A stretch of 64,000 nt of DNA, taken from the NCBI RefSeq assembly GCF_031127875.1, contig NZ_JARXIA010000020.1, positions 1 through 64,000 on the forward strand, in the 5' to 3' direction. Shown here piece by piece: positions 1 through 64,000 of the stretch. The position numbers were made by a program, and so were the translations under genes. The stretch comes from Pelagicoccus sp. SDUM812005. GTDB lineage: Bacteria > Verrucomicrobiota > Verrucomicrobiia > Opitutales > Opitutaceae. The notes under the pieces were generated by a model that was given only the letters and a program-made list of their open reading frames with translations, was not told where the DNA came from and did not search any database. Each line of letters opens with the position of its first letter. Position 1 is the stretch's first letter.

Positions 1-3000
1 AGGCTTCGTCCGCTACGCCGTGGTTGGGCGTAGCTGTGGCTGCGGAATCGTCGGTAGTCCACGCGGAGTCGCCTGCGTCCGACTTCGATCCGTCGCTCAA
101 GCCGGAGAAGTCCTCTTGCCATAGCGTTTCGCCTTTGGTTGAGGACACCGTGGGTCCGTCGTTTGTATTCTCAACTTGAATACTGAAAGTGTCGGATGCG
201 CTCGAGCCAGCTTCGTCAGTAGCGGTCACGGTGACGGAGATGTTGCCGACGTCGCCGTTTTCTGGAGTGCCTGAGATCAGGCCGGTTTCTGCGTCGATGG
301 AGAGCCAGCTTGGCAGGGGATCGCCGTTTTCGAGGGTCGCGGAGTAGGTGAGGATGTCGCCTGCGTCAGCGTCGGAGAAGTTCGCGGATGCGTCTAGACT
401 GAAGGCTGAGTCCTCTTCGACGCTTTGGTCGGCGATTACCGAGACGGTCGGACCGTCGTTGGTATTCGAAACTTGGATGCTGAAGCTGGATTCCGCAATG
501 GATTCGCCGTCCGATGCGATGACTGTGATTGCGAGCTCGCCGACATCGCCGTTTTCGGGAGTGCCAGAAAAGACACCGGTGTCCTCGTCGAAGGACAGCC
601 ATGCGGGAAGCGGATCACCGTTTTCGAGGGTCGCTTCGTAGACGAGTTCGTCTCCGGGATCGATGTCGGAAAAATTGCTCGAAACATCTAGGTTGAAGCT
701 GGAATCTTCTTCAACGGATTGGTCGTTAATTGCAGACGCGGTGGGGCCGTCGTTTGTGTTTACGACTTCGATCGTGAAAGCTGAGGAGGCGCTTTCTACA
801 CCATCGGATGCGATGATTTTGACGGAGATTTGTCCGACGTCTTCGTTTTCAGGCGTTCCGGAAAGCTCTCCTGTAATCGAATCGATGGAGAGCCATGAGG
901 GGAGCGGATCGCCGTTCTCGAGCGTAGCTGAGTAGGAGAGCGTGTCGCCGGTGTCGACGTCGTGGAAAGCGGTGGACGCGTCGAGGGTAAAGGTCGAATC
1001 CTCGTGTGCGGATTGGTCGTCGATTTGGGAGGCGACGGGACCGTCGTTTGTATTTTCAACCTGGATACTAAGGGTGTCTGATACGGATGATCCGGAGGTG
1101 TCGGTGGCGGTAACGGTTACCGATATGGTACCCACGTCTCCGTTTTCTGGTGTACCGGAGAGTTCTCCGGTTGTTTCGTTGATGGAGAGCCAGGCAGGCA
1201 AGGCAGAGCCATCTTCCAGCGTTGCGGAATAGGAGAGCGTATCGCCGAGGTCGACATCGGCGAAGTTGCTGGAAGCGTCCAGGGAGAACGGTGAGTCTTC
1301 TTCGATCGAGCGGTCGGCTAGATTCGCAACGAGAGTGGGACCGTCATTGGTGTTTTGTACGGCGATGGTGAAGGTTTGGCTGGCGTCGAGGGAGCCGTCG
1401 CTCGCAGTGACGGTGACTTGTAGGTCCGATACGTCGGCATTGGTCGGGGTGCCTGAGAAGCTGCCGGTTTCTGAATTGAAGCTGAGCCAGCTAGGGAGCG
1501 GATCACCATTTTCTAGACGGGCAGAAAAGGTGAGTGAATCGCCTTGGTCTACGTCGGAGAAACTGCCTGAAACATCGAGGGTGAATTCCGCATCCTCGCT
1601 TGCGGTCGCATCTTCGATTTCCGATGCGATGGGACCATCGTTTGTGTTTAGGATTTGAATACCGAAGTTCTTGGTTACGGTGGATCCGCTTTCGTCTGTA
1701 GCTGTGACGTTGATTGAAAGGGCACCTACGTCGCCGTTCTCTGGAGTGCCGGAGAAGGTGCCGGTTTCGGCATCGAATTCTAGCCAAGTCGGTAGGGGCG
1801 ATCCATCTTCAAGCGTGGCATCTAAAGTGAGGTTGTCGTCTGAATCGAGATCGGAAAACCTGTCTAGGACATCTAGGTTGAAGGTCGCGTCCTCTGAAAC
1901 TGCTTGGTCGGAAATGGGGCGAGCTAATGGACCGTCGTTGGTGTTGACGACTTCTAGGGTAAAGGTGCCGCTTGCGCTTTCTCCGCTTTCGTCGGTCGCA
2001 GTGACTTGGATACGGATTTTTCCTACGTCGCTGTTGTCGGGGATTCCGGAGAGTTCTCCGGTGATAGGGTCGATGGATATCCAGTCTGGCAGATCGGAGC
2101 CGTCGGAAAGCTTGGCTGAGTAAGTGAGGGTGTCACCAGTGTCGATGTCGCTGAAGTGGGATGCGGCGTCGAAGGAGAAGGCGCTGTCCTCATCTGTGTT
2201 GATCGGGGTGAAGTCCGTGGTGACAACGGGGCCGTCGTTGGTATTTTGTACTTCGAGGGTGAATACGTCCGATATGGCGGCTTCGCCATCGTCGGCGACG
2301 ACACGGACGGATAGGCTGCCGACGTCAGCGTTTCTTGGCGTTCCGCTGAATGAGGCAGTGAAGGGATCGAAGCTGAGCCAATCTGGAAGGGGGGATCCGT
2401 CTTCTAGGGTTGCGGAGAAACTGAGTGTATCGAAGAAGTCGGGGTCGCCGAAGTTGGATGAGACGTCGAGTGAAAAGGCGGCGTCTTCTGCGGTGGATAG
2501 GTCTTCGATTCCGGCGGAGACGACGGGGCCGTCGTTAGTATTCTCGACGCTGAGGTGAAGGCTCGCGGATGCGGTTTCTTGGCCGTCGCTCGCGGAGACG
2601 GTGAGCTGCAGTTCGCCGACGTGCGCGTTTTCTGGGTTGCCCGAGAGTTCGCCTGTCAGAGGATTGATGCTGAGCCATTCGGGCAGTTCGCTGCCGTCTG
2701 CAAGGGTGGCGGAGTACGTTAGCTCATCGCCTGCATCGACGTCGCTGAAAGCGTCTGAGGCGTCAAAAAGGAAAGGGGCGTCTTCGGTGGCAGTTTGTTC
2801 GGGGATGAAGGTTGCGACAGGACCGTCGTTGGTGTTCTCGACTTCGATGGAGAAGATGGCGTTCGCGTTTTCGGTCCCATCGGACGCGACAACGAGAATA
2901 GAGAGGGAGCCGACGTCGTCGTTGTCGGGAGTGCCTGAGAATTTACCTGTGGTTTCGTCGAACGTGAGCCATTCCGGCAGTTCGCTGCCGTTCATCTGGG

Positions 3001-5572
3001 TGGCTGAGTAGGTAAGCGTATCGCCAGCGTCGACGTCCGAGAAGGCGTCTGAGACGTCTAGGGAGAAGCCGCTGTCTTCTGCAATCGCCTGGTCGACGAT
3101 GGCGGTGGCGACGGGCTTGTCGTTGGTGTTCTCCACCATGATCGCGAAGAAGTCGTCGGCGCTTTTGGAGCCGTCGCTGGCAGTGACCTGGATGGTGAGC
3201 ATGCCGACATCGTCGTTGCCTGGCGTTCCGGAGAACTGTCCGGTGGCGGAATCGAAGGATAGCCAATCTGGAAGCTCGGATCCGTCGGGCAAGGTAGCGG
3301 TGTAGGTGAGCTGGTCGGCGAGGTCGCTGTCGCTGAAGTTGTTGGCGATGTTGAAGGAGAAGCTGCTGTCCTCGTCGGCGCTTTGGTCGGCGATAGGGGA
3401 GTCGAGCTCAGGCGCGTCGTTTTGGTTTTCGACGTGCAGGGAGAAGGTATTGGATACGCTTTCTCCGGCGGTGTCGGTGGCGCTGACCTTGATTTCGATG
3501 TCGGAGTCTTGGCCCTGGGGAGGAGTGCCGGTGAGCTTGCCGGTCGCTGCGTCGATGCTGATCCAGTCAGGAAGTTCGCTGCCGTCGGCGAGGGTGGCAG
3601 CGTAGGTGAGGCTGTCTCCGAATTCGCCGTCTTCGTCGGAGAAGGAGGCGCCGGCGTCGATGTCGATGAGATCGTATTCGCTGATGGATACGTCTTGGAT
3701 CTGGGTAAAGGTCGGGCGGTCGTTTACGTTTTCGATCTCGAGGGTGAAACTGGTGGTGGCTTGCTCCCCGCTGGAGTCTGTAGCGGTGATCTGGATACGG
3801 TGTTCTCCGACGTTCTGGTAGGAGGGAACGCCAGTGATTTCTCCGGTTTCGGCGTTGAAGCTCAACCAGCTGGGGAGCTGGGCGCTGAGCGTGAGGGTAT
3901 CGCCGGCATCGATGTCCGAGAAAAGGTTTTCGGGTAGGGTGAAGGAGAAGGCGGCGTCTTCGTTGGCAGTTTGGGCGGCAACGGAGAAGGTGGCGACGGG
4001 CGCGTCGTTGATGTTCTCTATATCAATAGAGACGGTGGCGGCTTGGGCGGACCAGTCGGCGCCGTCGAAACCGGACCACTGGAAGTCGGTGTGTCCGTTC
4101 CAGTTTTCGTTGGGCTGGAAGGCCACGTTTGGGAGTTGGTCGACGGAAATTGTTTGGCCGAGCTCGATGGTTTCGCCCGCTAGGGTGAGGCTTCCGTTTT
4201 CGGGAAGGGAATCGATGCGGACGGACTGCAGGGTATCGTCGCCGTCTACGTCGGAGAAGGCTTGCTCGAAGGTTTCGCGTTCGAAGGAGATGCTGGCGTC
4301 CTCGGTTCCGGAGAGGTCGACTGCGGCGATTTCGGGAGCGTCGTTGGCGTCGGCTGGCTTGAGGGTGAGGGCCCGGTCGATCTGGGTGCCTTCTTCGTTT
4401 TCAATGCGGAGGGTGAGCCCGTAGCTTTCGGGGGCGGTTTCGAAGTCGATGGAGGTGCCGTCCTTGAGCTTGAGGTTGGAGCCTTCGATTTCGAAGAGGC
4501 CGGACGGGTCGGATAGGATGCTGTAGGTGAAGGGGCCTTCGATTTCCTTTTCGGAGCCGAGGGCTTCGAGGGAGCCGATGGTGTAACCGGCTTCGTTTTC
4601 GAGCACGTCGTTTCCGGAGAGGGAGAGGGTGACGTTTTCGTTGTTGAAAGGGTCTGGCAGGACGACTGTGAGCTCGCTGCGGTCGATGACCTTGTCTTCT
4701 TCGGTCGGGTCGGTGACGACGACGTCGATCTCGACCTGCTTGCCGGCGTCCTCCTCGCCGATATCGACGACGACTTCGACGGTGCCGTTTTCTTCGTCGA
4801 CGATGGTTTCCGAGTCTACGACGTTGCCTTCCTCATCGACGACGACGGCGTTGACCCGGAATCGGGTGAGGTCGAGGAAGTCGGTGTCGAGGGTGTCGCT
4901 CACGTCGACGGTGACGGAGCGGGTGTTTCCGTTTTCGGAATCAGCGGTGGCCTTCGCTTGGGCGCTGGCTTGGTTTTGTACCTGCGGGCCTTGGGCGCTG
5001 CGGAAGGAGGTGAACTGTTCTTCCTGGGGAGTGTTTTGGGCGGTGTGGGCTTGCTCTTCCTGGCTCTCGAGCTTGCCCATGGCTGCGAGGGTGAGGGTTT
5101 GGAAGTAGTTTCGAAGCTCTGGATTTTCCTCGCCGTCCTCGTTCAACTTGAATCCGTCGAAGGCGGAGGTGTTTTGGGAAAGGGCGCTGATGATGGAAAG
5201 GAGGGTGACGCTTTGCAGGACGACGTTGCCGGATGCGTCGTCGGGCTCGAAGTTGATGCCGCGGAGTCCGCTGGCGTCCTGCTCGGCGGATGCGTCGTCG
5301 AGCGAATTTTGGAAGTTGTCGGCGGTGATGGTGGTCCCGTCTGGGAGCTCGAGCTCGGTGCTTTCGGCGAGGAGGAAGTTCTTGAGGAGGTAGGACGAGC
5401 CGTCCTTGGTCATCACGAGCACGTCTTGCCCTTGGGGGACCATGTCGGCGATCTCTTCGGGGTTGGTGAGTTTCAGCGAATCGCCGGCGTTGAAGTCGAG
5501 GGACTGGCCGTTGGAGAGTTCGTAGGCTGTGGGGGTAGAGGAATCTCCTGAGTGGTGGAAGCGGAAGCTCAT
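1..5572 (-). CDS. Giant cadherin-like repeat adhesin (amino-terminal 1857 residues; 3' end outside window)
   Basis: One open frame runs without a stop from the ATG at 5572 to the left edge, so the gene continues beyond the window. Residues 1 to about 410 are a unique, acidic head with no signal peptide and a motif of the kind VMTKDGSSYLLKNF, reminiscent of the heads of type I-secreted biofilm adhesins. From about residue 413 to 1810 there are roughly 14 tandem cadherin/dystroglycan-like (CADG) repeats of about 100 residues. Each starts near ND(G/A)P, has an EDxxF box, a DxDxGD calcium-site box and a SGTPENxDVG box. After residue 1810 the repeats stop and a different beta-sandwich-like region starts (WQEDFSGLSDG). 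By family knowledge such proteins are calcium-stiffened surface or secreted adhesins. Type I secretion is inferred from the missing signal peptide; the carboxy terminus that would settle it is not in view. No clear ribosome binding site precedes the ATG. Confidence 0.9.
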   Translation of the reverse strand, partial: MSFRFHHSGDSSTPTAYELSNGQSLDFNAGDSLKLTNPEEIADMVPQGQDVLVMTKDGSSYLLKNFLLAESTELELPDGTTITADNFQNSLDDASAEQDASGLRGINFEPDDASGNVVLQSVTLLSIISALSQNTSAFDGFKLNEDGEENPELRNYFQTLTLAAMGKLESQEEQAHTAQNTPQEEQFTSFRSAQGPQVQNQASAQAKATADSENGNTRSVTVDVSDTLDTDFLDLTRFRVNAVVVDEEGNVVDSETIVDEENGTVEVVVDIGEEDAGKQVEIDVVVTDPTEEDKVIDRSELTVVLPDPFNNENVTLSLSGNDVLENEAGYTIGSLEALGSEKEIEGPFTYSILSDPSGLFEIEGSNLKLKDGTSIDFETAPESYGLTLRIENEEGTQIDRALTLKPADANDAPEIAAVDLSGTEDASISFERETFEQAFSDVDGDDTLQSVRIDSLPENGSLTLAGETIELGQTISVDQLPNVAFQPNENWNGHTDFQWSGFDGADWSAQAATVSIDIENINDAPVATFSVAAQTANEDAAFSFTLPENLFSDIDAGDTLTLSAQLPSWLSFNAETGEITGVPSYQNVGEHRIQITATDSSGEQATTSFTLEIENVNDRPTFTQIQDVSISEYDLIDIDAGASFSDEDGEFGDSLTYAATLADGSELPDWISIDAATGKLTGTPPQGQDSDIEIKVSATDTAGESVSNTFSLHVENQNDAPELDSPIADQSADEDSSFSFNIANNFSDSDLADQLTYTATLPDGSELPDWLSFDSATGQFSGTPGNDDVGMLTIQVTASDGSKSADDFFAIMVENTNDKPVATAIVDQAIAEDSGFSLDVSDAFSDVDAGDTLTYSATQMNGSELPEWLTFDETTGKFSGTPDNDDVGSLSILVVASDGTENANAIFSIEVENTNDGPVATFIPEQTATEDAPFLFDASDAFSDVDAGDELTYSATLADGSELPEWLSINPLTGELSGNPENAHVGELQLTVSASDGQETASASLHLSVENTNDGPVVSAGIEDLSTAEDAAFSLDVSSNFGDPDFFDTLSFSATLEDGSPLPDWLSFDPFTASFSGTPRNADVGSLSVRVVADDGEAAISDVFTLEVQNTNDGPVVTTDFTPINTDEDSAFSFDAASHFSDIDTGDTLTYSAKLSDGSDLPDWISIDPITGELSGIPDNSDVGKIRIQVTATDESGESASGTFTLEVVNTNDGPLARPISDQAVSEDATFNLDVLDRFSDLDSDDNLTLDATLEDGSPLPTWLEFDAETGTFSGTPENGDVGALSINVTATDESGSTVTKNFGIQILNTNDGPIASEIEDATASEDAEFTLDVSGSFSDVDQGDSLTFSARLENGDPLPSWLSFNSETGSFSGTPTNADVSDLQVTVTASDGSLDASQTFTIAVQNTNDGPTLVANLADRSIEEDSPFSLDASSNFADVDLGDTLSYSATLEDGSALPAWLSINETTGELSGTPENGDVGTISVTVTATDTSGSSVSDTLSIQVENTNDGPVASQIDDQSAHEDSTFTLDASTAFHDVDTGDTLSYSATLENGDPLPSWLSIDSITGELSGTPENEDVGQISVKIIASDGVESASSAFTIEVVNTNDGPTASAINDQSVEEDSSFNLDVSSNFSDIDPGDELVYEATLENGDPLPAWLSFDEDTGVFSGTPENGDVGELAITVIASDGESIAESSFSIQVSNTNDGPTVSVIADQSVEEDSAFSLDASANFSDADAGDILTYSATLENGDPLPSWLSIDAETGLISGTPENGDVGNISVTVTATDEAGSSASDTFSIQVENTNDGPTVSSTKGETLWQEDFSGLSDGSKSDAGDSAWTTDDSAATATPNHGVADEA

Positions 5573-5759
5573 ATGCTGTGATCGATCGATGTTAACTGAA
5601 TCCGCGCGTAGGGCGCCTATTCCTCATCGGATCACTCCGCAAAAAACTTACTGTATAAGGGCGGATTTAGCCCAATTTCCCGCATTCCCGCGGCTTTTAT
5701 TTCCTAGCTGCCTTTGGGATCGTTTACCCAAACGCTAGGGCTTTTCCCTCGCCGGGAGC

Positions 5760-6581
5760 TTAAATATGAAAGGTGGCGAGGGTACGGCCGATTTCGATCG
5801 CGTTCTGATTCTTGCGAATTTTGCGGACGCGTAGCTCGTTCCCTTCGATGTCTATGCAGCGGGCTCCGGGCCAGGGAAAGTAGGAGCCGAGGTTGACGAC
5901 GGTTTGCTCTCCGCGTTTCCAAATGCCGGGATTGTGGGTATGGCCGACTACGATGACCTTAGGGGTCAGGCCGAATCGCTTCGTGAGCGAAAGGGCGCGC
6001 TCGGGGACTTCGCCCCAGGCCTTGAGGATGCGAAAGGGGGTGGTGGGGGGCCAAGTCTGGTGGAGGAAAATCTTCAGTTTTCCCCAAAGGGTGGGATTGT
6101 ACTTTTTGTCGTCCTTGTGGGCGCGGATGGTGACTTCCTTGTGGAGCTGGAGGTAGTCGTGCAGGTCTTGCTGGGTGCTTCCGGTGGCCTGCGCATCGAT
6201 GATGGAGGCGTGCTTGCGGAGGTTTTCGATGTTCGAGCTCCAGGGGGCGATGTCGGGGAAGAGGCCATCTCCGTGGGTGATGAAGACCTTGCCTTCGAGG
6301 AGGCTGAGGGAATGGATATCGGAGATTTCGGGGTCGTGGTTGCCGGTGATGATGCTGATGCGGCAGCCCCATTTAGAAGCTTCCTCGTCGAAGCGTTTCT
6401 TTTCCCGGCTCGCGTCGTAGTGCGCGATGTCGAGATCCCCGTACTTGAGCTCGAGTGTGTCGCCGTTAAAGATCAGCCAGTCAATGCCTTCTGCGAGGGG
6501 GGCAAGCGCCCGCAATTCGTCGATGACGCTGGCTTTGTGGCCGACGTGGAGATCGGAGACGATACGGATCTTGGCTGGCAT
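5760..6581 (-). CDS. Calcineurin-like metallophosphoesterase
   Basis: A 273-residue cytosolic-looking protein with the full set of calcineurin-type phosphoesterase motifs in order: SDLHVGH near the start (D-x-H), NGDTLE (G-D), GNHD, THGDG, and GHTHNPG towards the end. These supply the two-metal centre ligands. The size and the SDLHVGH opening resemble UDP-2,3-diacylglucosamine hydrolase (LpxH) and related phosphatases, but I cannot identify the substrate, so no symbol is given. ATG start at 6581. The gene is on the same strand as the adhesin and lies 187 bases upstream of it, so readthrough is possible but not shown. Confidence 0.88.
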   Translation of the reverse strand: MPAKIRIVSDLHVGHKASVIDELRALAPLAEGIDWLIFNGDTLELKYGDLDIAHYDASREKKRFDEEASKWGCRISIITGNHDPEISDIHSLSLLEGKVFITHGDGLFPDIAPWSSNIENLRKHASIIDAQATGSTQQDLHDYLQLHKEVTIRAHKDDKKYNPTLWGKLKIFLHQTWPPTTPFRILKAWGEVPERALSLTKRFGLTPKVIVVGHTHNPGIWKRGEQTVVNLGSYFPWPGARCIDIEGNELRVRKIRKNQNAIEIGRTLATFHI

Positions 6582-6675
6582 ATTTTGTAAAAAGGAGGAA
6601 ACGACTTATCGGATGCAAGGCGAGCCCCTAAAGAGGGCAAGCGGGAATCCGATGTATGGGGAACCAATCGTTACT

Positions 6676-6894
6676 ATGAAGGCTAAGAATTTCGAACAGT
6701 TGCTCGGCGGCGCTTTTGCCTCGGGCCTTTCCCGCGACGCGATGATCGGCTTGAACGGTCTGGGGCGTAGCATCAACGAAAAGTCGGCTGAGGATGAGCT
6801 CTTCGAGACGGCGATTCGCAAGGCCAACGACGAGCAGCTGCGCAAGCTGGCCCGCCTGAGGATCGACTCGGCCGCGTCCAAGCATTTGGACTAG
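6676..6894 (+). CDS. Small hypothetical protein (72 aa)
   Basis: A short charged, helical-looking protein beginning MKAKNFEQLLGGAFA and ending in SAASKHLD. I do not recognise a family. It is divergent from the metallophosphoesterase gene. Three in-frame ATGs are possible (6613, 6652, 6676). A GGAGG lies 14 bases before 6613, which is long for a ribosome binding site; GGGGA lies about 11 bases before 6676. I prefer 6676 because the sequence after it looks like ordinary protein while the extra residues upstream do not, but the choice is uncertain. Confidence 0.6.
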   Translation: MKAKNFEQLLGGAFASGLSRDAMIGLNGLGRSINEKSAEDELFETAIRKANDEQLRKLARLRIDSAASKHLD

Positions 6895-6951
6895 CGGGTC
6901 GGTGATCGCAAGGCTCGCTACGCAGGCGCGTCGCGAACCCTCCGCAGTGCG

Positions 6952-8265
6952 TTAGGCGAAGGTTTTGAGCAGGACTCTGGACTGGCGCTGGTTGGCGTCG
7001 TAGCTAGCCCGTCTGCTGGGAGGCAGGATGGAGGGACTCGCTTCTTCGAAGCCGAGCAGGCTGGTGAAGAAGTTTTGCGTTTGCGTCGATAGGGCGATGA
7101 CGCGGCGAGCTCCTTCTTGTTCGGCCAGCTGGCAGGCGAAGCGCACGAGCTTTCGGCCGATACCTTGGCGTTGGTAGAAGGGGTGCACGAAGAGGGAGCT
7201 GACCTCGCGCAGCTCCGGGTCCTCCTCGAAACGGTCGAGCAGCACGCAGGCCATGATGTTTCCGTCCACTTCGTATACGTAGTAGTGGTGGATCTTTTCC
7301 TCGATGGACGCCATGGAGCGCTCGACCAGCTCTTCGCGGGCGACGCCGCTGCGGGTGAGGTGGTACACGAGTGGGACCTCGTCGCGGGTGGCGCGGCGTA
7401 TCTGTTGGTATTCGTTTCCGTAGATGAGAGTTCCGACGCCTTCGTTGGAAAATACTTCCCGTACGAGTCCGTCGTGGATGCGGCCGTCGAGGATGTGGAT
7501 GCGGGAGATTTCGGCCTTCACGCCGCGCAGGGCTTGGTGGGCCTTGCTCTGCATGGCAGGAGAAAGGGATTTGAAGTCGGCGCTGGCGATGAAGTTTTCC
7601 AGCTCGGCGACGGGGATTTGCTGGGTGAGACGCCCGCCTTGGCTGAAGCCGTTCTCCTCGGAGAGGAAGAGGATTTTGGTGGCTCCGAGGGCGATGGCGG
7701 TGTCGACGGCGAGGGCGTCCGAATTGATGCGCAAGGTGTGCCCGTTGCGATCGAAGCCGATGGGCTGGATGATCGGGATAATGCTCTTGGCGATGAGGTG
7801 GCCGAGGAAGTCAGAGTCGATCTGGTCGGTTTTGCCGGTGTTGAGTAGGTCGACTCCTTTGAGGATGCCGACTGGCTTGGCTTTGACGGAATTGGTGATG
7901 GCGCACTTGAGTTTGGCCTTGGTGAGGGCTTCGAGGATCTGGTGCGAGACGCGGGAGGAGGCGCGGATGGCGAGGTCGAGGGTGGGGCCGTCGGTGGCTC
8001 CGCTGCCGTCGGTGTTGCTCGGGGTGATGGAGCGCGCGGAGGAGAGGTCGGCCAGTTGCTTGCCGATGCCGTGCACGATTACGACGTTGATCTGCAGGCT
8101 GCGCAGGACGGCGATGTCGAGCAGCAGGTTGGGCAGGTTGTCGCTCTCGATGATGGATCCGTCGAGTGCGACTACGAAGGTTTGTCCCAGAAATCTGGGT
8201 ACGTAGTTAAGGATGCCGCGCAGGTCGGTCGGCTTGATGGTCTGTTCGCTCTCGCTTGCGTCCAT
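6952..8265 (-). CDS. argA: Amino-acid N-acetyltransferase (N-acetylglutamate synthase)
   Basis: A 437-residue two-domain protein: an amino acid kinase-like domain (about residues 20-280; VALDGSIIES, VIVHGIGKQL, GATKILFLSEENG) followed by a GNAT acetyltransferase domain (about 290-437; VHPFYQRQGIGRKLV is the acetyl-CoA binding motif A). This is the classical ArgA layout and length. ArgA transfers acetyl from acetyl-CoA to glutamate, the first step of arginine synthesis. The kinase-like domain usually binds arginine for feedback control. The ATG at 8265 is preferred; an in-frame TTG lies 24 bases upstream. The flanking genes do not belong to the arginine pathway. Confidence 0.92.
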   Translation of the reverse strand: MDASESEQTIKPTDLRGILNYVPRFLGQTFVVALDGSIIESDNLPNLLLDIAVLRSLQINVVIVHGIGKQLADLSSARSITPSNTDGSGATDGPTLDLAIRASSRVSHQILEALTKAKLKCAITNSVKAKPVGILKGVDLLNTGKTDQIDSDFLGHLIAKSIIPIIQPIGFDRNGHTLRINSDALAVDTAIALGATKILFLSEENGFSQGGRLTQQIPVAELENFIASADFKSLSPAMQSKAHQALRGVKAEISRIHILDGRIHDGLVREVFSNEGVGTLIYGNEYQQIRRATRDEVPLVYHLTRSGVAREELVERSMASIEEKIHHYYVYEVDGNIMACVLLDRFEEDPELREVSSLFVHPFYQRQGIGRKLVRFACQLAEQEGARRVIALSTQTQNFFTSLLGFEEASPSILPPSRRASYDANQRQSRVLLKTFA

Positions 8266-8328
8266 GATTCGTAAGGTAGTCGTATTCAAGCCAATGCAGG
8301 AGGGGAAGCAAGCGGAGAGTGGGATGGG

Positions 8329-9069
8329 CTACTTCGCGTTCGGAGCGGGCGGTCCGGCGTCTTGCTCCTCTTCGACGGTGGCCTTGCTGGGATCGAGGTT
8401 GGTGATCTGCCACTGGGCGAGGCGGTCCTGGTTCACGAAGCTGACCGATATGGTTTCGGCTGCCATGGGATCGGTGGGGATTAGGAAGGTGGCGGGAGTG
8501 GGTTCGCCCACGAGGAGGCTGGGGTCGACGTCCTCCATCTTTTCGGCGTAGAGGGTGGCGAGGATGTAGAGTTCGCCATCCTTGTAGAAGCTGAGTAGGT
8601 GAAGCAGCTCGTGTTCAGCCAGCGGGGCTGGGACGTGGACGCGGATGGGGAGCGGCTCGCCAGGGGTGAGGGTGTCGGGGGACTCGGTCTTGAGAAAGCC
8701 GGGGACGAGGACGGGCTTGCCGGCCATGTAGTACTTGAGTTGCTCGGGAATGACTAGGTCGAGGGCGTCCGGATAGGCACGGGAAGTGGAGCGGGCGGGC
8801 GAGGCGATCTCGACCGCTTCGGTGGCGCGGTCGGTCTTGATGCTGTACCACTCGTAGAAGTTTTTCTCCACGATGGCGTTTTTGCGGTCCATCATGGCCT
8901 GGAAGGGTTCGAAGGCTTTGCCGTCCTTGCGGTATTCGAGGTTGATCCAAGTGTAGACGCCCATGAAGAGGACGATGGTGAGCGCGATGGGCCACAGGGG
9001 CCAAGGCTTGCGGTCGGCGATGCCGCTGGGCAACTGGGTCTTCGGTTCGGGCTTCTCTGGCGTGCTCAT
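8329..9069 (-). CDS. Membrane-anchored protein of unknown function (246 aa)
   Basis: I do not recognise a family. Residues 1-24 are polar and proline-rich, residues 25-43 form one hydrophobic helix (WPIALTIVLFMGVYTWI), and the remaining 200 residues look like a soluble domain facing the periplasm. The tail after residue 225 is low-complexity and acidic/proline-rich. The helix is not followed by a cleavage site, so a signal anchor is more likely than secretion. The gene lies 63 bases upstream of argA on the same strand, so the two may be co-transcribed. ATG start at 9069. Confidence 0.75.
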   Translation of the reverse strand: MSTPEKPEPKTQLPSGIADRKPWPLWPIALTIVLFMGVYTWINLEYRKDGKAFEPFQAMMDRKNAIVEKNFYEWYSIKTDRATEAVEIASPARSTSRAYPDALDLVIPEQLKYYMAGKPVLVPGFLKTESPDTLTPGEPLPIRVHVPAPLAEHELLHLLSFYKDGELYILATLYAEKMEDVDPSLLVGEPTPATFLIPTDPMAAETISVSFVNQDRLAQWQITNLDPSKATVEEEQDAGPPAPNAK

Positions 9070-9369
9070 GAGCTTGCTTAGGGAGCGCGAATTGAGAGGG
9101 AGTTAAAGCTCGAAATGGGGCGGGGGCGGCGGTGGACCGAAATCGGCGGAGCTCGGGGTGCGCAAAAGTTATATAACGTTGGACGAAACTTGCGTAAAGC
9201 GGAGCAGGGAGAGGGCCGGGCGTTCGGGAGGATTTTGGGGGAAGGGGAAGGTTGGCGGAAGGGATTGAAATAGGGAGAGGGATTGGGTTGGGGGCGGGGA
9301 AGATGGGTCGGCTTTATTTAAGGATTGTATGAGTGGAGCGGCGGCGCATTTTTTGGGCCCTCTATCACC
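9070..9369. other. Divergent intergenic region upstream of proS
   Basis: About 300 bases between the divergent 246-aa membrane-anchored protein and proS. No gene is supported. It contains a perfect 10-bp palindrome GTTATATAAC (9168-9177) inside a looser inverted repeat, CGCAAaAGTT (9161-9170) against AACTTGCG (9187-9194), followed by a G-rich, pyrimidine-poor stretch (about 9200-9310). An operator or promoter element is possible; there is no T-box or other riboswitch pattern before proS. Confidence 0.4.
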
Positions 9370-11133
9370 ATGGACTACTGGAGCAAGCTATACATCCCAA
9401 CTCTCAAGGAAACGCCCGCGGAAGCGGAAATCGATTCGCACAAGCTGCTCCTGCGAGCGGGGCTGGTGCGTAAGATCGGGAGCGGCATTTACGCGTTCTT
9501 GCCCTTGGGGGCCAAGGTCTTGGAGAACGTGAAGCGCCTTTGCTGCGAGGAGATGAACCGGGCCGGGGCGATGGAGCTGCTGATGCCTGCGGTCGTGCCT
9601 GCGGAATACTGGAAGGCTGGACCGCGCTGGAATGCGGCGCGGGAAATTATGTACCAAGTGGCCAGCGCGGGCGAAAAGGCGGAGTTTCCGGAGGAGCCGA
9701 CTTTCGTGCTCGGCCCGACGCACGAGGAAATTATCACGCCGCTGATCGGCGGCGAAGCGACGAGCTACCGCGACATGGGGAAGACTTTTTATCAGGTCCA
9801 GACCAAGTTCCGCAACGAGATCCGGCCCCGCTACGGTCTCATGCGCGCTCGCGAGTTCATCATGAAGGATGGCTACAGCTTCGACGCGACGGACGAGGAA
9901 GCGACGGCGACCTACCAGAACATAGCCAAGGCCTACGAGCGCTTCTTCGCTCGCTGCGGCTTGAAGTTCATCTCGGTCGAGGCGGACACGGGCGTGATGG
10001 GCGGCGCGTTTTCGCACGAGTTCATGGTACCTGCGGAAGTGGGCGACGACGATGTGGTCTACAACATCGAGAGCGGCTACGCGGCGAACGTGGAGAAGGC
10101 GACCAGCGCCTTGGTGCCGGCGGACCTCGAGGATGCGGCGGCGGTTGGCGAAATCGAGAAGTTCGAGACGCCTGGCGTTAAGACGATCGAAAAGCTCGCT
10201 CAGGAGCCCTTCAACATCCCGGCCGACCAACAGTACAAGACTTTGCTCTTCGTGGGCGACGACAAGCTCTTCGCAGTGGTGGTTCGCGGTTGCGATCAAG
10301 TGGAGGAAGCCAAGCTCGGCTCTCTCGGCTATTCCCTGATTCGCCCGGCTACCGTGGACGAGATTTTCGAAGCCATGGGCGCGTATCCAGGAAGCCTGGG
10401 CGCGGTGAAGGGCACGATCAAGAACCGCGAGAAGCTTGACGGCATCTTTGGCGACAACGCGATCCGCTTGATCGGCAATGGCGTGACGGGGGCCAACGAG
10501 AAGGCCATGCACTTGAAGAACGTGAACGTGGTCCGCGACCTGGACATCGACCGTTTCGGCGATTTCCGCAAGGTGCAGGCCGGCGAGCCTTGTCCGGTTT
10601 CGGGCAAGCCGCTGGAGATCCAGCGCGCCATCGAAGTGGGCCACATTTTCAAGCTCGGCACCAAGTACAGCGAAAACGAGGAGTACGGCGCCCAATACGT
10701 TGACAAGGACGGCAATCGCCAAGCTGCGGTCATGGGGTGCTATGGTATCGGGATTTCCCGTACCTTGCAGTCGATCATCGAGCAGAAGCACGACGGCAAC
10801 GGTATCGTTTGGCCTTGGTCGGTCGCTCCCTACCAGGTCATCATCACGGTTCTCGATCCGGGTATGGAAGAAGCGGATACGCTGGCGCTCAAGCTCGGCG
10901 AAGCTGCGGAAGCGGCTGGCGCGTCGGTGCTGGTCGACGATCGCGAGGAGCGTCCGGGCGTTAAGTTCAAGGACGCGGATTTGATCGGCATCCCGCTGCG
11001 CCTCACCATTGGCGGACGCGGCTTGAAGAACGGCGAAGTCGAGATGAAGTGGCGCGACCGGGACGAAGTGCAGAAGGTGGCGATCGCGGATGCGGAATCC
11101 GTGTTGGTCGAAGGGATCAAGGCGAAGTCCTGA
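9370..11133 (+). CDS. proS: Proline--tRNA ligase, bacterial long form
   Basis: A 587-residue class II aminoacyl-tRNA synthetase that charges tRNA-Pro. Motif regions are visible in order: the amino-terminal DSHKLLLRAGLVRKIGSGIY, GPTHEEIITPL and KFRNEIRPRYGLMRAREF (motif 2), an inserted editing (YbaK-like) domain at about residues 235-390, and the motif 3 region GCYGIGISRTLQSIIEQ, then the anticodon-binding domain with VLVDDREERPGVKFKDADLIG. The editing insertion marks the bacterial long form that removes Ala-tRNA-Pro. I chose ATG 9370 (MDYWSKLYIPTLKE) because homologues begin there; a TTG-initiated extension to 9325 adds an unlikely 15 residues. It opens a run of same-strand genes ending at 12467. 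Confidence 0.96.
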   Translation: MDYWSKLYIPTLKETPAEAEIDSHKLLLRAGLVRKIGSGIYAFLPLGAKVLENVKRLCCEEMNRAGAMELLMPAVVPAEYWKAGPRWNAAREIMYQVASAGEKAEFPEEPTFVLGPTHEEIITPLIGGEATSYRDMGKTFYQVQTKFRNEIRPRYGLMRAREFIMKDGYSFDATDEEATATYQNIAKAYERFFARCGLKFISVEADTGVMGGAFSHEFMVPAEVGDDDVVYNIESGYAANVEKATSALVPADLEDAAAVGEIEKFETPGVKTIEKLAQEPFNIPADQQYKTLLFVGDDKLFAVVVRGCDQVEEAKLGSLGYSLIRPATVDEIFEAMGAYPGSLGAVKGTIKNREKLDGIFGDNAIRLIGNGVTGANEKAMHLKNVNVVRDLDIDRFGDFRKVQAGEPCPVSGKPLEIQRAIEVGHIFKLGTKYSENEEYGAQYVDKDGNRQAAVMGCYGIGISRTLQSIIEQKHDGNGIVWPWSVAPYQVIITVLDPGMEEADTLALKLGEAAEAAGASVLVDDREERPGVKFKDADLIGIPLRLTIGGRGLKNGEVEMKWRDRDEVQKVAIADAESVLVEGIKAKS

Positions 11134-11152
11134 ACGGTCTTAGATTAGATTG

Positions 11153-11461
11153 ATGGTAGCACCGGTAACTAGCGTAGGTTCGCCAGCGGCGGACCCGAAG
11201 ACGAAGGACGAAACGGCGCTCTCCGATGTGTGGGGAGTGATCGTGCTGAACGATCCTGTGAACCTGATGTCCTATGTGACCATGGTGCTCGAGCGCGTGC
11301 TGCGCATGTCGCGCAGCAAGGCGGAGGAGCATATGATGGAAGTGCACCACAAGGGGCGTTCGCTGGTCTGGAAGGGCAATCGCGAGAAGGCGGAAGGCTA
11401 CGTGTACCAGCTGCAGGAGTGGCACTTGAACGCGATATTGGAACGTGATGAGGCAGATTGA
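11153..11461 (+). CDS. clpS: ATP-dependent Clp protease adaptor ClpS
   Basis: A 102-residue protein with the ClpS core: VIVLNDPVNLMSYVTMVLERV (the D-x-x-N/M pocket that binds N-degron residues), then HHKGRSLVWKGNREKAEGYV. ClpS delivers N-end-rule substrates to ClpA/ClpC-ClpP in the cytosol. The first 24 residues are a flexible tail, as expected for the adaptor. ATG at 11153. Its last codons overlap the start of the next gene by 14 bases, which suggests translational coupling. Confidence 0.93.
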   Translation: MVAPVTSVGSPAADPKTKDETALSDVWGVIVLNDPVNLMSYVTMVLERVLRMSRSKAEEHMMEVHHKGRSLVWKGNREKAEGYVYQLQEWHLNAILERDEAD

Positions 11462-11969
11462 AATCAGGCTAGATCCGGCTTTGGTCGAGTCCTTGCTCAA
11501 GACCATCCAGCCCGTGCTCGATGCCTTGCAGAACGAGTTGGCGACTCCGGCGGAATTGCCGGAGGACGACGAGCTGCTGGAGGACTTTTGGAAGAGCGAC
11601 TTGCTCGATTCCCAGCGGGAGGAGCTGAAGGTGATCGCCAATCTTTTCGATGACGAGTTCATGCTCAGCGGTCGGGCGTTGATCGCGGAGGACGAGATGG
11701 ACAAGGTGATCCGCGCCTGCTCTGCGATCCGTTTGAAGCTGCGCGAAACCATGCTGGCTCCCATCGGCGATTCGCAGCTGGAGGAGGGGAACCTCGAAGG
11801 CTTGGAGTGGACCGATGAGTTGCAGATCGGCTACGCGGCTTACGCCCTTTTCGCCAGCCTGCAGGAGTTGATCATCTCGCAGCTTGCCGCGCCGGGGCCC
11901 GAAGCCTCCGAGGAGGGCGATGGCCTCGACTGGGGTGGCGACGAAGAAGACTTGGAGGACGAACGATAG
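11448..11969 (+). CDS. DUF2017-like protein, partner gene of clpS
   Basis: A 173-residue, strongly acidic, helical protein. Its layout resembles DUF2017, a family known mainly from Actinobacteria where it sits beside clpS: a central LLEDFWKSDLLDSQREEL block (compare the LLPDFYRPD block of the actinobacterial proteins), a middle helix with AEDEMDKVIRACSAIRLKLR, and a carboxy-terminal ALFASLQELIISQL helix. The tail after residue 150 is very acidic. It starts (ATG 11448) inside the last codons of clpS. Function unknown; the coupling argues for a role with ClpS in protein turnover. The family call is from recalled pattern similarity, not from a search. Confidence 0.7.
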   Translation: MRQIEIRLDPALVESLLKTIQPVLDALQNELATPAELPEDDELLEDFWKSDLLDSQREELKVIANLFDDEFMLSGRALIAEDEMDKVIRACSAIRLKLRETMLAPIGDSQLEEGNLEGLEWTDELQIGYAAYALFASLQELIISQLAAPGPEASEEGDGLDWGGDEEDLEDER

Positions 11970-11972
11970 ACG

Positions 11973-12467
11973 ATGAGCAGTTATTCCTGTATCCACTGCG
12001 GCGAGACAGCTGCCAAGAACCACGATTGTTGCTCGGCTGGCTGCGACTTGGCCCGTCGCTTGCCGCGAGGCGAGACGGACTTGCCGGCGACCTGGCAGCT
12101 GGGAGTGGCCTTGGCTTGGGGATTCCTGCTTTTTAACCAATTGCTTTTTGCGGGAATGGACTTGCTGGCGCTGTCGAAGAACGCTCCGGACAATGCGGCG
12201 AAGTTTGCTATGGCGTCCTTGGTCGCGGGCGGCGTGGCGCTGCTGGCGAACGGGTTCTTCTTCGCGATTTCCAAGCCGAAGCTGTTCAGCGACTGGCAGG
12301 TGCTGGCGATCAGCGCAGGCCTCGCCTTCGTGGGCGGATATCGCTTAGGTGAAATCTTCGGCGAGCCGCTGGTTCTCGGATTCCTGATCGGTAACTTGCT
12401 GGTCAGCTTGTGGTTAGCCAGAGGGCTGCTGCGGAAGCCGGCGTCAAAAAAGCGGCAAAAGTTTTAG
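11973..12467 (+). CDS. Zinc-ribbon membrane protein (164 aa, about four helices)
   Basis: The first 30 residues hold a cysteine cluster (CIHCGE...HDCCSAGC) that resembles the metal-binding head found on CcoI-type heavy-metal P-type ATPases (C-x-H-C ... C-C-x-G-C). After it come about four membrane helices (around residues 44-66, 76-98, 103-124 and 129-150). There is no P-type ATPase core, so this is either a free-standing metal-binding membrane protein or a new combination. It starts 3 bases after the DUF2017-like stop and so belongs to the clpS operon. ATG at 11973. Confidence 0.72.
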   Translation: MSSYSCIHCGETAAKNHDCCSAGCDLARRLPRGETDLPATWQLGVALAWGFLLFNQLLFAGMDLLALSKNAPDNAAKFAMASLVAGGVALLANGFFFAISKPKLFSDWQVLAISAGLAFVGGYRLGEIFGEPLVLGFLIGNLLVSLWLARGLLRKPASKKRQKF

Positions 12468-12483
12468 GCGGTCCGCATTGGGG

Positions 12484-12514
12484 TTGACCCGCTGGCGGCG
12501 GCGCTGAGTATCGG
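12484..12514 (+). promoter_or_regulatory. Probable sigma70-type promoter of the 6S RNA
   Basis: TTGACC at 12484-12489 fits a -35 box. A -10 candidate lies at 12509-12514 (TATCGG, spacing 19) or 12506-12511 (GAGTAT, spacing 16). Either would start transcription close to the 5' end of the predicted 6S RNA at about 12519. The -10 match is weak. Confidence 0.4.
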
Positions 12515-12518
12515 AGGT

Positions 12519-12710
12519 CTTCGCGTACCCTGCGGTGTTCGAGGTGCTGATAAAACGCTCATCGCCTACTTTACTTTTACGGGAGTCTCGAAGGGTAGTT
12601 GATGCTAAGCCGTAAACCGGAAAGCAGAGGCTGCCTGACGGTCGCCCACCTGTATATAAACAGGACTATGAGCCCCTTCGGCATACGGCACAATGGTGGG
12701 GTACGCGTAT
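12519..12710 (+). ncRNA. ssrS: 6S RNA
   Basis: A 308-base gap between two genes contains a perfect 9-bp closing stem, CGCGTACCC (12522-12530) with GGGTACGCG (12699-12707), enclosing a region of the length of 6S RNA (about 190 nt). Just inside the 5' strand is CCTGCGGTGTTCG, which matches the conserved 5' block of 6S RNAs (E. coli CUGAGAUGUUCG). On the 3' side is GACGGTCGCCCACCTG followed by a small CCTGT/ACAGG hairpin, again as in many 6S RNAs. TTTACGG (12575-12581 region) and CCGTAAA (12610-12616) can also pair. A T-rich tract follows the stem. 6S RNA mimics an open promoter and binds sigma70 RNA polymerase, damping transcription in stationary phase. Confidence 0.8.
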
Positions 12711-12774
12711 TTTTTTACGAAGAGCGATTCATAGATTGCTCTTTCCGGTAAAGGCTTGGTAGAGGTGGTCTTAT

Positions 12775-13113
12775 ATGGACCCGAGAATCTATTCAATTAT
12801 CCACGTCTTTTCGATCCTGATGCTGAGCGGCTCGATCTTCTACATCGCCGCCAATCCGCAAAAGCATAAGAAGTCGAAGATGATGGCGATCAACGGTATC
12901 GTTGGTCTGATCGCCTTGGTAGGCGCCTTCGGTTTGATCGCTAAGCTTGGCTACAGCTATTCGGCCGGCTGGATTATCGTAAAGCTGGTCGCCTGGCTTT
13001 TCCTGATGGGACTCGCCGGCATGGCGTACAAGAAGCCGAAGGGATTCGTGCTTTCGGGACTGATCATTTCCCTAGGGGTGGCTCTGTACATGGTCTACTT
13101 CAAGCCGTTCTAG
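12775..13113 (+). CDS. Small integral membrane protein (112 aa)
   Basis: About four membrane helices (residues 6-26, 36-59, 66-85, 90-109) separated by short lysine-rich loops such as NPQKHKKSKM and YKKPKG. I do not recognise a family. An AGAGGTGG ribosome binding site lies about 8 bases before the ATG at 12775. The gene sits 65 bases downstream of the 6S RNA and is closed by a hairpin terminator. Confidence 0.8.
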   Translation: MDPRIYSIIHVFSILMLSGSIFYIAANPQKHKKSKMMAINGIVGLIALVGAFGLIAKLGYSYSAGWIIVKLVAWLFLMGLAGMAYKKPKGFVLSGLIISLGVALYMVYFKPF

Positions 13114-13128
13114 GCGGCAGCTTCGCTT

Positions 13129-13177
13129 AAACAATTTGGAAGGCTCCGGGATCTTGGTCCCGGGGCCTTCGTTGTTT
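13129..13177 (+). terminator. Hairpin terminator after the 112-aa membrane protein
   Basis: AAACAA (13129-13134) pairs with TTGTTT (13172-13177) around a GC-rich inner stem (GAAGGCtCCGGGA with TCCCGGggCCTTC). The T-run is short, so efficiency is uncertain. Confidence 0.55.
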
Positions 13178-13247
13178 CTGGTTGAGCTGGCTCGGGGTAC
13201 TTGTCAGCGTTGGGGACTCGATTGCTAACCCTAACCCCGCCAAAATT

Positions 13248-14147
13248 ATGAAGCGTAGAGATTTCCTCGGTCGCGTAGCGGGAGCTGCCATGGCGGCTCC
13301 TTTGATTGGTTCCGTCGCCTATTCGAAGCCGGAGGACTCCCTGCCGGAAGTGCCGCGGGTGACCTTCGGGAAAACGGGGATCGCCACCACGCGGCTGGCC
13401 CAGGGGACGGGGTTCAATGGGTGGAATCGGCAGTCCGACCAAACGCGGCAGGGATTCGAGGGATTCGTGAACCTCTTGCGCCACGGCTACGACCGGGGGA
13501 TTCGCCTGTTCGATTTGGCGGATTTGTACGGCACCCATTATTACTTCCGAGAGGCCCTGCGTTTCATCCCTCGCGAGGAGGTGACGATCCTGACCAAGCT
13601 GTGGTGGCGCTACAACGACGAAAACCCGAAGCGCCTGAGCCTCGACGAGCAGCGGCGCTCCGCCCGCACCGCAGTGGAGCGCTTTCGCATGGAGCTGGGG
13701 GTGGACGCGATCGATATCTTGCTGATGCATAACGTGACCTCCGCGGAGTGGGACGAGGATATGGCGGGTTACCTGGAAGTCTTGCAGGAGTACCGGGATC
13801 GCGGCGTGATCCGAGCCTTAGGCATGTCGTGCCATACCTTGGTGGCCTTGAAGCGGGCGGCGGAAACGCCTTGGGTGGAGATCGCCCTGACGCGCATCAA
13901 TCCATACGGGAAGCACATGGACGGCACGCCGGAGGAGGTGATGCCGGTGCAGCGCCGCTTCAAAGAGCGGGGGGCGAACGTGATCGGGATGAAGATATTC
14001 GGGGCGGGCGGCTTGGTCGACAAGCGGGACGAGTGCATGAAGTTCGCTCAGAACCTTGGCTACCTGGACGCCATGACGATTGGCGCCCGAAGCCCGGAGG
14101 AGATCGACGACAATATCCGATTGATGGCGAAATACCCGGCGAGCTGA
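13248..14147 (+). CDS. Tat-exported aldo/keto reductase
   Basis: A 299-residue protein that starts with a twin-arginine signal (MKRRDFLGRVAGAAMAAPL), so it is probably exported folded. The remainder is an aldo/keto reductase barrel: FDLADLYGTH carries the catalytic Asp and Tyr, LTKLWW the catalytic Lys, and ILLMHNV the His. The carboxy end has the IGARSPEEIDDNI motif seen in the family. Substrate unknown. Exported AKRs of this type are common in Planctomycetes and Verrucomicrobia. ATG 13248 is chosen because it places the RR motif at residues 3-4. Confidence 0.88.
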   Translation: MKRRDFLGRVAGAAMAAPLIGSVAYSKPEDSLPEVPRVTFGKTGIATTRLAQGTGFNGWNRQSDQTRQGFEGFVNLLRHGYDRGIRLFDLADLYGTHYYFREALRFIPREEVTILTKLWWRYNDENPKRLSLDEQRRSARTAVERFRMELGVDAIDILLMHNVTSAEWDEDMAGYLEVLQEYRDRGVIRALGMSCHTLVALKRAAETPWVEIALTRINPYGKHMDGTPEEVMPVQRRFKERGANVIGMKIFGAGGLVDKRDECMKFAQNLGYLDAMTIGARSPEEIDDNIRLMAKYPAS

Positions 14148-14255
14148 AAGCTGGATGGATGAGGTGGCTCCGCGCCTCCGACGCCGCGAGGCGAGCGTCG
14201 AATCTACCTCGTAATTTGCGTGGACGCGGGCTGAAGCACCGCGCTACGGTTTGGC

Positions 14256-16448
14256 ATGACTGGCTCTGTATTGGAATCTCTTTGCGGTGTGTGGGTAAGT
14301 CCCGAGGGCGTGGCCCATTTGACCTGGGCGAACGCTTCGGGGGAACGCCGCGACGAGACGCGACCGTTTGTCCCCTTTGTTTGGGGACGCGAAGAGAAGG
14401 AGTGGGCAGAGTTGGAGGGAGTCGTCGCCGAGCGCTTGTCGGGAGACGGCGAATACAATCACTTGGTCCGCTTCGATTCGTTGGAGTGCTACCAGCAATT
14501 CGTGAAGGAGCGGGGGCGTAGCGGATCCATCGATTGGATACGTTTGCTGGAAAGCCAGTTTCTCATGGAACAGCGGCTTCGCCTCTTCGATGAGATGAAG
14601 TTTTCCGACCTGCGCCGGCTGCAGTTGGATATTGAAACGGCTTGCGAGGTGGAAGGCGGATTCAGCACTCCGACCCGCAAGGGAGATCGGGTGTTGGCGA
14701 TCGGGCTACGTTGTGGAGAACAGGTGGAAACGCTGGTCCTAGAGGAGCGGACCGATGCGGCGGAGCGGGCGTTGCTGAAGCAGTTGAACAAGCGTATTCA
14801 GGATCTGGATCCGGACGTGATCGAAGGGCATAACATCTTTAAGTTCGACCTTGATTACCTGCATCGCCGTTCGAAGCGATTTAAGCTTGCTCCACAGTGG
14901 GGCCGCTACGGGCAAAGCGCGTCTTTTCGCAAGACGCGGATCCGAGTGGCGGAGCGCATGATCGACTACACGCGTTGCGATATTCCGGGACGTGCGGTGG
15001 TGGATACATATTTGTTGGTGCAAATCTTCGATATCACTTCGCGCGAAATGATGTCCTACGGATTGAAGGAAGTCGCGAAGTTCTTCGGCGTGACTTCTCA
15101 GGAAGGCGAGGAACGAACCTATATCGAGGGGTCGAAGATCCAGTACATGTTCGACGAGGATCGGGAGACCTTCCTCGAGTACCTTAAGGACGACTTGCGG
15201 GAGACGGAGGGAGTGGCGGATCGTCTGCTGCCTACCTACTTCGAACAGGCGAAGGCGTTTCCGACGACCTTGCAGGAGGCTTGTTTGCGTGGGTCGGCGA
15301 GCAAGGTGGATCTTGTTTTCCAGGAAGAGTACTACCACGCTCGGGCGGCTTGTCCGATGCCGGGCGAGGTGAGCTCTTTCGAGGGCGGCTACACGGCGAG
15401 CTTTGCGGAAGGCGTCTATGAAAAGGTGCTGCATTTCGACGTGGCCTCGCTGTATCCGAGCTTGCTGCTCTTGATCGACCGCAATCCCAAGCGGGATCAC
15501 CTGCAGGTGTTTATTCCGATGCTGAAGCGTTTGCGGGAGTACCGATTGAAGTACAAGAAGTTGGCTCGGGAAACGGAGGATGCGTCCTTGGCTAGCGAAT
15601 ACGACGCACGGCAGAGCAGCTTTAAGATCTTGATCAATTCGTTCTATGGTTACCTCGGTTTCTCGGGGGCTCGCTTTGGGGATGCGGCCTTGGCGGCGGA
15701 GGTGACAGCGAAGGGGCGCGAGATCTTGCAATCGCTCATCGAGTTTTTTCGGGAGGCAGGCTGCGAGCCGCTGGAGGCCGATACGGATGGTATCTATGTC
15801 TGCGCCGGCAAGTATTTCGATAACGAGGACGCATTGCTGGCGAAGGCTCAGGAGATTCTGCCCAAGGGGATCGAGCTGGAGTACGATGGGAAGTATGTAT
15901 CCATGTTTTGCTACAAGGCTAAAAATTACGCATTGTACGACGGTGAAAAAGTTACGATTCGCGGTTCTGGACTGCGTTCCCGCGGTATGGAGCCGTTTTT
16001 AAAGGACCTGACTTGGAAGTTGATTTATAGTTTGCTGGGCGCGGCCGAGGGAGATCCCGCTCGCCTAGCCATGGAGGTGGAGTCGAAGATCCAAGCCCAG
16101 GAGCTGGCAGTGGAGGATATCGCCAAGTCGGAAGTCTTGAGCCAGAGCCCAGAGGCGTATCAGAAGAAAATGGATACAGTGGGCAAGCCTCGTCGGGCCT
16201 CGGCCGAGGTCGCGTTGAAAATGGAGAAAGCGGTCGGCATGGGGGATCGTGTTTCGTATTTTATCCAACCCAAGAAACCGGGGCAGACGAGTGATTGGCA
16301 ACGAGCGTATCCGGTAGATGGTTACGAGAAGAACGACCGTCCGTACGATCCGAGCTACTACGTGAAGAAGCTGAACGACTGGCGGAAACGCTACGCTCCG
16401 TTTTGCCCCGCTTTGCTCGAGAACCCGGATCAAGGAGAGTTGTTTTAG
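14256..16448 (+). CDS. Family-B DNA polymerase with proofreading domain
   Basis: A 730-residue polymerase. Exonuclease motifs are intact: LDIETACEV (Exo I), GHNIFKFDLDYL (Exo II) and EYLKDDLRE (Exo III). The polymerase motifs follow: FDVASLYPSLL (motif A), KILINSFYGYLGF (motif B) and EADTDGIYV (motif C). This is the same superfamily as E. coli Pol II (polB, about 780 residues), but it is short and divergent, so I leave the symbol empty. Family members in bacteria serve in damage tolerance or restart. It stands alone on the plus strand; the nearest gene is the DUF985 cupin 75 bases downstream. Confidence 0.93.
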   Translation: MTGSVLESLCGVWVSPEGVAHLTWANASGERRDETRPFVPFVWGREEKEWAELEGVVAERLSGDGEYNHLVRFDSLECYQQFVKERGRSGSIDWIRLLESQFLMEQRLRLFDEMKFSDLRRLQLDIETACEVEGGFSTPTRKGDRVLAIGLRCGEQVETLVLEERTDAAERALLKQLNKRIQDLDPDVIEGHNIFKFDLDYLHRRSKRFKLAPQWGRYGQSASFRKTRIRVAERMIDYTRCDIPGRAVVDTYLLVQIFDITSREMMSYGLKEVAKFFGVTSQEGEERTYIEGSKIQYMFDEDRETFLEYLKDDLRETEGVADRLLPTYFEQAKAFPTTLQEACLRGSASKVDLVFQEEYYHARAACPMPGEVSSFEGGYTASFAEGVYEKVLHFDVASLYPSLLLLIDRNPKRDHLQVFIPMLKRLREYRLKYKKLARETEDASLASEYDARQSSFKILINSFYGYLGFSGARFGDAALAAEVTAKGREILQSLIEFFREAGCEPLEADTDGIYVCAGKYFDNEDALLAKAQEILPKGIELEYDGKYVSMFCYKAKNYALYDGEKVTIRGSGLRSRGMEPFLKDLTWKLIYSLLGAAEGDPARLAMEVESKIQAQELAVEDIAKSEVLSQSPEAYQKKMDTVGKPRRASAEVALKMEKAVGMGDRVSYFIQPKKPGQTSDWQRAYPVDGYEKNDRPYDPSYYVKKLNDWRKRYAPFCPALLENPDQGELF

Positions 16449-16486
16449 AAGGGGGAAGGTTAAAGGGAGGAAGATTGGGGCGTTAT

Positions 16487-16519
16487 TTTAACCACAGACG
16501 ACACAGGTTTACACAGATG
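16487..16519 (+). repeat. ACCACAGA-type short interspersed repeat, copy 1
   Basis: The stretch runs TTTTAACCACAGACGACACAGG and continues TTTACACAG. It consists of ACCACAG/ACACAG units and resembles the short AC-rich intergenic repeats scattered in many Gram-negative genomes. A related copy follows the next gene. Confidence 0.5.
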
Positions 16520-16523
16520 ATCT

Positions 16524-17009
16524 ATGAATGGGATGTTGGTTGAGGAGATTGTGGCTCGTTTGGGGTTGGAGCGGTTGGATCACGAGGGCGGTTGGTTTCG
16601 GCGAATCCATACGGGTGAAAAGCGGAGCGAGGGCCGGGCCTGTTGCACTACGATCTACGCGCTTTTCACTCGGGAGGAGTTTTCAGCTCTGCACCGCTTG
16701 GATGCGGTGGAACAGTTTTTCTTTCTAGATGGGGATGCCTTCGAGGTGTTTCGGATCGGGTCGGAAGTCGAGGGGCGTTGGGAAACGCTGGGGCGTGATT
16801 TCGAGAAGGGCGAATCGCCGCATTTGGTGTTCGATCCGGGCGAATGGTTCGGTGGGGTTCCCGTGGCGGGCGGCAAATGCGGCTGGACGTTGATGAGTTG
16901 CGTGGTGACGCCTGGCTTCGAGTGGGAAGGATTCGAGGTTGGTCGGCGCGATGACCTTTTGGCGGTGTATCCGAAATATGGGGATTCCATTCGATTGCTG
17001 ACGCGATAG
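16524..17009 (+). CDS. Cupin family protein (DUF985)
   Basis: A 161-residue protein with the single-domain cupin fold of DUF985: a head of the form LGLERLDHEGGWFRRIHTG, TTIYALFTREEFSALHRLDAVEQFFFLDG (cupin metal-site His and Glu) and GGKCGWTLMSCVVTPGFEWEGFEVG. The family's enzymatic role is not settled; some members are annotated as epimerase-like or sugar-binding. It is flanked on both sides by short ACCACAGA-type repeats, suggesting an inserted or shuffled segment. ATG 16524 (MNGMLVEEI) with an alternative ATG at 16533. Confidence 0.88.
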   Translation: MNGMLVEEIVARLGLERLDHEGGWFRRIHTGEKRSEGRACCTTIYALFTREEFSALHRLDAVEQFFFLDGDAFEVFRIGSEVEGRWETLGRDFEKGESPHLVFDPGEWFGGVPVAGGKCGWTLMSCVVTPGFEWEGFEVGRRDDLLAVYPKYGDSIRLLTR

Positions 17010-17011
17010 TT

Positions 17012-17046
17012 TTTTAACCACAAGAGGCACAAAGATCACAGAGGGT
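17012..17046 (+). repeat. ACCACAGA-type short interspersed repeat, copy 2
   Basis: TTTTTTAACCACAAGAGGCAC followed by AAAGATCACAGAGGG. It shares the TTTTAACCACA opening and the CACAGA ending with copy 1 on the other side of the DUF985 gene. Confidence 0.5.
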
Positions 17047-17065
17047 TGCTTGGGGCTTTTTGTAG

Positions 17066-18748
17066 TTAAGATTTTCTCTGGATGAAAACCGGATAGGGGG
17101 AGTTGGGGTTGTTTTGGGGATGGGGTTCGATTTTGGTTTGGAATTGGGTTTTGGGAAGGTGAGCGAGCCAGGCTAGGACTTGCTCGACTTCTTGTTGGGC
17201 TCCGGGGTGGGCGGGGTAGAGGGTGACGACGAGGATGCCGCCGGGCTTGAGGAGCTGGAGGCTGGCCTCGAGGGCGGCGAGCGTGGTGTCGGGGAGGGTG
17301 ATGACGGAGGCGTCGCCGCCGGGAAGGAAGCCGAGGTTGAATACGATCGCGGCGATTTGGCCGTGGTGTTCTGCGGGGATCGTTTCGAGCAGGGTTTCGT
17401 GACCGGCTTGGATGAGGGTGGTTTGGGGGAGCAGCTCGTACTTTGCGAGACGGGTGCGGGTGGTGGCTAGGGCTTGCTCTTGTATGTCGTAGGCGAATAC
17501 GTGTCCGGTAGGACCTACGGTCTGGGCGAGCCATTGGGTGTCGTGGCCGTTGCCGGCGGTGGCGTCGATGGCGAGGTCGCCGGGTTGGAGCGTTCGTTGG
17601 ATGGCTTCTTTGACGACGTTGGTAGCGATCCAGCGTTTGGGTTTGCTGAGCGCATTTTTGATGAAGCGGGCGGGGAGGACTTCGGAGGGGAGGGGAGAAG
17701 AGCGAAGGGGGGCATTTGACGGGATAAGTGTCTGGGTGAGCGCGTTGGCGAAGTAGGGGATTTGCAGGGAGCCTTTGCTGCCGAAACCGTTGAAGGCGAT
17801 GAGTTGTGGGTGCAGGGGGTGCGGGCCGACGACGGGGTAAGCGCCTGCGGTGGCGGGTCGCACGCCGGCGCGGATTTGGTCGAATTGCCAGGTCTTGGGG
17901 CCGAAGTGGGAATCGAGAAATGTCGTTAGTTCTTGGATACCGGATTCGTCGGGCGTGTCGGTGGAGTCGTCCCAGTTGTAGGTGGCTCCGACTTGGAGGG
18001 TGCCGTCGTGGCGGGGGACGATGAATTTGCCTTTGAGGATGATTGGAGCTCCGGAGTGGGAAGGCTGGTGGCGGGGAGCTGTTTTTAGAGTCGCGATGAC
18101 GCCTTTGGCGGGTTTGTAGGGGATGAACTTGAAGTGGGGGTTGTGGGTGGCGAGATGGCCTTCGGCGAAGATGGCGAAGTCGGCGGTGTGGCCGCGGAAG
18201 GAGACGCCGGTTTCGGTAAGCTGAATCTCCTCGTAGTTGAATGTTGAGGACAGAAGGCTCTTGCGGGCGGAAAGCTGGGAGCGGAGTAGGTCCAGGAGGG
18301 CGTTGGTGTCGAGGTAGCCGGCTTTGGGAATGATGAAGCCGATTGCTGGGGCGGCGCTCTCTTGCTCTTGGGGCGAGGCGGGAGGCAGCAATGGAGTGGT
18401 GGCGTTTGAGTAGGCGGGGTCTTGGAGGCGCTTTTGCCAGAGCTTGGCTTCGTCAGCGTTGGCGAAGTAACGGTGGATGGGGCGGGGGTGGTAGAGCGGG
18501 GCGGCGTGTTGTTGCTCGAGCTTTTGGTAGTAGGCGAGGGCGTGGGGGATGAGGGTGCCGGCTTGCCAGACGCGTTTGAGGCGTTTGCCGCCGATGGGGT
18601 TGATGAGGCCGGCAGCGACGCGGGAGCAGCGGGACTTGCTCGGGTCGTCGACGAGGAGGATGCTGTGTCCGGCGGCTTGGAAGCGTTCCGCGAGGATGCT
18701 GCCGGCGAGTCCGCCGCCGAAGATGATTGCTGTGAGGTGTTTAGGAAT
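17066..18748 (-). CDS. FAD oxidoreductase fused to MnmM/YtqB-type SAM methyltransferase; predicted bifunctional mnm5s2U tRNA enzyme
   Basis: A 560-residue fusion. Residues 1 to about 345 form a DAO-type flavoprotein: IIFGGGLAGS (FAD glycine motif, residues 8-17), CSRVAAGLINPIGGKRL, and near the end GVRPATAGAYPVVG and NGFGSKG. Residues about 380-560 form a SAM methyltransferase with DATAGNGHDT (from D395), NLGFLPGGDAS and YPAHPGAQQE, the signature of the YtqB/MnmM (rRNA_methylase) family. MnmM methylates nm5s2U in tRNA and a DAO flavoprotein makes nm5 from cmnm5, so both steps could occur in one chain. In MnmC the methyltransferase comes first and is a different family. No ATG, GTG or TTG exists ahead of the FAD motif: the frame reads TAA-CAA-CCC-ACC-ACT-CCC-ATT-CCT. 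An ATT start at 18748 gives MPKHLTAIIFGGG. The first TTG (18391) would delete the FAD site. The gene is divergent from aroK. Confidence 0.82.
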   Translation of the reverse strand: MPKHLTAIIFGGGLAGSILAERFQAAGHSILLVDDPSKSRCSRVAAGLINPIGGKRLKRVWQAGTLIPHALAYYQKLEQQHAAPLYHPRPIHRYFANADEAKLWQKRLQDPAYSNATTPLLPPASPQEQESAAPAIGFIIPKAGYLDTNALLDLLRSQLSARKSLLSSTFNYEEIQLTETGVSFRGHTADFAIFAEGHLATHNPHFKFIPYKPAKGVIATLKTAPRHQPSHSGAPIILKGKFIVPRHDGTLQVGATYNWDDSTDTPDESGIQELTTFLDSHFGPKTWQFDQIRAGVRPATAGAYPVVGPHPLHPQLIAFNGFGSKGSLQIPYFANALTQTLIPSNAPLRSSPLPSEVLPARFIKNALSKPKRWIATNVVKEAIQRTLQPGDLAIDATAGNGHDTQWLAQTVGPTGHVFAYDIQEQALATTRTRLAKYELLPQTTLIQAGHETLLETIPAEHHGQIAAIVFNLGFLPGGDASVITLPDTTLAALEASLQLLKPGGILVVTLYPAHPGAQQEVEQVLAWLAHLPKTQFQTKIEPHPQNNPNSPYPVFIQRKS

Positions 18749-18807
18749 GGGAGTGGTGGGTTGTTAAATTTGGGATAGACTATGTAGGGGCGGGGCTTTT
18801 GGGTGCA

Positions 18808-19347
18808 ATGAATATGAAATCGAAGCCAAACCTTTACCTCGTGGGATTTATGGGGACGGGAAAAAGTACGGTGGGACGCCAGGTCGCTCAGCGTATGGGG
18901 CTACACTTTGTCGACAGCGATAACGCGATCGAGGCGGAGCAGGGGAAGTCGATCCCCGAGATTTTCGCGTCGGTGGGCGAGGGGGCTTTCCGGGAGATGG
19001 AGCGGGCTTTTGTTGAGTCGGGCCATTCGAGCGAAGGAAATTTGATTTCTTGCGGAGGCGGCCTTGCGGTGCAGCCGGGCATGATGGATTTGCTGAAGTC
19101 GCGGGGGCTGGTGTTTTCATTGATCGCTTCGGCGAAGGGGATTTACGAGCGGACGCGGCACAATTCGAATCGGCCACTATTGCAAGTGGAGGACCCCTTG
19201 GCCGAGATCGAGAAGCTGCTGGCGGTGAGGGATCCGATCTACCAGCAGGCCCATTGCTGCATCTTGACGGAGGGGCGCACGGTGAACGAGGTGGTGAACC
19301 ATGTGTGTCGTTCGTATCGCCTGGAGGCGGCCCAGCGGGCGAGATGA
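18808..19347 (+). CDS. aroK: Shikimate kinase
   Basis: A 179-residue P-loop kinase: GFMGTGKSTVGRQVA (Walker A), VDSDNAIE (shikimate-binding Asp), SCGGGLAV (shikimate and Walker B region) and a RPLLQ lid-region Arg. It phosphorylates shikimate at the 3-hydroxyl in the chorismate pathway, in the cytosol. Start ATG 18808 (MNMKSKPNLYLVGF) with a second ATG at 18814. The stop codon overlaps the queG start in an ATGA, so the two are translationally coupled. Confidence 0.93.
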   Translation: MNMKSKPNLYLVGFMGTGKSTVGRQVAQRMGLHFVDSDNAIEAEQGKSIPEIFASVGEGAFREMERAFVESGHSSEGNLISCGGGLAVQPGMMDLLKSRGLVFSLIASAKGIYERTRHNSNRPLLQVEDPLAEIEKLLAVRDPIYQQAHCCILTEGRTVNEVVNHVCRSYRLEAAQRAR

Positions 19348-20570
19348 TTGCGGGTTCGGAAAAGGAGGAACTGCGCGGGGCGATCCAGGAATTGGGCTTC
19401 GATGCGGTGCGCTTTACGGATCTGGGACCCATTCCGAATGCGCGGTTAGAGGAGTGGATCGAGGCCGGCTACCATGCGGACATGGAGTGGATGGCGCGTT
19501 CGATCGAGAAGCGTCTGGATCCCGGGTTGATTTTGGAGGGAGCCTGCTCGGTGATCATGCTGGGGGTGAACTACCTTCCGCCGGAGAACGAGGTGGCCCG
19601 CTCGCAAGCTGGCTTTGCGAAGTATTCCTTGTATCGGGATTATCATGACACGGTTTTGGCGGGCTTGAAGCGTCTGGGATCGCTTTTGGAGGAGCGTTTC
19701 GGGTTGGGTCCGCGGGAGTATCGTTACTACACGGATACGGGGCCGGTGATGGAGCGAGGCTGGGCTGCGGCTGCTGGCATGGGCTGGCAGGGCAAGAACG
19801 GGATGTTGATCTCGAAGGAGCATGGAAATTGGCTTTTGTTGGCCACGGTTTTCGTTCCTTTGGAGATCGAGGTGGATGAGCCGCTCAAGAAGAATCAGGC
19901 GGTTCGCGCCGGAGGAGCGGGTCAGGAGAAGTCGAATCACTTGGGCTTGCTGTGCGGCAAGTGCACTCGGTGTATGGATGCGTGTCCGACCGGAGCCATC
20001 GTGGAACCGGGGATTTTGGATACGCGGAAGTGCATCTCGTATCAGACGATCGAAAACCGCGGACCGATTCCAGTGGAGTTGAGGGCGAAGTTTGGCGGGC
20101 GGGTCTACGGCTGCGATATTTGCTTGGACGCCTGCCCTTGGAATCGATTTGCGGAGGCGGGGCGACTGCAGCTGCTGGAGGCTCGCTACGCTCCGGCGGA
20201 GCTGGGGTTGCTGGATCTGCTGCGCCTGGACGTGGAAAGCTATCAGGAGATTTTTCGGAAGATGCCGCAGAAGCGTACGAAGCGCAGCGGCCTGCGTCGC
20301 AATGCCTGCGTGGCGGCGGGGAACTTATTGCGCTGCGAGGACTGGTGGCCAAAGGGAGCGAGTGACGCGGAGCGCGGCGCTTTTTTGGCGGAGGTGAAAG
20401 CGGAGCTGGTGAAGATGGCGGAGAGCGAGGAGGAAGCGCTGGTTCGCGGGCACGCTGTATGGGCGGTGTATCAGCTTTGTGGCGACGAGGCGGAGGGATT
20501 GCTGGCTAAGGCGCGAGTTGGGGAGAGGGACGAGAGCGTGTTGGGGGAGTATGGGTCAGTTGATTGTTGA
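19344..20570 (+). CDS. queG: Epoxyqueuosine reductase
   Basis: A 408-residue protein. The amino half contains the cobalamin-dependent QueG core (YYTDTGPVMERGWAAAAGMGW with the catalytic Asp region). The carboxy half has two iron-sulfur clusters: LCGKCTRCMDACPTGAI and VYGCDICLDACPWN. A HEAT-like helical tail (about residues 310-400) binds tRNA in the family. The enzyme reduces epoxyqueuosine to queuosine at tRNA position 34. Start ATG 19344 overlaps the aroK stop by 4 bases. Confidence 0.94.
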   Translation: MIAGSEKEELRGAIQELGFDAVRFTDLGPIPNARLEEWIEAGYHADMEWMARSIEKRLDPGLILEGACSVIMLGVNYLPPENEVARSQAGFAKYSLYRDYHDTVLAGLKRLGSLLEERFGLGPREYRYYTDTGPVMERGWAAAAGMGWQGKNGMLISKEHGNWLLLATVFVPLEIEVDEPLKKNQAVRAGGAGQEKSNHLGLLCGKCTRCMDACPTGAIVEPGILDTRKCISYQTIENRGPIPVELRAKFGGRVYGCDICLDACPWNRFAEAGRLQLLEARYAPAELGLLDLLRLDVESYQEIFRKMPQKRTKRSGLRRNACVAAGNLLRCEDWWPKGASDAERGAFLAEVKAELVKMAESEEEALVRGHAVWAVYQLCGDEAEGLLAKARVGERDESVLGEYGSVDC

Positions 20571-20603
20571 TCCTGCAATGGGGACGCTGGCTAAAACTCA
20601 ACG

Positions 20604-21008
20604 CTACGGGGTGAACTTTTTGTCGAGGGCTTCGCGGAAGAAGGCGGGCGGTTTGGTGGGGCGGCCGTCGGGGGTCATGAAGGCGTGGGTTGTACTGGCG
20701 GTGGCGAGGAGTTCTCCGTCTCGGGTAAGCTGGTAGGCTATCTTGATCTTGAGGAAGGGCTTTTCGGCGATGCGGGTGTGGATGGTGACGGTGTCGTCGT
20801 ACTTGGCGGGGCGTTTGTATTGAACGGATACGTCGAGCACGGGCAGCATGAGGCCGCGCGCTTCGATTTCCTTGTAGGGGAGTCCGTTTTCGCGGAGGAG
20901 TTCGGTGCGGCCGATTTCGAGCCAGGGTAGGTAGTTGGCGTGATAGACGATGCCCATCATGTCGGTTTCCGCGTAGCGTACTTGGATTGTGGTGACGCTT
21001 TCTAACAT
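20604..21008 (-). CDS. Acyl-CoA thioesterase, YbgC/FadM (hotdog) family
   Basis: A 134-residue single hotdog domain starting MLESVTTIQVRYAETD. The motif RYAETDMMGIVYHANYLPWLE carries the catalytic Asp of the 4-hydroxybenzoyl-CoA thioesterase family, followed by SVQYKRPAKYDDTV. Substrate is an acyl-CoA or acyl-ACP. It lies 62 bases downstream of the glycosyltransferase gene on the same strand. The open frame continues far upstream across the glycosyltransferase, but only this last part is protein-like. Confidence 0.88.
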   Translation of the reverse strand: MLESVTTIQVRYAETDMMGIVYHANYLPWLEIGRTELLRENGLPYKEIEARGLMLPVLDVSVQYKRPAKYDDTVTIHTRIAEKPFLKIKIAYQLTRDGELLATASTTHAFMTPDGRPTKPPAFFREALDKKFTP

Positions 21009-21070
21009 GGAGGGAGGGAATGCTGGAATGAATCGCGTGACAAGCACGCTCCCACATTTTGTTGAGCTCC

Positions 21071-22258
21071 TTAGGAGCAGAGCTCGATGGCTCGCTCGGA
21101 CTCGTCGAGGCTGGGGTCGATGGTGATGTCCCAGCGGTTGAAGAGGAGGTCGGCGGATTGCAGCCAGGTGTTGCGGCGAGCCCATTTTTTGCCGTTGCGG
21201 CCCATTTTTTCGCGGAGGTCCCGGTCTTGGATGAGCTGGGCGAAGGCTTGGGTGAGCTCGGCTTGGTTTCCGGGTTCGACGAGGATACCGTTTTCGCCAT
21301 GGGAGACGGCTTCGGCGACGCCGCCGATGCGGTGGGCGACGATGGGAAGGCCGTGGGCAGCGGCTTCGAGGTAGACGAGGCCAAAGCCTTCCACGCTTTT
21401 GCGGAAGTTGACGCTGGTCATGGAAAAGATGTCGGCGCGGGCGTAGATGTCCTCGAGCTCCTCGTTGGTGACGTCGCCGAAGAAGGTGACGCCGAAGTCG
21501 ACCTTGGCGGCGAGTTCGCGCAGTTCGCTTTCGTAGCCGTGCTTCTTGCCGGTGCCGACTACCCAGAAGGTGACTTGGCGGCGGAGGGGGCGGGGGAGCT
21601 GGGCGAGGGCGTTGAGGATGAAGGTTTGTCCTTTGCGCGGGTGGATGCGGCCGACGGTGAGGATGTGGACCTTCTTGGAGGTGCGGTTGCGGCGGTTTTC
21701 GATTTCGGCGAAGTCGGAGCGCAGGGCGCAGGGGGTGAGGAAGGTTTTTCGCTTGGCGTGGGGAAAGTTTCGCTTGAGCAGGCCGTGGGTGTATTCGGAG
21801 GGGGTGCTGATGCGGTCGGCCCGTTTGATGAGGGCGTTGACGGCCATGCGCTTGCCGGGATTGGCGGCGAAGGTTTGGATCTCGGTGCCGTGGAAGGTGA
21901 GGATGAGCTTGCGGGGCTTGAAGGTCTTGAAGAACTGCAGGTAGCACATGGCGAGCACGGGGCCGGGCTCGCAGAGGTAGACGACGGCGTTGCGCAGGCG
22001 TCGGCGCTCGCGGATCATTTGCATGGCGAGGCGGGCTTGGCAGGTGAGGTCTTGGCTGCCTTTGAGCTCGAGGCGGCGAATGTCGAAGGGAAATTCCGAA
22101 TCTTCCTGCGACTTGGCTTTAGGGGCCCAAACTTCGACGGTGCGACCCAGTTTGACGGCGGCGCGAGCCATTTCTTCCGCGAAGGTGGCGATCCCACCCT
22201 TGGTGGGGGCGAACTCATGGGTGAGTATCAGGATCGGGGCGCTGGCGGCGAGTTCCAT
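21071..22258 (-). CDS. Glycosyltransferase family 4
   Basis: A 395-residue GT-B fold enzyme. Amino domain: ILILTHEFAPTKGGIATFAEEMA. Carboxy domain: ILTVGRIHPRKGQ (donor phosphate region) and EGFGLVYLEAAAHGLPIVA (the E-x7-E motif of GT4). It likely transfers a sugar from a nucleotide-sugar to a lipid or glycan acceptor at the inner membrane. ATG 22258 (MELAASAPILIL) is chosen over a longer 36-residue extension. It is divergently arranged with the ACP-FabZ/KS pair and probably forms an operon with the thioesterase, pointing to a glycolipid product. Confidence 0.9.
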   Translation of the reverse strand: MELAASAPILILTHEFAPTKGGIATFAEEMARAAVKLGRTVEVWAPKAKSQEDSEFPFDIRRLELKGSQDLTCQARLAMQMIRERRRLRNAVVYLCEPGPVLAMCYLQFFKTFKPRKLILTFHGTEIQTFAANPGKRMAVNALIKRADRISTPSEYTHGLLKRNFPHAKRKTFLTPCALRSDFAEIENRRNRTSKKVHILTVGRIHPRKGQTFILNALAQLPRPLRRQVTFWVVGTGKKHGYESELRELAAKVDFGVTFFGDVTNEELEDIYARADIFSMTSVNFRKSVEGFGLVYLEAAAHGLPIVAHRIGGVAEAVSHGENGILVEPGNQAELTQAFAQLIQDRDLREKMGRNGKKWARRNTWLQSADLLFNRWDITIDPSLDESERAIELCS

Positions 22259-22476
22259 GTTCTGTAGCGGCCCGGCTTGGCGGCGGGCGGTTCGGATTCT
22301 GCGGGGATTGGAGGCAATGTGTAGGGGCGAATCAACTCTAAAAGCGGAGCGGGGGTAAGGGGGCATCCTCTCTAAGGGGATTCATTCTAGCTCGGTCTCG
22401 CTCTATAGGATGTGGGGGCTGGCCCGTCTTTTGCTGTTTACAAGGATAAGCGGCGGTCCTTTTTTACACGCTTCAA

Positions 22477-23358
22477 ATGGCAAACGAGGCTTCCAGCACA
22501 AACCAGAATCCAAGCCCCGTCGAACCGAACGCCGACGAGCTCCTGAAGGAGACCCTGAAGCGTTGTTCGCCGGAGACTATTACTGCCGCTCTTGCGTTTC
22601 GTCGGAGCGGGGACGTGAGTCTGGTTCCGACGGTGGTGCTGGGCATCATCGAGCGCTTTCTGGAGCCGGAGGTCGTCGACACGCTCAAGGGCGGGGACGA
22701 CTCGGTGAAGTTCATGGAAGACCTCGGGATGGATTCGCTGACGATGTTCGAGGCGATCATGATGGTGGAGGAGTCCTTGGGGGTGAGCATCAAGAACGAG
22801 GAGCTCTGGGACTTGCGTACCGTGGGCGACTTGAAGGCGTTCATCTCGGCCAAGCTTTCCGGCGTGGAAGTGGTGGCCCAGGCGAAGTCCTATCCGATCG
22901 AGCAAATCGCGGCGGTGATGCCGCAGCAGGAGCCGTTTTTGTTTTTGCAGACGGCGGAGATCGATGGGGCGACGGCGAAGGGGACGTATCGTATTTCCGG
23001 CAAGGAAGCCTTTTTGAAGGGGCATTTTAAGGAGAACCCCGTATTTCCGGCTTCCATCATGCTGGAGGCGCTCGGGCAGCTCGGCGTTTTTCACTTTTTG
23101 GTCACGGACGATTCGCAGGGGGAAAAGGCGGGGAACTCGATTTTCTTCACGGGGGCGGACGGGGTTCGCTGCAGCCGCGTTTGCAAGCCCGGGGATACCT
23201 TGGAGCTGAGCGTGGAACTGAAGCGCCGGCGCGACCCGATGGTGGTGTACGCGGGCAAGATTTCGGTCGGGGGCGAAAAGGCGGCCGCGGCGGAAGAGAT
23301 TACCTTGATCGTGGCGCCTGCCGAGGAGTCGAGCCCCAAGGGCGGAGTCCAAGCTTAG
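22477..23358 (+). CDS. Acyl carrier protein fused to FabZ-like 3-hydroxyacyl-ACP dehydratase
   Basis: A 293-residue fusion. Residues 48-128 are an acyl carrier domain with the phosphopantetheine site DLGMDSL (Ser87). Residues 140-285 are a hotdog dehydratase with His183 in LKGHFKENPVFPAS and Glu197 in IMLEALGQLG, the FabZ/FabA catalytic pair. Residues 1-47 are a linker-like head. The protein would carry the growing acyl chain and dehydrate the 3-hydroxyacyl intermediate on the same polypeptide. The ketoacyl synthase gene follows after 54 bases, and the glycosyltransferase is divergent. ATG at 22477. No ketoreductase is visible nearby, so one must be supplied from elsewhere. Confidence 0.88.
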   Translation: MANEASSTNQNPSPVEPNADELLKETLKRCSPETITAALAFRRSGDVSLVPTVVLGIIERFLEPEVVDTLKGGDDSVKFMEDLGMDSLTMFEAIMMVEESLGVSIKNEELWDLRTVGDLKAFISAKLSGVEVVAQAKSYPIEQIAAVMPQQEPFLFLQTAEIDGATAKGTYRISGKEAFLKGHFKENPVFPASIMLEALGQLGVFHFLVTDDSQGEKAGNSIFFTGADGVRCSRVCKPGDTLELSVELKRRRDPMVVYAGKISVGGEKAAAAEEITLIVAPAEESSPKGGVQA

Positions 23359-23412
23359 GCTCGACTTGTTTCGCGAGCCGTCGTGTTTTCGTTGCTGAAC
23401 GAAGCAGGCTTC

Positions 23413-24681
23413 ATGGGACTTCAGCGAGTATTTGTAACCGGAATCGGAATAGTGAGCAGCATCGGCAACGATGCGGCCACGGTGGTGGACAGCGTGCGCA
23501 ACATGAGGCACGGCTTCGAAGCGTTTACTCCGCAGAACGCGAAGATCCCGACCGAGGTCAAGCTGGCGGGAACGGTGAAGGGCTTCGATGTGAGCTCGTC
23601 GGATTTCGAGGATTGGGTATTGCCGGCTCCGTATCGGATCCGTCGCGACGTGATGCGATCGTTGCCTCCGCATGGTCCCTACGTGCATGCGAGCATGGTT
23701 CAGGCTATCGAGAGCGCCCAGCTCGAGGAAGCGGATATTTCAAATTTGGATACAGGCATGTATACGTCTTCCGGCGGGTCGACGCGCTTGATCCACCAGA
23801 ACACCACGCGTCTTCATCAGCTCGGCCCTATGCGTTGTCCGCCGACGGGAATCGTGGCGTCGATCGCGGGTACGCTGAGCTTCAACCTCGTGGCCCAATT
23901 TAAGATTCGCGGCAATTCGTGCGGCTTTTCGTCGGCCTGCGCGTCTTCGGGGCATGCGATTGGGTTCGCCTACGACGATATCGCGTTGGGGCGGCAGAAG
24001 CGGATGTTCGTGGCTGCGGGAGAGGATTTGAACGACGAGTCGTTGCTGCCCTTTGCGGGGATGCGGGCTTTGTCCTTGGAGGGTGATCCCGAGCGGGCCT
24101 CCTGCCCTTTCGATAAGGGCCGTAATGGTTTTGTGAGTACGGGAGGCGGAGCGGTTTTGGTGCTCGAAAGCGAGGAGGAGGTGTTGCGTCGCGGCGTGAC
24201 TCCCTATGCGGAGTTGCTCGGCTGGGGCCAGGCTAGCGATGGTCACAATGTGGCGATGTCGCATCCGGAGGGTGTTGGCCTCGTGGAGGCGATGCAGCGG
24301 GCGCTGCGTTCCGCGGCGGTAGATGCGGGCGAGATCGACTACATCAATGCCCACGCAACATCGACCTTGGTAGGGGATTTGAGCGAAGGGCGCGCGATTA
24401 AGGAAGTATTCACGAAACAAGGACACGCTCCGAAGGTTTCCAGCACGAAGGCCTTGACGGGGCATGGGCTATCGCTGGCGAGCGCGTTGGAGGCATCGAT
24501 CGTTTCCCTCTGTTTGAAGGAGGGCTTTACGCCGGGTTCGGCCCATATTCGGGACTTGGATCCGGAGTTCGAAGGAGTCAATGTGATCCGGGAAACGTTG
24601 GCGGAAGGCCCGCGAGTGGCCTTGAGCAATAGTTCTGGCTTCGGCGGGGCGAACGTGAGTTTGGCCTTCCGGCGGGTTTAG
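23413..24681 (+). CDS. Beta-ketoacyl-ACP synthase (FabF-like)
   Basis: A 422-residue thiolase-fold condensing enzyme. The Cys-His-His set is intact: Cys176 in SSACASSGHAI, His314 in INAHATSTLVGD and His351 in KALTGHGLSLAS; SSGFGGANVSL closes the fold. It condenses an acyl or malonyl unit on ACP. With the ACP-dehydratase fusion just upstream it forms a mini fatty acid or polyketide module. ATG 23413 is chosen over GTG 23383, which adds ten residues. It is convergent with recD2, 28 bases away. Confidence 0.9.
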   Translation: MGLQRVFVTGIGIVSSIGNDAATVVDSVRNMRHGFEAFTPQNAKIPTEVKLAGTVKGFDVSSSDFEDWVLPAPYRIRRDVMRSLPPHGPYVHASMVQAIESAQLEEADISNLDTGMYTSSGGSTRLIHQNTTRLHQLGPMRCPPTGIVASIAGTLSFNLVAQFKIRGNSCGFSSACASSGHAIGFAYDDIALGRQKRMFVAAGEDLNDESLLPFAGMRALSLEGDPERASCPFDKGRNGFVSTGGGAVLVLESEEEVLRRGVTPYAELLGWGQASDGHNVAMSHPEGVGLVEAMQRALRSAAVDAGEIDYINAHATSTLVGDLSEGRAIKEVFTKQGHAPKVSSTKALTGHGLSLASALEASIVSLCLKEGFTPGSAHIRDLDPEFEGVNVIRETLAEGPRVALSNSSGFGGANVSLAFRRV

Positions 24682-24709
24682 GGCCTCGCGTGGTTTGGCT
24701 TTGTGGCCG

Positions 24710-26893
24710 CTATCTCAGGAATTCTTGCAGGAGCGTGCAGCGGGATTTGGCGTCGGAATTGCGCACGGCCATGGCGTAGGCGGCAGGTTCGCCTACGATG
24801 ACGATCTTCTTCTTGCCGCGTGTGACGGCGGTGTAGATCAGGTTTCGCTGCAGCATCATGAAGTGAGCTTTCAGTAGTGGTATGACCACTACGGGGTATT
24901 CGCTGCCCTGGGATTTGTGGATACTGACTGCGTAGGCGAGCTGCAGGTCGATCATCTCAGAACGATCGTAGGTGGCCTCCTGTCCGTCGAAGTCGACGTC
25001 GAGCAGCCCGTTGACACCGTCGATGCCGGTGACGATGCCGATGTCGCCGTTGAAGACGTTTTTGTCGTAGTTGTTTCGGGTTTGGATGACCTTGTCGCCG
25101 ACCTTGAACTTCAACTGCCCGAAGGGTATGGCTTCGGTTCGTTTGTTGAGGGTTTCTTGCAGGGTCTGGTTTAGGTTGCCGACTCCTGCGAGGCCTTTGT
25201 GCATGGGAGCTAGGGTTTGGGCGTCGGCGATGGGGTCGAGGCAAAGCTCTCCGCGTATGAACAGATCGAATACTTGCGCGACTTTGTGGGCGGCGTCGCT
25301 TTGGTCGCTGGCGGCGACGAACTGGAAGTCTTTCTTGGGGTCGAGCTGGCGCACGTCTTCGAGGGCGGTGGGGAGGGAAACCTCGCCCTTGTTGATGGCG
25401 TGGGCGTAGTGGACAATGGAGCTGAACTTCTTTTGGCGGAAGACGACGTCGAGGGTGACGTATCGGATTTTTCGAGACGCGATGAGGTCTTTCAGCACAT
25501 TGCCGGCTCCGACGGAGGGGAGTTGGTCCACGTCGCCCACGAGGATGAGGTGGGCTTGGGAGGGAATGGCGGAGAGCAGGGCTGCGGCGAGCCGGGCGTC
25601 GAGCATGGAGGCTTCGTCGACGATGACGACGTCGGCGGACAGCGGCTTGTTTTCGTTCATGACGAAGCCGCCTTCCGAGGGATCGAACTTGAGGAGCCGG
25701 TGGATGGTCTGGGCGTAGGCCCGGGTGGATTCGGCGAGACGTTGGGCGGCGCGGCCGGTGGGCGCGGCGAGCAGGATCTTGGCCTTCTTGGCCTTGAGGA
25801 TGGAAACGACGGCGCGAAGAATGGTGGTCTTGCCGGTGCCGGGGCCGCCGGTGAGGATGAAGACTTTGTTGGCGAGGGATCCTTTGATGGCTTCCTTTTG
25901 GGAGTCGCCGAATTCGAAGCCCGCTTTTTCCTGGGCCCAATCGACGGCGATGTCGCGTTTGATGGGCGGGAGGGAGCTTTCGGTTTCCTTGAGGCGCTTG
26001 ATGGCGAGGGCTATCTTTTCCTCGGCGAAGAAGTTGTAGGGGAGCTGTAGGTAGGTGTGCCCGTTGGCGGCTTCGGTGGCGCGGAGCGACTTGGAGGCGA
26101 GGAGGCGCCCGACGCTTTCGTGGACGATTTCGGGCTTGGCCTGGAGCGTTTCGGATGCGAGGGCAGCGAGGTCCTCGAGTGGGTAGGCGGTGTGGCCGTC
26201 GTCTTGCAGCTCCTGCAGGACGAACTCGATGCCGGCGTCGATGCGTTGGGGGGAGTCGTTGGGGATGCCGGTATTGATGGCGATCTTGTCGGCCGTCTTG
26301 AAGCCGATGCCTTGGACTTCGCGGGCGGCGCGGTAGGGCTCGAGTCGCAGGACTTGGGTGGCTTCCGGACCGAACTGCTTGTACATGCGCAGGCAGAGGG
26401 CGGGGGAGAGGCCGTAGGTTTGGCCGAAGATGAAGAGCTCGCGTTGGACGACCTGCTCGTCCCAGGCTTCCTTGATGGAGCGAGCGCGTTGCTTGCCGAT
26501 GCCGCTGACTTCCTGGAGCTTGGCGGATTCCTCGGAGATGACGCGCAGGGTGTCGTCGCCGAAGCGTTCGACGATGCGTTCGGCGAGGCCTTTGGAGACC
26601 CCTTTGACGAGGCCGCTGCCCAAGTACTTGCGAATTCCGTAGATGGAGGCGGGCAGCTCGGACTTGAAGGAGGTGAGCTTAAACTGGGGACCGTGGGTGG
26701 GGTGCTTGGTCCAGGTCCCTTGGATGCGGAGGGTTTCGCCGCACTGCACGCCGCCGAGTTGGCCGGTGATGGTGACTTTTTCGGATCCGTCGCCGGGACG
26801 CAGTTCGGCGATGGTGTAGTTGTTTTCCTCGTTGAAGAAGATGATGCGCTCGAGGACGCCGGAAAGGGATTCTATGTTAGACGGGGCTGGCAA
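24710..26893 (-). CDS. recD2: RecD2 family ATP-dependent DNA helicase
   Basis: A 727-residue SF1B helicase without RecBC partners nearby. The amino half carries an OB-like start (SGVLERIIFFNEENNYTI), helix-hairpin-helix units (VSGIGKQRARSI, VQGIGFKTADKIA) and the RecD2 hairpin-rich linker. The helicase core has ILTGGPGTGKTTILRA (motif I), VVIVDEASMLDARL (motif II), LVGDVDQLPSVGAG (motif III) and AVSIHKSQGSEYPVV and YTAVTRGKKK towards the end. It unwinds DNA 5'-3', with likely roles in repair. The start is a TTG at 26893; no ATG lies ahead of the conserved region. Confidence 0.93.
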   Translation of the reverse strand: MPAPSNIESLSGVLERIIFFNEENNYTIAELRPGDGSEKVTITGQLGGVQCGETLRIQGTWTKHPTHGPQFKLTSFKSELPASIYGIRKYLGSGLVKGVSKGLAERIVERFGDDTLRVISEESAKLQEVSGIGKQRARSIKEAWDEQVVQRELFIFGQTYGLSPALCLRMYKQFGPEATQVLRLEPYRAAREVQGIGFKTADKIAINTGIPNDSPQRIDAGIEFVLQELQDDGHTAYPLEDLAALASETLQAKPEIVHESVGRLLASKSLRATEAANGHTYLQLPYNFFAEEKIALAIKRLKETESSLPPIKRDIAVDWAQEKAGFEFGDSQKEAIKGSLANKVFILTGGPGTGKTTILRAVVSILKAKKAKILLAAPTGRAAQRLAESTRAYAQTIHRLLKFDPSEGGFVMNENKPLSADVVIVDEASMLDARLAAALLSAIPSQAHLILVGDVDQLPSVGAGNVLKDLIASRKIRYVTLDVVFRQKKFSSIVHYAHAINKGEVSLPTALEDVRQLDPKKDFQFVAASDQSDAAHKVAQVFDLFIRGELCLDPIADAQTLAPMHKGLAGVGNLNQTLQETLNKRTEAIPFGQLKFKVGDKVIQTRNNYDKNVFNGDIGIVTGIDGVNGLLDVDFDGQEATYDRSEMIDLQLAYAVSIHKSQGSEYPVVVIPLLKAHFMMLQRNLIYTAVTRGKKKIVIVGEPAAYAMAVRNSDAKSRCTLLQEFLR

Positions 26894-26970
26894 GGTGGAA
26901 GGTAGGGTGGCGTTTGAGTCGCCGCGTGCAACTGTCTTTGTTCCCGGACTTGGTGTTGGAGTTGCTCCTC

Positions 26971-27633
26971 TCAGCGGCCGAAGGCGAGCCAGTGGGAGAC
27001 CTCGGCGAGGGAGTCGAAGACCTTGTCGGCTCCGGCGTTGAGCAGCTCTTCGCGATTGTGGGAGCCGGTGGTGACGCAGAGGGCGGCCATGCCGCCGGCT
27101 CGGGCGGCTTGGATGTCGAAGGGGGAGTCGCCGACCATGGCGAGCTGCTCTCCGGGGATGCCCATCTTTTCGATGGCGAGGGCGCTGAATTCCGGTTGCG
27201 GCTTGCGGAAGGGGGTGTCCTCGGCTCCGAGAACGAATTCGAAGCGCTCGCTGTAGCCTTCGTTTTCGATGATGGCTCGGGAGTGCCTGCCGGTTTTGTT
27301 GGTGAAGATGGCGGCTTTGAGTCCGGTGGAGTTGCAGTGGTCGAGCAGCTCGTCGGCTCCGTGCAGCACGATGACGCCTTGGAGGTGGATTTCCTCGAAG
27401 CGGCGGCGCCAGATTTCCTTGCCGGCTTCGACGTGCTCGGCGGGGAGGAACTTTTGGATGGTGACCGGCATGGATCCGCCGATGCTGCGTTTCACTTTTT
27501 CGGAGGTCGGTTCCTGGAAGCCGAGCTCCCGGCAGGCGTATTGGAAACAGCGCGTGATGGTTTGGATGTGGTCGACGAAGGTGCCGTCCAGATCGATGAG
27601 GATGCCGCGAATTTTGCTAGGTGTTACTTCCAT
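26971..27633 (-). CDS. HAD-superfamily phosphatase (phosphoglycolate phosphatase-like)
   Basis: A 220-residue class IA HAD hydrolase: ILIDLDGTFVDH (nucleophile Asp), IFTNKTGRHS (motif II), RKPQPEFSALAIEKMG (Lys of motif III) and MVGDSPFDIQAARAGG (metal Asp). A cap domain of about 70 residues sits after the first motif. Members often remove phosphate from phosphoglycolate or a sugar phosphate; substrate is not settled here. It lies 77 bases upstream of recD2 on the same strand, so the two may share a message. ATG at 27633. Confidence 0.87.
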   Translation of the reverse strand: MEVTPSKIRGILIDLDGTFVDHIQTITRCFQYACRELGFQEPTSEKVKRSIGGSMPVTIQKFLPAEHVEAGKEIWRRRFEEIHLQGVIVLHGADELLDHCNSTGLKAAIFTNKTGRHSRAIIENEGYSERFEFVLGAEDTPFRKPQPEFSALAIEKMGIPGEQLAMVGDSPFDIQAARAGGMAALCVTTGSHNREELLNAGADKVFDSLAEVSHWLAFGR

Positions 27634-27777
27634 CTTGTTCTTGGGGAAAGTGGGTGGCGCCCTAGGGGATTCATGGCAATTCGCTTTTAACTTAATTTTG
27701 GAACTTCGCGGGATTGCTGCGGTTTTGCCTTATTGAACTTATTAATTTTGTGTTTCAAAGGGAAACGAGGCTGGCCA

Positions 27778-28929
27778 ATGAGGGGAATTCGCGCCCTATT
27801 TCGGTCTTTAGTCTATTTACGTATGCGTATCAAAAATTGGGGAATATTCGCTTTCATCGCTGGCTACCACGTGCTGCTCATCGCACTGCTGCCCGCGTAC
27901 ATTTCTGTTTTCAGCTGGGAGTCGCTGGTGCTGTTTGGCGTGACTTGGGCCATTTCGGTCTTCTCGATCACGGCGGGTTACCACCGCTTGTTTTCGCACA
28001 ACACCTACAAGGCCAAGCCCGTTTACGAGTGGGCCTGCCTGCTTTCTTCTAGCCTGGCGATCGAGTCCTCGGCCCTGCAGTGGTCGCACGACCACCGTAT
28101 CCACCACAGCCATGTGGACACCGACAAGGACCCGTACAGCATCAACAAGGGCTTCTGGTACGCCCACATCTGGTGGATGTTCAGCTACAACGAGCCGATC
28201 GATAAGCGCTTGGTGAAGGACTTGCTCAAGAACCCGCGGGTGATGTTCCAGCACAACCACTATGCCTTGATGACGATCGCCGTGAACGTGGCGGTGGTAG
28301 GCATCGGCTGTTTCTTCATGGAGCCGATCGCGGCCCTTTTCGCCGGTTTCTTCATGCGTCTTTTCGCGATCCACCACTGTACTTGGTTCATCAACAGCTT
28401 GTGCCACGTTTGGGGCGCCCGCACCTATGCGAAGGAGCTGACGGCGGTGGACAACGCGGTTCTGGCCCTTTTCACTTTCGGCGAAGGCTACCACAACTAC
28501 CACCACACCATGGCGAACGACTACCGCAACGGGGTTCGCTGGTACCACTTCGACCCGACCAAGTGGCTGATCTGGACCTCATCCAAGCTCGGTCTCGTTT
28601 CGGACCTGCGTTGGGTGAGCGACGTGAAGCTTCGCCAGATGCTGGTCAAGAAGGACAAGAACTTGCTGCTGGAGCGCATTCGCCACGAGATCGACGAGAC
28701 TTCCAAGGAGCTGCACAACAAGCTCGAGCACCTCTCTGAGAACTTCGAGGAAAAGGCGGCTTCCTTGATGGTTAAGATCCGCGAGCTCAAGAGCGCCACC
28801 GACGAGCGCCGTAAGCTGCTGGAGATCGAGATCAAGCAGCAGAAGAAGGAGCTTCACGCGATGTGGAAGTCGTGGATCAAGCTCACGGAGTTCACTTCCG
28901 CTCGCTACGAGCTCGGACACGCCCACTAG
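27778..28929 (+). CDS. Fatty acid (acyl-CoA type) desaturase with long coiled-coil tail
   Basis: A membrane desaturase of the delta-9 acyl-CoA type. The three histidine boxes are complete: HRLFSH, HRIHHSH and GEGYHNYHHT, with four hydrophobic segments arranged around them. It introduces a double bond in an acyl chain at the membrane, using oxygen. After the catalytic domain a tail of roughly 95 residues is almost wholly charged helix (LLERIRHEIDETSKELH... to AMWKSWIKLTEF), predicted coiled coil, which is unusual for the family. Start: ATG 27778 has GAGG 8 bases ahead; ATG 27823 (MRIKNWGIF) is a shorter alternative with no Shine-Dalgarno. A strong terminator follows. Confidence 0.9.
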   Translation: MRGIRALFRSLVYLRMRIKNWGIFAFIAGYHVLLIALLPAYISVFSWESLVLFGVTWAISVFSITAGYHRLFSHNTYKAKPVYEWACLLSSSLAIESSALQWSHDHRIHHSHVDTDKDPYSINKGFWYAHIWWMFSYNEPIDKRLVKDLLKNPRVMFQHNHYALMTIAVNVAVVGIGCFFMEPIAALFAGFFMRLFAIHHCTWFINSLCHVWGARTYAKELTAVDNAVLALFTFGEGYHNYHHTMANDYRNGVRWYHFDPTKWLIWTSSKLGLVSDLRWVSDVKLRQMLVKKDKNLLLERIRHEIDETSKELHNKLEHLSENFEEKAASLMVKIRELKSATDERRKLLEIEIKQQKKELHAMWKSWIKLTEFTSARYELGHAH

Positions 28930-29008
28930 TTTCCCTTCCCCAGGGGCAGATCGCTGTCGGCTGCGCATGCAGGCTGGAGGCGTTCGGACTAATAATTTTT
29001 CCGCTCAG

Positions 29009-29050
29009 CGGCTCATTCTAATTTTCTGAATGAGCCGTTGTTTTTTTTTC
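29009..29050 (+). terminator. Strong intrinsic terminator after the desaturase
   Basis: CGGCTCATTC (29009-29018) and GAATGAGCCG (29028-29037) form a perfect 10-bp stem with a 9-base loop, followed by TTG and nine Ts. It precedes the ABC-F gene by about 35 bases and isolates it from the desaturase. Confidence 0.93.
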
Positions 29051-29084
29051 CGCCCTTGCTAGGGTGCTTCGCTTTTTAAGAACC

Positions 29085-30713
29085 ATGATCGGACTCAAGA
29101 ATCTCCACCTTCGCTACGGCGAGAAAGTAATTTTCGGCGATGTATCGCTTACGATCGGCGTGCGCGACCGCATTGGTCTGGTAGGATCCAATGGCGCCGG
29201 TAAGTCGACGCTGCTGAAGCTGATGCTCGACGAGGTTGAAATCGATCGCGGCGAATTCGAGAAGCCCGACTGGGTGACGCTCGGCTACTTGCCGCAGGAT
29301 GGCATCGAAGTAAGGGGCCGCTCTCTCTATAAGGAGGTCGAGACGGCTTTCGACGACGCTTTGGAGCTGCAGGCCAAGATCGACGAGGCGGACGAGAAGC
29401 TGGCCGAGATGGATACCAGTTCCGAGGAGTACTACGACATGATCGACATGATCGGCGGCTGGGAGCAGAAGCTCGAGGAGTACGAGCCGGAGAAGATGAA
29501 GTCCAAGATCGAGCGTGTCTTGCTCGGCCTGGGCTTCGCGATCGAGGACATGGATCGCGACACGGGAGAGTTTTCCGGTGGGTGGCAGATGCGTATCGCA
29601 TTGGCGAAGCTCCTGCTGCGTCAGCCGTCGCTATTGCTCCTCGACGAGCCGACCAACCACTTGGATATCATCGCCCAGAACTGGTTCGAGGACTATCTGA
29701 AGCGCTACGAGGGCTCGATCATGGTGATTTCCCACGATCGCGCTTTTCTCGACGCGGTGACGAATCGCACCCTGCACCTCAGCTTGGGCAACATCTCTTC
29801 CTACAAGGGCAACTACAGCTTCTACCTGAAGGAGTCGCAGGCCCGCCTCGACGCCTTGCGCAAGCAGAAGGCGAACCAGGAAAAGGAGATCCAGCGCCAG
29901 AAGGACTTCATCAATCGCTTCCGTTCCAACGTGAAGAAGGCGTCCATGGTGCAGAGCCGCATCAAGGCCCTCGAGAAGCTGGAGATCATCGAGATGCCGA
30001 AGACGGAGCGGAAAATGTTCTTCCGTTTTCCGGAGCCGCCACCGAGCAGCCAGAAGGTGATCGAGCTGATCAACATGTCGAAGCGCTATGGCGATCTCGA
30101 GGTTTTCAACAACTTCAACTTCCACATCGACAAGGGCGACCGTATCGCGGTGGTAGGTGTCAACGGCGCGGGTAAGTCGACCTTGGCTCGTGTCTTGGCG
30201 GGCATCGAGCCGTTCCAGTCCGGAGAGCGGGTGGTAGGCTTGAACACGGTGCTGGCCTATTTCGCCCAGCAGCAGGCCGAGGAGCTCGACCCTCAGAAGA
30301 CTGCGTTGGAAGAGGTGGAGGCTGCGGCTGCCGACGCGGGGCACGAGGACGCGAATCCGCGGGCTGTGTTGGGAGCTTTGCTTTTCCGCAAGGACGATGT
30401 ATTCAAGCCGACCACGGTCCTGTCCGGAGGGGAGCGCAATCGTTTGGCCTTGGCCAAGATCCTGATGAAGCGGGCCAACACCATCATCCTCGACGAACCG
30501 ACCAACCACTTGGACATCCGAAGCAAGGAGACGCTGCAAGACGCGATCAAGGCCTTCGACGGCACTATCATATTGGTGAGCCACGACCGCGACTTCCTCG
30601 ATCCGCTGGTCAACAAGGTATTGGAAGTCCGTAAGGATGGAACGCGTCTCCTGACCTGCAACGTCAGCGAATACATCGCCCGCATCGAAGAAGAGTCCGG
30701 CGGCCGTCGCTAG
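29085..30713 (+). CDS. ABC-F family ATPase (ribosome-associated)
   Basis: A 542-residue protein with two ATPase domains and no membrane segment: GSNGAGKSTLLKL and GVNGAGKSTLARV (Walker A), FSGGWQMRIALAK and LSGGERNRLALAK (signatures), and LLDEPTNHLDI twice. The charged linker between the domains (about residues 240-320) is the P-site tRNA interaction motif region. ABC-F proteins act on the ribosome, for example in relieving stalls or resisting antibiotics. The carboxy arm of Uup (coiled coil) is absent. ATG at 29085. The gene is enclosed by terminators on both sides, so it is a single-gene unit. Confidence 0.93.
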   Translation: MIGLKNLHLRYGEKVIFGDVSLTIGVRDRIGLVGSNGAGKSTLLKLMLDEVEIDRGEFEKPDWVTLGYLPQDGIEVRGRSLYKEVETAFDDALELQAKIDEADEKLAEMDTSSEEYYDMIDMIGGWEQKLEEYEPEKMKSKIERVLLGLGFAIEDMDRDTGEFSGGWQMRIALAKLLLRQPSLLLLDEPTNHLDIIAQNWFEDYLKRYEGSIMVISHDRAFLDAVTNRTLHLSLGNISSYKGNYSFYLKESQARLDALRKQKANQEKEIQRQKDFINRFRSNVKKASMVQSRIKALEKLEIIEMPKTERKMFFRFPEPPPSSQKVIELINMSKRYGDLEVFNNFNFHIDKGDRIAVVGVNGAGKSTLARVLAGIEPFQSGERVVGLNTVLAYFAQQQAEELDPQKTALEEVEAAAADAGHEDANPRAVLGALLFRKDDVFKPTTVLSGGERNRLALAKILMKRANTIILDEPTNHLDIRSKETLQDAIKAFDGTIILVSHDRDFLDPLVNKVLEVRKDGTRLLTCNVSEYIARIEEESGGRR

Positions 30714-30760
30714 TCCGTTGGAGCGGATTGGTTCTCGGCTTGGAGCGACACGCTTTTCAG

Positions 30761-30803
30761 AGCCCCTTCACCTCGGTCTGATCCGAGTGAAGGGGCTTTT
30801 TTG
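30761..30803 (+). terminator. Strong intrinsic terminator after the ABC-F gene
   Basis: AGCCCCTTCACCTCGG (30761-30776) pairs with CCGAGTGAAGGGGCT (30783-30797) with one bulge, followed by a TTTTTT run. Confidence 0.92.
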
Positions 30804-30958
30804 CTAGCGGCCAAAAGCGTCGGCCTGTTCTGCATTTATTTTGGTTGCTGCGGGGTGGGAGGTGCTTCGTTCATTTGCATAAGTAATAAATATTAGGTTT
30901 CGTTTGCTACTTGGCGGTTTCGCATATCACTTTCAAGACTTCCCCGAACCCGCTCCCG

Positions 30959-33943
30959 ATGTCCTCCTCACTTGTACAGGAATCCGAAACCCCGGCCTAC
31001 AAGCAGTTATCCGTGCGCGTGCTGATCGGCCTGCTGGTCTTTCTCGCGCTGGTGATTGGCGCTACCTACGTGGCCATCCAGGCTGCGGCGGAGCGCACGC
31101 TCGTAGATCAGGCGGAAAAGCTGCATCGCGAGATCGGGCAGAAGATCGTCTTGAAGCTAGGAGAGCGCGTGGCAGGGACCGAGGCCTTGACTCGTTCCTT
31201 GGCTAAGCTGGGGGAGACCTTGCCGTCCGACGAATCGGTCTACCGGGAGGTGATTCCGAAGCTCTTGAACTTCGAGGAGGAGATCCCTGCGGCGAACCGT
31301 TTGGTCGCTGGCGGCGGGATTTGGCCGGAGCCGGGGGAGTTCAAGGCAGGCGTGGCGCGACGCTCGTTTTTTTGGTCGCGCGACGTGGAAGGGAATTTGC
31401 TGTACTACGACGACTATAATGAACCTGCGGGCGCGGGATACCACAACGAGGAGTGGTACGTGCCGGCCCGCTATTTGCAGAAAGGGGAGGTGTATTGGTC
31501 GAAGTCTTACATGGATCCTTATTCGTTCGTGCCGATGGTGACTTGTACGGCTCCCTATTGGAGGGATGGACGCTTTGCAGGGGTGGCCACGGTGGACCTG
31601 CGGTTGGACGGGATCTCGGAATTTATGGCCGAGCAGGCGGAGCATATCGAAGGCTACGCGTTTGCGGTGGACCGTAATAATCGCTTGATCTCTTTCCCCG
31701 ATCCGGAGCTGGGGAAGCGCTCCCATCTGGATGGGACGGGACAGAAAGTGGTGGAGTACCGTTTGGTGGGGGAGGTCGCTCCCGGTCGTTCGTCGTTTAG
31801 CGGGATCGCAGAGCGTATCGAAAAATTTAGTACAGTAGGAGACGCGAGGGTGAGCAGCGCGATCGCGGGGGAATCCAAATGGCTGGCGGAAAGGCTTGCG
31901 GCGGAGTCGTACCAGATCGACGCGGATGAAGCCCGGCGAATTGCCGGATCGCTTTTGTCGCGCGGCAACCTCGAGCCGCGGGTGGAGCAGTTTCGCATGG
32001 AGCAGGAGTTCTTCCTGAAGCAAAGCTCCTTGATCAGTTTGTTCTCGGTCCCGTCGACGGACTGGAAGGTTCTGGTGGCGATGCCGTCGGAATATTCGGA
32101 CAAGGCAGTGTCCCACGTGGTCGGGACGGTGGCGAAGACGGTCCTGAGCGTGGTCGCGCTGATCTGCGCCCTTCTTTACGCTTACCTTTGGTTTAGCATG
32201 TTTTCGCCGGTCAAGGCTTTGCGGGGAGAGGTGCGCAAGCTGGCTTTGGGAGGCGATAGCGGGGCGCGGCTGGAGCTGGAGGGGGACGACGAGCTCGGGC
32301 GAATCGCCTATTGGTTCAACAAGCGGACGGACCAGCTTAACGAAGCCTTGGCGGAGCTGAAGAAGAGCAACGCGAGCTTGGAGGAGGCGAAGCTTGCGGC
32401 GGAGTCGGCGAGTCGGACCAAAAACGTTTTCCTTGCATCCATGAGCCATGAAATTCGTACGCCGATGAATGCGATCATCGGATTGACGGCTTTGCTGAGC
32501 GAGATGGAGCTGGGCAAGGAGCAGAAGAATTTCGTGGATACCATTCGCGCCTCGTCGGAGTCGCTGCTTTCTCTCATCAACGATATTTTGGACTATACGA
32601 AGATCGAGGCGAACGAGCTCGATTTGGAGTTGGTGGAGTTCGACTTGCGCGAGGTCATGGAGGAGCTCTCCGGCATGATTTCGGTACAAGCCGAGGAGAA
32701 GGGCTTGGGATTGAGTTGCTACCTTCAGACCGACGTCGAAGGGCAGGTGCTGGGAGACCCGGGGCGTTTGAGGCAGATCTTGCTCAACTTGGCTTCCAAT
32801 GCGATCAAGTTCACGATTTCAGGTCGAGTGGATATCAGTGGAACCTGTATCGAAGAGACTGATACGCATCAAACGCTTGAGTTTTGCGTGAAGGATACGG
32901 GAATCGGCATTCCCGAGTCGGCGTTCGAGAATCTTTTCGATTCCTTTCGCCAAGTCGATTCGACGACGACGCGGAAGTTCGGCGGCACAGGGCTGGGCTT
33001 GGCCATTTGCAAGCGCTTGTGCGACAAGATGGGCGGGGCGATTTCGGTCTCGAGCAAGCAGGGGCTCGGCTCGGAGTTCACTTTTACGGTTCGCCTGGAA
33101 AAGGTGGCGCGGCCTCAGTCGAATGGCTCAGGGCCGCCGCGGCGTATTGCTTGGGTCGCTTTCGTGGTAGACAACGATTGGCCCCATGGCGAGATGCTGC
33201 AGTCGGAATTGCGCTGGTTCGGGCTCGAAGCACGACTGTTCAAGGACCTTTCGGAGATGGAAACGGCGTTGCGCGCTTGCCGCGAGCAGGTTGTCGTTTT
33301 TGCCGGTCAGGTGAACGGGCTGTCCCATGAGCAGTTGCTCAAGGACCTGGTGAGGATGGATGCCTCGGCGTTGAAGGGGGTCGTCTCCTTTGCGAGCGCG
33401 GTGAGAAGTTATGCATTGAATCCCAGCGTGAAGGCGTCTTTGGCGGACTCGATTGACAAGCCGTTCAGCAGATCGCGCCTGGAGAAGTGTATCCAGAAAT
33501 TGGGGAACGAAGAAGGGACTGAGGACGACGGGGCGGAAGATCGCGAAGAAGATGGGATCTTTGCTGGCTATCGGGTCTTGCTGGTGGAAGACCACCCGGT
33601 TAACCAGAAAGTTGCTTCCCGGATGCTCACGAGCATGGGGGTATCCTGTCTCGTGGCGGGAGATGGACAGGAGGCCATTGAGGCGGTCGCGGGAACGGAA
33701 AAGTTGGATGCGATCATCATGGATTGGCAGATGCCAATCATGGATGGTCTCGATGCCGCTCGTCGCATTCGCTCCATGGGTGGTTGGCGAGCTCAGATTC
33801 CGATCGTAGCGATGACGGCGAACGCGATGCATGGAGATCGCGAAAAATGCCTGAAGGCAGGGATGGACGACTATGTGAGCAAGCCGGTCGTGCCGGAAGA
33901 TTTGAGAGCGGTCCTCGGTCGGATTTTCAAGCGAGGGTCCTAG
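30959..33943 (+). CDS. Hybrid sensor histidine kinase/response regulator
   Basis: A 994-residue inner-membrane sensor. A first helix lies at residues 23-42 (VLIGLLVFLALVIGATYVAI), followed by a periplasmic Cache-like domain (about 45-390), a second helix (about 396-420), a HAMP linker and a coiled coil. The HisKA box FLASMSHEIRTPMNAIIG has phospho-acceptor His497; the HATPase domain (about 600-720) contains NAIKFT, DTGIGIP and GGTGLGLAI. A degenerate receiver (about 725-850) lacks the acceptor Asp. The final receiver (about 870-990) has acceptor Asp922 in MDWQMPIMDG. The input signal and output partner are unknown; no response regulator gene is adjacent. ATG 30959. The stop overlaps the next gene's stop in a shared CTAG. 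Confidence 0.93.
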   Translation: MSSSLVQESETPAYKQLSVRVLIGLLVFLALVIGATYVAIQAAAERTLVDQAEKLHREIGQKIVLKLGERVAGTEALTRSLAKLGETLPSDESVYREVIPKLLNFEEEIPAANRLVAGGGIWPEPGEFKAGVARRSFFWSRDVEGNLLYYDDYNEPAGAGYHNEEWYVPARYLQKGEVYWSKSYMDPYSFVPMVTCTAPYWRDGRFAGVATVDLRLDGISEFMAEQAEHIEGYAFAVDRNNRLISFPDPELGKRSHLDGTGQKVVEYRLVGEVAPGRSSFSGIAERIEKFSTVGDARVSSAIAGESKWLAERLAAESYQIDADEARRIAGSLLSRGNLEPRVEQFRMEQEFFLKQSSLISLFSVPSTDWKVLVAMPSEYSDKAVSHVVGTVAKTVLSVVALICALLYAYLWFSMFSPVKALRGEVRKLALGGDSGARLELEGDDELGRIAYWFNKRTDQLNEALAELKKSNASLEEAKLAAESASRTKNVFLASMSHEIRTPMNAIIGLTALLSEMELGKEQKNFVDTIRASSESLLSLINDILDYTKIEANELDLELVEFDLREVMEELSGMISVQAEEKGLGLSCYLQTDVEGQVLGDPGRLRQILLNLASNAIKFTISGRVDISGTCIEETDTHQTLEFCVKDTGIGIPESAFENLFDSFRQVDSTTTRKFGGTGLGLAICKRLCDKMGGAISVSSKQGLGSEFTFTVRLEKVARPQSNGSGPPRRIAWVAFVVDNDWPHGEMLQSELRWFGLEARLFKDLSEMETALRACREQVVVFAGQVNGLSHEQLLKDLVRMDASALKGVVSFASAVRSYALNPSVKASLADSIDKPFSRSRLEKCIQKLGNEEGTEDDGAEDREEDGIFAGYRVLLVEDHPVNQKVASRMLTSMGVSCLVAGDGQEAIEAVAGTEKLDAIIMDWQMPIMDGLDAARRIRSMGGWRAQIPIVAMTANAMHGDREKCLKAGMDDYVSKPVVPEDLRAVLGRIFKRGS

Positions 33944-34500
33944 TCCAGCAGCCCGTCTCGGATTGCTTTCTCGAATGGGTCGCTTTGGCCGGTATCGACG
34001 CGAAGGTGCGGGTACTCGGGAAAAGCGTCTTGTTCATAGTACTGCAAGAAAGCCTCCCAATCCTTGAGCTTAGCGTTGTCGCGAGGGTTGCCGCGTTCCA
34101 CGAGCCGCTTTTTGCGAAGCTGGTGGTCGCAGTGGACGAAGACGCATTTGATTATGCAGGGGGTACTGAGACGAGCTTGGATCTCTTGGGGCCATTGGGG
34201 ATTCCTGAGCTCTTTGGTGAAGGGGCCGGTGATGATGGCGTGGGTGTGGAGGAGGTTTTCGTCAGCGATGGCGAAGAGCGTATCGTAGATGGGCGAGCGG
34301 AAGGTTTCTTTGAAGCGCTGGCTGTCGCGGTCGTCGGGATCGCCCGTAAGTTGCTTCATGGCGGCTTGCACCACATTTTCGGTACAGGTGTCGATGTCGA
34401 TGAGGCAGGCCCGAACTCGTTGGGCTAGTTCGCGAGCGAAGGTCGATTTGCCGGCTGCCGGCATTCCTGTAATGAGATATAGGTTGTTTGGACGGGCCAT
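33940..34500 (-). CDS. P-loop kinase, AAA_33/zeta-toxin-like nucleotide kinase fold
   Basis: A 186-residue protein beginning MARPNNLYLITGMPAAGKST (Walker A). ACLIDIDTCTE and AIITGPFTKEL fill the later nucleotide-binding positions. Such stand-alone kinases phosphorylate small molecules, nucleosides or RNA ends; the substrate is unknown. There is no antitoxin-like gene next to it, so a zeta toxin is unlikely. It is convergent with the hybrid kinase gene: the sequence CTAG at 33940-33943 gives the stop codon of both. Confidence 0.82.
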   Translation of the reverse strand: MARPNNLYLITGMPAAGKSTFARELAQRVRACLIDIDTCTENVVQAAMKQLTGDPDDRDSQRFKETFRSPIYDTLFAIADENLLHTHAIITGPFTKELRNPQWPQEIQARLSTPCIIKCVFVHCDHQLRKKRLVERGNPRDNAKLKDWEAFLQYYEQDAFPEYPHLRVDTGQSDPFEKAIRDGLLD

Positions 34501-34941
34501 ATGGGGCGTTTAGTGGTGGTTTTTGAGATCAGTTTACCCGATTTGAGAATGCGGTGGCTTGTGTATAGTAAGAGCAAATATCGGGCTCTTGGAGAAGCGC
34601 GAAATCGATTTTATAGGTTTCGTAGGTTCATGTGCTTCAGTGTGTTATAAAAAACCATTTTTTTTTGAACGTTTCGTCATTCTCGGCGGAAATACCCTCA
34701 ATTAAGTTGACAGTAAGGCCTAGGAGGTGCTGTTTTGGGAGCTACGAAAGCACAGGTTATTTTTCCTGGTTTCGCGCTCCAGCTCTCAGCCCCGAGAGCG
34801 CCCCTATCTGAGAACACCCCCATTTTTTGTCAGCTACCGCACTGATTTTTTAGGCACTTTTCGAGCCCCACCGTACCCCTACGCCGAGCGCTTTTGGGGA
34901 AGGTGTGTCACGAGGGGTTCCAAGCTACCGCAAAGACAACC
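34501..34941. other. Long leader region upstream of the TonB receptor
   Basis: About 440 bases with no supported gene. It is AT-rich for this window (runs of A/T near 34645-34665). A possible -35 box TTGACA lies at 34707-34712 but no convincing -10 follows at 17 bases. A weak nested hairpin (CTCTCagccccGAGAG) occurs at about 34780-34800. This may be a promoter and leader for the receptor gene; I see no riboswitch I can name, and a B12 element is not evident. Confidence 0.4.
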
Positions 34942-37900
34942 ATGAACAATAATATCAAACAGACATATAGATACCTACGGCCTAGACGTGGGGCACAGGC
35001 ATTGCTCTGTGGCGCCGCGCTTCTAGTTGCTCCTCTCGGCATCGCTCAAGATGACCAAGAGGATGAGGAAATCTTCGAACTCTCGCCGTTTACCGTCGAG
35101 GGGTCCGAGGACCAAGGCTACCGCGCTACGAGCACAATGGCTGGCTCGCGTATTCGTACAGATTTGAAGGACGTAGGTTCTGCGATTTCTGTAATTACCG
35201 AAGAATTCCTTCGCGATACGGGAGCCGTCGACAACCAATCTCTGCTCCAGTACACGACCAGCACGGAAGTGGGCGGCATCGGAGGCAACTTCGCTGGCGA
35301 CGAGCGTTTGGGGCTCTTGAACCCGAACGCTAACACCCGCGTGCGCGGCTTGCAGGCTGCGGACAACACCCGTGACTACTTCCTGACGGATCTGCCGTGG
35401 GATGGGTACAACGTTAATCGCGTCGATATGCAACGCGGTCCGAACGCGATTCTTTCCGGTCTCGGAAGCCCGGCCGGTATCATCAACAACACGACGGACG
35501 GCGCGGCCTTCCAGGACGAAGGCGAAGTGCAAATTCGCTTCGGCAGCTATGGCTCCACTCGCGTTCATTTCAACGTGAACCGCGTTATCTTGGAAGATGA
35601 ATTGGCGATCCGCGTTGCGGGCGTTAAGAAGGATGACAAGTATCGCCAGAAGGAAGCTTGGGCAGAAGACGAACGTTTCTTCGTGGCCTTCAAGTACGAG
35701 CCGAAGTTCCTTAAGACGGACAGCGCCACCACGACGATATCCGGTAACTACGAGTCCGGCAGCATCAGCTCCAACCGTCCGCGTACCCGCCCTCCTGTCG
35801 ACAACCTGTCGAACTTCTGGAAGGAATGGGAGGGCAACTCCCAGATTATCGCCCACGCCCTCGCGTTTGCGGGAGAAAAGGCGTACATGGAAGATGGCAC
35901 TCCGGCTGGCGTCTGGGTCCGCGGCCAGCAGGTGGGGACGGAAGTCGTCGATTTCGACGGTGATTTCCCGATGCCGCGTACGGTTCCGACTCTCCGCGAT
36001 ATCACCTTCAACAATCCGTATTATGGAGAGAACTACACGGACGGTCCTATCCTCTATTTTGGCAACGCGGATAAGGGAGACGGAAATCCGACCTTCTTCT
36101 CGGTCAACAGCATCGCTGCGTCTGACAACAATGTCATCACCGTCAACGACAACGATCAAATCGTTCGCGATCTTGGTGGAACGAGCATGATCTTCTATCG
36201 TGCCACGACTACTTCCACTGGTTTGCAAGCGGCGGCCCGCCAACTTGGCCTTCCTCTGGCTGACTACGGCGGCTACGGGGATGCCTTGATTTACGATCGC
36301 TCCATCTTCGACTACAAGAACCACCTGATTGACGGCGACAACAAGCGTGAGATGCAGGACTTCAACGTCGGCACGTTCAACGTAAGCCAGACTCTCTGGG
36401 ATAATCGCGTGGGTGTAGAAGCGGCCTTCAACAGCCAAAGCTACGAATACGGTCAGTCCAGTCCCTTTGGATGGTCTCCTCGTATCACCATCGACGCGAA
36501 TGCGTACATGGCTGACTTGGTGACGCCAAACCCGAATGCAGGCCGACCTGTAATCATGCAGCGTACGCAAGGAGCGAGCAACTTGAACAACCGCAAGCGC
36601 GTCAGCGACCGCTACACGGTATTCGGTGAGCTGCGCGAAGGCGATATCTTCGAGGCGGATTCCTTCCTCGGTAAGCTGGTAGGCAAGCAACGCGTGACTG
36701 GCTTGAAGTCATCGGACGACATCGTTTTCTACGAAATGGGCTTCAAGAACTGGTTGGCTGACGACAACTACCGGACCTACCAGGGCACGGCAGGTCTGGC
36801 TCAGAACGAGTCGGAAGTCATGGCTGCGATCTACATGGGACCTTCGGTCGTGGGTACATCGGGCCCATCGGGTCTGAACCTGCAGCCGGTGCCAAAGCTC
36901 AACCCGAAGGGGATCTCCGAGATTACGTACTGGGATTCCAATTGGGCGAATCCCGCGACCCGTACCGTTGAATACTTGACGGACAACACCGAAGAGGGCG
37001 GTTGGTATCAGCCTTGGGACCAAAACTACGCGGCCCAGCAGGACAACCCGAATAACTACATTGGTTGGACCACGATGCCAGTTAGCGTTCTGGTGGACAC
37101 CGAAGGGGACCGGGCGAGCCTGATCACCACGGCCCGTTCGAAGACTGAGGAGGTTAGTTCCGAAGCGTTCGTGTACCAAGGTTACTTCTGGGGTGGCGCG
37201 GTCGTCGCTACTTATGGTACTCGCGACGATGAGGTCCTTCAGTACTCGGTCACGGCCCCTCGTATCGAGACCGAGCCACCTGCGGGTGAGTCTACCAACG
37301 GAGTTTTTAACCGCAACATCTTCGAGCCAAGCGGAGCGACTCCGTTTGCGGAATCGGGCGGAAACTACTTGAACTATACCCCTGCTGATGCAGCGGCTCA
37401 GGAACCTGCGAAGCTTGGAAGCGTTAATCGTTTCACAGGTACGAACGAATCCAAGAGCTTGGTGGTTCACCTAGACCAATTCCTGCCAGAGCTCCCGCTC
37501 GACACTAAGCTCAGCGTGTTCTGGAATGAGTCGTCGAACTTTCAGCCAGCGGAAACGCGTGTGGATCATTTGAACCAGCCGCTCGCTCCGCCAACTGGTA
37601 CAACGGAGGATGTCGGTTTCCTCATCAGAACCTTCAACGACAAGCTGACTCTCAAGGTCAATCGTTACGAGAGCACGGTTACTGGATCGTCCTTCGATCC
37701 AGGCAATCTCTGGTATGTCGGCACTGCTGAAACCAGTCTCTTCGCTGCTGGTATGCGCGACAAGGCAAACCTGGATGGGGTCGCAGGTTGGGATGATTCC
37801 TGGAGAAGCTACGCTAACAGTCCGTACCAAGCGGGGGACCGTCCTTGGGAAGATTACCTCGCGGATCGAGGAGAGGCGTCTCGGGACCAGACGGAACAAG

Positions 37901-38745
37901 AGGCGGCCGATTGGCAGGCTCGAGCGGTAAACAACCTCGAGCAAAACCTCGCTCCCCAGGAGTTCTGGGACGCTTGGGGCGCTACCAAGAGCGACGCTCG
38001 CTGGCAAAACGGTTGGTGGGATCCTTGGAGCGAATCTACTGGTGCTCAGCCAGCAGGTTTCACTTCGACTTCCGACCTCGTTTCGAAGGGTACTGAAATC
38101 GAAGTTAACTACTCGCCCACCGAAAACTGGAACTTCGCCTTCAACGCCGCAAAGACCGAAGCGGTTCGCGACAATCTCGCTGGTAGCCTGAAGGATTGGG
38201 TGGAGAAGCGAAACCTCATCCACAATGGCGACAACGGCGATATTCGCCTTTGGTGGTCAGGCGACCGAGCTAATACGCTCAAGACTCGTTGGAACCAAGA
38301 GTTTTACTCCAGGTACCAGCTCGCCTTGGCCCAGGAGGGCCAGTCACAGCCTGAAATCCGCGAATGGCGCGCAAATCTCGTAACCAACTACAGCTTCCGA
38401 GATGGCAAGTTCAAGGGACTGAGCATCGGTGGTAGCGTACGTTGGGAAGACGAGGTTGGCATTGGCTATCCTCAATCCGAAGGTGTGACCGAGGCGGGTA
38501 ACAAGGTTATCGTTTACGATATCAACAACCCGATCATGGGGCCGAGTGAAACGCACGTTGACCTTTGGGCGGGCTATTCGCTCGACCTGAACGACAGCGT
38601 CAATTGGAGAATTCAGTTGAATGTCCGGGACGCTTTGGCGGACGGTGAGTTGATTCCGCTTTCGGTTAACCCCGACGGATCGATTCGCGAGTACCGGGTT
38701 ACAGGCGATCCGAACTGGTTCCTGACCAATACGTTTAGCTTCTAG
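34942..38745 (+). CDS. TonB-dependent outer membrane receptor (1267 aa)
   Basis: A signal peptide (about residues 1-36, RRGAQALLCGAALLVAPLGIAQ) is followed by DDQEDEEIFELSPFTVEGS, the amino-terminal TonB-box-like segment seen in Opitutae receptors. The plug domain is next (SAISVITEEFLRDTGAVDNQ ... TRVRGLQAADNTRDY, PNAILSGLGSPAGIIN), followed by a large beta-barrel region ending in FLTNTFSF with the terminal aromatic residue. It would import a large or rare substrate with energy from TonB. There is no SusD-like gene next to it; the next gene encodes an FG-GAP/UnbV protein. At 1267 residues it is long for a receptor. ATG 34942. Confidence 0.93.
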   Translation: MNNNIKQTYRYLRPRRGAQALLCGAALLVAPLGIAQDDQEDEEIFELSPFTVEGSEDQGYRATSTMAGSRIRTDLKDVGSAISVITEEFLRDTGAVDNQSLLQYTTSTEVGGIGGNFAGDERLGLLNPNANTRVRGLQAADNTRDYFLTDLPWDGYNVNRVDMQRGPNAILSGLGSPAGIINNTTDGAAFQDEGEVQIRFGSYGSTRVHFNVNRVILEDELAIRVAGVKKDDKYRQKEAWAEDERFFVAFKYEPKFLKTDSATTTISGNYESGSISSNRPRTRPPVDNLSNFWKEWEGNSQIIAHALAFAGEKAYMEDGTPAGVWVRGQQVGTEVVDFDGDFPMPRTVPTLRDITFNNPYYGENYTDGPILYFGNADKGDGNPTFFSVNSIAASDNNVITVNDNDQIVRDLGGTSMIFYRATTTSTGLQAAARQLGLPLADYGGYGDALIYDRSIFDYKNHLIDGDNKREMQDFNVGTFNVSQTLWDNRVGVEAAFNSQSYEYGQSSPFGWSPRITIDANAYMADLVTPNPNAGRPVIMQRTQGASNLNNRKRVSDRYTVFGELREGDIFEADSFLGKLVGKQRVTGLKSSDDIVFYEMGFKNWLADDNYRTYQGTAGLAQNESEVMAAIYMGPSVVGTSGPSGLNLQPVPKLNPKGISEITYWDSNWANPATRTVEYLTDNTEEGGWYQPWDQNYAAQQDNPNNYIGWTTMPVSVLVDTEGDRASLITTARSKTEEVSSEAFVYQGYFWGGAVVATYGTRDDEVLQYSVTAPRIETEPPAGESTNGVFNRNIFEPSGATPFAESGGNYLNYTPADAAAQEPAKLGSVNRFTGTNESKSLVVHLDQFLPELPLDTKLSVFWNESSNFQPAETRVDHLNQPLAPPTGTTEDVGFLIRTFNDKLTLKVNRYESTVTGSSFDPGNLWYVGTAETSLFAAGMRDKANLDGVAGWDDSWRSYANSPYQAGDRPWEDYLADRGEASRDQTEQEAADWQARAVNNLEQNLAPQEFWDAWGATKSDARWQNGWWDPWSESTGAQPAGFTSTSDLVSKGTEIEVNYSPTENWNFAFNAAKTEAVRDNLAGSLKDWVEKRNLIHNGDNGDIRLWWSGDRANTLKTRWNQEFYSRYQLALAQEGQSQPEIREWRANLVTNYSFRDGKFKGLSIGGSVRWEDEVGIGYPQSEGVTEAGNKVIVYDINNPIMGPSETHVDLWAGYSLDLNDSVNWRIQLNVRDALADGELIPLSVNPDGSIREYRVTGDPNWFLTNTFSF

Positions 38746-38772
38746 TTACTCGACGTAAGCATTTGAAAAGCG

Positions 38773-38804
38773 AGCGCTTCACCCGATGGGTGAAGCGCTT
38801 TTTC
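38773..38804 (+). terminator. Intrinsic terminator after the TonB receptor
   Basis: AGCGCTTCACCC (38773-38784) and GGGTGAAGCGCT (38788-38799) form a perfect 12-bp stem with a GAT loop and a TTTTT tail. It separates the receptor from the UnbV gene, which may still be partly co-transcribed. Confidence 0.92.
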
Positions 38805-38865
38805 GTTTGTAGATCTCAAGCGGATCGAGGATGATTCCTTTGCTCCTCTTAGGTGAGATTTATAG

Positions 38866-41800
38866 ATGCTCTTCAGTCGCTTTCTCAAAATCGCTAGTAT
38901 TCTCTTCTGCTTTCCGGTAGCAGGAGGCGCGGATACTCCGCGGGGAGTTCGTCTAGCGGAGACTAACGGCGAAGGAAGGTTCGTTCTCGTTCCCTCGGAG
39001 CAGTCAGGTTTGTCTCATATAAACGAATACAAGCATCCGGAGCGTTGGCGTCGTTTGTGGCATCAGTATTTCCTGGGGACGATCGGTTCAGGGCTGGCTC
39101 TGGGAGATGTCGATGGCGACGGTTTGGCGGATATTTTCTATGCGGGGAAAGATACGCCGCACCGTCTTTATATAAATCAAGGTGACCTGCGTTTCGTCGA
39201 GGATGCGGCCCAGCGTGGGATTCCAGAGCACAACGGAATCGGAGCGGGAGCTGCCATGGTGGATATTGATAATGATGGGGACCTCGATATCTATGTGACC
39301 TACACTGGATTCCCTAACGAGCTATATATAAACCAGGGGAAAGGTGTCTTTCGGGAGTCTGCAACGGACTGGGGGCTTGCTGTTGAGACTGGGTCGAACG
39401 CGCCTTCGTTTTCGGATTACGATTTGGACGGGGATCTCGATCTCTACTTGCAGTGCAATTTTTTGACGGATTCGGGCGATGGTGAGGGAATGGCGGATCT
39501 GTTGCTCGAAAACCAAGAGGGGACGTTCGTTGATGTTACGGAGAAGGCTGGCATCTCGGGTCGCGGGCAAGGACACGTCGCCTTGTGGTGGGATTTCGAT
39601 GACGACGGCTGGCCTGACCTTTATGTCGCGAACGACTTCGAGTCTGCTGATCGGCTGTATCGAAATAATAAGGACGGAACGTTTAGCGACGTTTTGCGGG
39701 ATCGCCTTCCTACGTCGCCTTATTCGGCGATGGGAGCAGATGTAGGGGACTTGGACAACGATGGAGTCGCGGAGCTATTGGTTGCCGAAATGGCTACTCG
39801 AGATCCGGTGAAGCATCAGCGAACGGTTGCCACGATTGAGACCAAATCGATATATGCTCCTCGACGTTCGGCTAGCCAATACATGCAGAATATGCTGTCC
39901 GTGAAGATTGGGCGTGAGCAGTTTACTGAGGTTTCTAGGTGGGCGGGTTTGAACGCTACGGATTGGACTTGGGCTGTACGTTTCGCGGATTTCGATAACG
40001 ATGGACTGCAGGACGCCTTTTTCACCAATGGGATGGTACGAGCCTTTCACGATGGAGACCTCGGGCGGAAATCGGAAAAGGCGAAGACGGGGTGGCAGCG
40101 TATCGCCTATTATAAGTCCTCCCCAAGATACGATGAGAGGAATCTTTTTTATCGAAACCGAGGGGACTTTCAGTTCGAGGAAATGGGGGAAGCTGTTGGT
40201 TTGGGCAAGTTGGGGGTGAGCTTTGCTGCATCTCTTGCCGACTTGGATTTAGATGGAGATCTGGACCTGGTCGTTGCGAATATGGATGAACCGTTGAGTT
40301 TATTAGAAAATCGTTTCGCCGTTGGATCTAGTCTCTCGATCAAGCTTGTCGGAAAGAAGGCGAATCGATTTGGCTTGGGGGCGCGCCTGCGGCTTTTCGC
40401 GGAAGGGCAGATTTTTGCGAGGGAGTTGGTTTCGACGCGTGGATACTTATCCACCGATGAGCCTGTTGTTCATTTTGGCCTGGGAAAGGTAGAAGCCATC
40501 GACCGTCTCGAGATCGATTGGCCGGGAGGGGGGCGTCAAGTTGTTTGCGGACTGTATCCGGGGTACCGGTACACGATCGAGGAAGGCAGTTTTGATCCAA
40601 AAGATGACCAGCCTCAGGAAACCGTTTTTGTTGCCTCGAGCATACGTATTCCATCGAAGGCGAAGTCGTGGGAAGAGCCTTTCAAGTTGCACCCGAAACA
40701 AATGTTGCTGCCGGAGGATGAGTCGCGCTTGGGACCGCCGATAGCATTGGCCGATCTCGATGGGGACGGTTATTGCGATATCGCGCTTGGGGGCCCATGT
40801 GGCTTGGAGACCCGGATCCTTTGGAATCGGGCGGGCGTTGAATTTGAGGCGTTTGACTATGAATTGCTATCGGATGTCTTCGATGCGGAGGATGTCGATT
40901 TGCTGTTGACGGATCTAGACGGGGATCAGCGTTACGAATTGATCGTCAGTTCCGGAGGTATTGAGCTAGACGCAGGAGATGAGGCGTATGTGGATCGGGT
41001 TTATGCTTTTTCGGGGGACCGCAAGTTGAAGCGCGTTGCCTTGGCGGGGGCGGAATTTTCGCCGTCTCCCACGCGGAAAACGGTGGCGATCGATTACGAT
41101 GGCGATGGCGATTTCGATCTATTGCAAGCGGGGGGAACGCGGTTAAAGGCTTATCCGCATCACGAGCCAAATCTTGTTTGGAGGAAGGACGGAGATTCTT
41201 ATGCCTTGGATTTGCAAAGCGAGTTCGCTTCGAGCTTCGCAACCTCAGGAAACACGACCGATCTATTGGTCGTGGATTGGACGGGGGACGGCAAAGTCGA
41301 TCTCGTTCAATCGCTGCAGTGGGGAGCTCCTTTGTTTTGGAAATTGGAAGACAGCGGATTGGAGCCTGTATTGAACGCGTTTCCGGCAGCTCAAATGCTC
41401 GGAGCCTGGAGTTCCTTGTCTTGTGGTGACTTTGATGGCGATGGACGCCTGGACATCGTGATGGGGAATCGAGGTGAGAACCTGACTCATGTACCGAGCG
41501 TGGAGGATCCTTTGGTCCTGTTCGCGCCCAAGGGGCCGGAAACGGAGAATCGCTACATCGAATGCTTCAGTCATGGGGGCAGGCTCTTGCCTGTCGAGAG
41601 TCGCTTTTTGCACAGCGCCCAGTTCCCCGGTTTGCTGGAGCGGACGACATCCTCGGTCGAAGACTATGCGAACAAGGAGGTCGCTGAAATATTTCCAACG
41701 GAGGTGCTCTCCGCCTTTTCTCGCTTCGAAATGAACGACACGAAATCGGGGGTACTTTTCCAGAAGTCTCCTGAGGTTTTCGAATGGATCGCCTTGCCTC

Positions 41801-42117
41801 GTTGGGCCCAATCGGGGGAAGTGAAGGATTCCCTGGTTTGCGATTACGATGGCGACGGTTGGGATGATATTGTGCTGAGTCTGCAGCCTAGGGCTCCGAA
41901 GTTGTGGGTCGATAGGCCGTTGAAGGGGCACTTGGTTTTGTTGCGAAACGAGAGGGGGAAAGGATTCCGGACTCTCTTGCCGCGGGAGTCTGGCTTAGAG
42001 ATCGACGGCTATCCTAGGCATCTCGCCTGGAAGGATTTGGATGGCGATGGGCGTGAGGAGCTGATTCTGACCATGAGTGGGGGCATGCCGTTGGTTTTTT
42101 CGACGAAAACGGACTAG
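38866..42117 (+). CDS. Exported FG-GAP/VCBS repeat protein with ASPIC/UnbV domain
   Basis: A 1083-residue exported protein. Signal peptide at about residues 1-22. Repeated calcium-type loops of the form DxDxDGxxD mark FG-GAP/VCBS blades: GDVDGDGLADIF, DIDNDGDLDIY, DYDLDGDLDLY, DFDDDGWPDLY, DLDNDGVAELL, DFDNDGLQDAFF, DLDLDGDLDLVV, and several more after residue 620. An ASPIC/UnbV-type segment (GARLRLFAEGQIFARELVSTRGYLST... WPGGGRQ) lies at about residues 495-560. These propellers bind proteins or glycans and often sit near TonB receptors. Function is unknown; pairing with the receptor is inferred from adjacency. Confidence 0.9.
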   Translation: MLFSRFLKIASILFCFPVAGGADTPRGVRLAETNGEGRFVLVPSEQSGLSHINEYKHPERWRRLWHQYFLGTIGSGLALGDVDGDGLADIFYAGKDTPHRLYINQGDLRFVEDAAQRGIPEHNGIGAGAAMVDIDNDGDLDIYVTYTGFPNELYINQGKGVFRESATDWGLAVETGSNAPSFSDYDLDGDLDLYLQCNFLTDSGDGEGMADLLLENQEGTFVDVTEKAGISGRGQGHVALWWDFDDDGWPDLYVANDFESADRLYRNNKDGTFSDVLRDRLPTSPYSAMGADVGDLDNDGVAELLVAEMATRDPVKHQRTVATIETKSIYAPRRSASQYMQNMLSVKIGREQFTEVSRWAGLNATDWTWAVRFADFDNDGLQDAFFTNGMVRAFHDGDLGRKSEKAKTGWQRIAYYKSSPRYDERNLFYRNRGDFQFEEMGEAVGLGKLGVSFAASLADLDLDGDLDLVVANMDEPLSLLENRFAVGSSLSIKLVGKKANRFGLGARLRLFAEGQIFARELVSTRGYLSTDEPVVHFGLGKVEAIDRLEIDWPGGGRQVVCGLYPGYRYTIEEGSFDPKDDQPQETVFVASSIRIPSKAKSWEEPFKLHPKQMLLPEDESRLGPPIALADLDGDGYCDIALGGPCGLETRILWNRAGVEFEAFDYELLSDVFDAEDVDLLLTDLDGDQRYELIVSSGGIELDAGDEAYVDRVYAFSGDRKLKRVALAGAEFSPSPTRKTVAIDYDGDGDFDLLQAGGTRLKAYPHHEPNLVWRKDGDSYALDLQSEFASSFATSGNTTDLLVVDWTGDGKVDLVQSLQWGAPLFWKLEDSGLEPVLNAFPAAQMLGAWSSLSCGDFDGDGRLDIVMGNRGENLTHVPSVEDPLVLFAPKGPETENRYIECFSHGGRLLPVESRFLHSAQFPGLLERTTSSVEDYANKEVAEIFPTEVLSAFSRFEMNDTKSGVLFQKSPEVFEWIALPRWAQSGEVKDSLVCDYDGDGWDDIVLSLQPRAPKLWVDRPLKGHLVLLRNERGKGFRTLLPRESGLEIDGYPRHLAWKDLDGDGREELILTMSGGMPLVFSTKTD

Positions 42118-42166
42118 GCGAAGTTTTGTGCTTCGCCCAAAGGGAGAGGATCCGCAGAGTCTCGGC

Positions 42167-43762
42167 ATGATCACCAAGGTCGCGGAATGGTTCGAGTCGA
42201 ATCGCCAGAGGATTGCACATCTCGTGTGCTGCGTGTTGACGCCGCTTTTCTATGTGGCGAGCTTCCCGCCGTTTGAGGTGAACGAGGGGGCGTTCGTCTT
42301 CCTGGTTCCGTTTGTGGCGTGGTTGAGCTTCAGGCCATCCTTTCGCTCCGTTTTCCTGACGAGCTTGGGAATGGGATGGGGCGCTTGGCTTGTCATGATC
42401 TTTTGGTTACACCATGTGACATGGGCGGGGATGATTGGCTTGGCTGGGATCATGGGCTTGCATTTCACTCTCTGGGCCAGCGGAACGGCTTGGCTGATGA
42501 AGCGAGCCGCAGGCGAGGGAATGTGGCGAGGGATCGCCCCTAGTCTCGGAGCGGCGGCTTTGTGGGTGATGGTCGAGCACTTGCGTACTCACATCTTCAC
42601 GGGCTTTCCATGGCTGCCGCTTTCCGCCAGCCAGGTAAACGAGCCGATCATGCTGCAGAGCGCTTCGATCTTCGGAAGTTGGGTCGTTTCCTTCGCTTTG
42701 GTGCTTTTGAATTTCGGGATCGCCGCTTACTTGATTCGCTTGGTCGAGTACGCGCGGACCAAGAAACGGGGGATCTGTCCGGAGTTCTACTTGGCCCTCT
42801 CCTTTATCGTGGCGATCAGCTTTTTGTTGCTGCGACTGAGCTCCGGGCAGCAGAGGGAAAAGGCTTTTCGGGCTGCGGTGGTCCAGCCTAACGTTCCTCA
42901 GAACCAGAAGTGGGATCTCGCCTTCGAACGGAAAATCATCGAGCAGCTCGAGTGGCTGACCTTGCCTCGCAAGAACGCGAAGCTGGACGCGATCTTTTGG
43001 CCGGAGACCGTGCTGCCGTATCCGCTAAACGACGATGGCGTGATGGAGGCTTGGGCGACGCGCCTGGCTACGGCTGTAGAGGCTCCGATTTACGCGGGGG
43101 CGATGGGCATCGAGGGAGAGGCGGGAAATCGGGAGTGGTATAACAGCGTGTTTCTCGTGCGTCCTGAGTATGGACTTTTTCCTTTGTATTATTCCAAGCA
43201 GCATTTGGTTCCGTTTGGCGAATACATCCCGTTGCGCTCGTTTTGGCCTTGGATGGAGAAGGTGGTTCCCATCAACGGCGATATCCTGCCGGGGCAAAAG
43301 ACGCAGCTTTTGCCGCTCGACTTGGAGAATACGAGCTTGCGAGTGGGCTCGTTGGTTTGTTTCGAGGACGTGTTCCCGACCTTGGCGCGAGAAGCGGTGA
43401 AGGAAGGGGCTAGCTTCCTTTTCGTGGCGACTAACAGCGCTTGGTATGGCAAGAGCAGCGCCGCGGCCCAACACAAGGCTCATTCCGTCTTGAGGGCGAT
43501 CGAGACGCGTCGTCCGGTGCTCCGTGTAGGCAACGATGGCTGGACGGGCTGGATCGATGAGTATGGTAGCGTCAAGAACTCGCTGGAGCCTTGGGTGCAA
43601 GCGACCACCGTATTCGAGGTGACTCGCGACCGTCGGTGGGTGGGCAAGGAAACGTTTTACGTGCGGTATGGGGATTGGTTCGTTTGGACCTGTTGGGGCT
43701 TGTTCGGGCTCGCGGTGTGGATGGCTCCTCGCTTGGTGGACAAAAAAACGGCCACCTTTTGA
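42167..43762 (+). CDS. lnt: Apolipoprotein N-acyltransferase
   Basis: A 531-residue integral membrane enzyme: about eight hydrophobic segments in residues 15-250 and at the end, and a periplasmic nitrilase-like domain (about 255-490). The catalytic triad is in place: Glu280 in FWPETVLPYP, Lys344 in SKQHLVPFGEY, Cys398 in LVCFEDVFP. It adds the third acyl chain to the amino-terminal cysteine of lipoproteins. ATG 42167 is chosen; a longer frame begins 90 bases upstream but overlaps the end of the UnbV gene. The 3' end overlaps a terminator for proA on the other strand. Confidence 0.93.
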   Translation: MITKVAEWFESNRQRIAHLVCCVLTPLFYVASFPPFEVNEGAFVFLVPFVAWLSFRPSFRSVFLTSLGMGWGAWLVMIFWLHHVTWAGMIGLAGIMGLHFTLWASGTAWLMKRAAGEGMWRGIAPSLGAAALWVMVEHLRTHIFTGFPWLPLSASQVNEPIMLQSASIFGSWVVSFALVLLNFGIAAYLIRLVEYARTKKRGICPEFYLALSFIVAISFLLLRLSSGQQREKAFRAAVVQPNVPQNQKWDLAFERKIIEQLEWLTLPRKNAKLDAIFWPETVLPYPLNDDGVMEAWATRLATAVEAPIYAGAMGIEGEAGNREWYNSVFLVRPEYGLFPLYYSKQHLVPFGEYIPLRSFWPWMEKVVPINGDILPGQKTQLLPLDLENTSLRVGSLVCFEDVFPTLAREAVKEGASFLFVATNSAWYGKSSAAAQHKAHSVLRAIETRRPVLRVGNDGWTGWIDEYGSVKNSLEPWVQATTVFEVTRDRRWVGKETFYVRYGDWFVWTCWGLFGLAVWMAPRLVDKKTATF

Positions 43763-43770
43763 GTGGCCGT
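43742..43770 (-). terminator. Intrinsic terminator for proA, inside the 3' end of lnt
   Basis: On the minus strand ACGGCCAC and GTGGCCGT form a perfect 8-bp stem (plus coordinates 43748-43755 and 43763-43770), followed by seven Ts (43742-43748). The U-tract side falls inside the last codons of lnt (its Lys-Lys-Thr-Ala codons). Confidence 0.88.
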
Positions 43771-43793
43771 TCGGAAAGGTAACGTTCGAGGAG

Positions 43794-45077
43794 CTAGGCT
43801 TTGATTTGGCCTTTTCCCACGACTTTGTACTTGTAGCTGCAGAGCTCGCGCAAGCCCATGGGGCCGCGGGCGTGTAGTCGATCTGTGGATATGCCGATCT
43901 CCGCGCCGAGCCCGAACTCGAATCCGTCGGTGAAGCGGGTGCTGACGTTCCAGTAGACGGTGGACGAATCGACGCCGTTGAGGAAGGCGGTGGCAGTTTC
44001 TGCGTCTTCGGTGATGATCGCATCGCTGTGCGAGCTTCCGTACTTGTTTATGAAGGCCATGGCTTCCTGTTCGTCCGCTACGACCTTGATGGAAAGGATG
44101 AGATCGAGGTACTCGGTCGACCAGTCTTCTTCCGTGGCAGGCTCGCAGTCTATGCCGGCGCTTTCGAGAACTTCGGCGGCTTCGGGGTCGGCTTTGAGGG
44201 TGACGCCCTTGGCCACGAGACCGCGTGCGATCTGCGGTAGGTGAAATTGCACTACATCGCGATGCACGAGCAGGTTTTCGCCGGCATTGCAAACGGATGG
44301 GTAGTGGGTCTTGGAGTTGACCACGATGCTTTCCGCCATGGATACGTCGGCCGCCTTATCAACGAAGAGCGTGCAGATGCCGTCGTAGTGCTTGATGACG
44401 GGGATGGTCGAGTTTTCCGAAACGAAGCGGATGAGGCCTTCGCCGCCGCGTGGGATGATGCACTGGATTTGCTCATTTAGCTTGAGCAAGGTGTTCATGG
44501 CGGCGCGATCGGTGGTGGGGATCAGCTGCACGGCCTTTTCGGGAAGGCCGGTTTCAGCCAAAGCCTGGGAGACCAGCTTCGCCAGGGCGGTGTTGGTGTG
44601 GAAGGCTTCCTTGCCGCCGCGCAGGATGCTGGCGTTGCCGCTCTTGAGGCAGAGGATGGCGCAGTCGACGGTGACGTTTGGGCGGGATTCGTAGATGATG
44701 CCGATGACCCCGATAGGGACGCGCACTTTTTCGATAGTGAATCCTTGCGGGTGGTTGTAGGTGTCGAGCGATTCGCCGACGGGATCGGGCAGGGCGGCGA
44801 CTTGCTTGGCTCCTTCCACCATGCCGGAGATGCGTTTGTCGTTCAGTTCGAGTCGATTGAGCATGGCTCCGGTGAGGCCTGCGGCTTTGCCGGCTTCCAA
44901 ATCCTTTGCGTTTTCTTTAACCAAGCTCGGAACGTTTTCCTCGATGAGCGCGGCGAGCCGGAGGATGGCCTTGTTCTTCAATTCGCTCGGAACGTTTGCG
45001 AGGGTGAGCGACGCCGCTCGGGCGTCGAGGGCGATTTGCTTAACTTGGCTGGCGATGTCTGTGACTTCTGTACTCAT
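43794..45077 (-). CDS. proA: Glutamate-5-semialdehyde dehydrogenase (gamma-glutamyl phosphate reductase)
   Basis: A 427-residue enzyme of the proline pathway. It reduces gamma-glutamyl phosphate with NADPH. Motifs: GVIGIIYESRPNVTVD, KSGNASILRGGKEA, IIPRGGEGLIRFV and YPSVCNAGENLLV with the catalytic cysteine, and the closing RGPMGLRELCSYKYKV. The length matches the family. ATG at 45077. No proB is next to it. The gene ends at a terminator within the convergent lnt gene. Confidence 0.95.
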   Translation of the reverse strand: MSTEVTDIASQVKQIALDARAASLTLANVPSELKNKAILRLAALIEENVPSLVKENAKDLEAGKAAGLTGAMLNRLELNDKRISGMVEGAKQVAALPDPVGESLDTYNHPQGFTIEKVRVPIGVIGIIYESRPNVTVDCAILCLKSGNASILRGGKEAFHTNTALAKLVSQALAETGLPEKAVQLIPTTDRAAMNTLLKLNEQIQCIIPRGGEGLIRFVSENSTIPVIKHYDGICTLFVDKAADVSMAESIVVNSKTHYPSVCNAGENLLVHRDVVQFHLPQIARGLVAKGVTLKADPEAAEVLESAGIDCEPATEEDWSTEYLDLILSIKVVADEQEAMAFINKYGSSHSDAIITEDAETATAFLNGVDSSTVYWNVSTRFTDGFEFGLGAEIGISTDRLHARGPMGLRELCSYKYKVVGKGQIKA

Positions 45078-45239
45078 ATAGATAGTTGACGAATTGCAGG
45101 CTCAGGACCCTGCGCCCAAGGCGGGGATTTGTCACGTGTCTTTCTGATAGGGGCCAAGCGGCGCGGTTGAGATATCGACTTTTTGCGAGGCGATATAGAC
45201 CTTGCGTTTTCCGCCTAACTTGAGCATATCCAAGAGCTT

Positions 45240-45443
45240 ATGAAAAAATCTAAAGTTCTTGTATCCCTCCTCTCGTTCACCGCTATTGTTTTTGGCCTAA
45301 CGCTTTCCGGCTGCGGTCAAAAGACAGAAGAAGAAAAGGCTGCTGACAGCCTTTCGAGCCAAGCCGATTCTGCAGCGAAGGCTGCTGAGAAGGAAGCTGG
45401 CGCCTTGAAGCAAGCGGCCGAGAAGGAAGCGGCGAAGCACTAG
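45240..45443 (+). CDS. Small alanine-rich lipoprotein (67 aa)
   Basis: A lipoprotein signal peptide (residues 1-25) with lipobox LSGC, cysteine at residue 25. The mature 43 residues are an alanine/glutamate/lysine-rich amphipathic helix (AAKAAEKEAGALKQAAEK). It resembles short Lpp-like or entericidin-like helices but no family is recognisable. It is divergent from proA and closed by a strong terminator. ATG at 45240. Confidence 0.85.
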   Translation: MKKSKVLVSLLSFTAIVFGLTLSGCGQKTEEEKAADSLSSQADSAAKAAEKEAGALKQAAEKEAAKH

Positions 45444-45457
45444 TTTTTTTAACGCTT

Positions 45458-45937
45458 TTATACCCCTATCTGGCCTGTAGTGGATTTTTCCCTACAGGCC
45501 TTTTTTTGGCGTAGGGAGAAGCAACTCCACGCTGCTAGCTTTTGCACGCAGGGAAAGGCCGAACAGAGGACGACGGCGGCGAGGGCTCCCAGGCTGTCGG
45601 CGAACCAATCGAGGGGATCGCCGGTACGGGCAGGATTGAAGTGCTGCAAGGTTTCGTCCCAAATGCCGAAGGCGCTGGTCAGGGCAAAGGCGCAGAGCCA
45701 GCGGCGCGTTCCTTGGAGGTGGGAAGGGAGTGCTTGGAAAACGAGGGTTGCGAGCAGGCCGTAGACGCAGAAGTGGTCGACCTTGTCCCGCCAGCTCAGT
45801 TCGATCAGAGGCGCGGGCGAGCCGCTTTTTGCGGAATAGGCGGACAGGAGGGCGCAGGCGACGAGGATGGGAACCCAAGGGCGAAGGCGCGAAAGGGCGC
45901 CTTCGTGGGAGCTGGGTTTGTCGCTGGCCTCGTTCAT
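45458..45937 (-). CDS. VanZ-like membrane protein
   Basis: A 159-residue membrane protein with three to four hydrophobic helices and the VanZ family motifs: WRDKVDHFCVYGLLATLV and WDETLQHFNPARTGDPLDWFADSLGA. VanZ proteins are implicated in teicoplanin resistance in enterococci but are widespread as uncharacterised membrane proteins. Its 3' end contains the terminator of the convergent lipoprotein gene. ATG at 45937. Confidence 0.85.
   Translation of the reverse strand: MNEASDKPSSHEGALSRLRPWVPILVACALLSAYSAKSGSPAPLIELSWRDKVDHFCVYGLLATLVFQALPSHLQGTRRWLCAFALTSAFGIWDETLQHFNPARTGDPLDWFADSLGALAAVVLCSAFPCVQKLAAWSCFSLRQKKACREKSTTGQIGV
45473..45508 (+). terminator. Intrinsic terminator after the 67-aa lipoprotein
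   Basis: GGCCTGTAG (45473-45481) and CTACAGGCC (45493-45501) form a perfect 9-bp stem followed by seven Ts. It lies inside the 3' end of the convergent VanZ-like gene. Confidence 0.92.
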
Positions 45938-46001
45938 TCAAGGCCTTAATCGGCCGCATGGCGTTCGACTGAAACGCCAGTGAATCGCAAAGCGTAGCGC
46001 T

Positions 46002-47489
46002 TTAGGTGTAGAGTGGGAGGTAGCGCTCCTTGAGGTAGCGGATAAGAGCTTGCGGCGAGAGGGCTTGGCCGGTGGCTTTTTCGCTGAGTTCCATGAGGCG
46101 GTAGCGGGCTCCGTGGGCGTGCACGTTGGTTCTTAGCCATTCGAGAAGGCGGGAGAAGTTGCCTTGGGCGAAGTCTTGCTGGAGGTCGGGGAGCTGTTCG
46201 TTGGCGCTGTACCAGAGTTGGGCGGCCAGCATGTTGCCGAGACAGTAGCTGGGGAAGTAGCCGAAGGCTCCGGCGGACCAGTGTACGTCTTGCAGGACGC
46301 CTTCGGCATCGCTTCGGGGTTCGATGTTGAGGAGTTGCTTGTATTGCTCGTTCCAGTAGGAAGGCAGGTCTTTCACTGCGAGTTCGCCGGAAAAGAGCTT
46401 TTTCTCGATTTCGAAGCGGATGATGATGTGCAGGTTGTAGGTGACTTCGTCGGAATCTACACGTATCGGATTCTTTGATACGGAGTTGATGGCGAGGTAG
46501 AGGTCGTCGGGTGCTACTCCGTCGAGCTGTTGCGGGAAGGCGGCGCGGAACTTTGGCTCGTAGTGTTCCCAGAAGGCGCGGGAGCGGCAAACTTGGTTTT
46601 CCCAGAGGCGGCTTTGCGACTCGTGGGCCCCCATGCCGGCGGCTTTGCCGAGGGCGTTGTGGAGGGAATCGAGGGGAAGGCCTTGCTCGTACATCCCGTG
46701 TCCGGTTTCGTGGATGGAGGAGAAGAGGGAATCGAGCGGGTTGTCGACGTCGAAGCGGGTGGTCATGCGGGTGTCGGCCCCATTTCCGCTGCAGAATGGG
46801 TGGAGGGAGATGTCTATGCGTCCGCGCTTGTAGTTGAATCCTAAGGACGCGGTTACCTCTTCGAGGAAGCTTTTTTGCTGTTCGACCGGGAAGCCTTTGA
46901 AGATGTCGGTGCGGGCTTTAACGGGCGAGTCGATGATTTGCTGCACGATGGGAACCAGCTCGGCCTTCAGTTCGGAGAACAGGCGATCGATGGTTTTCGC
47001 GTCCATGCCGGGATCGTGCAAGTCGATTTGCAGGTCGTAGGGCCGGTCGCCCCAGCCAAGGTACTCGGCTCCTTGCTTGGCGAGGTCGAGGTGTTGCTGG
47101 AGGTAGGGAGCGTAGCTGGCGAAGTCGTTGTTTTTGCGGGCGGCGGCCCAGGCGTGGTAGGCTTCGGACGAGAGGCGAGCGTGTTTTTCGACGTAGGCTG
47201 CGGGGAGCTTGGTGGCGCGATCGTAGTCGATGCGGGCGTCGCGGAGGACGGCGGCTTGCTTGTCTTTGGGGCGCGAGTCGGAGTTTTCGAGGAGGCCGAG
47301 GATTTTTCCGATTTCGGGATCGGTCTTGGCTTCGTGGATGACGGCGGCGAGGGTCGCGTTTTGGTTCTGGCGTTGGTCGGCGCTGCCTGGGGGCAGGAAG
47401 GTTTGCTCGTCCCAGCCGAGAAGCCCGGCTATGCTTTCGAGGGAGTGAATGCGTTTTTGCTTTTCGGAAAGGGCTTCGAGTGGAGTCAT
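46002..47489 (-). CDS. Carboxypeptidase M32 (Taq carboxypeptidase family)
   Basis: A 495-residue metallocarboxypeptidase. The zinc site HETGH (His260, Glu261, His264) is in SSIHETGHGMYEQG; a second ligand Glu follows in GAHESQSRLWEN. Other family marks are DVHWSAGAFGYFPSYCLGN and, at the start, GLLGWDEQTFLPPG. M32 enzymes release carboxy-terminal residues broadly, in the cytosol. ATG 47489. The gene lies downstream of the alanine-rich lipoprotein terminator, and is separately transcribed. Confidence 0.94.
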   Translation of the reverse strand: MTPLEALSEKQKRIHSLESIAGLLGWDEQTFLPPGSADQRQNQNATLAAVIHEAKTDPEIGKILGLLENSDSRPKDKQAAVLRDARIDYDRATKLPAAYVEKHARLSSEAYHAWAAARKNNDFASYAPYLQQHLDLAKQGAEYLGWGDRPYDLQIDLHDPGMDAKTIDRLFSELKAELVPIVQQIIDSPVKARTDIFKGFPVEQQKSFLEEVTASLGFNYKRGRIDISLHPFCSGNGADTRMTTRFDVDNPLDSLFSSIHETGHGMYEQGLPLDSLHNALGKAAGMGAHESQSRLWENQVCRSRAFWEHYEPKFRAAFPQQLDGVAPDDLYLAINSVSKNPIRVDSDEVTYNLHIIIRFEIEKKLFSGELAVKDLPSYWNEQYKQLLNIEPRSDAEGVLQDVHWSAGAFGYFPSYCLGNMLAAQLWYSANEQLPDLQQDFAQGNFSRLLEWLRTNVHAHGARYRLMELSEKATGQALSPQALIRYLKERYLPLYT

Positions 47490-47519
47490 GGGTGGGCGCG
47501 GTTCTAGAGTGGGAGAGAG

Positions 47520-47544
47520 AAAAGGCCGCCGGGTGAGGGCGGCC
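47520..47544 (-). terminator. Intrinsic terminator after the 202-aa lipoprotein
   Basis: On the minus strand GGCCGCC and GGCGGCC form a perfect 7-bp stem (plus 47538-47544 and 47524-47530) with a 7-base loop, followed by TTTT. Confidence 0.8.
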
Positions 47545-47568
47545 TGCTTCGTGAAGAGGAGGGTTGCC

Positions 47569-48177
47569 TTAGAATTTTGGCAGCATGCTTTCGAGGCTGC
47601 CTTTGCCGAGGAGCTTGAGGATTTCGTCGGCGACCTTCTTGGCGACGGCGAGCTCTGTCTCGTACTTGCTCTTCAGCTCGTTGAGTTGCTCGACGGAGCT
47701 GGGGCTGAACTTGTTGGCGATCGTTTCGAGGCTGCCGAGGCTGGATGCGAGTTCGGGCAGCTTGGCGGAAACGGCTGCAGCGGTGTCTTCGGGGAGCTTA
47801 TCCTTGATGGAGTTGTACTTTTCCTTGAGGGAGTCGAATTGGCTCTTGAGGGCGGCGTTGCTGGAGGCGAACTGCTCTTTGAGGACCTTGGTTTCGGCGG
47901 AGAGCTTCGCTTCCATCTCGGCTTTCATTTCCGCTTGGGCAGCCGCTAGTTTCTTGTCTGAGTCGGCCTTGGCCGCGGCGAGCTTGGCGGCTGCGTCGGC
48001 TTGGGCGGCGGCGAGCTTGTCGTCGTTCTTCTTCTCGGAAGCGGCGACGGCTTCTTGGGCGGCTTTGTCGGCGGCAGCTTGCACGTCGGCTTCGGTGATT
48101 TCTTCCTTTTTCGAGCAACCGCTTAGGGCGGCGCAGCTGAGGAGGGCGAGGGCTAGGAACTTAGTGGTTGTATTCAT
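47569..48177 (-). CDS. Alanine-rich coiled-coil lipoprotein (202 aa)
   Basis: A lipoprotein signal peptide with lipobox LSGC (residues 18-21). The mature part is a long alanine/lysine/glutamate helix (about 30-150) with heptad-like repeats such as KLAAAQADAAAKLAAAK, followed by a short domain. Such proteins span the periplasm. It is similar in style to the 67-aa lipoprotein nearby. ATG at 48177. It is downstream of the BaiN-type gene on the same strand, 54 bases away. Confidence 0.85.
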   Translation of the reverse strand: MNTTTKFLALALLSCAALSGCSKKEEITEADVQAAADKAAQEAVAASEKKNDDKLAAAQADAAAKLAAAKADSDKKLAAAQAEMKAEMEAKLSAETKVLKEQFASSNAALKSQFDSLKEKYNSIKDKLPEDTAAAVSAKLPELASSLGSLETIANKFSPSSVEQLNELKSKYETELAVAKKVADEILKLLGKGSLESMLPKF

Positions 48178-48231
48178 AATGACAGAGCTTGAAGGGGGAG
48201 CAGGGAAATGGGAAGGAGTAAAGCGTTTCGC

Positions 48232-49494
48232 TTATGCGCCGTTTGCGATGTGCAGGGCGGCGATGCGGGAGGTGGTCCAGGCGGCTTGGAAGTTGAATCC
48301 GCCGGTGACGCCGTCGATGTCGAGGACTTCGCCGGCGAAGTAGAGACCGGGGACGATGCGGCTTTGCAGGGTCTTGAAGTCGACTTCCTTGAGCTTGATG
48401 CCGCCGCAGGTGACGAATTCCTCTTTGTTCATGCTTTTGCCGTTGGTTTGGAAGCGGGTATTGGAGATGGTTTCCACGAGTTGGTTGAGGGCTTTCTTGG
48501 GGAGCTGCGCCCATTGGGTGTCTGGAGAAATGGATACGTATTGGAGGAGGCGTTCCCAGAAGCGGCGCGGGAAGTCGAAGGGGTTGAGGCTAACGAGGGC
48601 TTTGCGGGCGTATTGCTTTTTCGAATGCTCGAGCGCTTGGCGGATGGCGTCGGGCTTGGCTCCGCCGAACCAGTTGACGTTGAGCTCGCAATGGTAGTCT
48701 AGTTCGCTGAAAACGCGAGCTCCCCAAGCGGATAGCTTGAGGATGCCGGGCCCGCTGAGTCCCCAGTGAGTGAATACGATGGGCCCGCTCTGCTCGAGCT
48801 TGGCGGGAGGATAGGATACTTGTACTTGGGGGAGGGAAAGGCCTTGCAAATCGGTGAGGAGGGGGTGGTCGATGTGGAAGGTGAAGAGGGAGGGAGCAAG
48901 GTCGGTGATGGTATGGCCGAGGCTAGCGGCTAGCTCGTGTCCGGCGTTCTTTTGGCCGCCGCCGGTGGCGATGACTACGTGGGAGTAGCAGGGGGCGGTC
49001 GAGAGCTGGGAGGAGTGCAGTTTAAAATAGGGTGCGTGTGGATCTTCGTGTCGGGTGATCTTGGATACGCCGGTTTTTAGGTGGAGGGTGACGCCTGCGT
49101 TTTGGGCTGCTTGGGTGAGGCAATCGACGATGGTTTGGGAATCGTCGGTGGTGGGGAACATGCGTCCGTCGGCTTCGGTTTTTAGGGTGACCCCGCGGGA
49201 TTGGAACCAGTCGACGGTGTCTTGGGGCTCCCATTGGTGGAAGGCTCCGCGGAGCTCCTTGCCGCCGCGTGGGTAGTAGTTGACGAGTTCTCGGGGATCG
49301 AAGCAGTGGTGGGTGACGTTGCAGCGGCCGCCGCCGGAGACGGATACTTTTGTTAGGGTGCGGCGCGAGGCTTCGTAGAGGTGTACGCGGGCGCTGGGGT
49401 CGGCTTCGGCTACGTTGATGGCGGCGAAGTAGCCGGCTGCTCCGGCGCCGACGATGGCGACTGACTTGTTCTCGCTGGAATGAGGGGACGACAT
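48232..49494 (-). CDS. HI0933/BaiN-type NAD(P)/FAD-dependent oxidoreductase
   Basis: A 420-residue flavoprotein. VAIVGAGAAGYFAAINVA (FAD glycine motif) opens the protein. VSGGGRCNVTHH, VIATGGG, FTHWGLSGPGILKLS and LYFAGEVLDIDGVTGGFNFQAA are characteristic of the HI0933/BaiN/YhiN family. Members are cytosolic, some act on bile acids, most have no known substrate. The family's usual size is about 400 residues. ATG 49494. Confidence 0.9.
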   Translation of the reverse strand: MSSPHSSENKSVAIVGAGAAGYFAAINVAEADPSARVHLYEASRRTLTKVSVSGGGRCNVTHHCFDPRELVNYYPRGGKELRGAFHQWEPQDTVDWFQSRGVTLKTEADGRMFPTTDDSQTIVDCLTQAAQNAGVTLHLKTGVSKITRHEDPHAPYFKLHSSQLSTAPCYSHVVIATGGGQKNAGHELAASLGHTITDLAPSLFTFHIDHPLLTDLQGLSLPQVQVSYPPAKLEQSGPIVFTHWGLSGPGILKLSAWGARVFSELDYHCELNVNWFGGAKPDAIRQALEHSKKQYARKALVSLNPFDFPRRFWERLLQYVSISPDTQWAQLPKKALNQLVETISNTRFQTNGKSMNKEEFVTCGGIKLKEVDFKTLQSRIVPGLYFAGEVLDIDGVTGGFNFQAAWTTSRIAALHIANGA

Positions 49495-49601
49495 GAGGGG
49501 CAAGGAAACTTGGGTTCTCCTGCGGATACAAGTTTGCTTCTTGAGGAGTTGGTTGGGGCGAGGGTGAACGCGTGGTTTGAGGCGAGCCTTGCTGGTGGCC
49601 C

Positions 49602-49639
49602 AAAAAAATCCTGCATCGCGACGGAGGCGAGGCAGGATT
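49602..49639 (-). terminator. Intrinsic terminator after the PfkB kinase
   Basis: On the minus strand AATCCTGC and GCAGGATT form a perfect 8-bp stem (plus 49632-49639 and 49607-49614) with a 17-base loop, followed by seven Ts (plus 49602-49608). Confidence 0.85.
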
Positions 49640-49669
49640 GGAATGGAAGCTGTGTTGTGGATCGCTGCT

Positions 49670-50653
49670 CTAGAGCAGCGCTTGGGCCTGCTCTTTGGTG
49701 AGGCGTGGGCCGAATTTGGAGACGACCGCGGAGGACGCTCGACTGGCGAGGGCTCCGGCTTCGGCGTGGCTGAGTCCATTGGTGATGCCGTAGAGGAAGG
49801 CTCCGGCGAAGAGGTCGCCGGCGCCGTTCGTGTCGACGGCTTTGGTGGGCACTGGGGCAATCTTGATCTCGCTTTGGCCGTCCCACACGAGCGCTCCGTC
49901 GGGACCGAGGGTGACCACGAATTGCTTCGCGACTGCCTTGAGGGCTTCTACGGCAGCGGGAATCGATTCGGTGCCGGTGTAGGTCATGGCTTCCTCTTCG
50001 TTGCAGAAGAGCAGGTCCACTCCGTCGCCGATGACGTCTTTCATGGCGTCGCCGAAGTATTTTACCATGGCGGGATCCGAGAAGGTGAGGGCGGTTTTGA
50101 CGCCTAGGGATTCGGCTTTGGCCTTGGCGGCCTTCATGGCCTCGACTCCGTTGGGTGAGGTGACGAGGTAGCCTTCGATGTAGAGGTACTCGGAGTCGGC
50201 GAGGGCGGCTTCGTCGATTTGCTCGGTGGAGTAGGTCGCGGTGATTCCGAGGAAGGTGTTCATGGTGCGCTCCGCGTCGGGAGTGGTCATGACGAGGCAC
50301 TTGCCGGTGATGCCTTCTGGGAGGGTATCGGCGGCGAGGTTGGTGTCGGAGCCGTTGGCCTTGAGGTCGGTCAGGTAGAAGCGGCCGAGCTCGTCGTTGG
50401 CGACCTTGCAGCTGTAGAAGGTACTGGCTCCGAACTGGGCGGCGCCGATGATGGAATTGGCGGCGGAGCCTCCGCATTGCTTGTCGGCGGCATCGAGGTC
50501 GATGGCGGAGACAAGGGCGCTTTGGCGGGCTTCGTCGACGAGAGTCATGACTCCCTTTTCGATTTGGTTTGCTGCGAAGAAGGCGTCGTCGACTTCGGTC
50601 ACGATGTCGACGAGGGCGTTCCCCATACCGTAGATGTTGTACTTTTTAGCCAT
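49670..50653 (-). CDS. PfkB family carbohydrate/adenosine kinase
   Basis: A 327-residue ribokinase-fold kinase. MGNALVDIVTEV opens the fold, CGGSAANSIIGAAQFG marks the substrate-binding region, and AVDTNGAGDLFAGAFLYG carries the catalytic Asp and the anion hole. The amino-terminal region resembles adenosine-kinase-type members, so adenosine or a sugar is the likely substrate. ATG 50653; it has its own terminator. Confidence 0.9.
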   Translation of the reverse strand: MAKKYNIYGMGNALVDIVTEVDDAFFAANQIEKGVMTLVDEARQSALVSAIDLDAADKQCGGSAANSIIGAAQFGASTFYSCKVANDELGRFYLTDLKANGSDTNLAADTLPEGITGKCLVMTTPDAERTMNTFLGITATYSTEQIDEAALADSEYLYIEGYLVTSPNGVEAMKAAKAKAESLGVKTALTFSDPAMVKYFGDAMKDVIGDGVDLLFCNEEEAMTYTGTESIPAAVEALKAVAKQFVVTLGPDGALVWDGQSEIKIAPVPTKAVDTNGAGDLFAGAFLYGITNGLSHAEAGALASRASSAVVSKFGPRLTKEQAQALL

Positions 50654-50728
50654 CGGGGAGTGGTTGTGGATGCTCCCCGATGGCTTGGCAACGCGATATG
50701 TCGTTCGCGGGGAGGCTGTTCGCGCTGG

Positions 50729-50998
50729 CTAGCAGCAACAGCAGTTCGCGTCTTTGGAGCAGAGCGCGTTGGCGATGGCCTTCTCGATGGCAGGGCAGCC
50801 GAGGAGTTGGCCGTTCACCGCGATCGCGGGGAAGCGCGTGACCTTGAGTTGGGCGGCGCGTTCTTTGCCGCCTTGGGTATCGGCCGCATGCACGTGGACG
50901 TCGCATTCGCATTGGTTGTCTTGGCAGCAGCTGGAGCTGGCCTCTACGTCGCAGCAGTCGGTTTCGGTGAAGAGTTCTATTTTTGTTTGTTTATCCAT
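50729..50998 (-). CDS. Small cysteine-rich thioredoxin-like protein (89 aa)
   Basis: A short thioredoxin-like fold: KIELFTETDCC at the start, and RFPAIAVNGQLLGCPAIE (the cis-Pro loop) later. The usual CxxC is replaced by a cysteine cluster (CCDVEASSSCCQDNQCECDVHVH), and the chain ends in NCCCC. It has thirteen cysteines in 89 residues and two histidines, suggesting thiol-based metal binding. It lies downstream of a MerR-type regulator, which supports a metal or thiol-stress role. The substrate is unknown. ATG at 50998. Confidence 0.8.
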   Translation of the reverse strand: MDKQTKIELFTETDCCDVEASSSCCQDNQCECDVHVHAADTQGGKERAAQLKVTRFPAIAVNGQLLGCPAIEKAIANALCSKDANCCCC

Positions 50999-51116
50999 GT
51001 GTTTTATCGGGTTCGTGTTGGTTGTTGAGAGCGCTTGGCTCGGGGCAAAGCAGTAGCTTGGGCCGCGAGTTGGGCGCGGAAATGGAAAGGCTGGGACTTT
51101 CAGTCTTGAAGCGGCT

Positions 51117-51545
51117 TCAGCCGCAGTCGCAGGGGGCCTGTTTGCCGCTGGCTTGGGCGATGATGTCGCAGTCGCAATCGGCGAGGTCGAGGGCGGCGCA
51201 GTTTTGGAAGCGTTGGAGCAGGGCGCGGCGTTCTTCGAGCTCCTTGATTTGGGCCTCGATTTCCTCGAGCTTGAGCTGGGCCTTTTGGCTGAGGTTTTTG
51301 CAGGCCCCTGCCTCGCGGTCGTGGATCTCGAGGATCTCGCCGATTTCCCGCAGGGAAAAGCCGAGCTGCTTCGCTTGGTCGATGAAGGCGAGGCGATCGG
51401 AGTCGCTGGAACGGTAGCGTCGGTAGTTGGAGCTGTCGCGGTAGTGGTGGCGGATCAGTCCTTTTTCTTCGTAGAAGCGGATGGTTTCGAAGGTCTTGCC
51501 GCTGCGCTTGGCGAGTTGTCCGCGGGTGAGTGATTGCTGTTCCAT
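51117..51545 (-). CDS. MerR-family transcriptional regulator
   Basis: A 142-residue regulator. Residues 5-75 form the winged helix (GQLAKRSGKTFETIRFYEEKGLI), followed by a dimerisation coiled coil. The metal/thiol-binding segment has GACKNLSQKAQLK then CAALDLADCDCDI and a terminal CDCG. The cysteine pattern is typical of metal-sensing MerR proteins (mercury, zinc, copper subfamilies), but the metal cannot be read. It has a classical MerR operator upstream on its own strand and a cysteine-rich protein gene downstream. ATG at 51545. Confidence 0.92.
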   Translation of the reverse strand: MEQQSLTRGQLAKRSGKTFETIRFYEEKGLIRHHYRDSSNYRRYRSSDSDRLAFIDQAKQLGFSLREIGEILEIHDREAGACKNLSQKAQLKLEEIEAQIKELEERRALLQRFQNCAALDLADCDCDIIAQASGKQAPCDCG

Positions 51546-51551
51546 GGAGCG

Positions 51552-51583
51552 AGTTTAGGGCTTGTACCTTGGCGCAAGGTCAA
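51552..51583 (-). promoter_or_regulatory. MerR-type operator/promoter with a 19-bp spacer
   Basis: On the minus strand the -35 TTGACC (plus 51578-51583) and -10 CTAAAC (plus 51553-51558) are 19 bases apart. The spacer carries a perfect dyad, ACCTTG-3-CAAGGT (plus 51566-51580). A spacer of 19-20 bases with an embedded dyad is the hallmark of MerR-activated promoters. It lies directly before the merR start, so autoregulation of the operon is likely. Confidence 0.85.
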
Positions 51584-51698
51584 GGGGCTGCCGGAATTTT
51601 TTTCCCAAAGGGGGAAACGGCTGGGGCGTCGGCAAAATTGCTTGGGTGTGGAATTGGTGGTTGATGCGGCGGAGAGGGGTCACCTAGAGTCGCCCCCC

Positions 51699-51896
51699 AT
51701 GGCGCAGATACTCGACGAAATCAAAGGACTCTATGGGATTTACCCATCCTGGCTCGTCACTGCATGCCTCGTCGTAGTAGGGCTTGGGCTCGGCTGGGTG
51801 GTTTGGAAGTTGGTACGGGTTGGCATGGTGTTGCTGGTGACCGTGGCGCTTCTGGCGATCGTGGTCTTTGCCGGGTGGATGATTTTAGCTCCCTAG
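51699..51896 (+). CDS. Small membrane protein (65 aa)
   Basis: Two hydrophobic helices (WLVTACLVVVGLGLGWVVW and VGMVLLVTVALLAIVVFAGW) with a short loop. No family recognised. ATG 51699, with no obvious ribosome binding site. It lies 39 bases upstream of pyrG and is on the same strand, so it may be the first gene of the pyrG operon. Confidence 0.65.
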   Translation: MAQILDEIKGLYGIYPSWLVTACLVVVGLGLGWVVWKLVRVGMVLLVTVALLAIVVFAGWMILAP

Positions 51897-51935
51897 CGCG
51901 ATGTAGTTTGACCTCCTCTTTTATATCTAATTCTC

Positions 51936-53567
51936 ATGGCAGCCAAAGTGGAAAACAGTAAGGCAAAGAAGTATATTTTCGTGACGGGCGGTGTCGTTTC
52001 GTCCCTAGGCAAGGGTTTGACGGCGGCGTCACTGGGCGCGCTGCTCGAGGAGCGCGGCTGCACGGTGCGGATCCAGAAGTTCGACCCGTACCTGAACGTG
52101 GATCCAGGCACGATGAATCCGTTCCAGCACGGTGAGGTATACGTCCTCGACGACGGGGCGGAAACCGACCTCGACCTAGGGCACTACGAGCGTTTCACCT
52201 CGGGCAAACTAAGCCAGTTCAACAACCTTACCTCCGGGCAAATCTACGAGTCGGTCATCCAGAAGGAACGTCGCGGCGAGTACCTCGGAAAGACGGTGCA
52301 GGTCATCCCGCACGTGACCAACGAGATCAAGACGCGTATCCGGGCCGCCAGCGAGGACGTCGACATCCTGATCACCGAAATCGGTGGCACCGTGGGCGAT
52401 ATCGAGGGGCTGCCGTTTCTCGAGGCCATGCGTCAATTTGCGTTGGAGGCGGGGCGCGACAACGTGCTTTTCATCCACTGTACGCTGTTGCCGTTCTTGG
52501 CGGCGGCCGGAGAGCTCAAGACGAAGCCGACTCAGCAGAGCGTGGCCAAGATGCGCGAAATCGGTATCCAGCCAGACATTTTGGTTTGCCGTACGGAGCA
52601 CCCGATCGATGGCGAGCTGCGCGAGAAGATGAGCCTTTTCTGCAACGTGCCGGTCAAGGCGGTTATCGAGGAGATCGATGTGGACGACTCGATCTACGAG
52701 CTGCCGGTGATGCTCCGCCGCGAGCACCTCGACGATCTGGTGGTAGACTTTCTCAAGCTGGACGCTCCTCAGCCAAAGCAGAGCATTTGGACGGACATCG
52801 TGCGTCGCATCAAGTCGCCGTCGAAACGGGTGACCATCGGCGTCGTCGGCAAGTATATCGAGCTGCAGGATGCCTACAAGTCGGTTTACGAATCGATCAC
52901 CCACGCCGGTATCGCCAACGACTGCGCCGTAACGATCAAGCGTATCGATGCGGAGTCGCTCGAAACGGCGGAAGGTCTTGAGTCGCTCAAGAGCTTGCAC
53001 GGGATTTTGGTCCCGGGTGGGTTTGGTGACCGTGGCACGGAAGGCAAGATCGCCGCGGTGCGCTACGCTCGCGAAAACAACGTTCCTTACTTCGGCCTTT
53101 GCCTTGGCCTGCAGATCGCTGTTATCGAGTACGCTCGCAACGTGCTGGGTCTCAAGGACGCGAACAGCTTGGAGTTTGACGAGAAGACCGAGCATCCGGT
53201 CATCACTTTGATGGAAGAGCAGAAGCAGGTCGTCGACAAGGGCGGCTCCATGCGACTCGGCTCCTACGAGTGCAAGGTGAAGAAGGGGACGCATGCTTTC
53301 GCTGCTTACGGGCAGGAGATCATTCGCGAACGCCATCGCCACCGCTACGAGGTAAACAACGCCTTCGTGGAGGATCTGGAGAAGGCGGGACTCGTCGTCA
53401 GCGGCGTTAATCCCAAGCGCAATCTCGTCGAAATGGTTGAGTTGAAGGAACATCCATGGTTCCTCGCGGTTCAATCCCATCCTGAATTCCTTTCCAAGCC
53501 GAACAAAGCCCATCCACTTTTCCAAGCGTTTGTGGAAGCGGCGATCAATCGGGACGAAAACCGTTAG
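51936..53567 (+). CDS. pyrG: CTP synthase
   Basis: A 543-residue enzyme. Residues 1-270 are the amidoligase domain ([26 protein letters not shown], the nucleotide loop). Residues about 290-540 are the glutaminase domain: [10 protein letters not shown] holds the nucleophile Cys, and SHPEF the His and Glu. It converts UTP to CTP using glutamine. Start ATG 51936 (MAAKVENSK). It is followed after 48 bases by the lipoyl-KAS III fusion. Confidence 0.96.
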
Positions 53568-53615
53568 CCAGAACCACGTTCAAAACCGTATTCAAGCAAC
53601 CCCACTGCCAAAGCC

Positions 53616-55205
53616 ATGAGCTTTCAAATCGACGTGCCAATCCCTTCCATGGGGGCTACTGTCAACGAAATGACCTTGATCGATCTCGAAGTCGAAGCAG
53701 GGCAGGAAATCGCAAAAGGCGAAAAGTTAGCGGAATTGGAGAGCGACAAGTCGGTCTTCGACTTCGAATCTCCCTGTGATGGCGTGATCAAGCAGATCCA
53801 CTGCCGGGCGGGGGATATTCTCGAGGTGGGGGCTCCCTTTGTCCGTATTGAAACGGAGGATACGTCTGTTTCCCACTTGACGGTCGAGGCCGATGCGGCT
53901 CCGCAGGGCGCGGCTGTCGAGAAGCCGGTCGCTGAAGCGGCGGCTCCCGTCGCGGTCATGGCGGAGGTGGCGAGCTCTCCCGCTTCGGCTCCCGCTGCTA
54001 CGCCAGCTGTGGCGAGTTCTGTGGCCAAGGCGAATGGGATTCGCTGGACGCCGCGAGCCAAGAAGCTGGCGAGCGAGCGCGGTCTCGATCCGGACAGCAT
54101 CACCGACATCGTAGGCACGGGTCCAGGCGGACGCGTGACGGGCGACGACTTGGAGGCATACGTTCCGGCTGGGGCAGCGGCTCCACAGGCTGCGGCTGCG
54201 AGCTCAGCGGTGGATGGATCGCTGCAGACGGCGTGCGTTGCGGGCATCGGGTACGCGGTCCCGAAGAACATGCGTTCCAACGCCGATATCCTAAAGCAGT
54301 TTCCCGGCAAGACCGAGGAGGAGATCGTCAAGGTCACGGGCATCCAGCAGCGTTACGTCATTTCCGAAGGCGAGTCGGCGACCAGTTTGGCGAGCAAGGC
54401 CACGCGTCACGCTCTCAAGATGGCCGGGCTGGAGGTGTCGGATATCGACGCGGTTGTGGTGGCGACCTTGCTGCCGGACCATCCAGTACCGGGCGCGGCT
54501 AGCATTTTGGCCAAGGAGTTGGGAGTTGAGCATGCCCTGGCGTTCGACTTGAACGCGGCTTGTTCGGGCTGGCTCTACGCGCTCGAGGTAGGACGCAGCT
54601 TGATCTACGGCGGTACGGCTAAGAACATCTTGGTCGTGACGGCGGAAATCCTGTCGCGAATCACCAACCCCAAGGATCACGAAACCGCATTCTTGTTTGG
54701 CGACGGAGCCGGAGCGGCGATCCTGACTCCCGGAGAGGGAGGGCATCGCTTGCACCGTTTGGAGTTGAGCGGCGACGCTCGTTTCACGGACGCGATTTCC
54801 CGTACGGGCGGTGGCGCCTTGAAGCCGATGCCGTCACCGGGCGAAGACTTGGATTCCTTCTACCTGAAGATGGATGGCGGGGTGGTTTTCAAGCGGGCCG
54901 TGCTGGCGTTTTCGAACATTATCGAGAGCGCTTTAAAGCGTCACGGGTTGAAGCCGGAAGACGTCTCTTGGATCGTGCCGCACCAGGCCAATGCCCGGAT
55001 TTTGCGGGCGGTGAGCAAGCGAGTGGGCATTCCCTACGAGAAGTTCGTGGTTACGATCAACAAGTACGGCAATACCTCGGCTGCCTCCGTTTCCATGGCT
55101 CTTGGATGGGCCGCGGAAGAGGAAATCTTCGAGGAGGGCGACAAGATTATCTTTTGCTCGGTCGGCGCGGGATTCACCTTCGCTGGCGGCTTGATGACCT
55201 GGTAG
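53616..55205 (+). CDS. Lipoyl domain + E3-binding domain + KAS III (FabH-like) fusion
   Basis: A 529-residue protein with three modules. Residues 1-78: a lipoyl domain, with the lipoate attachment Lys45 in ELESDKSVF. Residues 80-140: an alanine/proline linker. Residues 141-182: a peripheral-subunit (E3) binding domain (TPRAKKLASERGLD... GPGGRVTGDDLEAY). Residues about 195-529: a complete KAS III with Cys316 in NAACSGW, His456 in VPHQANARIL and Asn486 in KYGNTSAASV. In a normal 2-oxoacid dehydrogenase E2 the last module is an acyltransferase with HxxxDG; here a condensing enzyme takes its place. The simplest reading is that acyl groups made by an E1 and carried on lipoate are passed to KAS III to prime fatty acid synthesis, for example of branched chains. 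E1 and E3 genes are not in the window. ATG 53616. Confidence 0.92.
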   Translation: MSFQIDVPIPSMGATVNEMTLIDLEVEAGQEIAKGEKLAELESDKSVFDFESPCDGVIKQIHCRAGDILEVGAPFVRIETEDTSVSHLTVEADAAPQGAAVEKPVAEAAAPVAVMAEVASSPASAPAATPAVASSVAKANGIRWTPRAKKLASERGLDPDSITDIVGTGPGGRVTGDDLEAYVPAGAAAPQAAAASSAVDGSLQTACVAGIGYAVPKNMRSNADILKQFPGKTEEEIVKVTGIQQRYVISEGESATSLASKATRHALKMAGLEVSDIDAVVVATLLPDHPVPGAASILAKELGVEHALAFDLNAACSGWLYALEVGRSLIYGGTAKNILVVTAEILSRITNPKDHETAFLFGDGAGAAILTPGEGGHRLHRLELSGDARFTDAISRTGGGALKPMPSPGEDLDSFYLKMDGGVVFKRAVLAFSNIIESALKRHGLKPEDVSWIVPHQANARILRAVSKRVGIPYEKFVVTINKYGNTSAASVSMALGWAAEEEIFEEGDKIIFCSVGAGFTFAGGLMTW

Positions 55206-55252
55206 CTCACCTCGCGGCGGACCGGGATTCGCTCCCGGAAACTTTGAAACAA

Positions 55253-55288
55253 AAAGAGACTAGCTCGCGAGCTGGTCTCTTTGTTTTT
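55253..55288. terminator. Bidirectional terminator between the KAS III fusion and the CTERM protein
   Basis: AAAGAGAC (55253-55260) pairs with GTCTCTTT (55275-55282), with the self-complementary AGCTCGCGAGCT inside the loop. A T-run follows on the plus strand (55284-55288) and an A-run precedes it (T-run on the minus strand). It serves both convergent genes. Confidence 0.85.
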
Positions 55289-55305
55289 GGGAATTTGCGG
55301 AAAAG

Positions 55306-55968
55306 CTAGCTCTTAAAACGTCGCCGGAAGGTGGCGATCGCTAGGAGTCCGAATGCGCTAAGTGCGAGGCTTGATCCTGCGTCGGGAACAGCCGCTGTAT
55401 AGCCGTGGAGTCGGAATGCCATTCTCTTGAGGTTTATCTCAGGTCCGGTGATTACGGAGTTTTGTACGACGCCCATCACGTTGGGGCCGGGGGCACTGTC
55501 CAGACCGTAGAGTCCGAGGTTCGTAGATTCTCCGCTCATGCCGATGAAGAAAAAGGTGTCTGCTGATACCGAGATGGGAGAGGAGAAATCTGTCCGAGCG
55601 ACGACCAAATGGTTTCGAGAATCTCCGGAAACGGTAGTGGGCGTAACCGAAGTTAGGCTCTCTGAGAAGGAGTGGGTGAGGCTGAAGGTATCGGAGAAAA
55701 GCAGTATCTTTACGAGCTGGTTGACGGATGCGAAATCGCTGGATGTGAAAATTTCCATGCCGGTAATCACGACATCCTCAGTAAATTCTACGGGAGCGAC
55801 AAAGCTCGTGCCGGTATAGGAATTCTGGAGAATCGATCCATCGCCGCTAGGGTAGAGATCAAGCCCAGTTGAACTGGGGCTTGAGTCGTAGATAATAGCG
55901 GCCTGCGTTAGGGCTGTTAGTGCGCAAGCAATTGCAGCGATAAGTAATCTCTTGGGAAAGAGCGTCAT
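55306..55968 (-). CDS. Exported protein with VPD-CTERM sorting signal
   Basis: A 220-residue exported protein with a signal peptide (residues 1-23, LLIAAIACALTALTQA) and a beta-sandwich-like body of about 170 residues. The carboxy terminus VPDAGSSLALSAFGLLAIAT followed by FRRRF matches the VPDSG-CTERM sorting class: VPD-x-GS, a hydrophobic helix, and a basic end. VPDSG-CTERM proteins are sorted by an exosortase-type system in Verrucomicrobia. Function of the body is unknown. ATG at 55968. Confidence 0.88.
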   Translation of the reverse strand: MTLFPKRLLIAAIACALTALTQAAIIYDSSPSSTGLDLYPSGDGSILQNSYTGTSFVAPVEFTEDVVITGMEIFTSSDFASVNQLVKILLFSDTFSLTHSFSESLTSVTPTTVSGDSRNHLVVARTDFSSPISVSADTFFFIGMSGESTNLGLYGLDSAPGPNVMGVVQNSVITGPEINLKRMAFRLHGYTAAVPDAGSSLALSAFGLLAIATFRRRFKS

Positions 55969-56226
55969 TTCTTTAGTTTGGGTTGGTTGGTTTCACGGTT
56001 TGCTGCCTCGCAGTGAGCTGCAGCAAAAGTTCCCGAACCAGCCAGCTGTTCGGGCGCCACATCTTTCGGTCATTGCGCAAGCTCTTGTGGGGGAAGCTCA
56101 TGCAAAATGGTCAGGGAATCCTTCATTGCGTGAATGTGTAAGGAAATCCAGACGGCCTTACAGGCCGGGCGTGGCGCTGTAAGTTTATGCCTAACAGCTT
56201 GATACGTGTGAATGCGTAGTTCGGGC

Positions 56227-56433
56227 TTACTTATTGCCGCTGCTGGCGAGCGCTTTGCAAAGCTTGAGCAGGAACATGTAACCGCTGACTCCGAGCAGGA
56301 GGAGGCCGAGGACGATCAGACCGAGGTCGGCGCTGATGGCAAGCTGAGCGGTAGACGCATTCGAGGCAGGCGTCTCTTGTGTTGGGACAAGGGGCGTGCC
56401 GGTTTGCGAGTGGGTCGTTTTTGCTTGGTTCAT
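56227..56433 (-). CDS. Putative small single-helix membrane protein (68 aa)
   Basis: A polar 35-residue head rich in Thr/Ser/Gln/Pro is followed by one hydrophobic helix (LGLIVLGLLLLGVSGYMFLL) and a short basic tail. ATG at 56433; a TTG extension exists to 56457. No family recognised. It could be non-coding, since the reading frame is short and no ribosome binding site is obvious. Confidence 0.45.
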   Translation of the reverse strand: MNQAKTTHSQTGTPLVPTQETPASNASTAQLAISADLGLIVLGLLLLGVSGYMFLLKLCKALASSGNK

Positions 56434-56680
56434 TTCGGTCCGTGTTTGGCTGTTCAAGAGGCGGCTTTTTCAGGCGCCAAGCAGCTTGCCAAGCAGGAGC
56501 GAGTTGAGTGCCAAGTTTAGAAGAACGGGGTTAAGTTGTTGGAGCCGAGCAGGAAAGACGGAATTAAGTAATACATCTTGGCTACGAGTTCTGTCTGTTT
56601 TTTTTACACTTTGACTTAATTCTTAACACTAGAGGTTATTCAGGGAAAGGATTAGGGCGGCTTGTCTCGAAAACTGATGT

Positions 56681-57442
56681 TCAGCTTCCAGAGAGCTCGT
56701 AGTGGATGACGCTCAAAGCGTGGATGGCTGCGGTTTCGCTGCGCATGACGTGCGGTCCGAGCCATAGGGAGCGGAATCCTTTGTCGGCCGCGAGCTGGTA
56801 TTCTTCTGGGGTAAAGTCGCCTTCGGGGCCGATCAGGCAGATGACGGACTGGGGAAGCTGATCGGGGTTTTCCGTTCGAAGGTCCGCAAGGTGTCGTTTG
56901 AGGGATTTTGCCGCAGGCTCGAGGCTTGCGATCAGCATGAGGTCGAACGTTTGGCTTAATTCCAGCAGGCGGGAGAAGTCTGACACCGGTTCGATCTCCA
57001 CGAGGAAGGGATTGCCGCTTTGCTTGGCTCCTTCCAGTGCGGCGGCGGTCCATTTCGCGTTTTTTGCGTTTTGCTTTTTGGCGTCGACCTTGGCTTCGCA
57101 CCGCTGCGAGGCGACGGGGAAGATCCGCTGAGCTCCGATCTCGGAAGCCTTGCGGATAATGCTTTCCATAAGCTTCCCTTTGGGCAGGGCTTGGGCGAGG
57201 GCGATGTTCTGTGCGGGCGGCTGGGCTTGCTTGATTTCCAGGATCTCGAGAACGGCCTTTCGCTTGTTCGCTTCGAGCAGGCGGGCTTGGGATTCGCAGC
57301 CGATTCCGTTGAAGAGCGAGACGAGGTCGCCGACGCGAGCCCGATTGGCTGCGACGAGGTGGTTGGATTCCTCGGGGCTGAGCGTCACCTGTTCACCCAC
57401 CTGAGAGGGCGGATGCTCGTAGTAGCTGCGAAAGTCTGGCAT
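56681..57442 (-). CDS. rsmE: 16S rRNA (uracil-1498-N3)-methyltransferase
   Basis: A 253-residue SPOUT methyltransferase. The amino domain is PUA-like (SPEESNHLVAANRARVGD). The knot domain has LPKGKLMESIIRKASEIGAQRIFPV, SQRCEAK, CLIGPEGDFTPEEY and LGPHVMRSETAAIHAL. It methylates N3 of U1498 in 16S rRNA. ATG 57442. Two hairpin terminators on the same strand lie just upstream, so the gene has its own promoter in the 50 bases before the start. Confidence 0.94.
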   Translation of the reverse strand: MPDFRSYYEHPPSQVGEQVTLSPEESNHLVAANRARVGDLVSLFNGIGCESQARLLEANKRKAVLEILEIKQAQPPAQNIALAQALPKGKLMESIIRKASEIGAQRIFPVASQRCEAKVDAKKQNAKNAKWTAAALEGAKQSGNPFLVEIEPVSDFSRLLELSQTFDLMLIASLEPAAKSLKRHLADLRTENPDQLPQSVICLIGPEGDFTPEEYQLAADKGFRSLWLGPHVMRSETAAIHALSVIHYELSGS

Positions 57443-57484
57443 GGCTGATAGCTAAGGAATAGGGGCAGCAAACTGACAAACAGA

Positions 57485-57510
57485 AAAGGCGCCGCTTTCG
57501 CGACGCCTTT
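57485..57510 (-). terminator. Intrinsic terminator of tandem element A
   Basis: AAAGGCGCCGC (57485-57495) and GCGACGCCTTT (57500-57510) form an 11-bp stem with one mismatch and a TTTC loop. On the minus strand a TTTTCTG tail follows. It lies 43 bases ahead of the rsmE start, in the same orientation. Confidence 0.7.
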
Positions 57511-57658
57511 CCTAACTTATCAAACTACAAACCAGATTCTAAAAAATGATTAACTACCTACAAAAAGGATAGGCGCGTTCGTCCGCGTTTCGTTCAAAAG
57601 TTTTGGGAGAAAAATCAAAAAATGTTTTCGGCGGCTTTCGAAGCTATCTGGAAAACGA

Positions 57659-57687
57659 AAAGAGGCACCGCTTAGCGGTGCCTCTTT
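57659..57687 (-). terminator. Intrinsic terminator of tandem element B
   Basis: AAAGAGGCACCGC (57659-57671) and GCGGTGCCTCTTT (57675-57687) form a perfect 13-bp stem with a TTA loop. On the minus strand TTTTCGTTTTC follows. Confidence 0.85.
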
Positions 57688-58009
57688 CGACTTATCAAAC
57701 TACAAACTAGATACAAAATTGAACAAACCCTTAATATGTCCTGCAAAGATAGACGTAGCCCCACCGCAAACGTTCAAAGATTCTGATAAGAAAATGGATT
57801 TCTTTTGGATTGTTTCGTAAGGTGTTTTTGTAGAGCGGTTTGTGCTTTTTAAACCTATTCTGTCGGAAGGGGAGAGGCCGCATTTTTCTGAAGTATTTGA
57901 GATGTTGTTCGCTTCCGTTTGAATTTGGCTTGCATCGGATCCAGCTCGTGGCAAAACACCGAATCTTTCCTACGGGTCGATTCGATCCGAGGGAGACTTC
58001 TTAAAGGAT

Positions 58010-58094
58010 GCCCAGGTGGCGGAATTGGTAGACGCGGCGGATTCAAAATCCGCTTTCTCCGGAAGTGTGGGTTCGAGTCCCACCCTGGGTACCA
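58010..58094 (+). tRNA. tRNA-Leu (anticodon CAA)
   Basis: Cloverleaf with acceptor GCCCAGG/CCTGGGT (one G-U), D arm GCGGAATTGGTAGACGC, anticodon stem GCGGA/TCCGC with loop TTCAAAA (anticodon CAA, reads UUG), a long variable arm TTTCTCCGGAAGT, T arm GTGGG-TTCGAGT-CCCAC, discriminator A and an encoded CCA. The long variable arm fits a class II tRNA-Leu. Confidence 0.96.
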
Positions 58095-58349
58095 TCCTTG
58101 GGAAGTGAGGGGGGGATTGCGAAAGGCGCGATCCGCCGATCGATCGTTCCGGTGGGACGAGAAGCCATCGGGTTCGACGGAGCGCAGCGGAGATGGGCAA
58201 ACCGCAGGTTTGGGGCGCAGCCCTGAGCGAAGCGAATCAATCCCACCCTGGGTACCATCCTTGGGGAGTGAACGTGGGGGATTGCGAAAGGCGCGATCCG
58301 CCGATCGATCGTTCCGGTGGGACGAGAAGCCATCGGGTTCGACGGAGCG
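58078..58349. repeat. Tandem direct repeat that includes the tRNA-Leu 3' end
   Basis: Copy 1 (58078-58184) starts in the T arm of the tRNA (TCCCACCCTGGGTACCATCC) and continues downstream. Copy 2 (58241-58349) repeats the same approx 107 bases almost exactly. The copies are 163-165 bases apart, and both end at GACGGAGCG. Copy 2 therefore carries a tRNA 3' tail with CCA but no complete tRNA. The rest of 58095-58488, up to nadA, holds no supported gene. Confidence 0.85.
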
Positions 58350-58488
58350 GGTAAGCCGGCTTTGGCCAAGGCCCTCTTCAACTTGACCTAATCAAGGCCT
58401 CGGGGCGGCTGTCGCAGCAAATGCTTCCCTTTCGGGCGGGAAGTGCTCAAGCTTGTTTGCTTTTAAATTAAAGCTTAGTGCTCAGACT

Positions 58489-59574
58489 ATGGTAAGCGCC
58501 GCAGACAACAGAAACTATTCGGAAGCTCAAATCGCGCAGGAGGCGGAACGCCTGCTCGCAAAGCTTATGCACGTGGAGTGCGAGGCCAGCCGTTCTTGGA
58601 ACTTGGAAGCTTGTCGCGAAATCGCGCCGCTGACGCTTGAGATCAACGAGCTCAAGAAGGAGAAGGGCGCGGTTATCTTGGCGCACTCCTATGTGGAACC
58701 GGAGATCATCTATGGAGTAGCCGATTTTGCCGGCGATTCTTACATGCTGAGCCTGAAGGCCAAGGAGTCGGGGGCCAAGAGCATCGTTTTTTCGGGGGTG
58801 GTCTTCATGGCGGAGACTGCGAAGATCCTTTCGCCGCACTCGCAGGTCGTCGTGCCGGATCGCGCTTCGGGTTGTTCCTTGGCAGATTCGCTGACTGGAG
58901 AGCAGTTGCGCGAGCTCAAGAAGCTTTATCCCGAGGCGGCTGTGGTGTGCTACATCAATAGCACAGCCGAGGTGAAGGCGGAGTGCGACGTTTGCGTAAC
59001 GTCCAGCAACGTTTACAAGATCGTGGCTTCGTTGCCGCAGAAGCAGATCCTCTTCGTTCCGGACCGCTTGATGGCGGAGAACATTCGGGTGGAGATGAAA
59101 AAGCTGGGGATCGATAAGGAAATCGTTTCTTCGGACGGGACGTGCATTGTGCATGACCATTTCGATCCGGAGACCATTGCGGAAGCGCGGGCGAAGTTTC
59201 CCGGACTCAAGGTGGTTTCCCACCCGGAGTGTACGCTCAACATAACGGAGAAGAGCGACTACGTGGGCAGCACGGGCGGCATGATGCAGTACGTGAAGGC
59301 CACGGAGGCCCCGTATTTCATGATGTTGACCGAGTGCGGCTTGGTGGAGCGGATCGAGGTCGAGGCCCCGGAGAAGCGTTTCATTTCCGGCTGCAAGCTC
59401 TGCCCGTACATGAAGATGAATTCGCTTGAGAAGATCCGCGACGTCTTGGTGGCACCGCGAAAGGAACAGATTATCGAGTTGGAGGAAGGCCTTCGCCAAA
59501 AGGCCCTGCATTCCATCGATCGGATGTTCGAAATCGCGGAAGGCGCCCCGCACCAGCCTGGCAAGGGCTGTTAG
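58489..59574 (+). CDS. nadA: Quinolinate synthase
   Basis: A 361-residue iron-sulfur enzyme: three repeated domains with AVILAHSYVEPEIIYGVADF, and cysteines for the [4Fe-4S] cluster at CYINST, HPECTLNI and SGCKLCPYMKMN. It condenses iminoaspartate with dihydroxyacetone phosphate to quinolinate for NAD. ATG 58489 (MVSAADNRNYSE) is chosen. nadB follows after 29 bases, in an operon. Confidence 0.96.
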   Translation: MVSAADNRNYSEAQIAQEAERLLAKLMHVECEASRSWNLEACREIAPLTLEINELKKEKGAVILAHSYVEPEIIYGVADFAGDSYMLSLKAKESGAKSIVFSGVVFMAETAKILSPHSQVVVPDRASGCSLADSLTGEQLRELKKLYPEAAVVCYINSTAEVKAECDVCVTSSNVYKIVASLPQKQILFVPDRLMAENIRVEMKKLGIDKEIVSSDGTCIVHDHFDPETIAEARAKFPGLKVVSHPECTLNITEKSDYVGSTGGMMQYVKATEAPYFMMLTECGLVERIEVEAPEKRFISGCKLCPYMKMNSLEKIRDVLVAPRKEQIIELEEGLRQKALHSIDRMFEIAEGAPHQPGKGC

Positions 59575-59603
59575 GGCGCGAGATGCCAACCAACTGATTT
59601 CGA

Positions 59604-61205
59604 GTGGAAACGATTCGTACAGACTGCCTAGTCATCGGGGCTGGGCTCGCCGGTAGCGCCTACGCTCACCATGCTTGTAGCCAGGGCCTATCGGTCACCA
59701 TGATTTGCGCTGACCAGCTCTCGACGGGGGCCAACAGCAAGTGGGCTCAGGGCGGTATCATCTACGATACCTCCTACCATCCGGACCAGTTGGAGAAGGA
59801 CATCATGGTGGCGTCGGCCAACACGGCCAATCCGGAGGCGGTGCGTTGCCTGGTCCGCGAAGGCCAGGCGGCGGTGCAGGACCTTTTGCTCGATCGCTTG
59901 GATATTCCTTTCGACCGGAGCGAGTCGGGAGACTTGCAGTTCACTCGGGAAGGCGGGCATAGCGACAAGCGAATCATCTACGCCAAGGACGTCACGGGAC
60001 GGGCGATCCTCAACAATTTCCACGACTACGTGCGCGGTATCCAGAATCTCACTATCCTGGAGAACCATGTGGCGATCGACTTGCTGACCTTGTCGCACAA
60101 CTCGGTTCATTCGATCGACAAGTACAAGCCGATCACCTGTATCGGCGTGTATGCTTTCGACACATTGAGCGGAGAGGTGAAGGCCATCATCGCGAAGAAG
60201 ACCATCTTGGCAACCGGCGGTCTAGGGCAGGTTTTCAAGAACACCACCAACCAGCCCGGTGTGGTCGGACACGGAGTGGCCATGGCGAGTCGCGTGGGCG
60301 CTCGTATTATCGATCTTGAGTATATCCAGTTTCATCCGACGGTTTTCCTAAAGAAGAACTGCCAGCTCTTTCTCGTATCGGAAGCGGTTCGCGGAGAGGG
60401 GGGAGTGCTCGTCAACGGCGATGGCCATGCCTTCATGGACGCCCAGCATCCGATGAAGTCGCTGGCGCCGCGCGATATCGTGGCCCGGGCGATCCATCGC
60501 GAGTTGATCGCGAGCGGGGAAAACTGCGTCTACATCGACCTTTCGAGCATGAAGCCGGAGTTTATCCGCGATCGGTTTCCCTCGATCTACGAGCGAGCCT
60601 TGGCCTGCGGGGTGGACATCAGCCGCGAACCGATACCGGTGGCGCCGGCGGCTCACTATACGTGCGGCGGCGTTTATACGGATTTGAACGGTCGTTCCTC
60701 GGTGCGGAATCTCAATGCGATTGGCGAGACGGCCTGCACGGGCTTGCACGGGGCCAATCGATTGGCCAGCACCTCGCTGTTGGAATGTTTGGTTTCCGCC
60801 AAGCTGACGGCTAAGGCGGATCTCGAGGACTTGAAGCGCGACGACTTCCATCTGCCGGAGGTCAAGGAATGGGTGAGCCCCGAGCGGGCGGCCGACGAGG
60901 TTTTGATCCAGCAGGACATGCGTTTGATCAAGAGCACGATGTGGAACTACGTGGGCTTGATTCGCTCGCCGCGTCGACTGCAGCGGGCCCGCCGTATCCT
61001 TGGACAGTTGGACGAGGAGATCAGCAGCTTCTATGCGGGGGCGCGCTTGACGCGGTCCTTGGTGGAGCTGCGCAATGCGGTGAAGGCGGCTCTGTTGGTG
61101 GTGCACGCCGCGAGCCTCAATCCAGAGAGCAAGGGCAGCCACTATATCGCGGCCGAGGAAGAGGAGATCGACGTTCCGCTCGAATCTTTCGACGAGGGGA
61201 AATAG
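59604..61205 (+). CDS. nadB: L-aspartate oxidase
   Basis: A 533-residue FAD enzyme. CLVIGAGLAGSAYAHHA (FAD site), TGANSKWAQGGII, HTTNQPG-like loop (NTTNQPGVVGHG), and GETACTGLHGANRLASTSLLE are typical of NadB. A capping domain and a helical carboxy end complete the family fold. It oxidises aspartate to iminoaspartate for NadA. The start is GTG 59604 (METIRTDCLVIG). Confidence 0.96.
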   Translation: METIRTDCLVIGAGLAGSAYAHHACSQGLSVTMICADQLSTGANSKWAQGGIIYDTSYHPDQLEKDIMVASANTANPEAVRCLVREGQAAVQDLLLDRLDIPFDRSESGDLQFTREGGHSDKRIIYAKDVTGRAILNNFHDYVRGIQNLTILENHVAIDLLTLSHNSVHSIDKYKPITCIGVYAFDTLSGEVKAIIAKKTILATGGLGQVFKNTTNQPGVVGHGVAMASRVGARIIDLEYIQFHPTVFLKKNCQLFLVSEAVRGEGGVLVNGDGHAFMDAQHPMKSLAPRDIVARAIHRELIASGENCVYIDLSSMKPEFIRDRFPSIYERALACGVDISREPIPVAPAAHYTCGGVYTDLNGRSSVRNLNAIGETACTGLHGANRLASTSLLECLVSAKLTAKADLEDLKRDDFHLPEVKEWVSPERAADEVLIQQDMRLIKSTMWNYVGLIRSPRRLQRARRILGQLDEEISSFYAGARLTRSLVELRNAVKAALLVVHAASLNPESKGSHYIAAEEEEIDVPLESFDEGK

Positions 61206-61286
61206 TACGGCGCGGGCCACTCCTTTGCAGTCCCTTCGCGAGCGTTTTCGTTTGGGGAGGCCAAACGGGTTCAGCATTTGATTTTT

Positions 61287-61937
61287 ATGGCTACACTTAA
61301 CGCAAACGACATCATCGAGCAGCTCAATTGGCGCTATGCGACCAAGGAATTCGATTCCTCGAAGACGATTCCTGCAGAGACGATCGCGGCGCTGGAGGAG
61401 GCTCTGGTTCTTACTCCGTCTTCCTTCGGCCTGCAGCCGTGGAAGTTTTACATCGTGGAGGATGCCGCCGTGAAGGAGCAGTTGCCTGCGGTTTCCTGGA
61501 ACCAGCAGCAGCCCAAGGATTGCTCGCATCTGGTTGTGCTCGCCGCGAGGAAGGGGTACAAGCGGGAGGACGTAGGCGCTTTCGTGGCGCGTATGGCGGA
61601 GGTACGCGGGGTGAGCGAGGAGAGTCTCGCTGGCTATGAGGGCTTCGCGGGTGGCTTCGTCGACCAAGCGAACGAGCAGGGATGGATCGATGCCTGGGCC
61701 CAAAAGCAGGTTTACATCGCCCTCGGGCAATTGATGTTTGCCGCGGCAGCCTTGGGAGTGGACGCCTGCCCGATGGAAGGGATCGATCCCGCTGCCTATG
61801 ACAGGATTTTGGGATTGGAAGACTCCGGTTACTCTACGGTCGTTGCTTGTCCGCTTGGCTATCGCGCCGCGGGCGACAAGTACGCTACGACGGCGAAGGT
61901 TCGCTTCGAGAAGTCGGACTTGATCCAGAGAATTTAG
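61287..61937 (+). CDS. Nitroreductase family NAD(P)H oxidoreductase
   Basis: A 216-residue flavoprotein. NWRYATKEFDSSKTIP opens the FMN site; LVLTPSSFGLQPWKFYIV and QVYIALGQLMFAAAALGVDACPMEG mark the fold. It resembles the NfsB/YdgI group. Substrate is unknown. ATG 61287. It is closed by a weak bidirectional hairpin. Confidence 0.88.
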   Translation: MATLNANDIIEQLNWRYATKEFDSSKTIPAETIAALEEALVLTPSSFGLQPWKFYIVEDAAVKEQLPAVSWNQQQPKDCSHLVVLAARKGYKREDVGAFVARMAEVRGVSEESLAGYEGFAGGFVDQANEQGWIDAWAQKQVYIALGQLMFAAAALGVDACPMEGIDPAAYDRILGLEDSGYSTVVACPLGYRAAGDKYATTAKVRFEKSDLIQRI

Positions 61938-61943
61938 CCGTAG

Positions 61944-61971
61944 GAAAGCCGGTTGAATAGAGCCGGCTTTC
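61944..61971. terminator. Hairpin between the nitroreductase and the CTERM gene
   Basis: GAAAGCCGG (61944-61952) and CCGGCTTTC (61963-61971) form a perfect 9-bp stem with a 10-base loop. The U-tract is short on both strands, so it could act weakly in both directions for two convergent genes. Confidence 0.5.
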
Positions 61972-61985
61972 GCTCATTGAAGGCT

Positions 61986-62786
61986 TCAACGCTTATGGTT
62001 TCGGAATGCGAGCAGGACTCCGATCCCCAATCCGAGCAATGCGAGCGACGCGCCGGTCTCTGGCACTGTGGTGGGAGGATCTTCGTTAATGCCGACATTG
62101 ACTCGATAAGCTCCGTCGTTGTCGTCGTAAGCCCCCGGAGGGCCTCCAAATCCGAAACCATCGGGAATTGCTAGAAATAGTCGAGTCGCTCCTGTGGGGG
62201 CGATAAAGGTCTGGAATTCACCTCCGCTGGTGATGCCATCGCCGATATAGAACACTTGCTTGAGAAGTGGGCTCAAGGAGAGAAAGTCGATTCCCATCCC
62301 GCTAGGGCTGAAGTCCAAGGTTGCCGGAGGGCCGCTGGCAGGAACTGAGTCGTCGAGGAAAACTCCGGCTAGGGGGCCTTGAGGGCCTTTGTATCCGCTC
62401 AGGCCGCCCAAAGGGCTTAAGTCGCTGCCGGCCGCTCCATTTCCGCTCGGTCCGAAGTAGGGAGGACCGAATCCGTTGAAAAAGTTGATTCCGCCGGATG
62501 CGGGGTCAGCAACCTTTATGACGTCGCCACCGCTAACTGGAACGTAGGGAGGAATCGACTCTTTTGCTTCTTCGGGCGTGACTCCGGAATGTCGAACGAG
62601 GTGGTCGGCGGGTCCCGTCCAAGGATCACTCGGGTCAGGAATTGTTAAGTCTGTGCGGCCAGCTAGATAAATGGCGTCCGGGCCGTCTACGGTAACGGTG
62701 AAGACGATGGCATGCGCGGCGTAGGTGCCGACTAGCGACAGGAATCCGCAGACGAGGATTCTGGCGAATCTTTGAGTTTTTTGCAT
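61986..62786 (-). CDS. Exported glycine-rich protein with PEP/VPE-CTERM sorting signal
   Basis: A 266-residue exported protein with signal peptide (residues 1-26, ILVCGFLSLVGTYAAHA) and a glycine/proline-rich body (GGINFFNGFGPPYFG). The carboxy end VPETGASLALLGLGIGVLLA followed by FRNHKR is a CTERM sorting tail, a VPE variant of the VPD class. The body has no known family. ATG at 62786. Confidence 0.86.
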   Translation of the reverse strand: MQKTQRFARILVCGFLSLVGTYAAHAIVFTVTVDGPDAIYLAGRTDLTIPDPSDPWTGPADHLVRHSGVTPEEAKESIPPYVPVSGGDVIKVADPASGGINFFNGFGPPYFGPSGNGAAGSDLSPLGGLSGYKGPQGPLAGVFLDDSVPASGPPATLDFSPSGMGIDFLSLSPLLKQVFYIGDGITSGGEFQTFIAPTGATRLFLAIPDGFGFGGPPGAYDDNDGAYRVNVGINEDPPTTVPETGASLALLGLGIGVLLAFRNHKR

Positions 62787-62928
62787 GGTACGATGTATTG
62801 AGGGTTGAACGCTCCCAATCGGGACGAGCTCTTAATTTACGCCTTTTTAACGAGCGGTAAAGGTAGGAGGTCCGATTCTGTTGACTCGCGCCGAGCGATC
62901 GGTGTGATGTCGGCTCACTTTTACCATC

Positions 62929-64000
62929 ATGATCCGCATCAACGAAAACTACCTGAAGCTCAAGGCTTCCTACCTTTTCTCCGACATCGCCAAGCGCGTG
63001 TCCGCTTACCAGGAAGCGAATCCTGAGAAACCGATCATCCGCCTTGGTATCGGCGACGTGACCGAGCCGCTCCCCCAGGCCTGCCAAAAGGCTTTTCATG
63101 CGGCGATCGAAGACCAGGGCACCCGTGAAGCGTTTCATGGCTACGGTCCGGAGCAGGGCTATGCGTTCCTGCGCGAGGCGATTGCGAAAAACGATTTCCA
63201 GTCCCGCGGTGCTGAGGTGGATGCCAGTGAAATTTTCGTGAGCGACGGTGCTAAATGCGATAGCGGCAACATTCAGGAAATCTTTGGGGACGACATCAAG
63301 ATTGCCGTTCCGGATCCGGTTTACCCTGTTTACGTGGATACCAACGTGATGGCTGGCCGTACCGGCAACAACGTGGACGGTCGCTACGAAGGCTTTGTCT
63401 ATCTCGATTCGACTCCAGAAAATGGATACGTCCCCGAGATCCCGAGCGAGAAGGTGGACTTGATCTATCTCTGCTTCCCGAACAACCCGACCGGCGCGAC
63501 CGCGACCAAGGAGCAGTTGAAGGCTTGGGTCGACTACGCGAAGGACTGCGGAGCGATCATCTTGTTCGACGCGGCTTACGTAGCGTTTATCCGCGACGAA
63601 TCCTTGCCGCAGAGCATTTACGAAATCGAAGGCGCTCGCGATGTTGCTATCGAGTTCCGCAGCTTCTCGAAGAACGCGGGCTTCACGGGCACGCGTTGCG
63701 CCTACACGGTGGTGCCGAAGTCGCTCAAGGCGCAGGACGCGTCTGGCAAGGAGCACAGCGTGCACGCCCTTTGGAATCGTCGCCACTGCACGAAGTTCAA
63801 CGGCGTTTCTTACCCAGTGCAGAAGGCTGCGGAAGCGGTTTACTCGGCGGAAGGCGCGGCGGAAGTAAAGGCGCTGACGGATTTCTATCTCGAGAACGCA
63901 AAGCTTGTGAAGGCGGCCATGCAGGATCTTGGCTTCGATTGTATCGGTGGCGAGGATTCGCCTTACATCTGGATCAATGCCAAGCGCCCGAGCTGGGACT
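62929..64000 (+). CDS. dapL: LL-diaminopimelate aminotransferase (3' end outside window)
   Basis: The first 357 residues of a PLP aminotransferase, cut by the right edge. It opens [20 protein letters not shown], as in Dap[34 protein letters not shown] and [19 protein letters not shown] follow, with the PLP lysine at Lys248. The enzyme converts tetrahydrodipicolinate directly to LL-diaminopimelate and bypasses the succinylase route. It is found in plants, Chlamydiae and Verrucomicrobia. ATG 62929. Confidence 0.95.

Follow-up and report, generated by a model that had tools for sequence, protein, structure and literature searches.

A lipoyl and E3-binding head joined to a ketosynthase III in Opitutaceae: a candidate E2-like protein in which the acyltransferase domain is replaced

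In a 64,000-nucleotide stretch of DNA from Pelagicoccus sp. SDUM812005 (hereafter the window), we found a gene at 53616-55205 on the forward strand that encodes, from ATG to stop, a 529-aa protein carrying in a single chain, from N- to C-terminus, a lipoyl domain, an E3-binding domain and a ketosynthase III (KAS III). The fusion is conserved in Opitutaceae and also in some lineages close to this family. By comparing it with its relatives, we came to regard it as fairly probable that the protein serves as E2-like core in a third 2-oxoacid dehydrogenase complex, the KAS III having taken the place of the CoA acyltransferase so that free acyl-CoA is bypassed. In such a complex, an unlinked fused alpha/beta E1 would decarboxylate a 2-oxo acid, most likely a branched-chain one, and reductively acylate the lipoyl group on Lys45. 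The lipoyl arm would then deliver the acyl group to Cys316 of the KAS III, which would join it to malonyl-ACP to form a branched 3-oxoacyl-ACP, and E3 (dihydrolipoyl dehydrogenase), docked on the E3-binding domain, would reoxidise the arm, so that branched-chain fatty acids would be primed without free acyl-CoA. What we read from the sequences are the domains and their conservation, the fact that E1 and the lipoyl/E3-binding head occur or are missing together, a split form of the locus, and the loss of the CoA site in a KAS III that keeps its triad and ACP side; lipoylation, binding of E1 and E3, the substrate, the transfer and the condensation are steps that we infer.

An earlier reading made from the sequence alone (the sequence-only reading) had seen one chain made up of a lipoyl domain with Lys45, an E3-binding domain and a KAS III, and its coordinates, frame and length agree with ours. 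Pfam matches over the curated cut-offs bear out this layout: Biotin_lipoyl at residues 6-78 (53631-53849; E=4.8e-15), E3_binding at 145-180 (E=2.2e-9; domain taken as residues 144-180, 54045-54155), ACP_syn_III at 310-385 (E=1e-25) and ACP_syn_III_C at 440-529 (E=4.6e-30). The KAS III domain as a whole spans residues 204-529 (54225-55202), and the top structural matches of the predicted model in Foldseek are FabH structures. The order of domains is that of an E2 with its acyltransferase replaced, as had been proposed: a Pfam search of the 529-aa protein did not find the acyltransferase domain PF00198, and the KAS III is in its place. Lys45 (codon at 53748-53750), the expected lipoylation site, lies within ESDKS, which we take to be a lipoyl-type motif, and is kept by every full-length fused protein (30 of 30) and every separate head (20 of 20). 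Biotin-type attachment sites read MKM, and biotin rather than lipoate on Lys45 was ruled out because ESDKS is not of that type. An Ala/Pro-rich linker (residues 83-143, 53862-54044; 74% Ala, Pro, Ser, Thr or Val) runs from the lipoyl to the E3-binding domain and a second one (residues 182-203, 54159-54224) precedes the KAS III, both recognised by composition and low pLDDT, with values below 50 at residues 94-110, 112-140 and 187-203. The predicted structure is of middling confidence (mean pLDDT 68.6), with its modules separate, and carries no information on head-KAS contact or transfer.

The recurrent neighbours of the fusion locus are pyrG, kdsA and rsmE. In the window, pyrG (CTP synthase; 51936-53567, forward strand) is the frequent upstream neighbour and an RsmE-family gene (56681-57442, reverse strand) a frequent flanking one, and neither is thought to be involved. 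Further along lies a tRNA-Leu (caa) gene at 58010-58094, followed by repeats up to 58349, with a copy of 58078-58115 at 58241 (89%) and an exact one of 58111-58184 at 58276.

To follow the architecture across Verrucomicrobiota, a check proposed by the sequence-only reading, we searched 387 genomes across the window's phylum, a set of 38 genomes (its own and relatives), plasmid records and, by an exact-peptide scan, species genomes. A KAS III of the fusion type (E <= 1e-90) was present in 21 of the 387 phylum genomes, all 21 belonging to the window's family (f1), and in 22 genomes of the 38-genome set (E <= 1e-80), including one, G031, from another family of the same order. End-to-end relatives of the 529-aa protein, 57-91% identical, come from 15 other genera. 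The exact-peptide scan, which relies on short exact peptides and could let distant relatives escape, fusions in other phyla among them, returned 19 loci: one unfused Microbacterium KAS III and 18 fusions from Pelagicoccus, strain DG1235, Ereboglobus, strain K14 and MAGs named Opitutaceae, Opitutales, Opitutia or Verrucomicrobia. None of 456 matching plasmid records spans head and KAS III at 80% of the query, and word searches of the open-access literature found nothing on a lipoyl/E3-binding/KAS III fusion. The parts do belong to ordinary families, as they would if an accidental fusion, a frameshift or an assembly error had joined an E2 fragment to fabH, and one MAG copy (L056:8001-9596, forward strand) has an in-frame TAA at the Glu236 equivalent, inside the KAS III, possibly itself a sequencing or assembly error. 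However, because end-to-end relatives occur in other genera and in separate named assemblies (including Pelagicoccus mobilis, strain DG1235 and Ereboglobus), with Lys45 and the catalytic triad invariant, such an accident is improbable to the point of being negligible.

Comparing the locus over the 37 phylum-sample genomes that belong to f1, we found three states. The head is fused to the KAS III in 16 genomes, forms a separate ORF immediately upstream of it in five (and in G024, outside the sample), and stands alone in 14, which have no KAS III of the fusion clade and keep the E1 described below; G053 and G305 have no head. All 14 lone-head and all six split genomes have the head 3' of kdsA, which sits between pyrG and the head in many relatives, and pyrG or kdsA is found in the short examined flanks of 21 of 30 fused loci. 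The lone heads (L165-L178; for example L170:6125-6610, reverse strand) are about 150-200 aa long, contain no catalytic domain and adjoin kdsA, with the E1 unlinked. A full head is present on 30 of 31 fused rows, the last (G021) being cut by a contig end. Seven KAS IIIs that at first appeared headless, with matches starting at residue 122-204, are accounted for by a separate head ORF in six cases and by the contig end of G021 in the other.

Genomes with E1 and head that have no such KAS III imply that the head there needs another acceptor or another use. The simpler history, though not proven, would be a fused or split ancestor that later lost its KAS III. In a tree of the E1 (39 rows, midpoint root, no outgroup), lone-head genomes occupy two positions, of which one has weak support, and G031, a fused genome, stands apart on a long branch. 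Absent from the tree are G282 and G056, for want of a called long ORF; of 54 family genomes seen, 15 are outside it or without E1.

The partner genes that the sequence-only reading would have us locate are not beside the fusion: no E1 or E3 gene was found among the ORFs of window positions 42000-64000 or among the recurrent neighbours, and we therefore sought the partner genome-wide. Three E3-binding proteins are encoded in the window's own genome, namely a PDH-type E2 (442.4 bits on TIGR01349, cut-off 445), the OGDH E2, whose gene adjoins that of dihydrolipoyl dehydrogenase, and the fusion. Besides the PDH and OGDH E1s, this genome has two fused alpha/beta E1s. One, of 719 aa (G000:C74:235149-237305; domains E1_dh, Transket_pyr and Transketolase_C), stands alone, with no E2 gene in the surrounding 16 kb. 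The second, of 641 aa (L099:6387-9586, reverse strand; G000:C85), is next to an E2 in which we detected an acyltransferase domain and no E3-binding domain, and its surroundings look, by eye, like a sugar-biosynthesis cluster.

Relatives of the lone E1 (E <= 1e-100) occur in 56 of the 387 phylum genomes. Those in f1 (35 of 37 genomes) are whole matches 53-83% identical to the E1 of the window's genome, and those in 21 genomes outside f1 are 35-37% identical. The head is also present in 35 of 37 f1 genomes, and the E1 accompanies it in all 35, both being absent from G053 and G305 (Fisher p 0.0015, uncorrected for relatedness). Each of these two genomes has two E3-binding proteins, neither of them a head; since the other four sampled members of the genus of G305 (g34) keep both E1 and head, the two seem to have been lost together in G305. 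A further 17 f1 genomes gave a similar picture, with the E1 in 15 and not in G016 and G017, where no head was found in the part searched, the surroundings of kdsA. Twelve of these 15 carry the complete fusion, and G024 has the split form; in G021 the locus is truncated by the contig end, and G018 (67% complete) has no KAS III match. Outside the family, G031 (96% complete) combines an E1 of 53% identity with the fusion and a single E3-binding protein, and gave no PF00198 match, so that an E2 acyltransferase domain is undetected there. The E1 relatives (35-37%) of G282 and G056 (family f20) adjoin an E2 with an acyltransferase domain, with the caveats that a stop lies inside the G282 E1 match and that the E3-binding match of G056 is under the cut-off. 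Second E1 matches in Pelagicoccus (27-31%) were considered as another E1; the one inspected, in G006, is the PDH operon.

Unlinked as it is, the lone alpha/beta E1 appears to be kept and lost together with the head, and we propose it as the candidate partner. Within 700 bases after the E1 gene, kdsC is found in 52 of 59 regions, corresponding to 33 of 39 genomes (for example L102:6150-8938, forward strand); kdsA by the head and kdsC by the E1 belong to one pathway (KDO), which is no more than suggestive. Against branched-chain and pyruvate E1 structures alike, the beta part of the E1 scores about 200-220 bits, and sequence similarity of this kind does not decide the substrate. The separateness of PDH and OGDH, and a KAS III pocket that looks wide, lead us to assume a branched-chain 2-oxo acid.

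The triad of the KAS III, described as intact in the sequence-only reading, comprises Cys316, the nucleophile (54561-54563; Cys112 in E. coli FabH), His456 (54981-54983; His244) and Asn486 (55071-55073; Asn274), and all 37 fused or split KAS IIIs have it complete. This part of the protein scores 285.8 bits on TIGR00747 (FabH), just under the cut-off of 292.1, and passes the broader NCBIfam model PRK09352 (320.7 bits, cut-off 249). The housekeeping FabH of the same genome reaches 443.7 bits on TIGR00747 and is 38% identical to the fusion's KAS III. In a KAS III tree, all 37 fused or split sequences form one clade (100/100) apart from 38 housekeeping FabHs, and the six split ones group together; very distant paralogues were included, and the deep joins of this tree are unsafe.

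In E. coli FabH, the CoA adenine contacts Thr28 and stacks between Trp32 and Arg151, and the phosphopantetheine is held by Arg36, Asn210 and Asn247, according to the sections of PMC4606726 drawn on here, in which both Asn are numbered one lower. When residues were called from alignment with E. coli FabH, we found that every one of the 38 housekeeping FabHs keeps Thr28, Trp32, Arg36 and Arg151, whereas each of these four residues is missing from all 37 fused or split KAS IIIs; there the positions are mostly Arg/Lys, Glu, Leu/Val and His. The corresponding residues in the window are Lys232 (Thr28), Glu236 (Trp32) and Val240 (Arg36), at 54309-54335, and His355 (Arg151), at 54678-54680. Lys214, Asn247 and Arg249 occur in all 37, and Lys256 in 35 of them; we take Lys214 and Arg249 to be malonyl-ACP docking residues. 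The Phe87 position holds Val in 36 and Ile in one of the 37, presumably a wider acyl pocket. Fused and split KAS IIIs have lost the four CoA-holding residues, as a lipoyl-fed enzyme might. A second, more divergent fusion in G320 (L096:8405-9982, forward strand; G320:C66), 62% identical to that of the window, has Glu, Asp, Leu and Pro at the four positions, and neither pyrG nor kdsA is within the flanks examined.

All four CoA residues are kept in three FabHs of Pseudomonadota plasmids. The same set is also missing in the Microbacterium KAS III and in four KAS III paralogues of these genomes, and Asn210 is kept neither in housekeeping FabHs nor in fused or split KAS IIIs, so the loss could mean that the donor is acyl-ACP or something else. 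On that reading the KAS III, which like some other KAS IIIs is without the CoA site, would accept acyl-ACP or another non-CoA thioester, and the lipoyl head would be a mere tether for E1 and E3 or have a separate task, in line with the 14 of 37 genomes in which a head works without this KAS III. We consider this unlikely, however, given that the KAS III clade was not seen headless (apart from the G021 row cut by the contig end) and that the head is immediately upstream in six of six split genomes.

We attach about as little probability to the idea that the acyl group passes from the lipoyl arm through Cys316 to the phosphopantetheine of ACP, yielding acyl-ACP with no condensation and making the protein a true E2 in which ACP replaces CoA. 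FabH has a side activity of acyl exchange with ACP, and both the E2-like position of the KAS III in the chain and the loss of the CoA site with the basic residues of the ACP side kept (37/37) would suit such a transferase. FabH-type His and Asn serve condensation with malonyl-ACP, but a pure transferase would hardly need both His456 and Asn486, which are kept in every one of the 37. Lower still do we rate an ordinary complex, with the head in a mixed core alongside the PDH or OGDH E2 that makes acyl-CoA and the KAS III using the ester nearby. Two more E2-type acyltransferase proteins are indeed present in most of these genomes, and the lone heads resemble the accessory E3-binding protein X; yet the loss of the CoA-holding residues in all 37 argues against such a complex, as does G031, which has fusion and E1 with the E2 acyltransferase domain undetected.

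Direct transfer from lipoate to the KAS III, the route first put forward by the sequence-only reading, is thus the account that we favour, and the co-occurrence of E1 and head, the split head-KAS III pairs and the loss of the CoA residues support it. Among the observations that count against the mechanism, E1 and fusion are not adjacent, lone-head genomes exist, and Lacunisphaera limnophila presents the difficulty described next.

Branched fatty acids are common in these Verrucomicrobiota. Pelagicoccus mobilis, which has the fusion (L051) and the lone E1 (G003), has aiC15:0, C16:0 and C16:1 as predominant fatty acids (Table 1 of PMC13274419, the part of that source used). From the portions consulted of three other sources, iso-C15:0 makes up 48.6% in Lacunisphaera limnophila IG16b (PMC5303756) and anteiso-C15:0 53% in Congregicoccus, which may be inside or outside f1 (PMC12193912), and iso-C14:0 is a major acid in Coraliomargarita, a member of another family (PMC10288369), so branched chains also occur beyond the range of the fusion. 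Lacunisphaera limnophila (G305) is without the lone E1, the head and the KAS III of the fusion clade, and 14 of the 37 relatives are without this KAS III. The proposed route therefore cannot be the only branched-chain source in the family.

We found that Lacunisphaera limnophila instead has E1, lipoyl and acyltransferase parts in a single chain, and this protein shares 75% identity with its 1,061-aa counterpart in G109. Proteins of this kind, with E1 alpha/beta, lipoyl and acyltransferase parts in about 1,050 aa, are seen at L244:285-3470 and L256:731-3865 (both forward strand). Taking long acyltransferase ORFs (at least 1,033 aa; sequences read for G109 and G305) as this all-in-one protein, we counted 13 among the 37 f1 genomes: both headless ones, nine of 14 with lone heads, two of five split and none of 16 fused. 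The all-in-one protein is likely a CoA route, and the pattern looks as if it and the fusion route replace each other. The thought that its acyltransferase serves the lone heads fails, as it is undetected in five of these 14 genomes, which have no acyltransferase match beyond two full-length E2-type ones.

In the known 2-oxoacid dehydrogenase complexes the product released is acyl-CoA, and it is from acyl-CoA that known FabH enzymes draw their starter. The parts of the system described here are known and their combination is new; if confirmed, the mechanism would be of a categorically new kind. We see an even balance for and against the wider reading, in which a 2-oxoacid dehydrogenase complex ends in a C-C bond and not a CoA thioester, the lipoyl domain is the acyl carrier for a CoA-free ketosynthase, and the head and E1 of lone-head genomes feed a further acceptor. 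Keto-acid oxidation would then prime fatty-acid synthesis within one particle. If true, this would directly link keto-acid oxidation to membrane lipid make-up, mean that a lipoyl domain is able to feed a ketosynthase, and perhaps help to account for the iso and anteiso lipids of these Verrucomicrobiota, with a possible use in producing branched fatty acids without acyl-CoA pools. Cultured bacteria with the system include Opitutus terrae (split form) and Pelagicoccus mobilis (fusion).

Compared with the E2 of PDH, OGDH and BCKDH, the fusion matches in its lipoyl domain, Ala/Pro linker and E3-binding domain and in their order, and co-occurrence gives it a candidate E1 partner; it differs in having a KAS III in place of the 2-oxoacid_dh acyltransferase domain, and for this reason we do not file it as an E2. 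With FabH/KAS III (TIGR00747, PRK09352) it shares the fold, the Cys-His-Asn triad and the ACP-side residues, but it falls under the TIGR00747 cut-off, has lost the CoA-holding residues and bears an added lipoyl/E3-binding head. Such a head is also found in protein X of eukaryotic PDH, and one of the structures matched, 8ohs, is a PDHX. Protein X carries an acyltransferase-like domain, whereas the fusion ends in a KAS III and the lone heads are without any core. Closest in expected outcome is the route proposed for Akkermansia in the parts of PMC9328018 cited here, where a BCKDH feeds a separate FabH. Branched 2-oxo acids would give branched fatty acids in both cases, but in the system described here the head and KAS III form one chain or are neighbours, with no acyltransferase domain.
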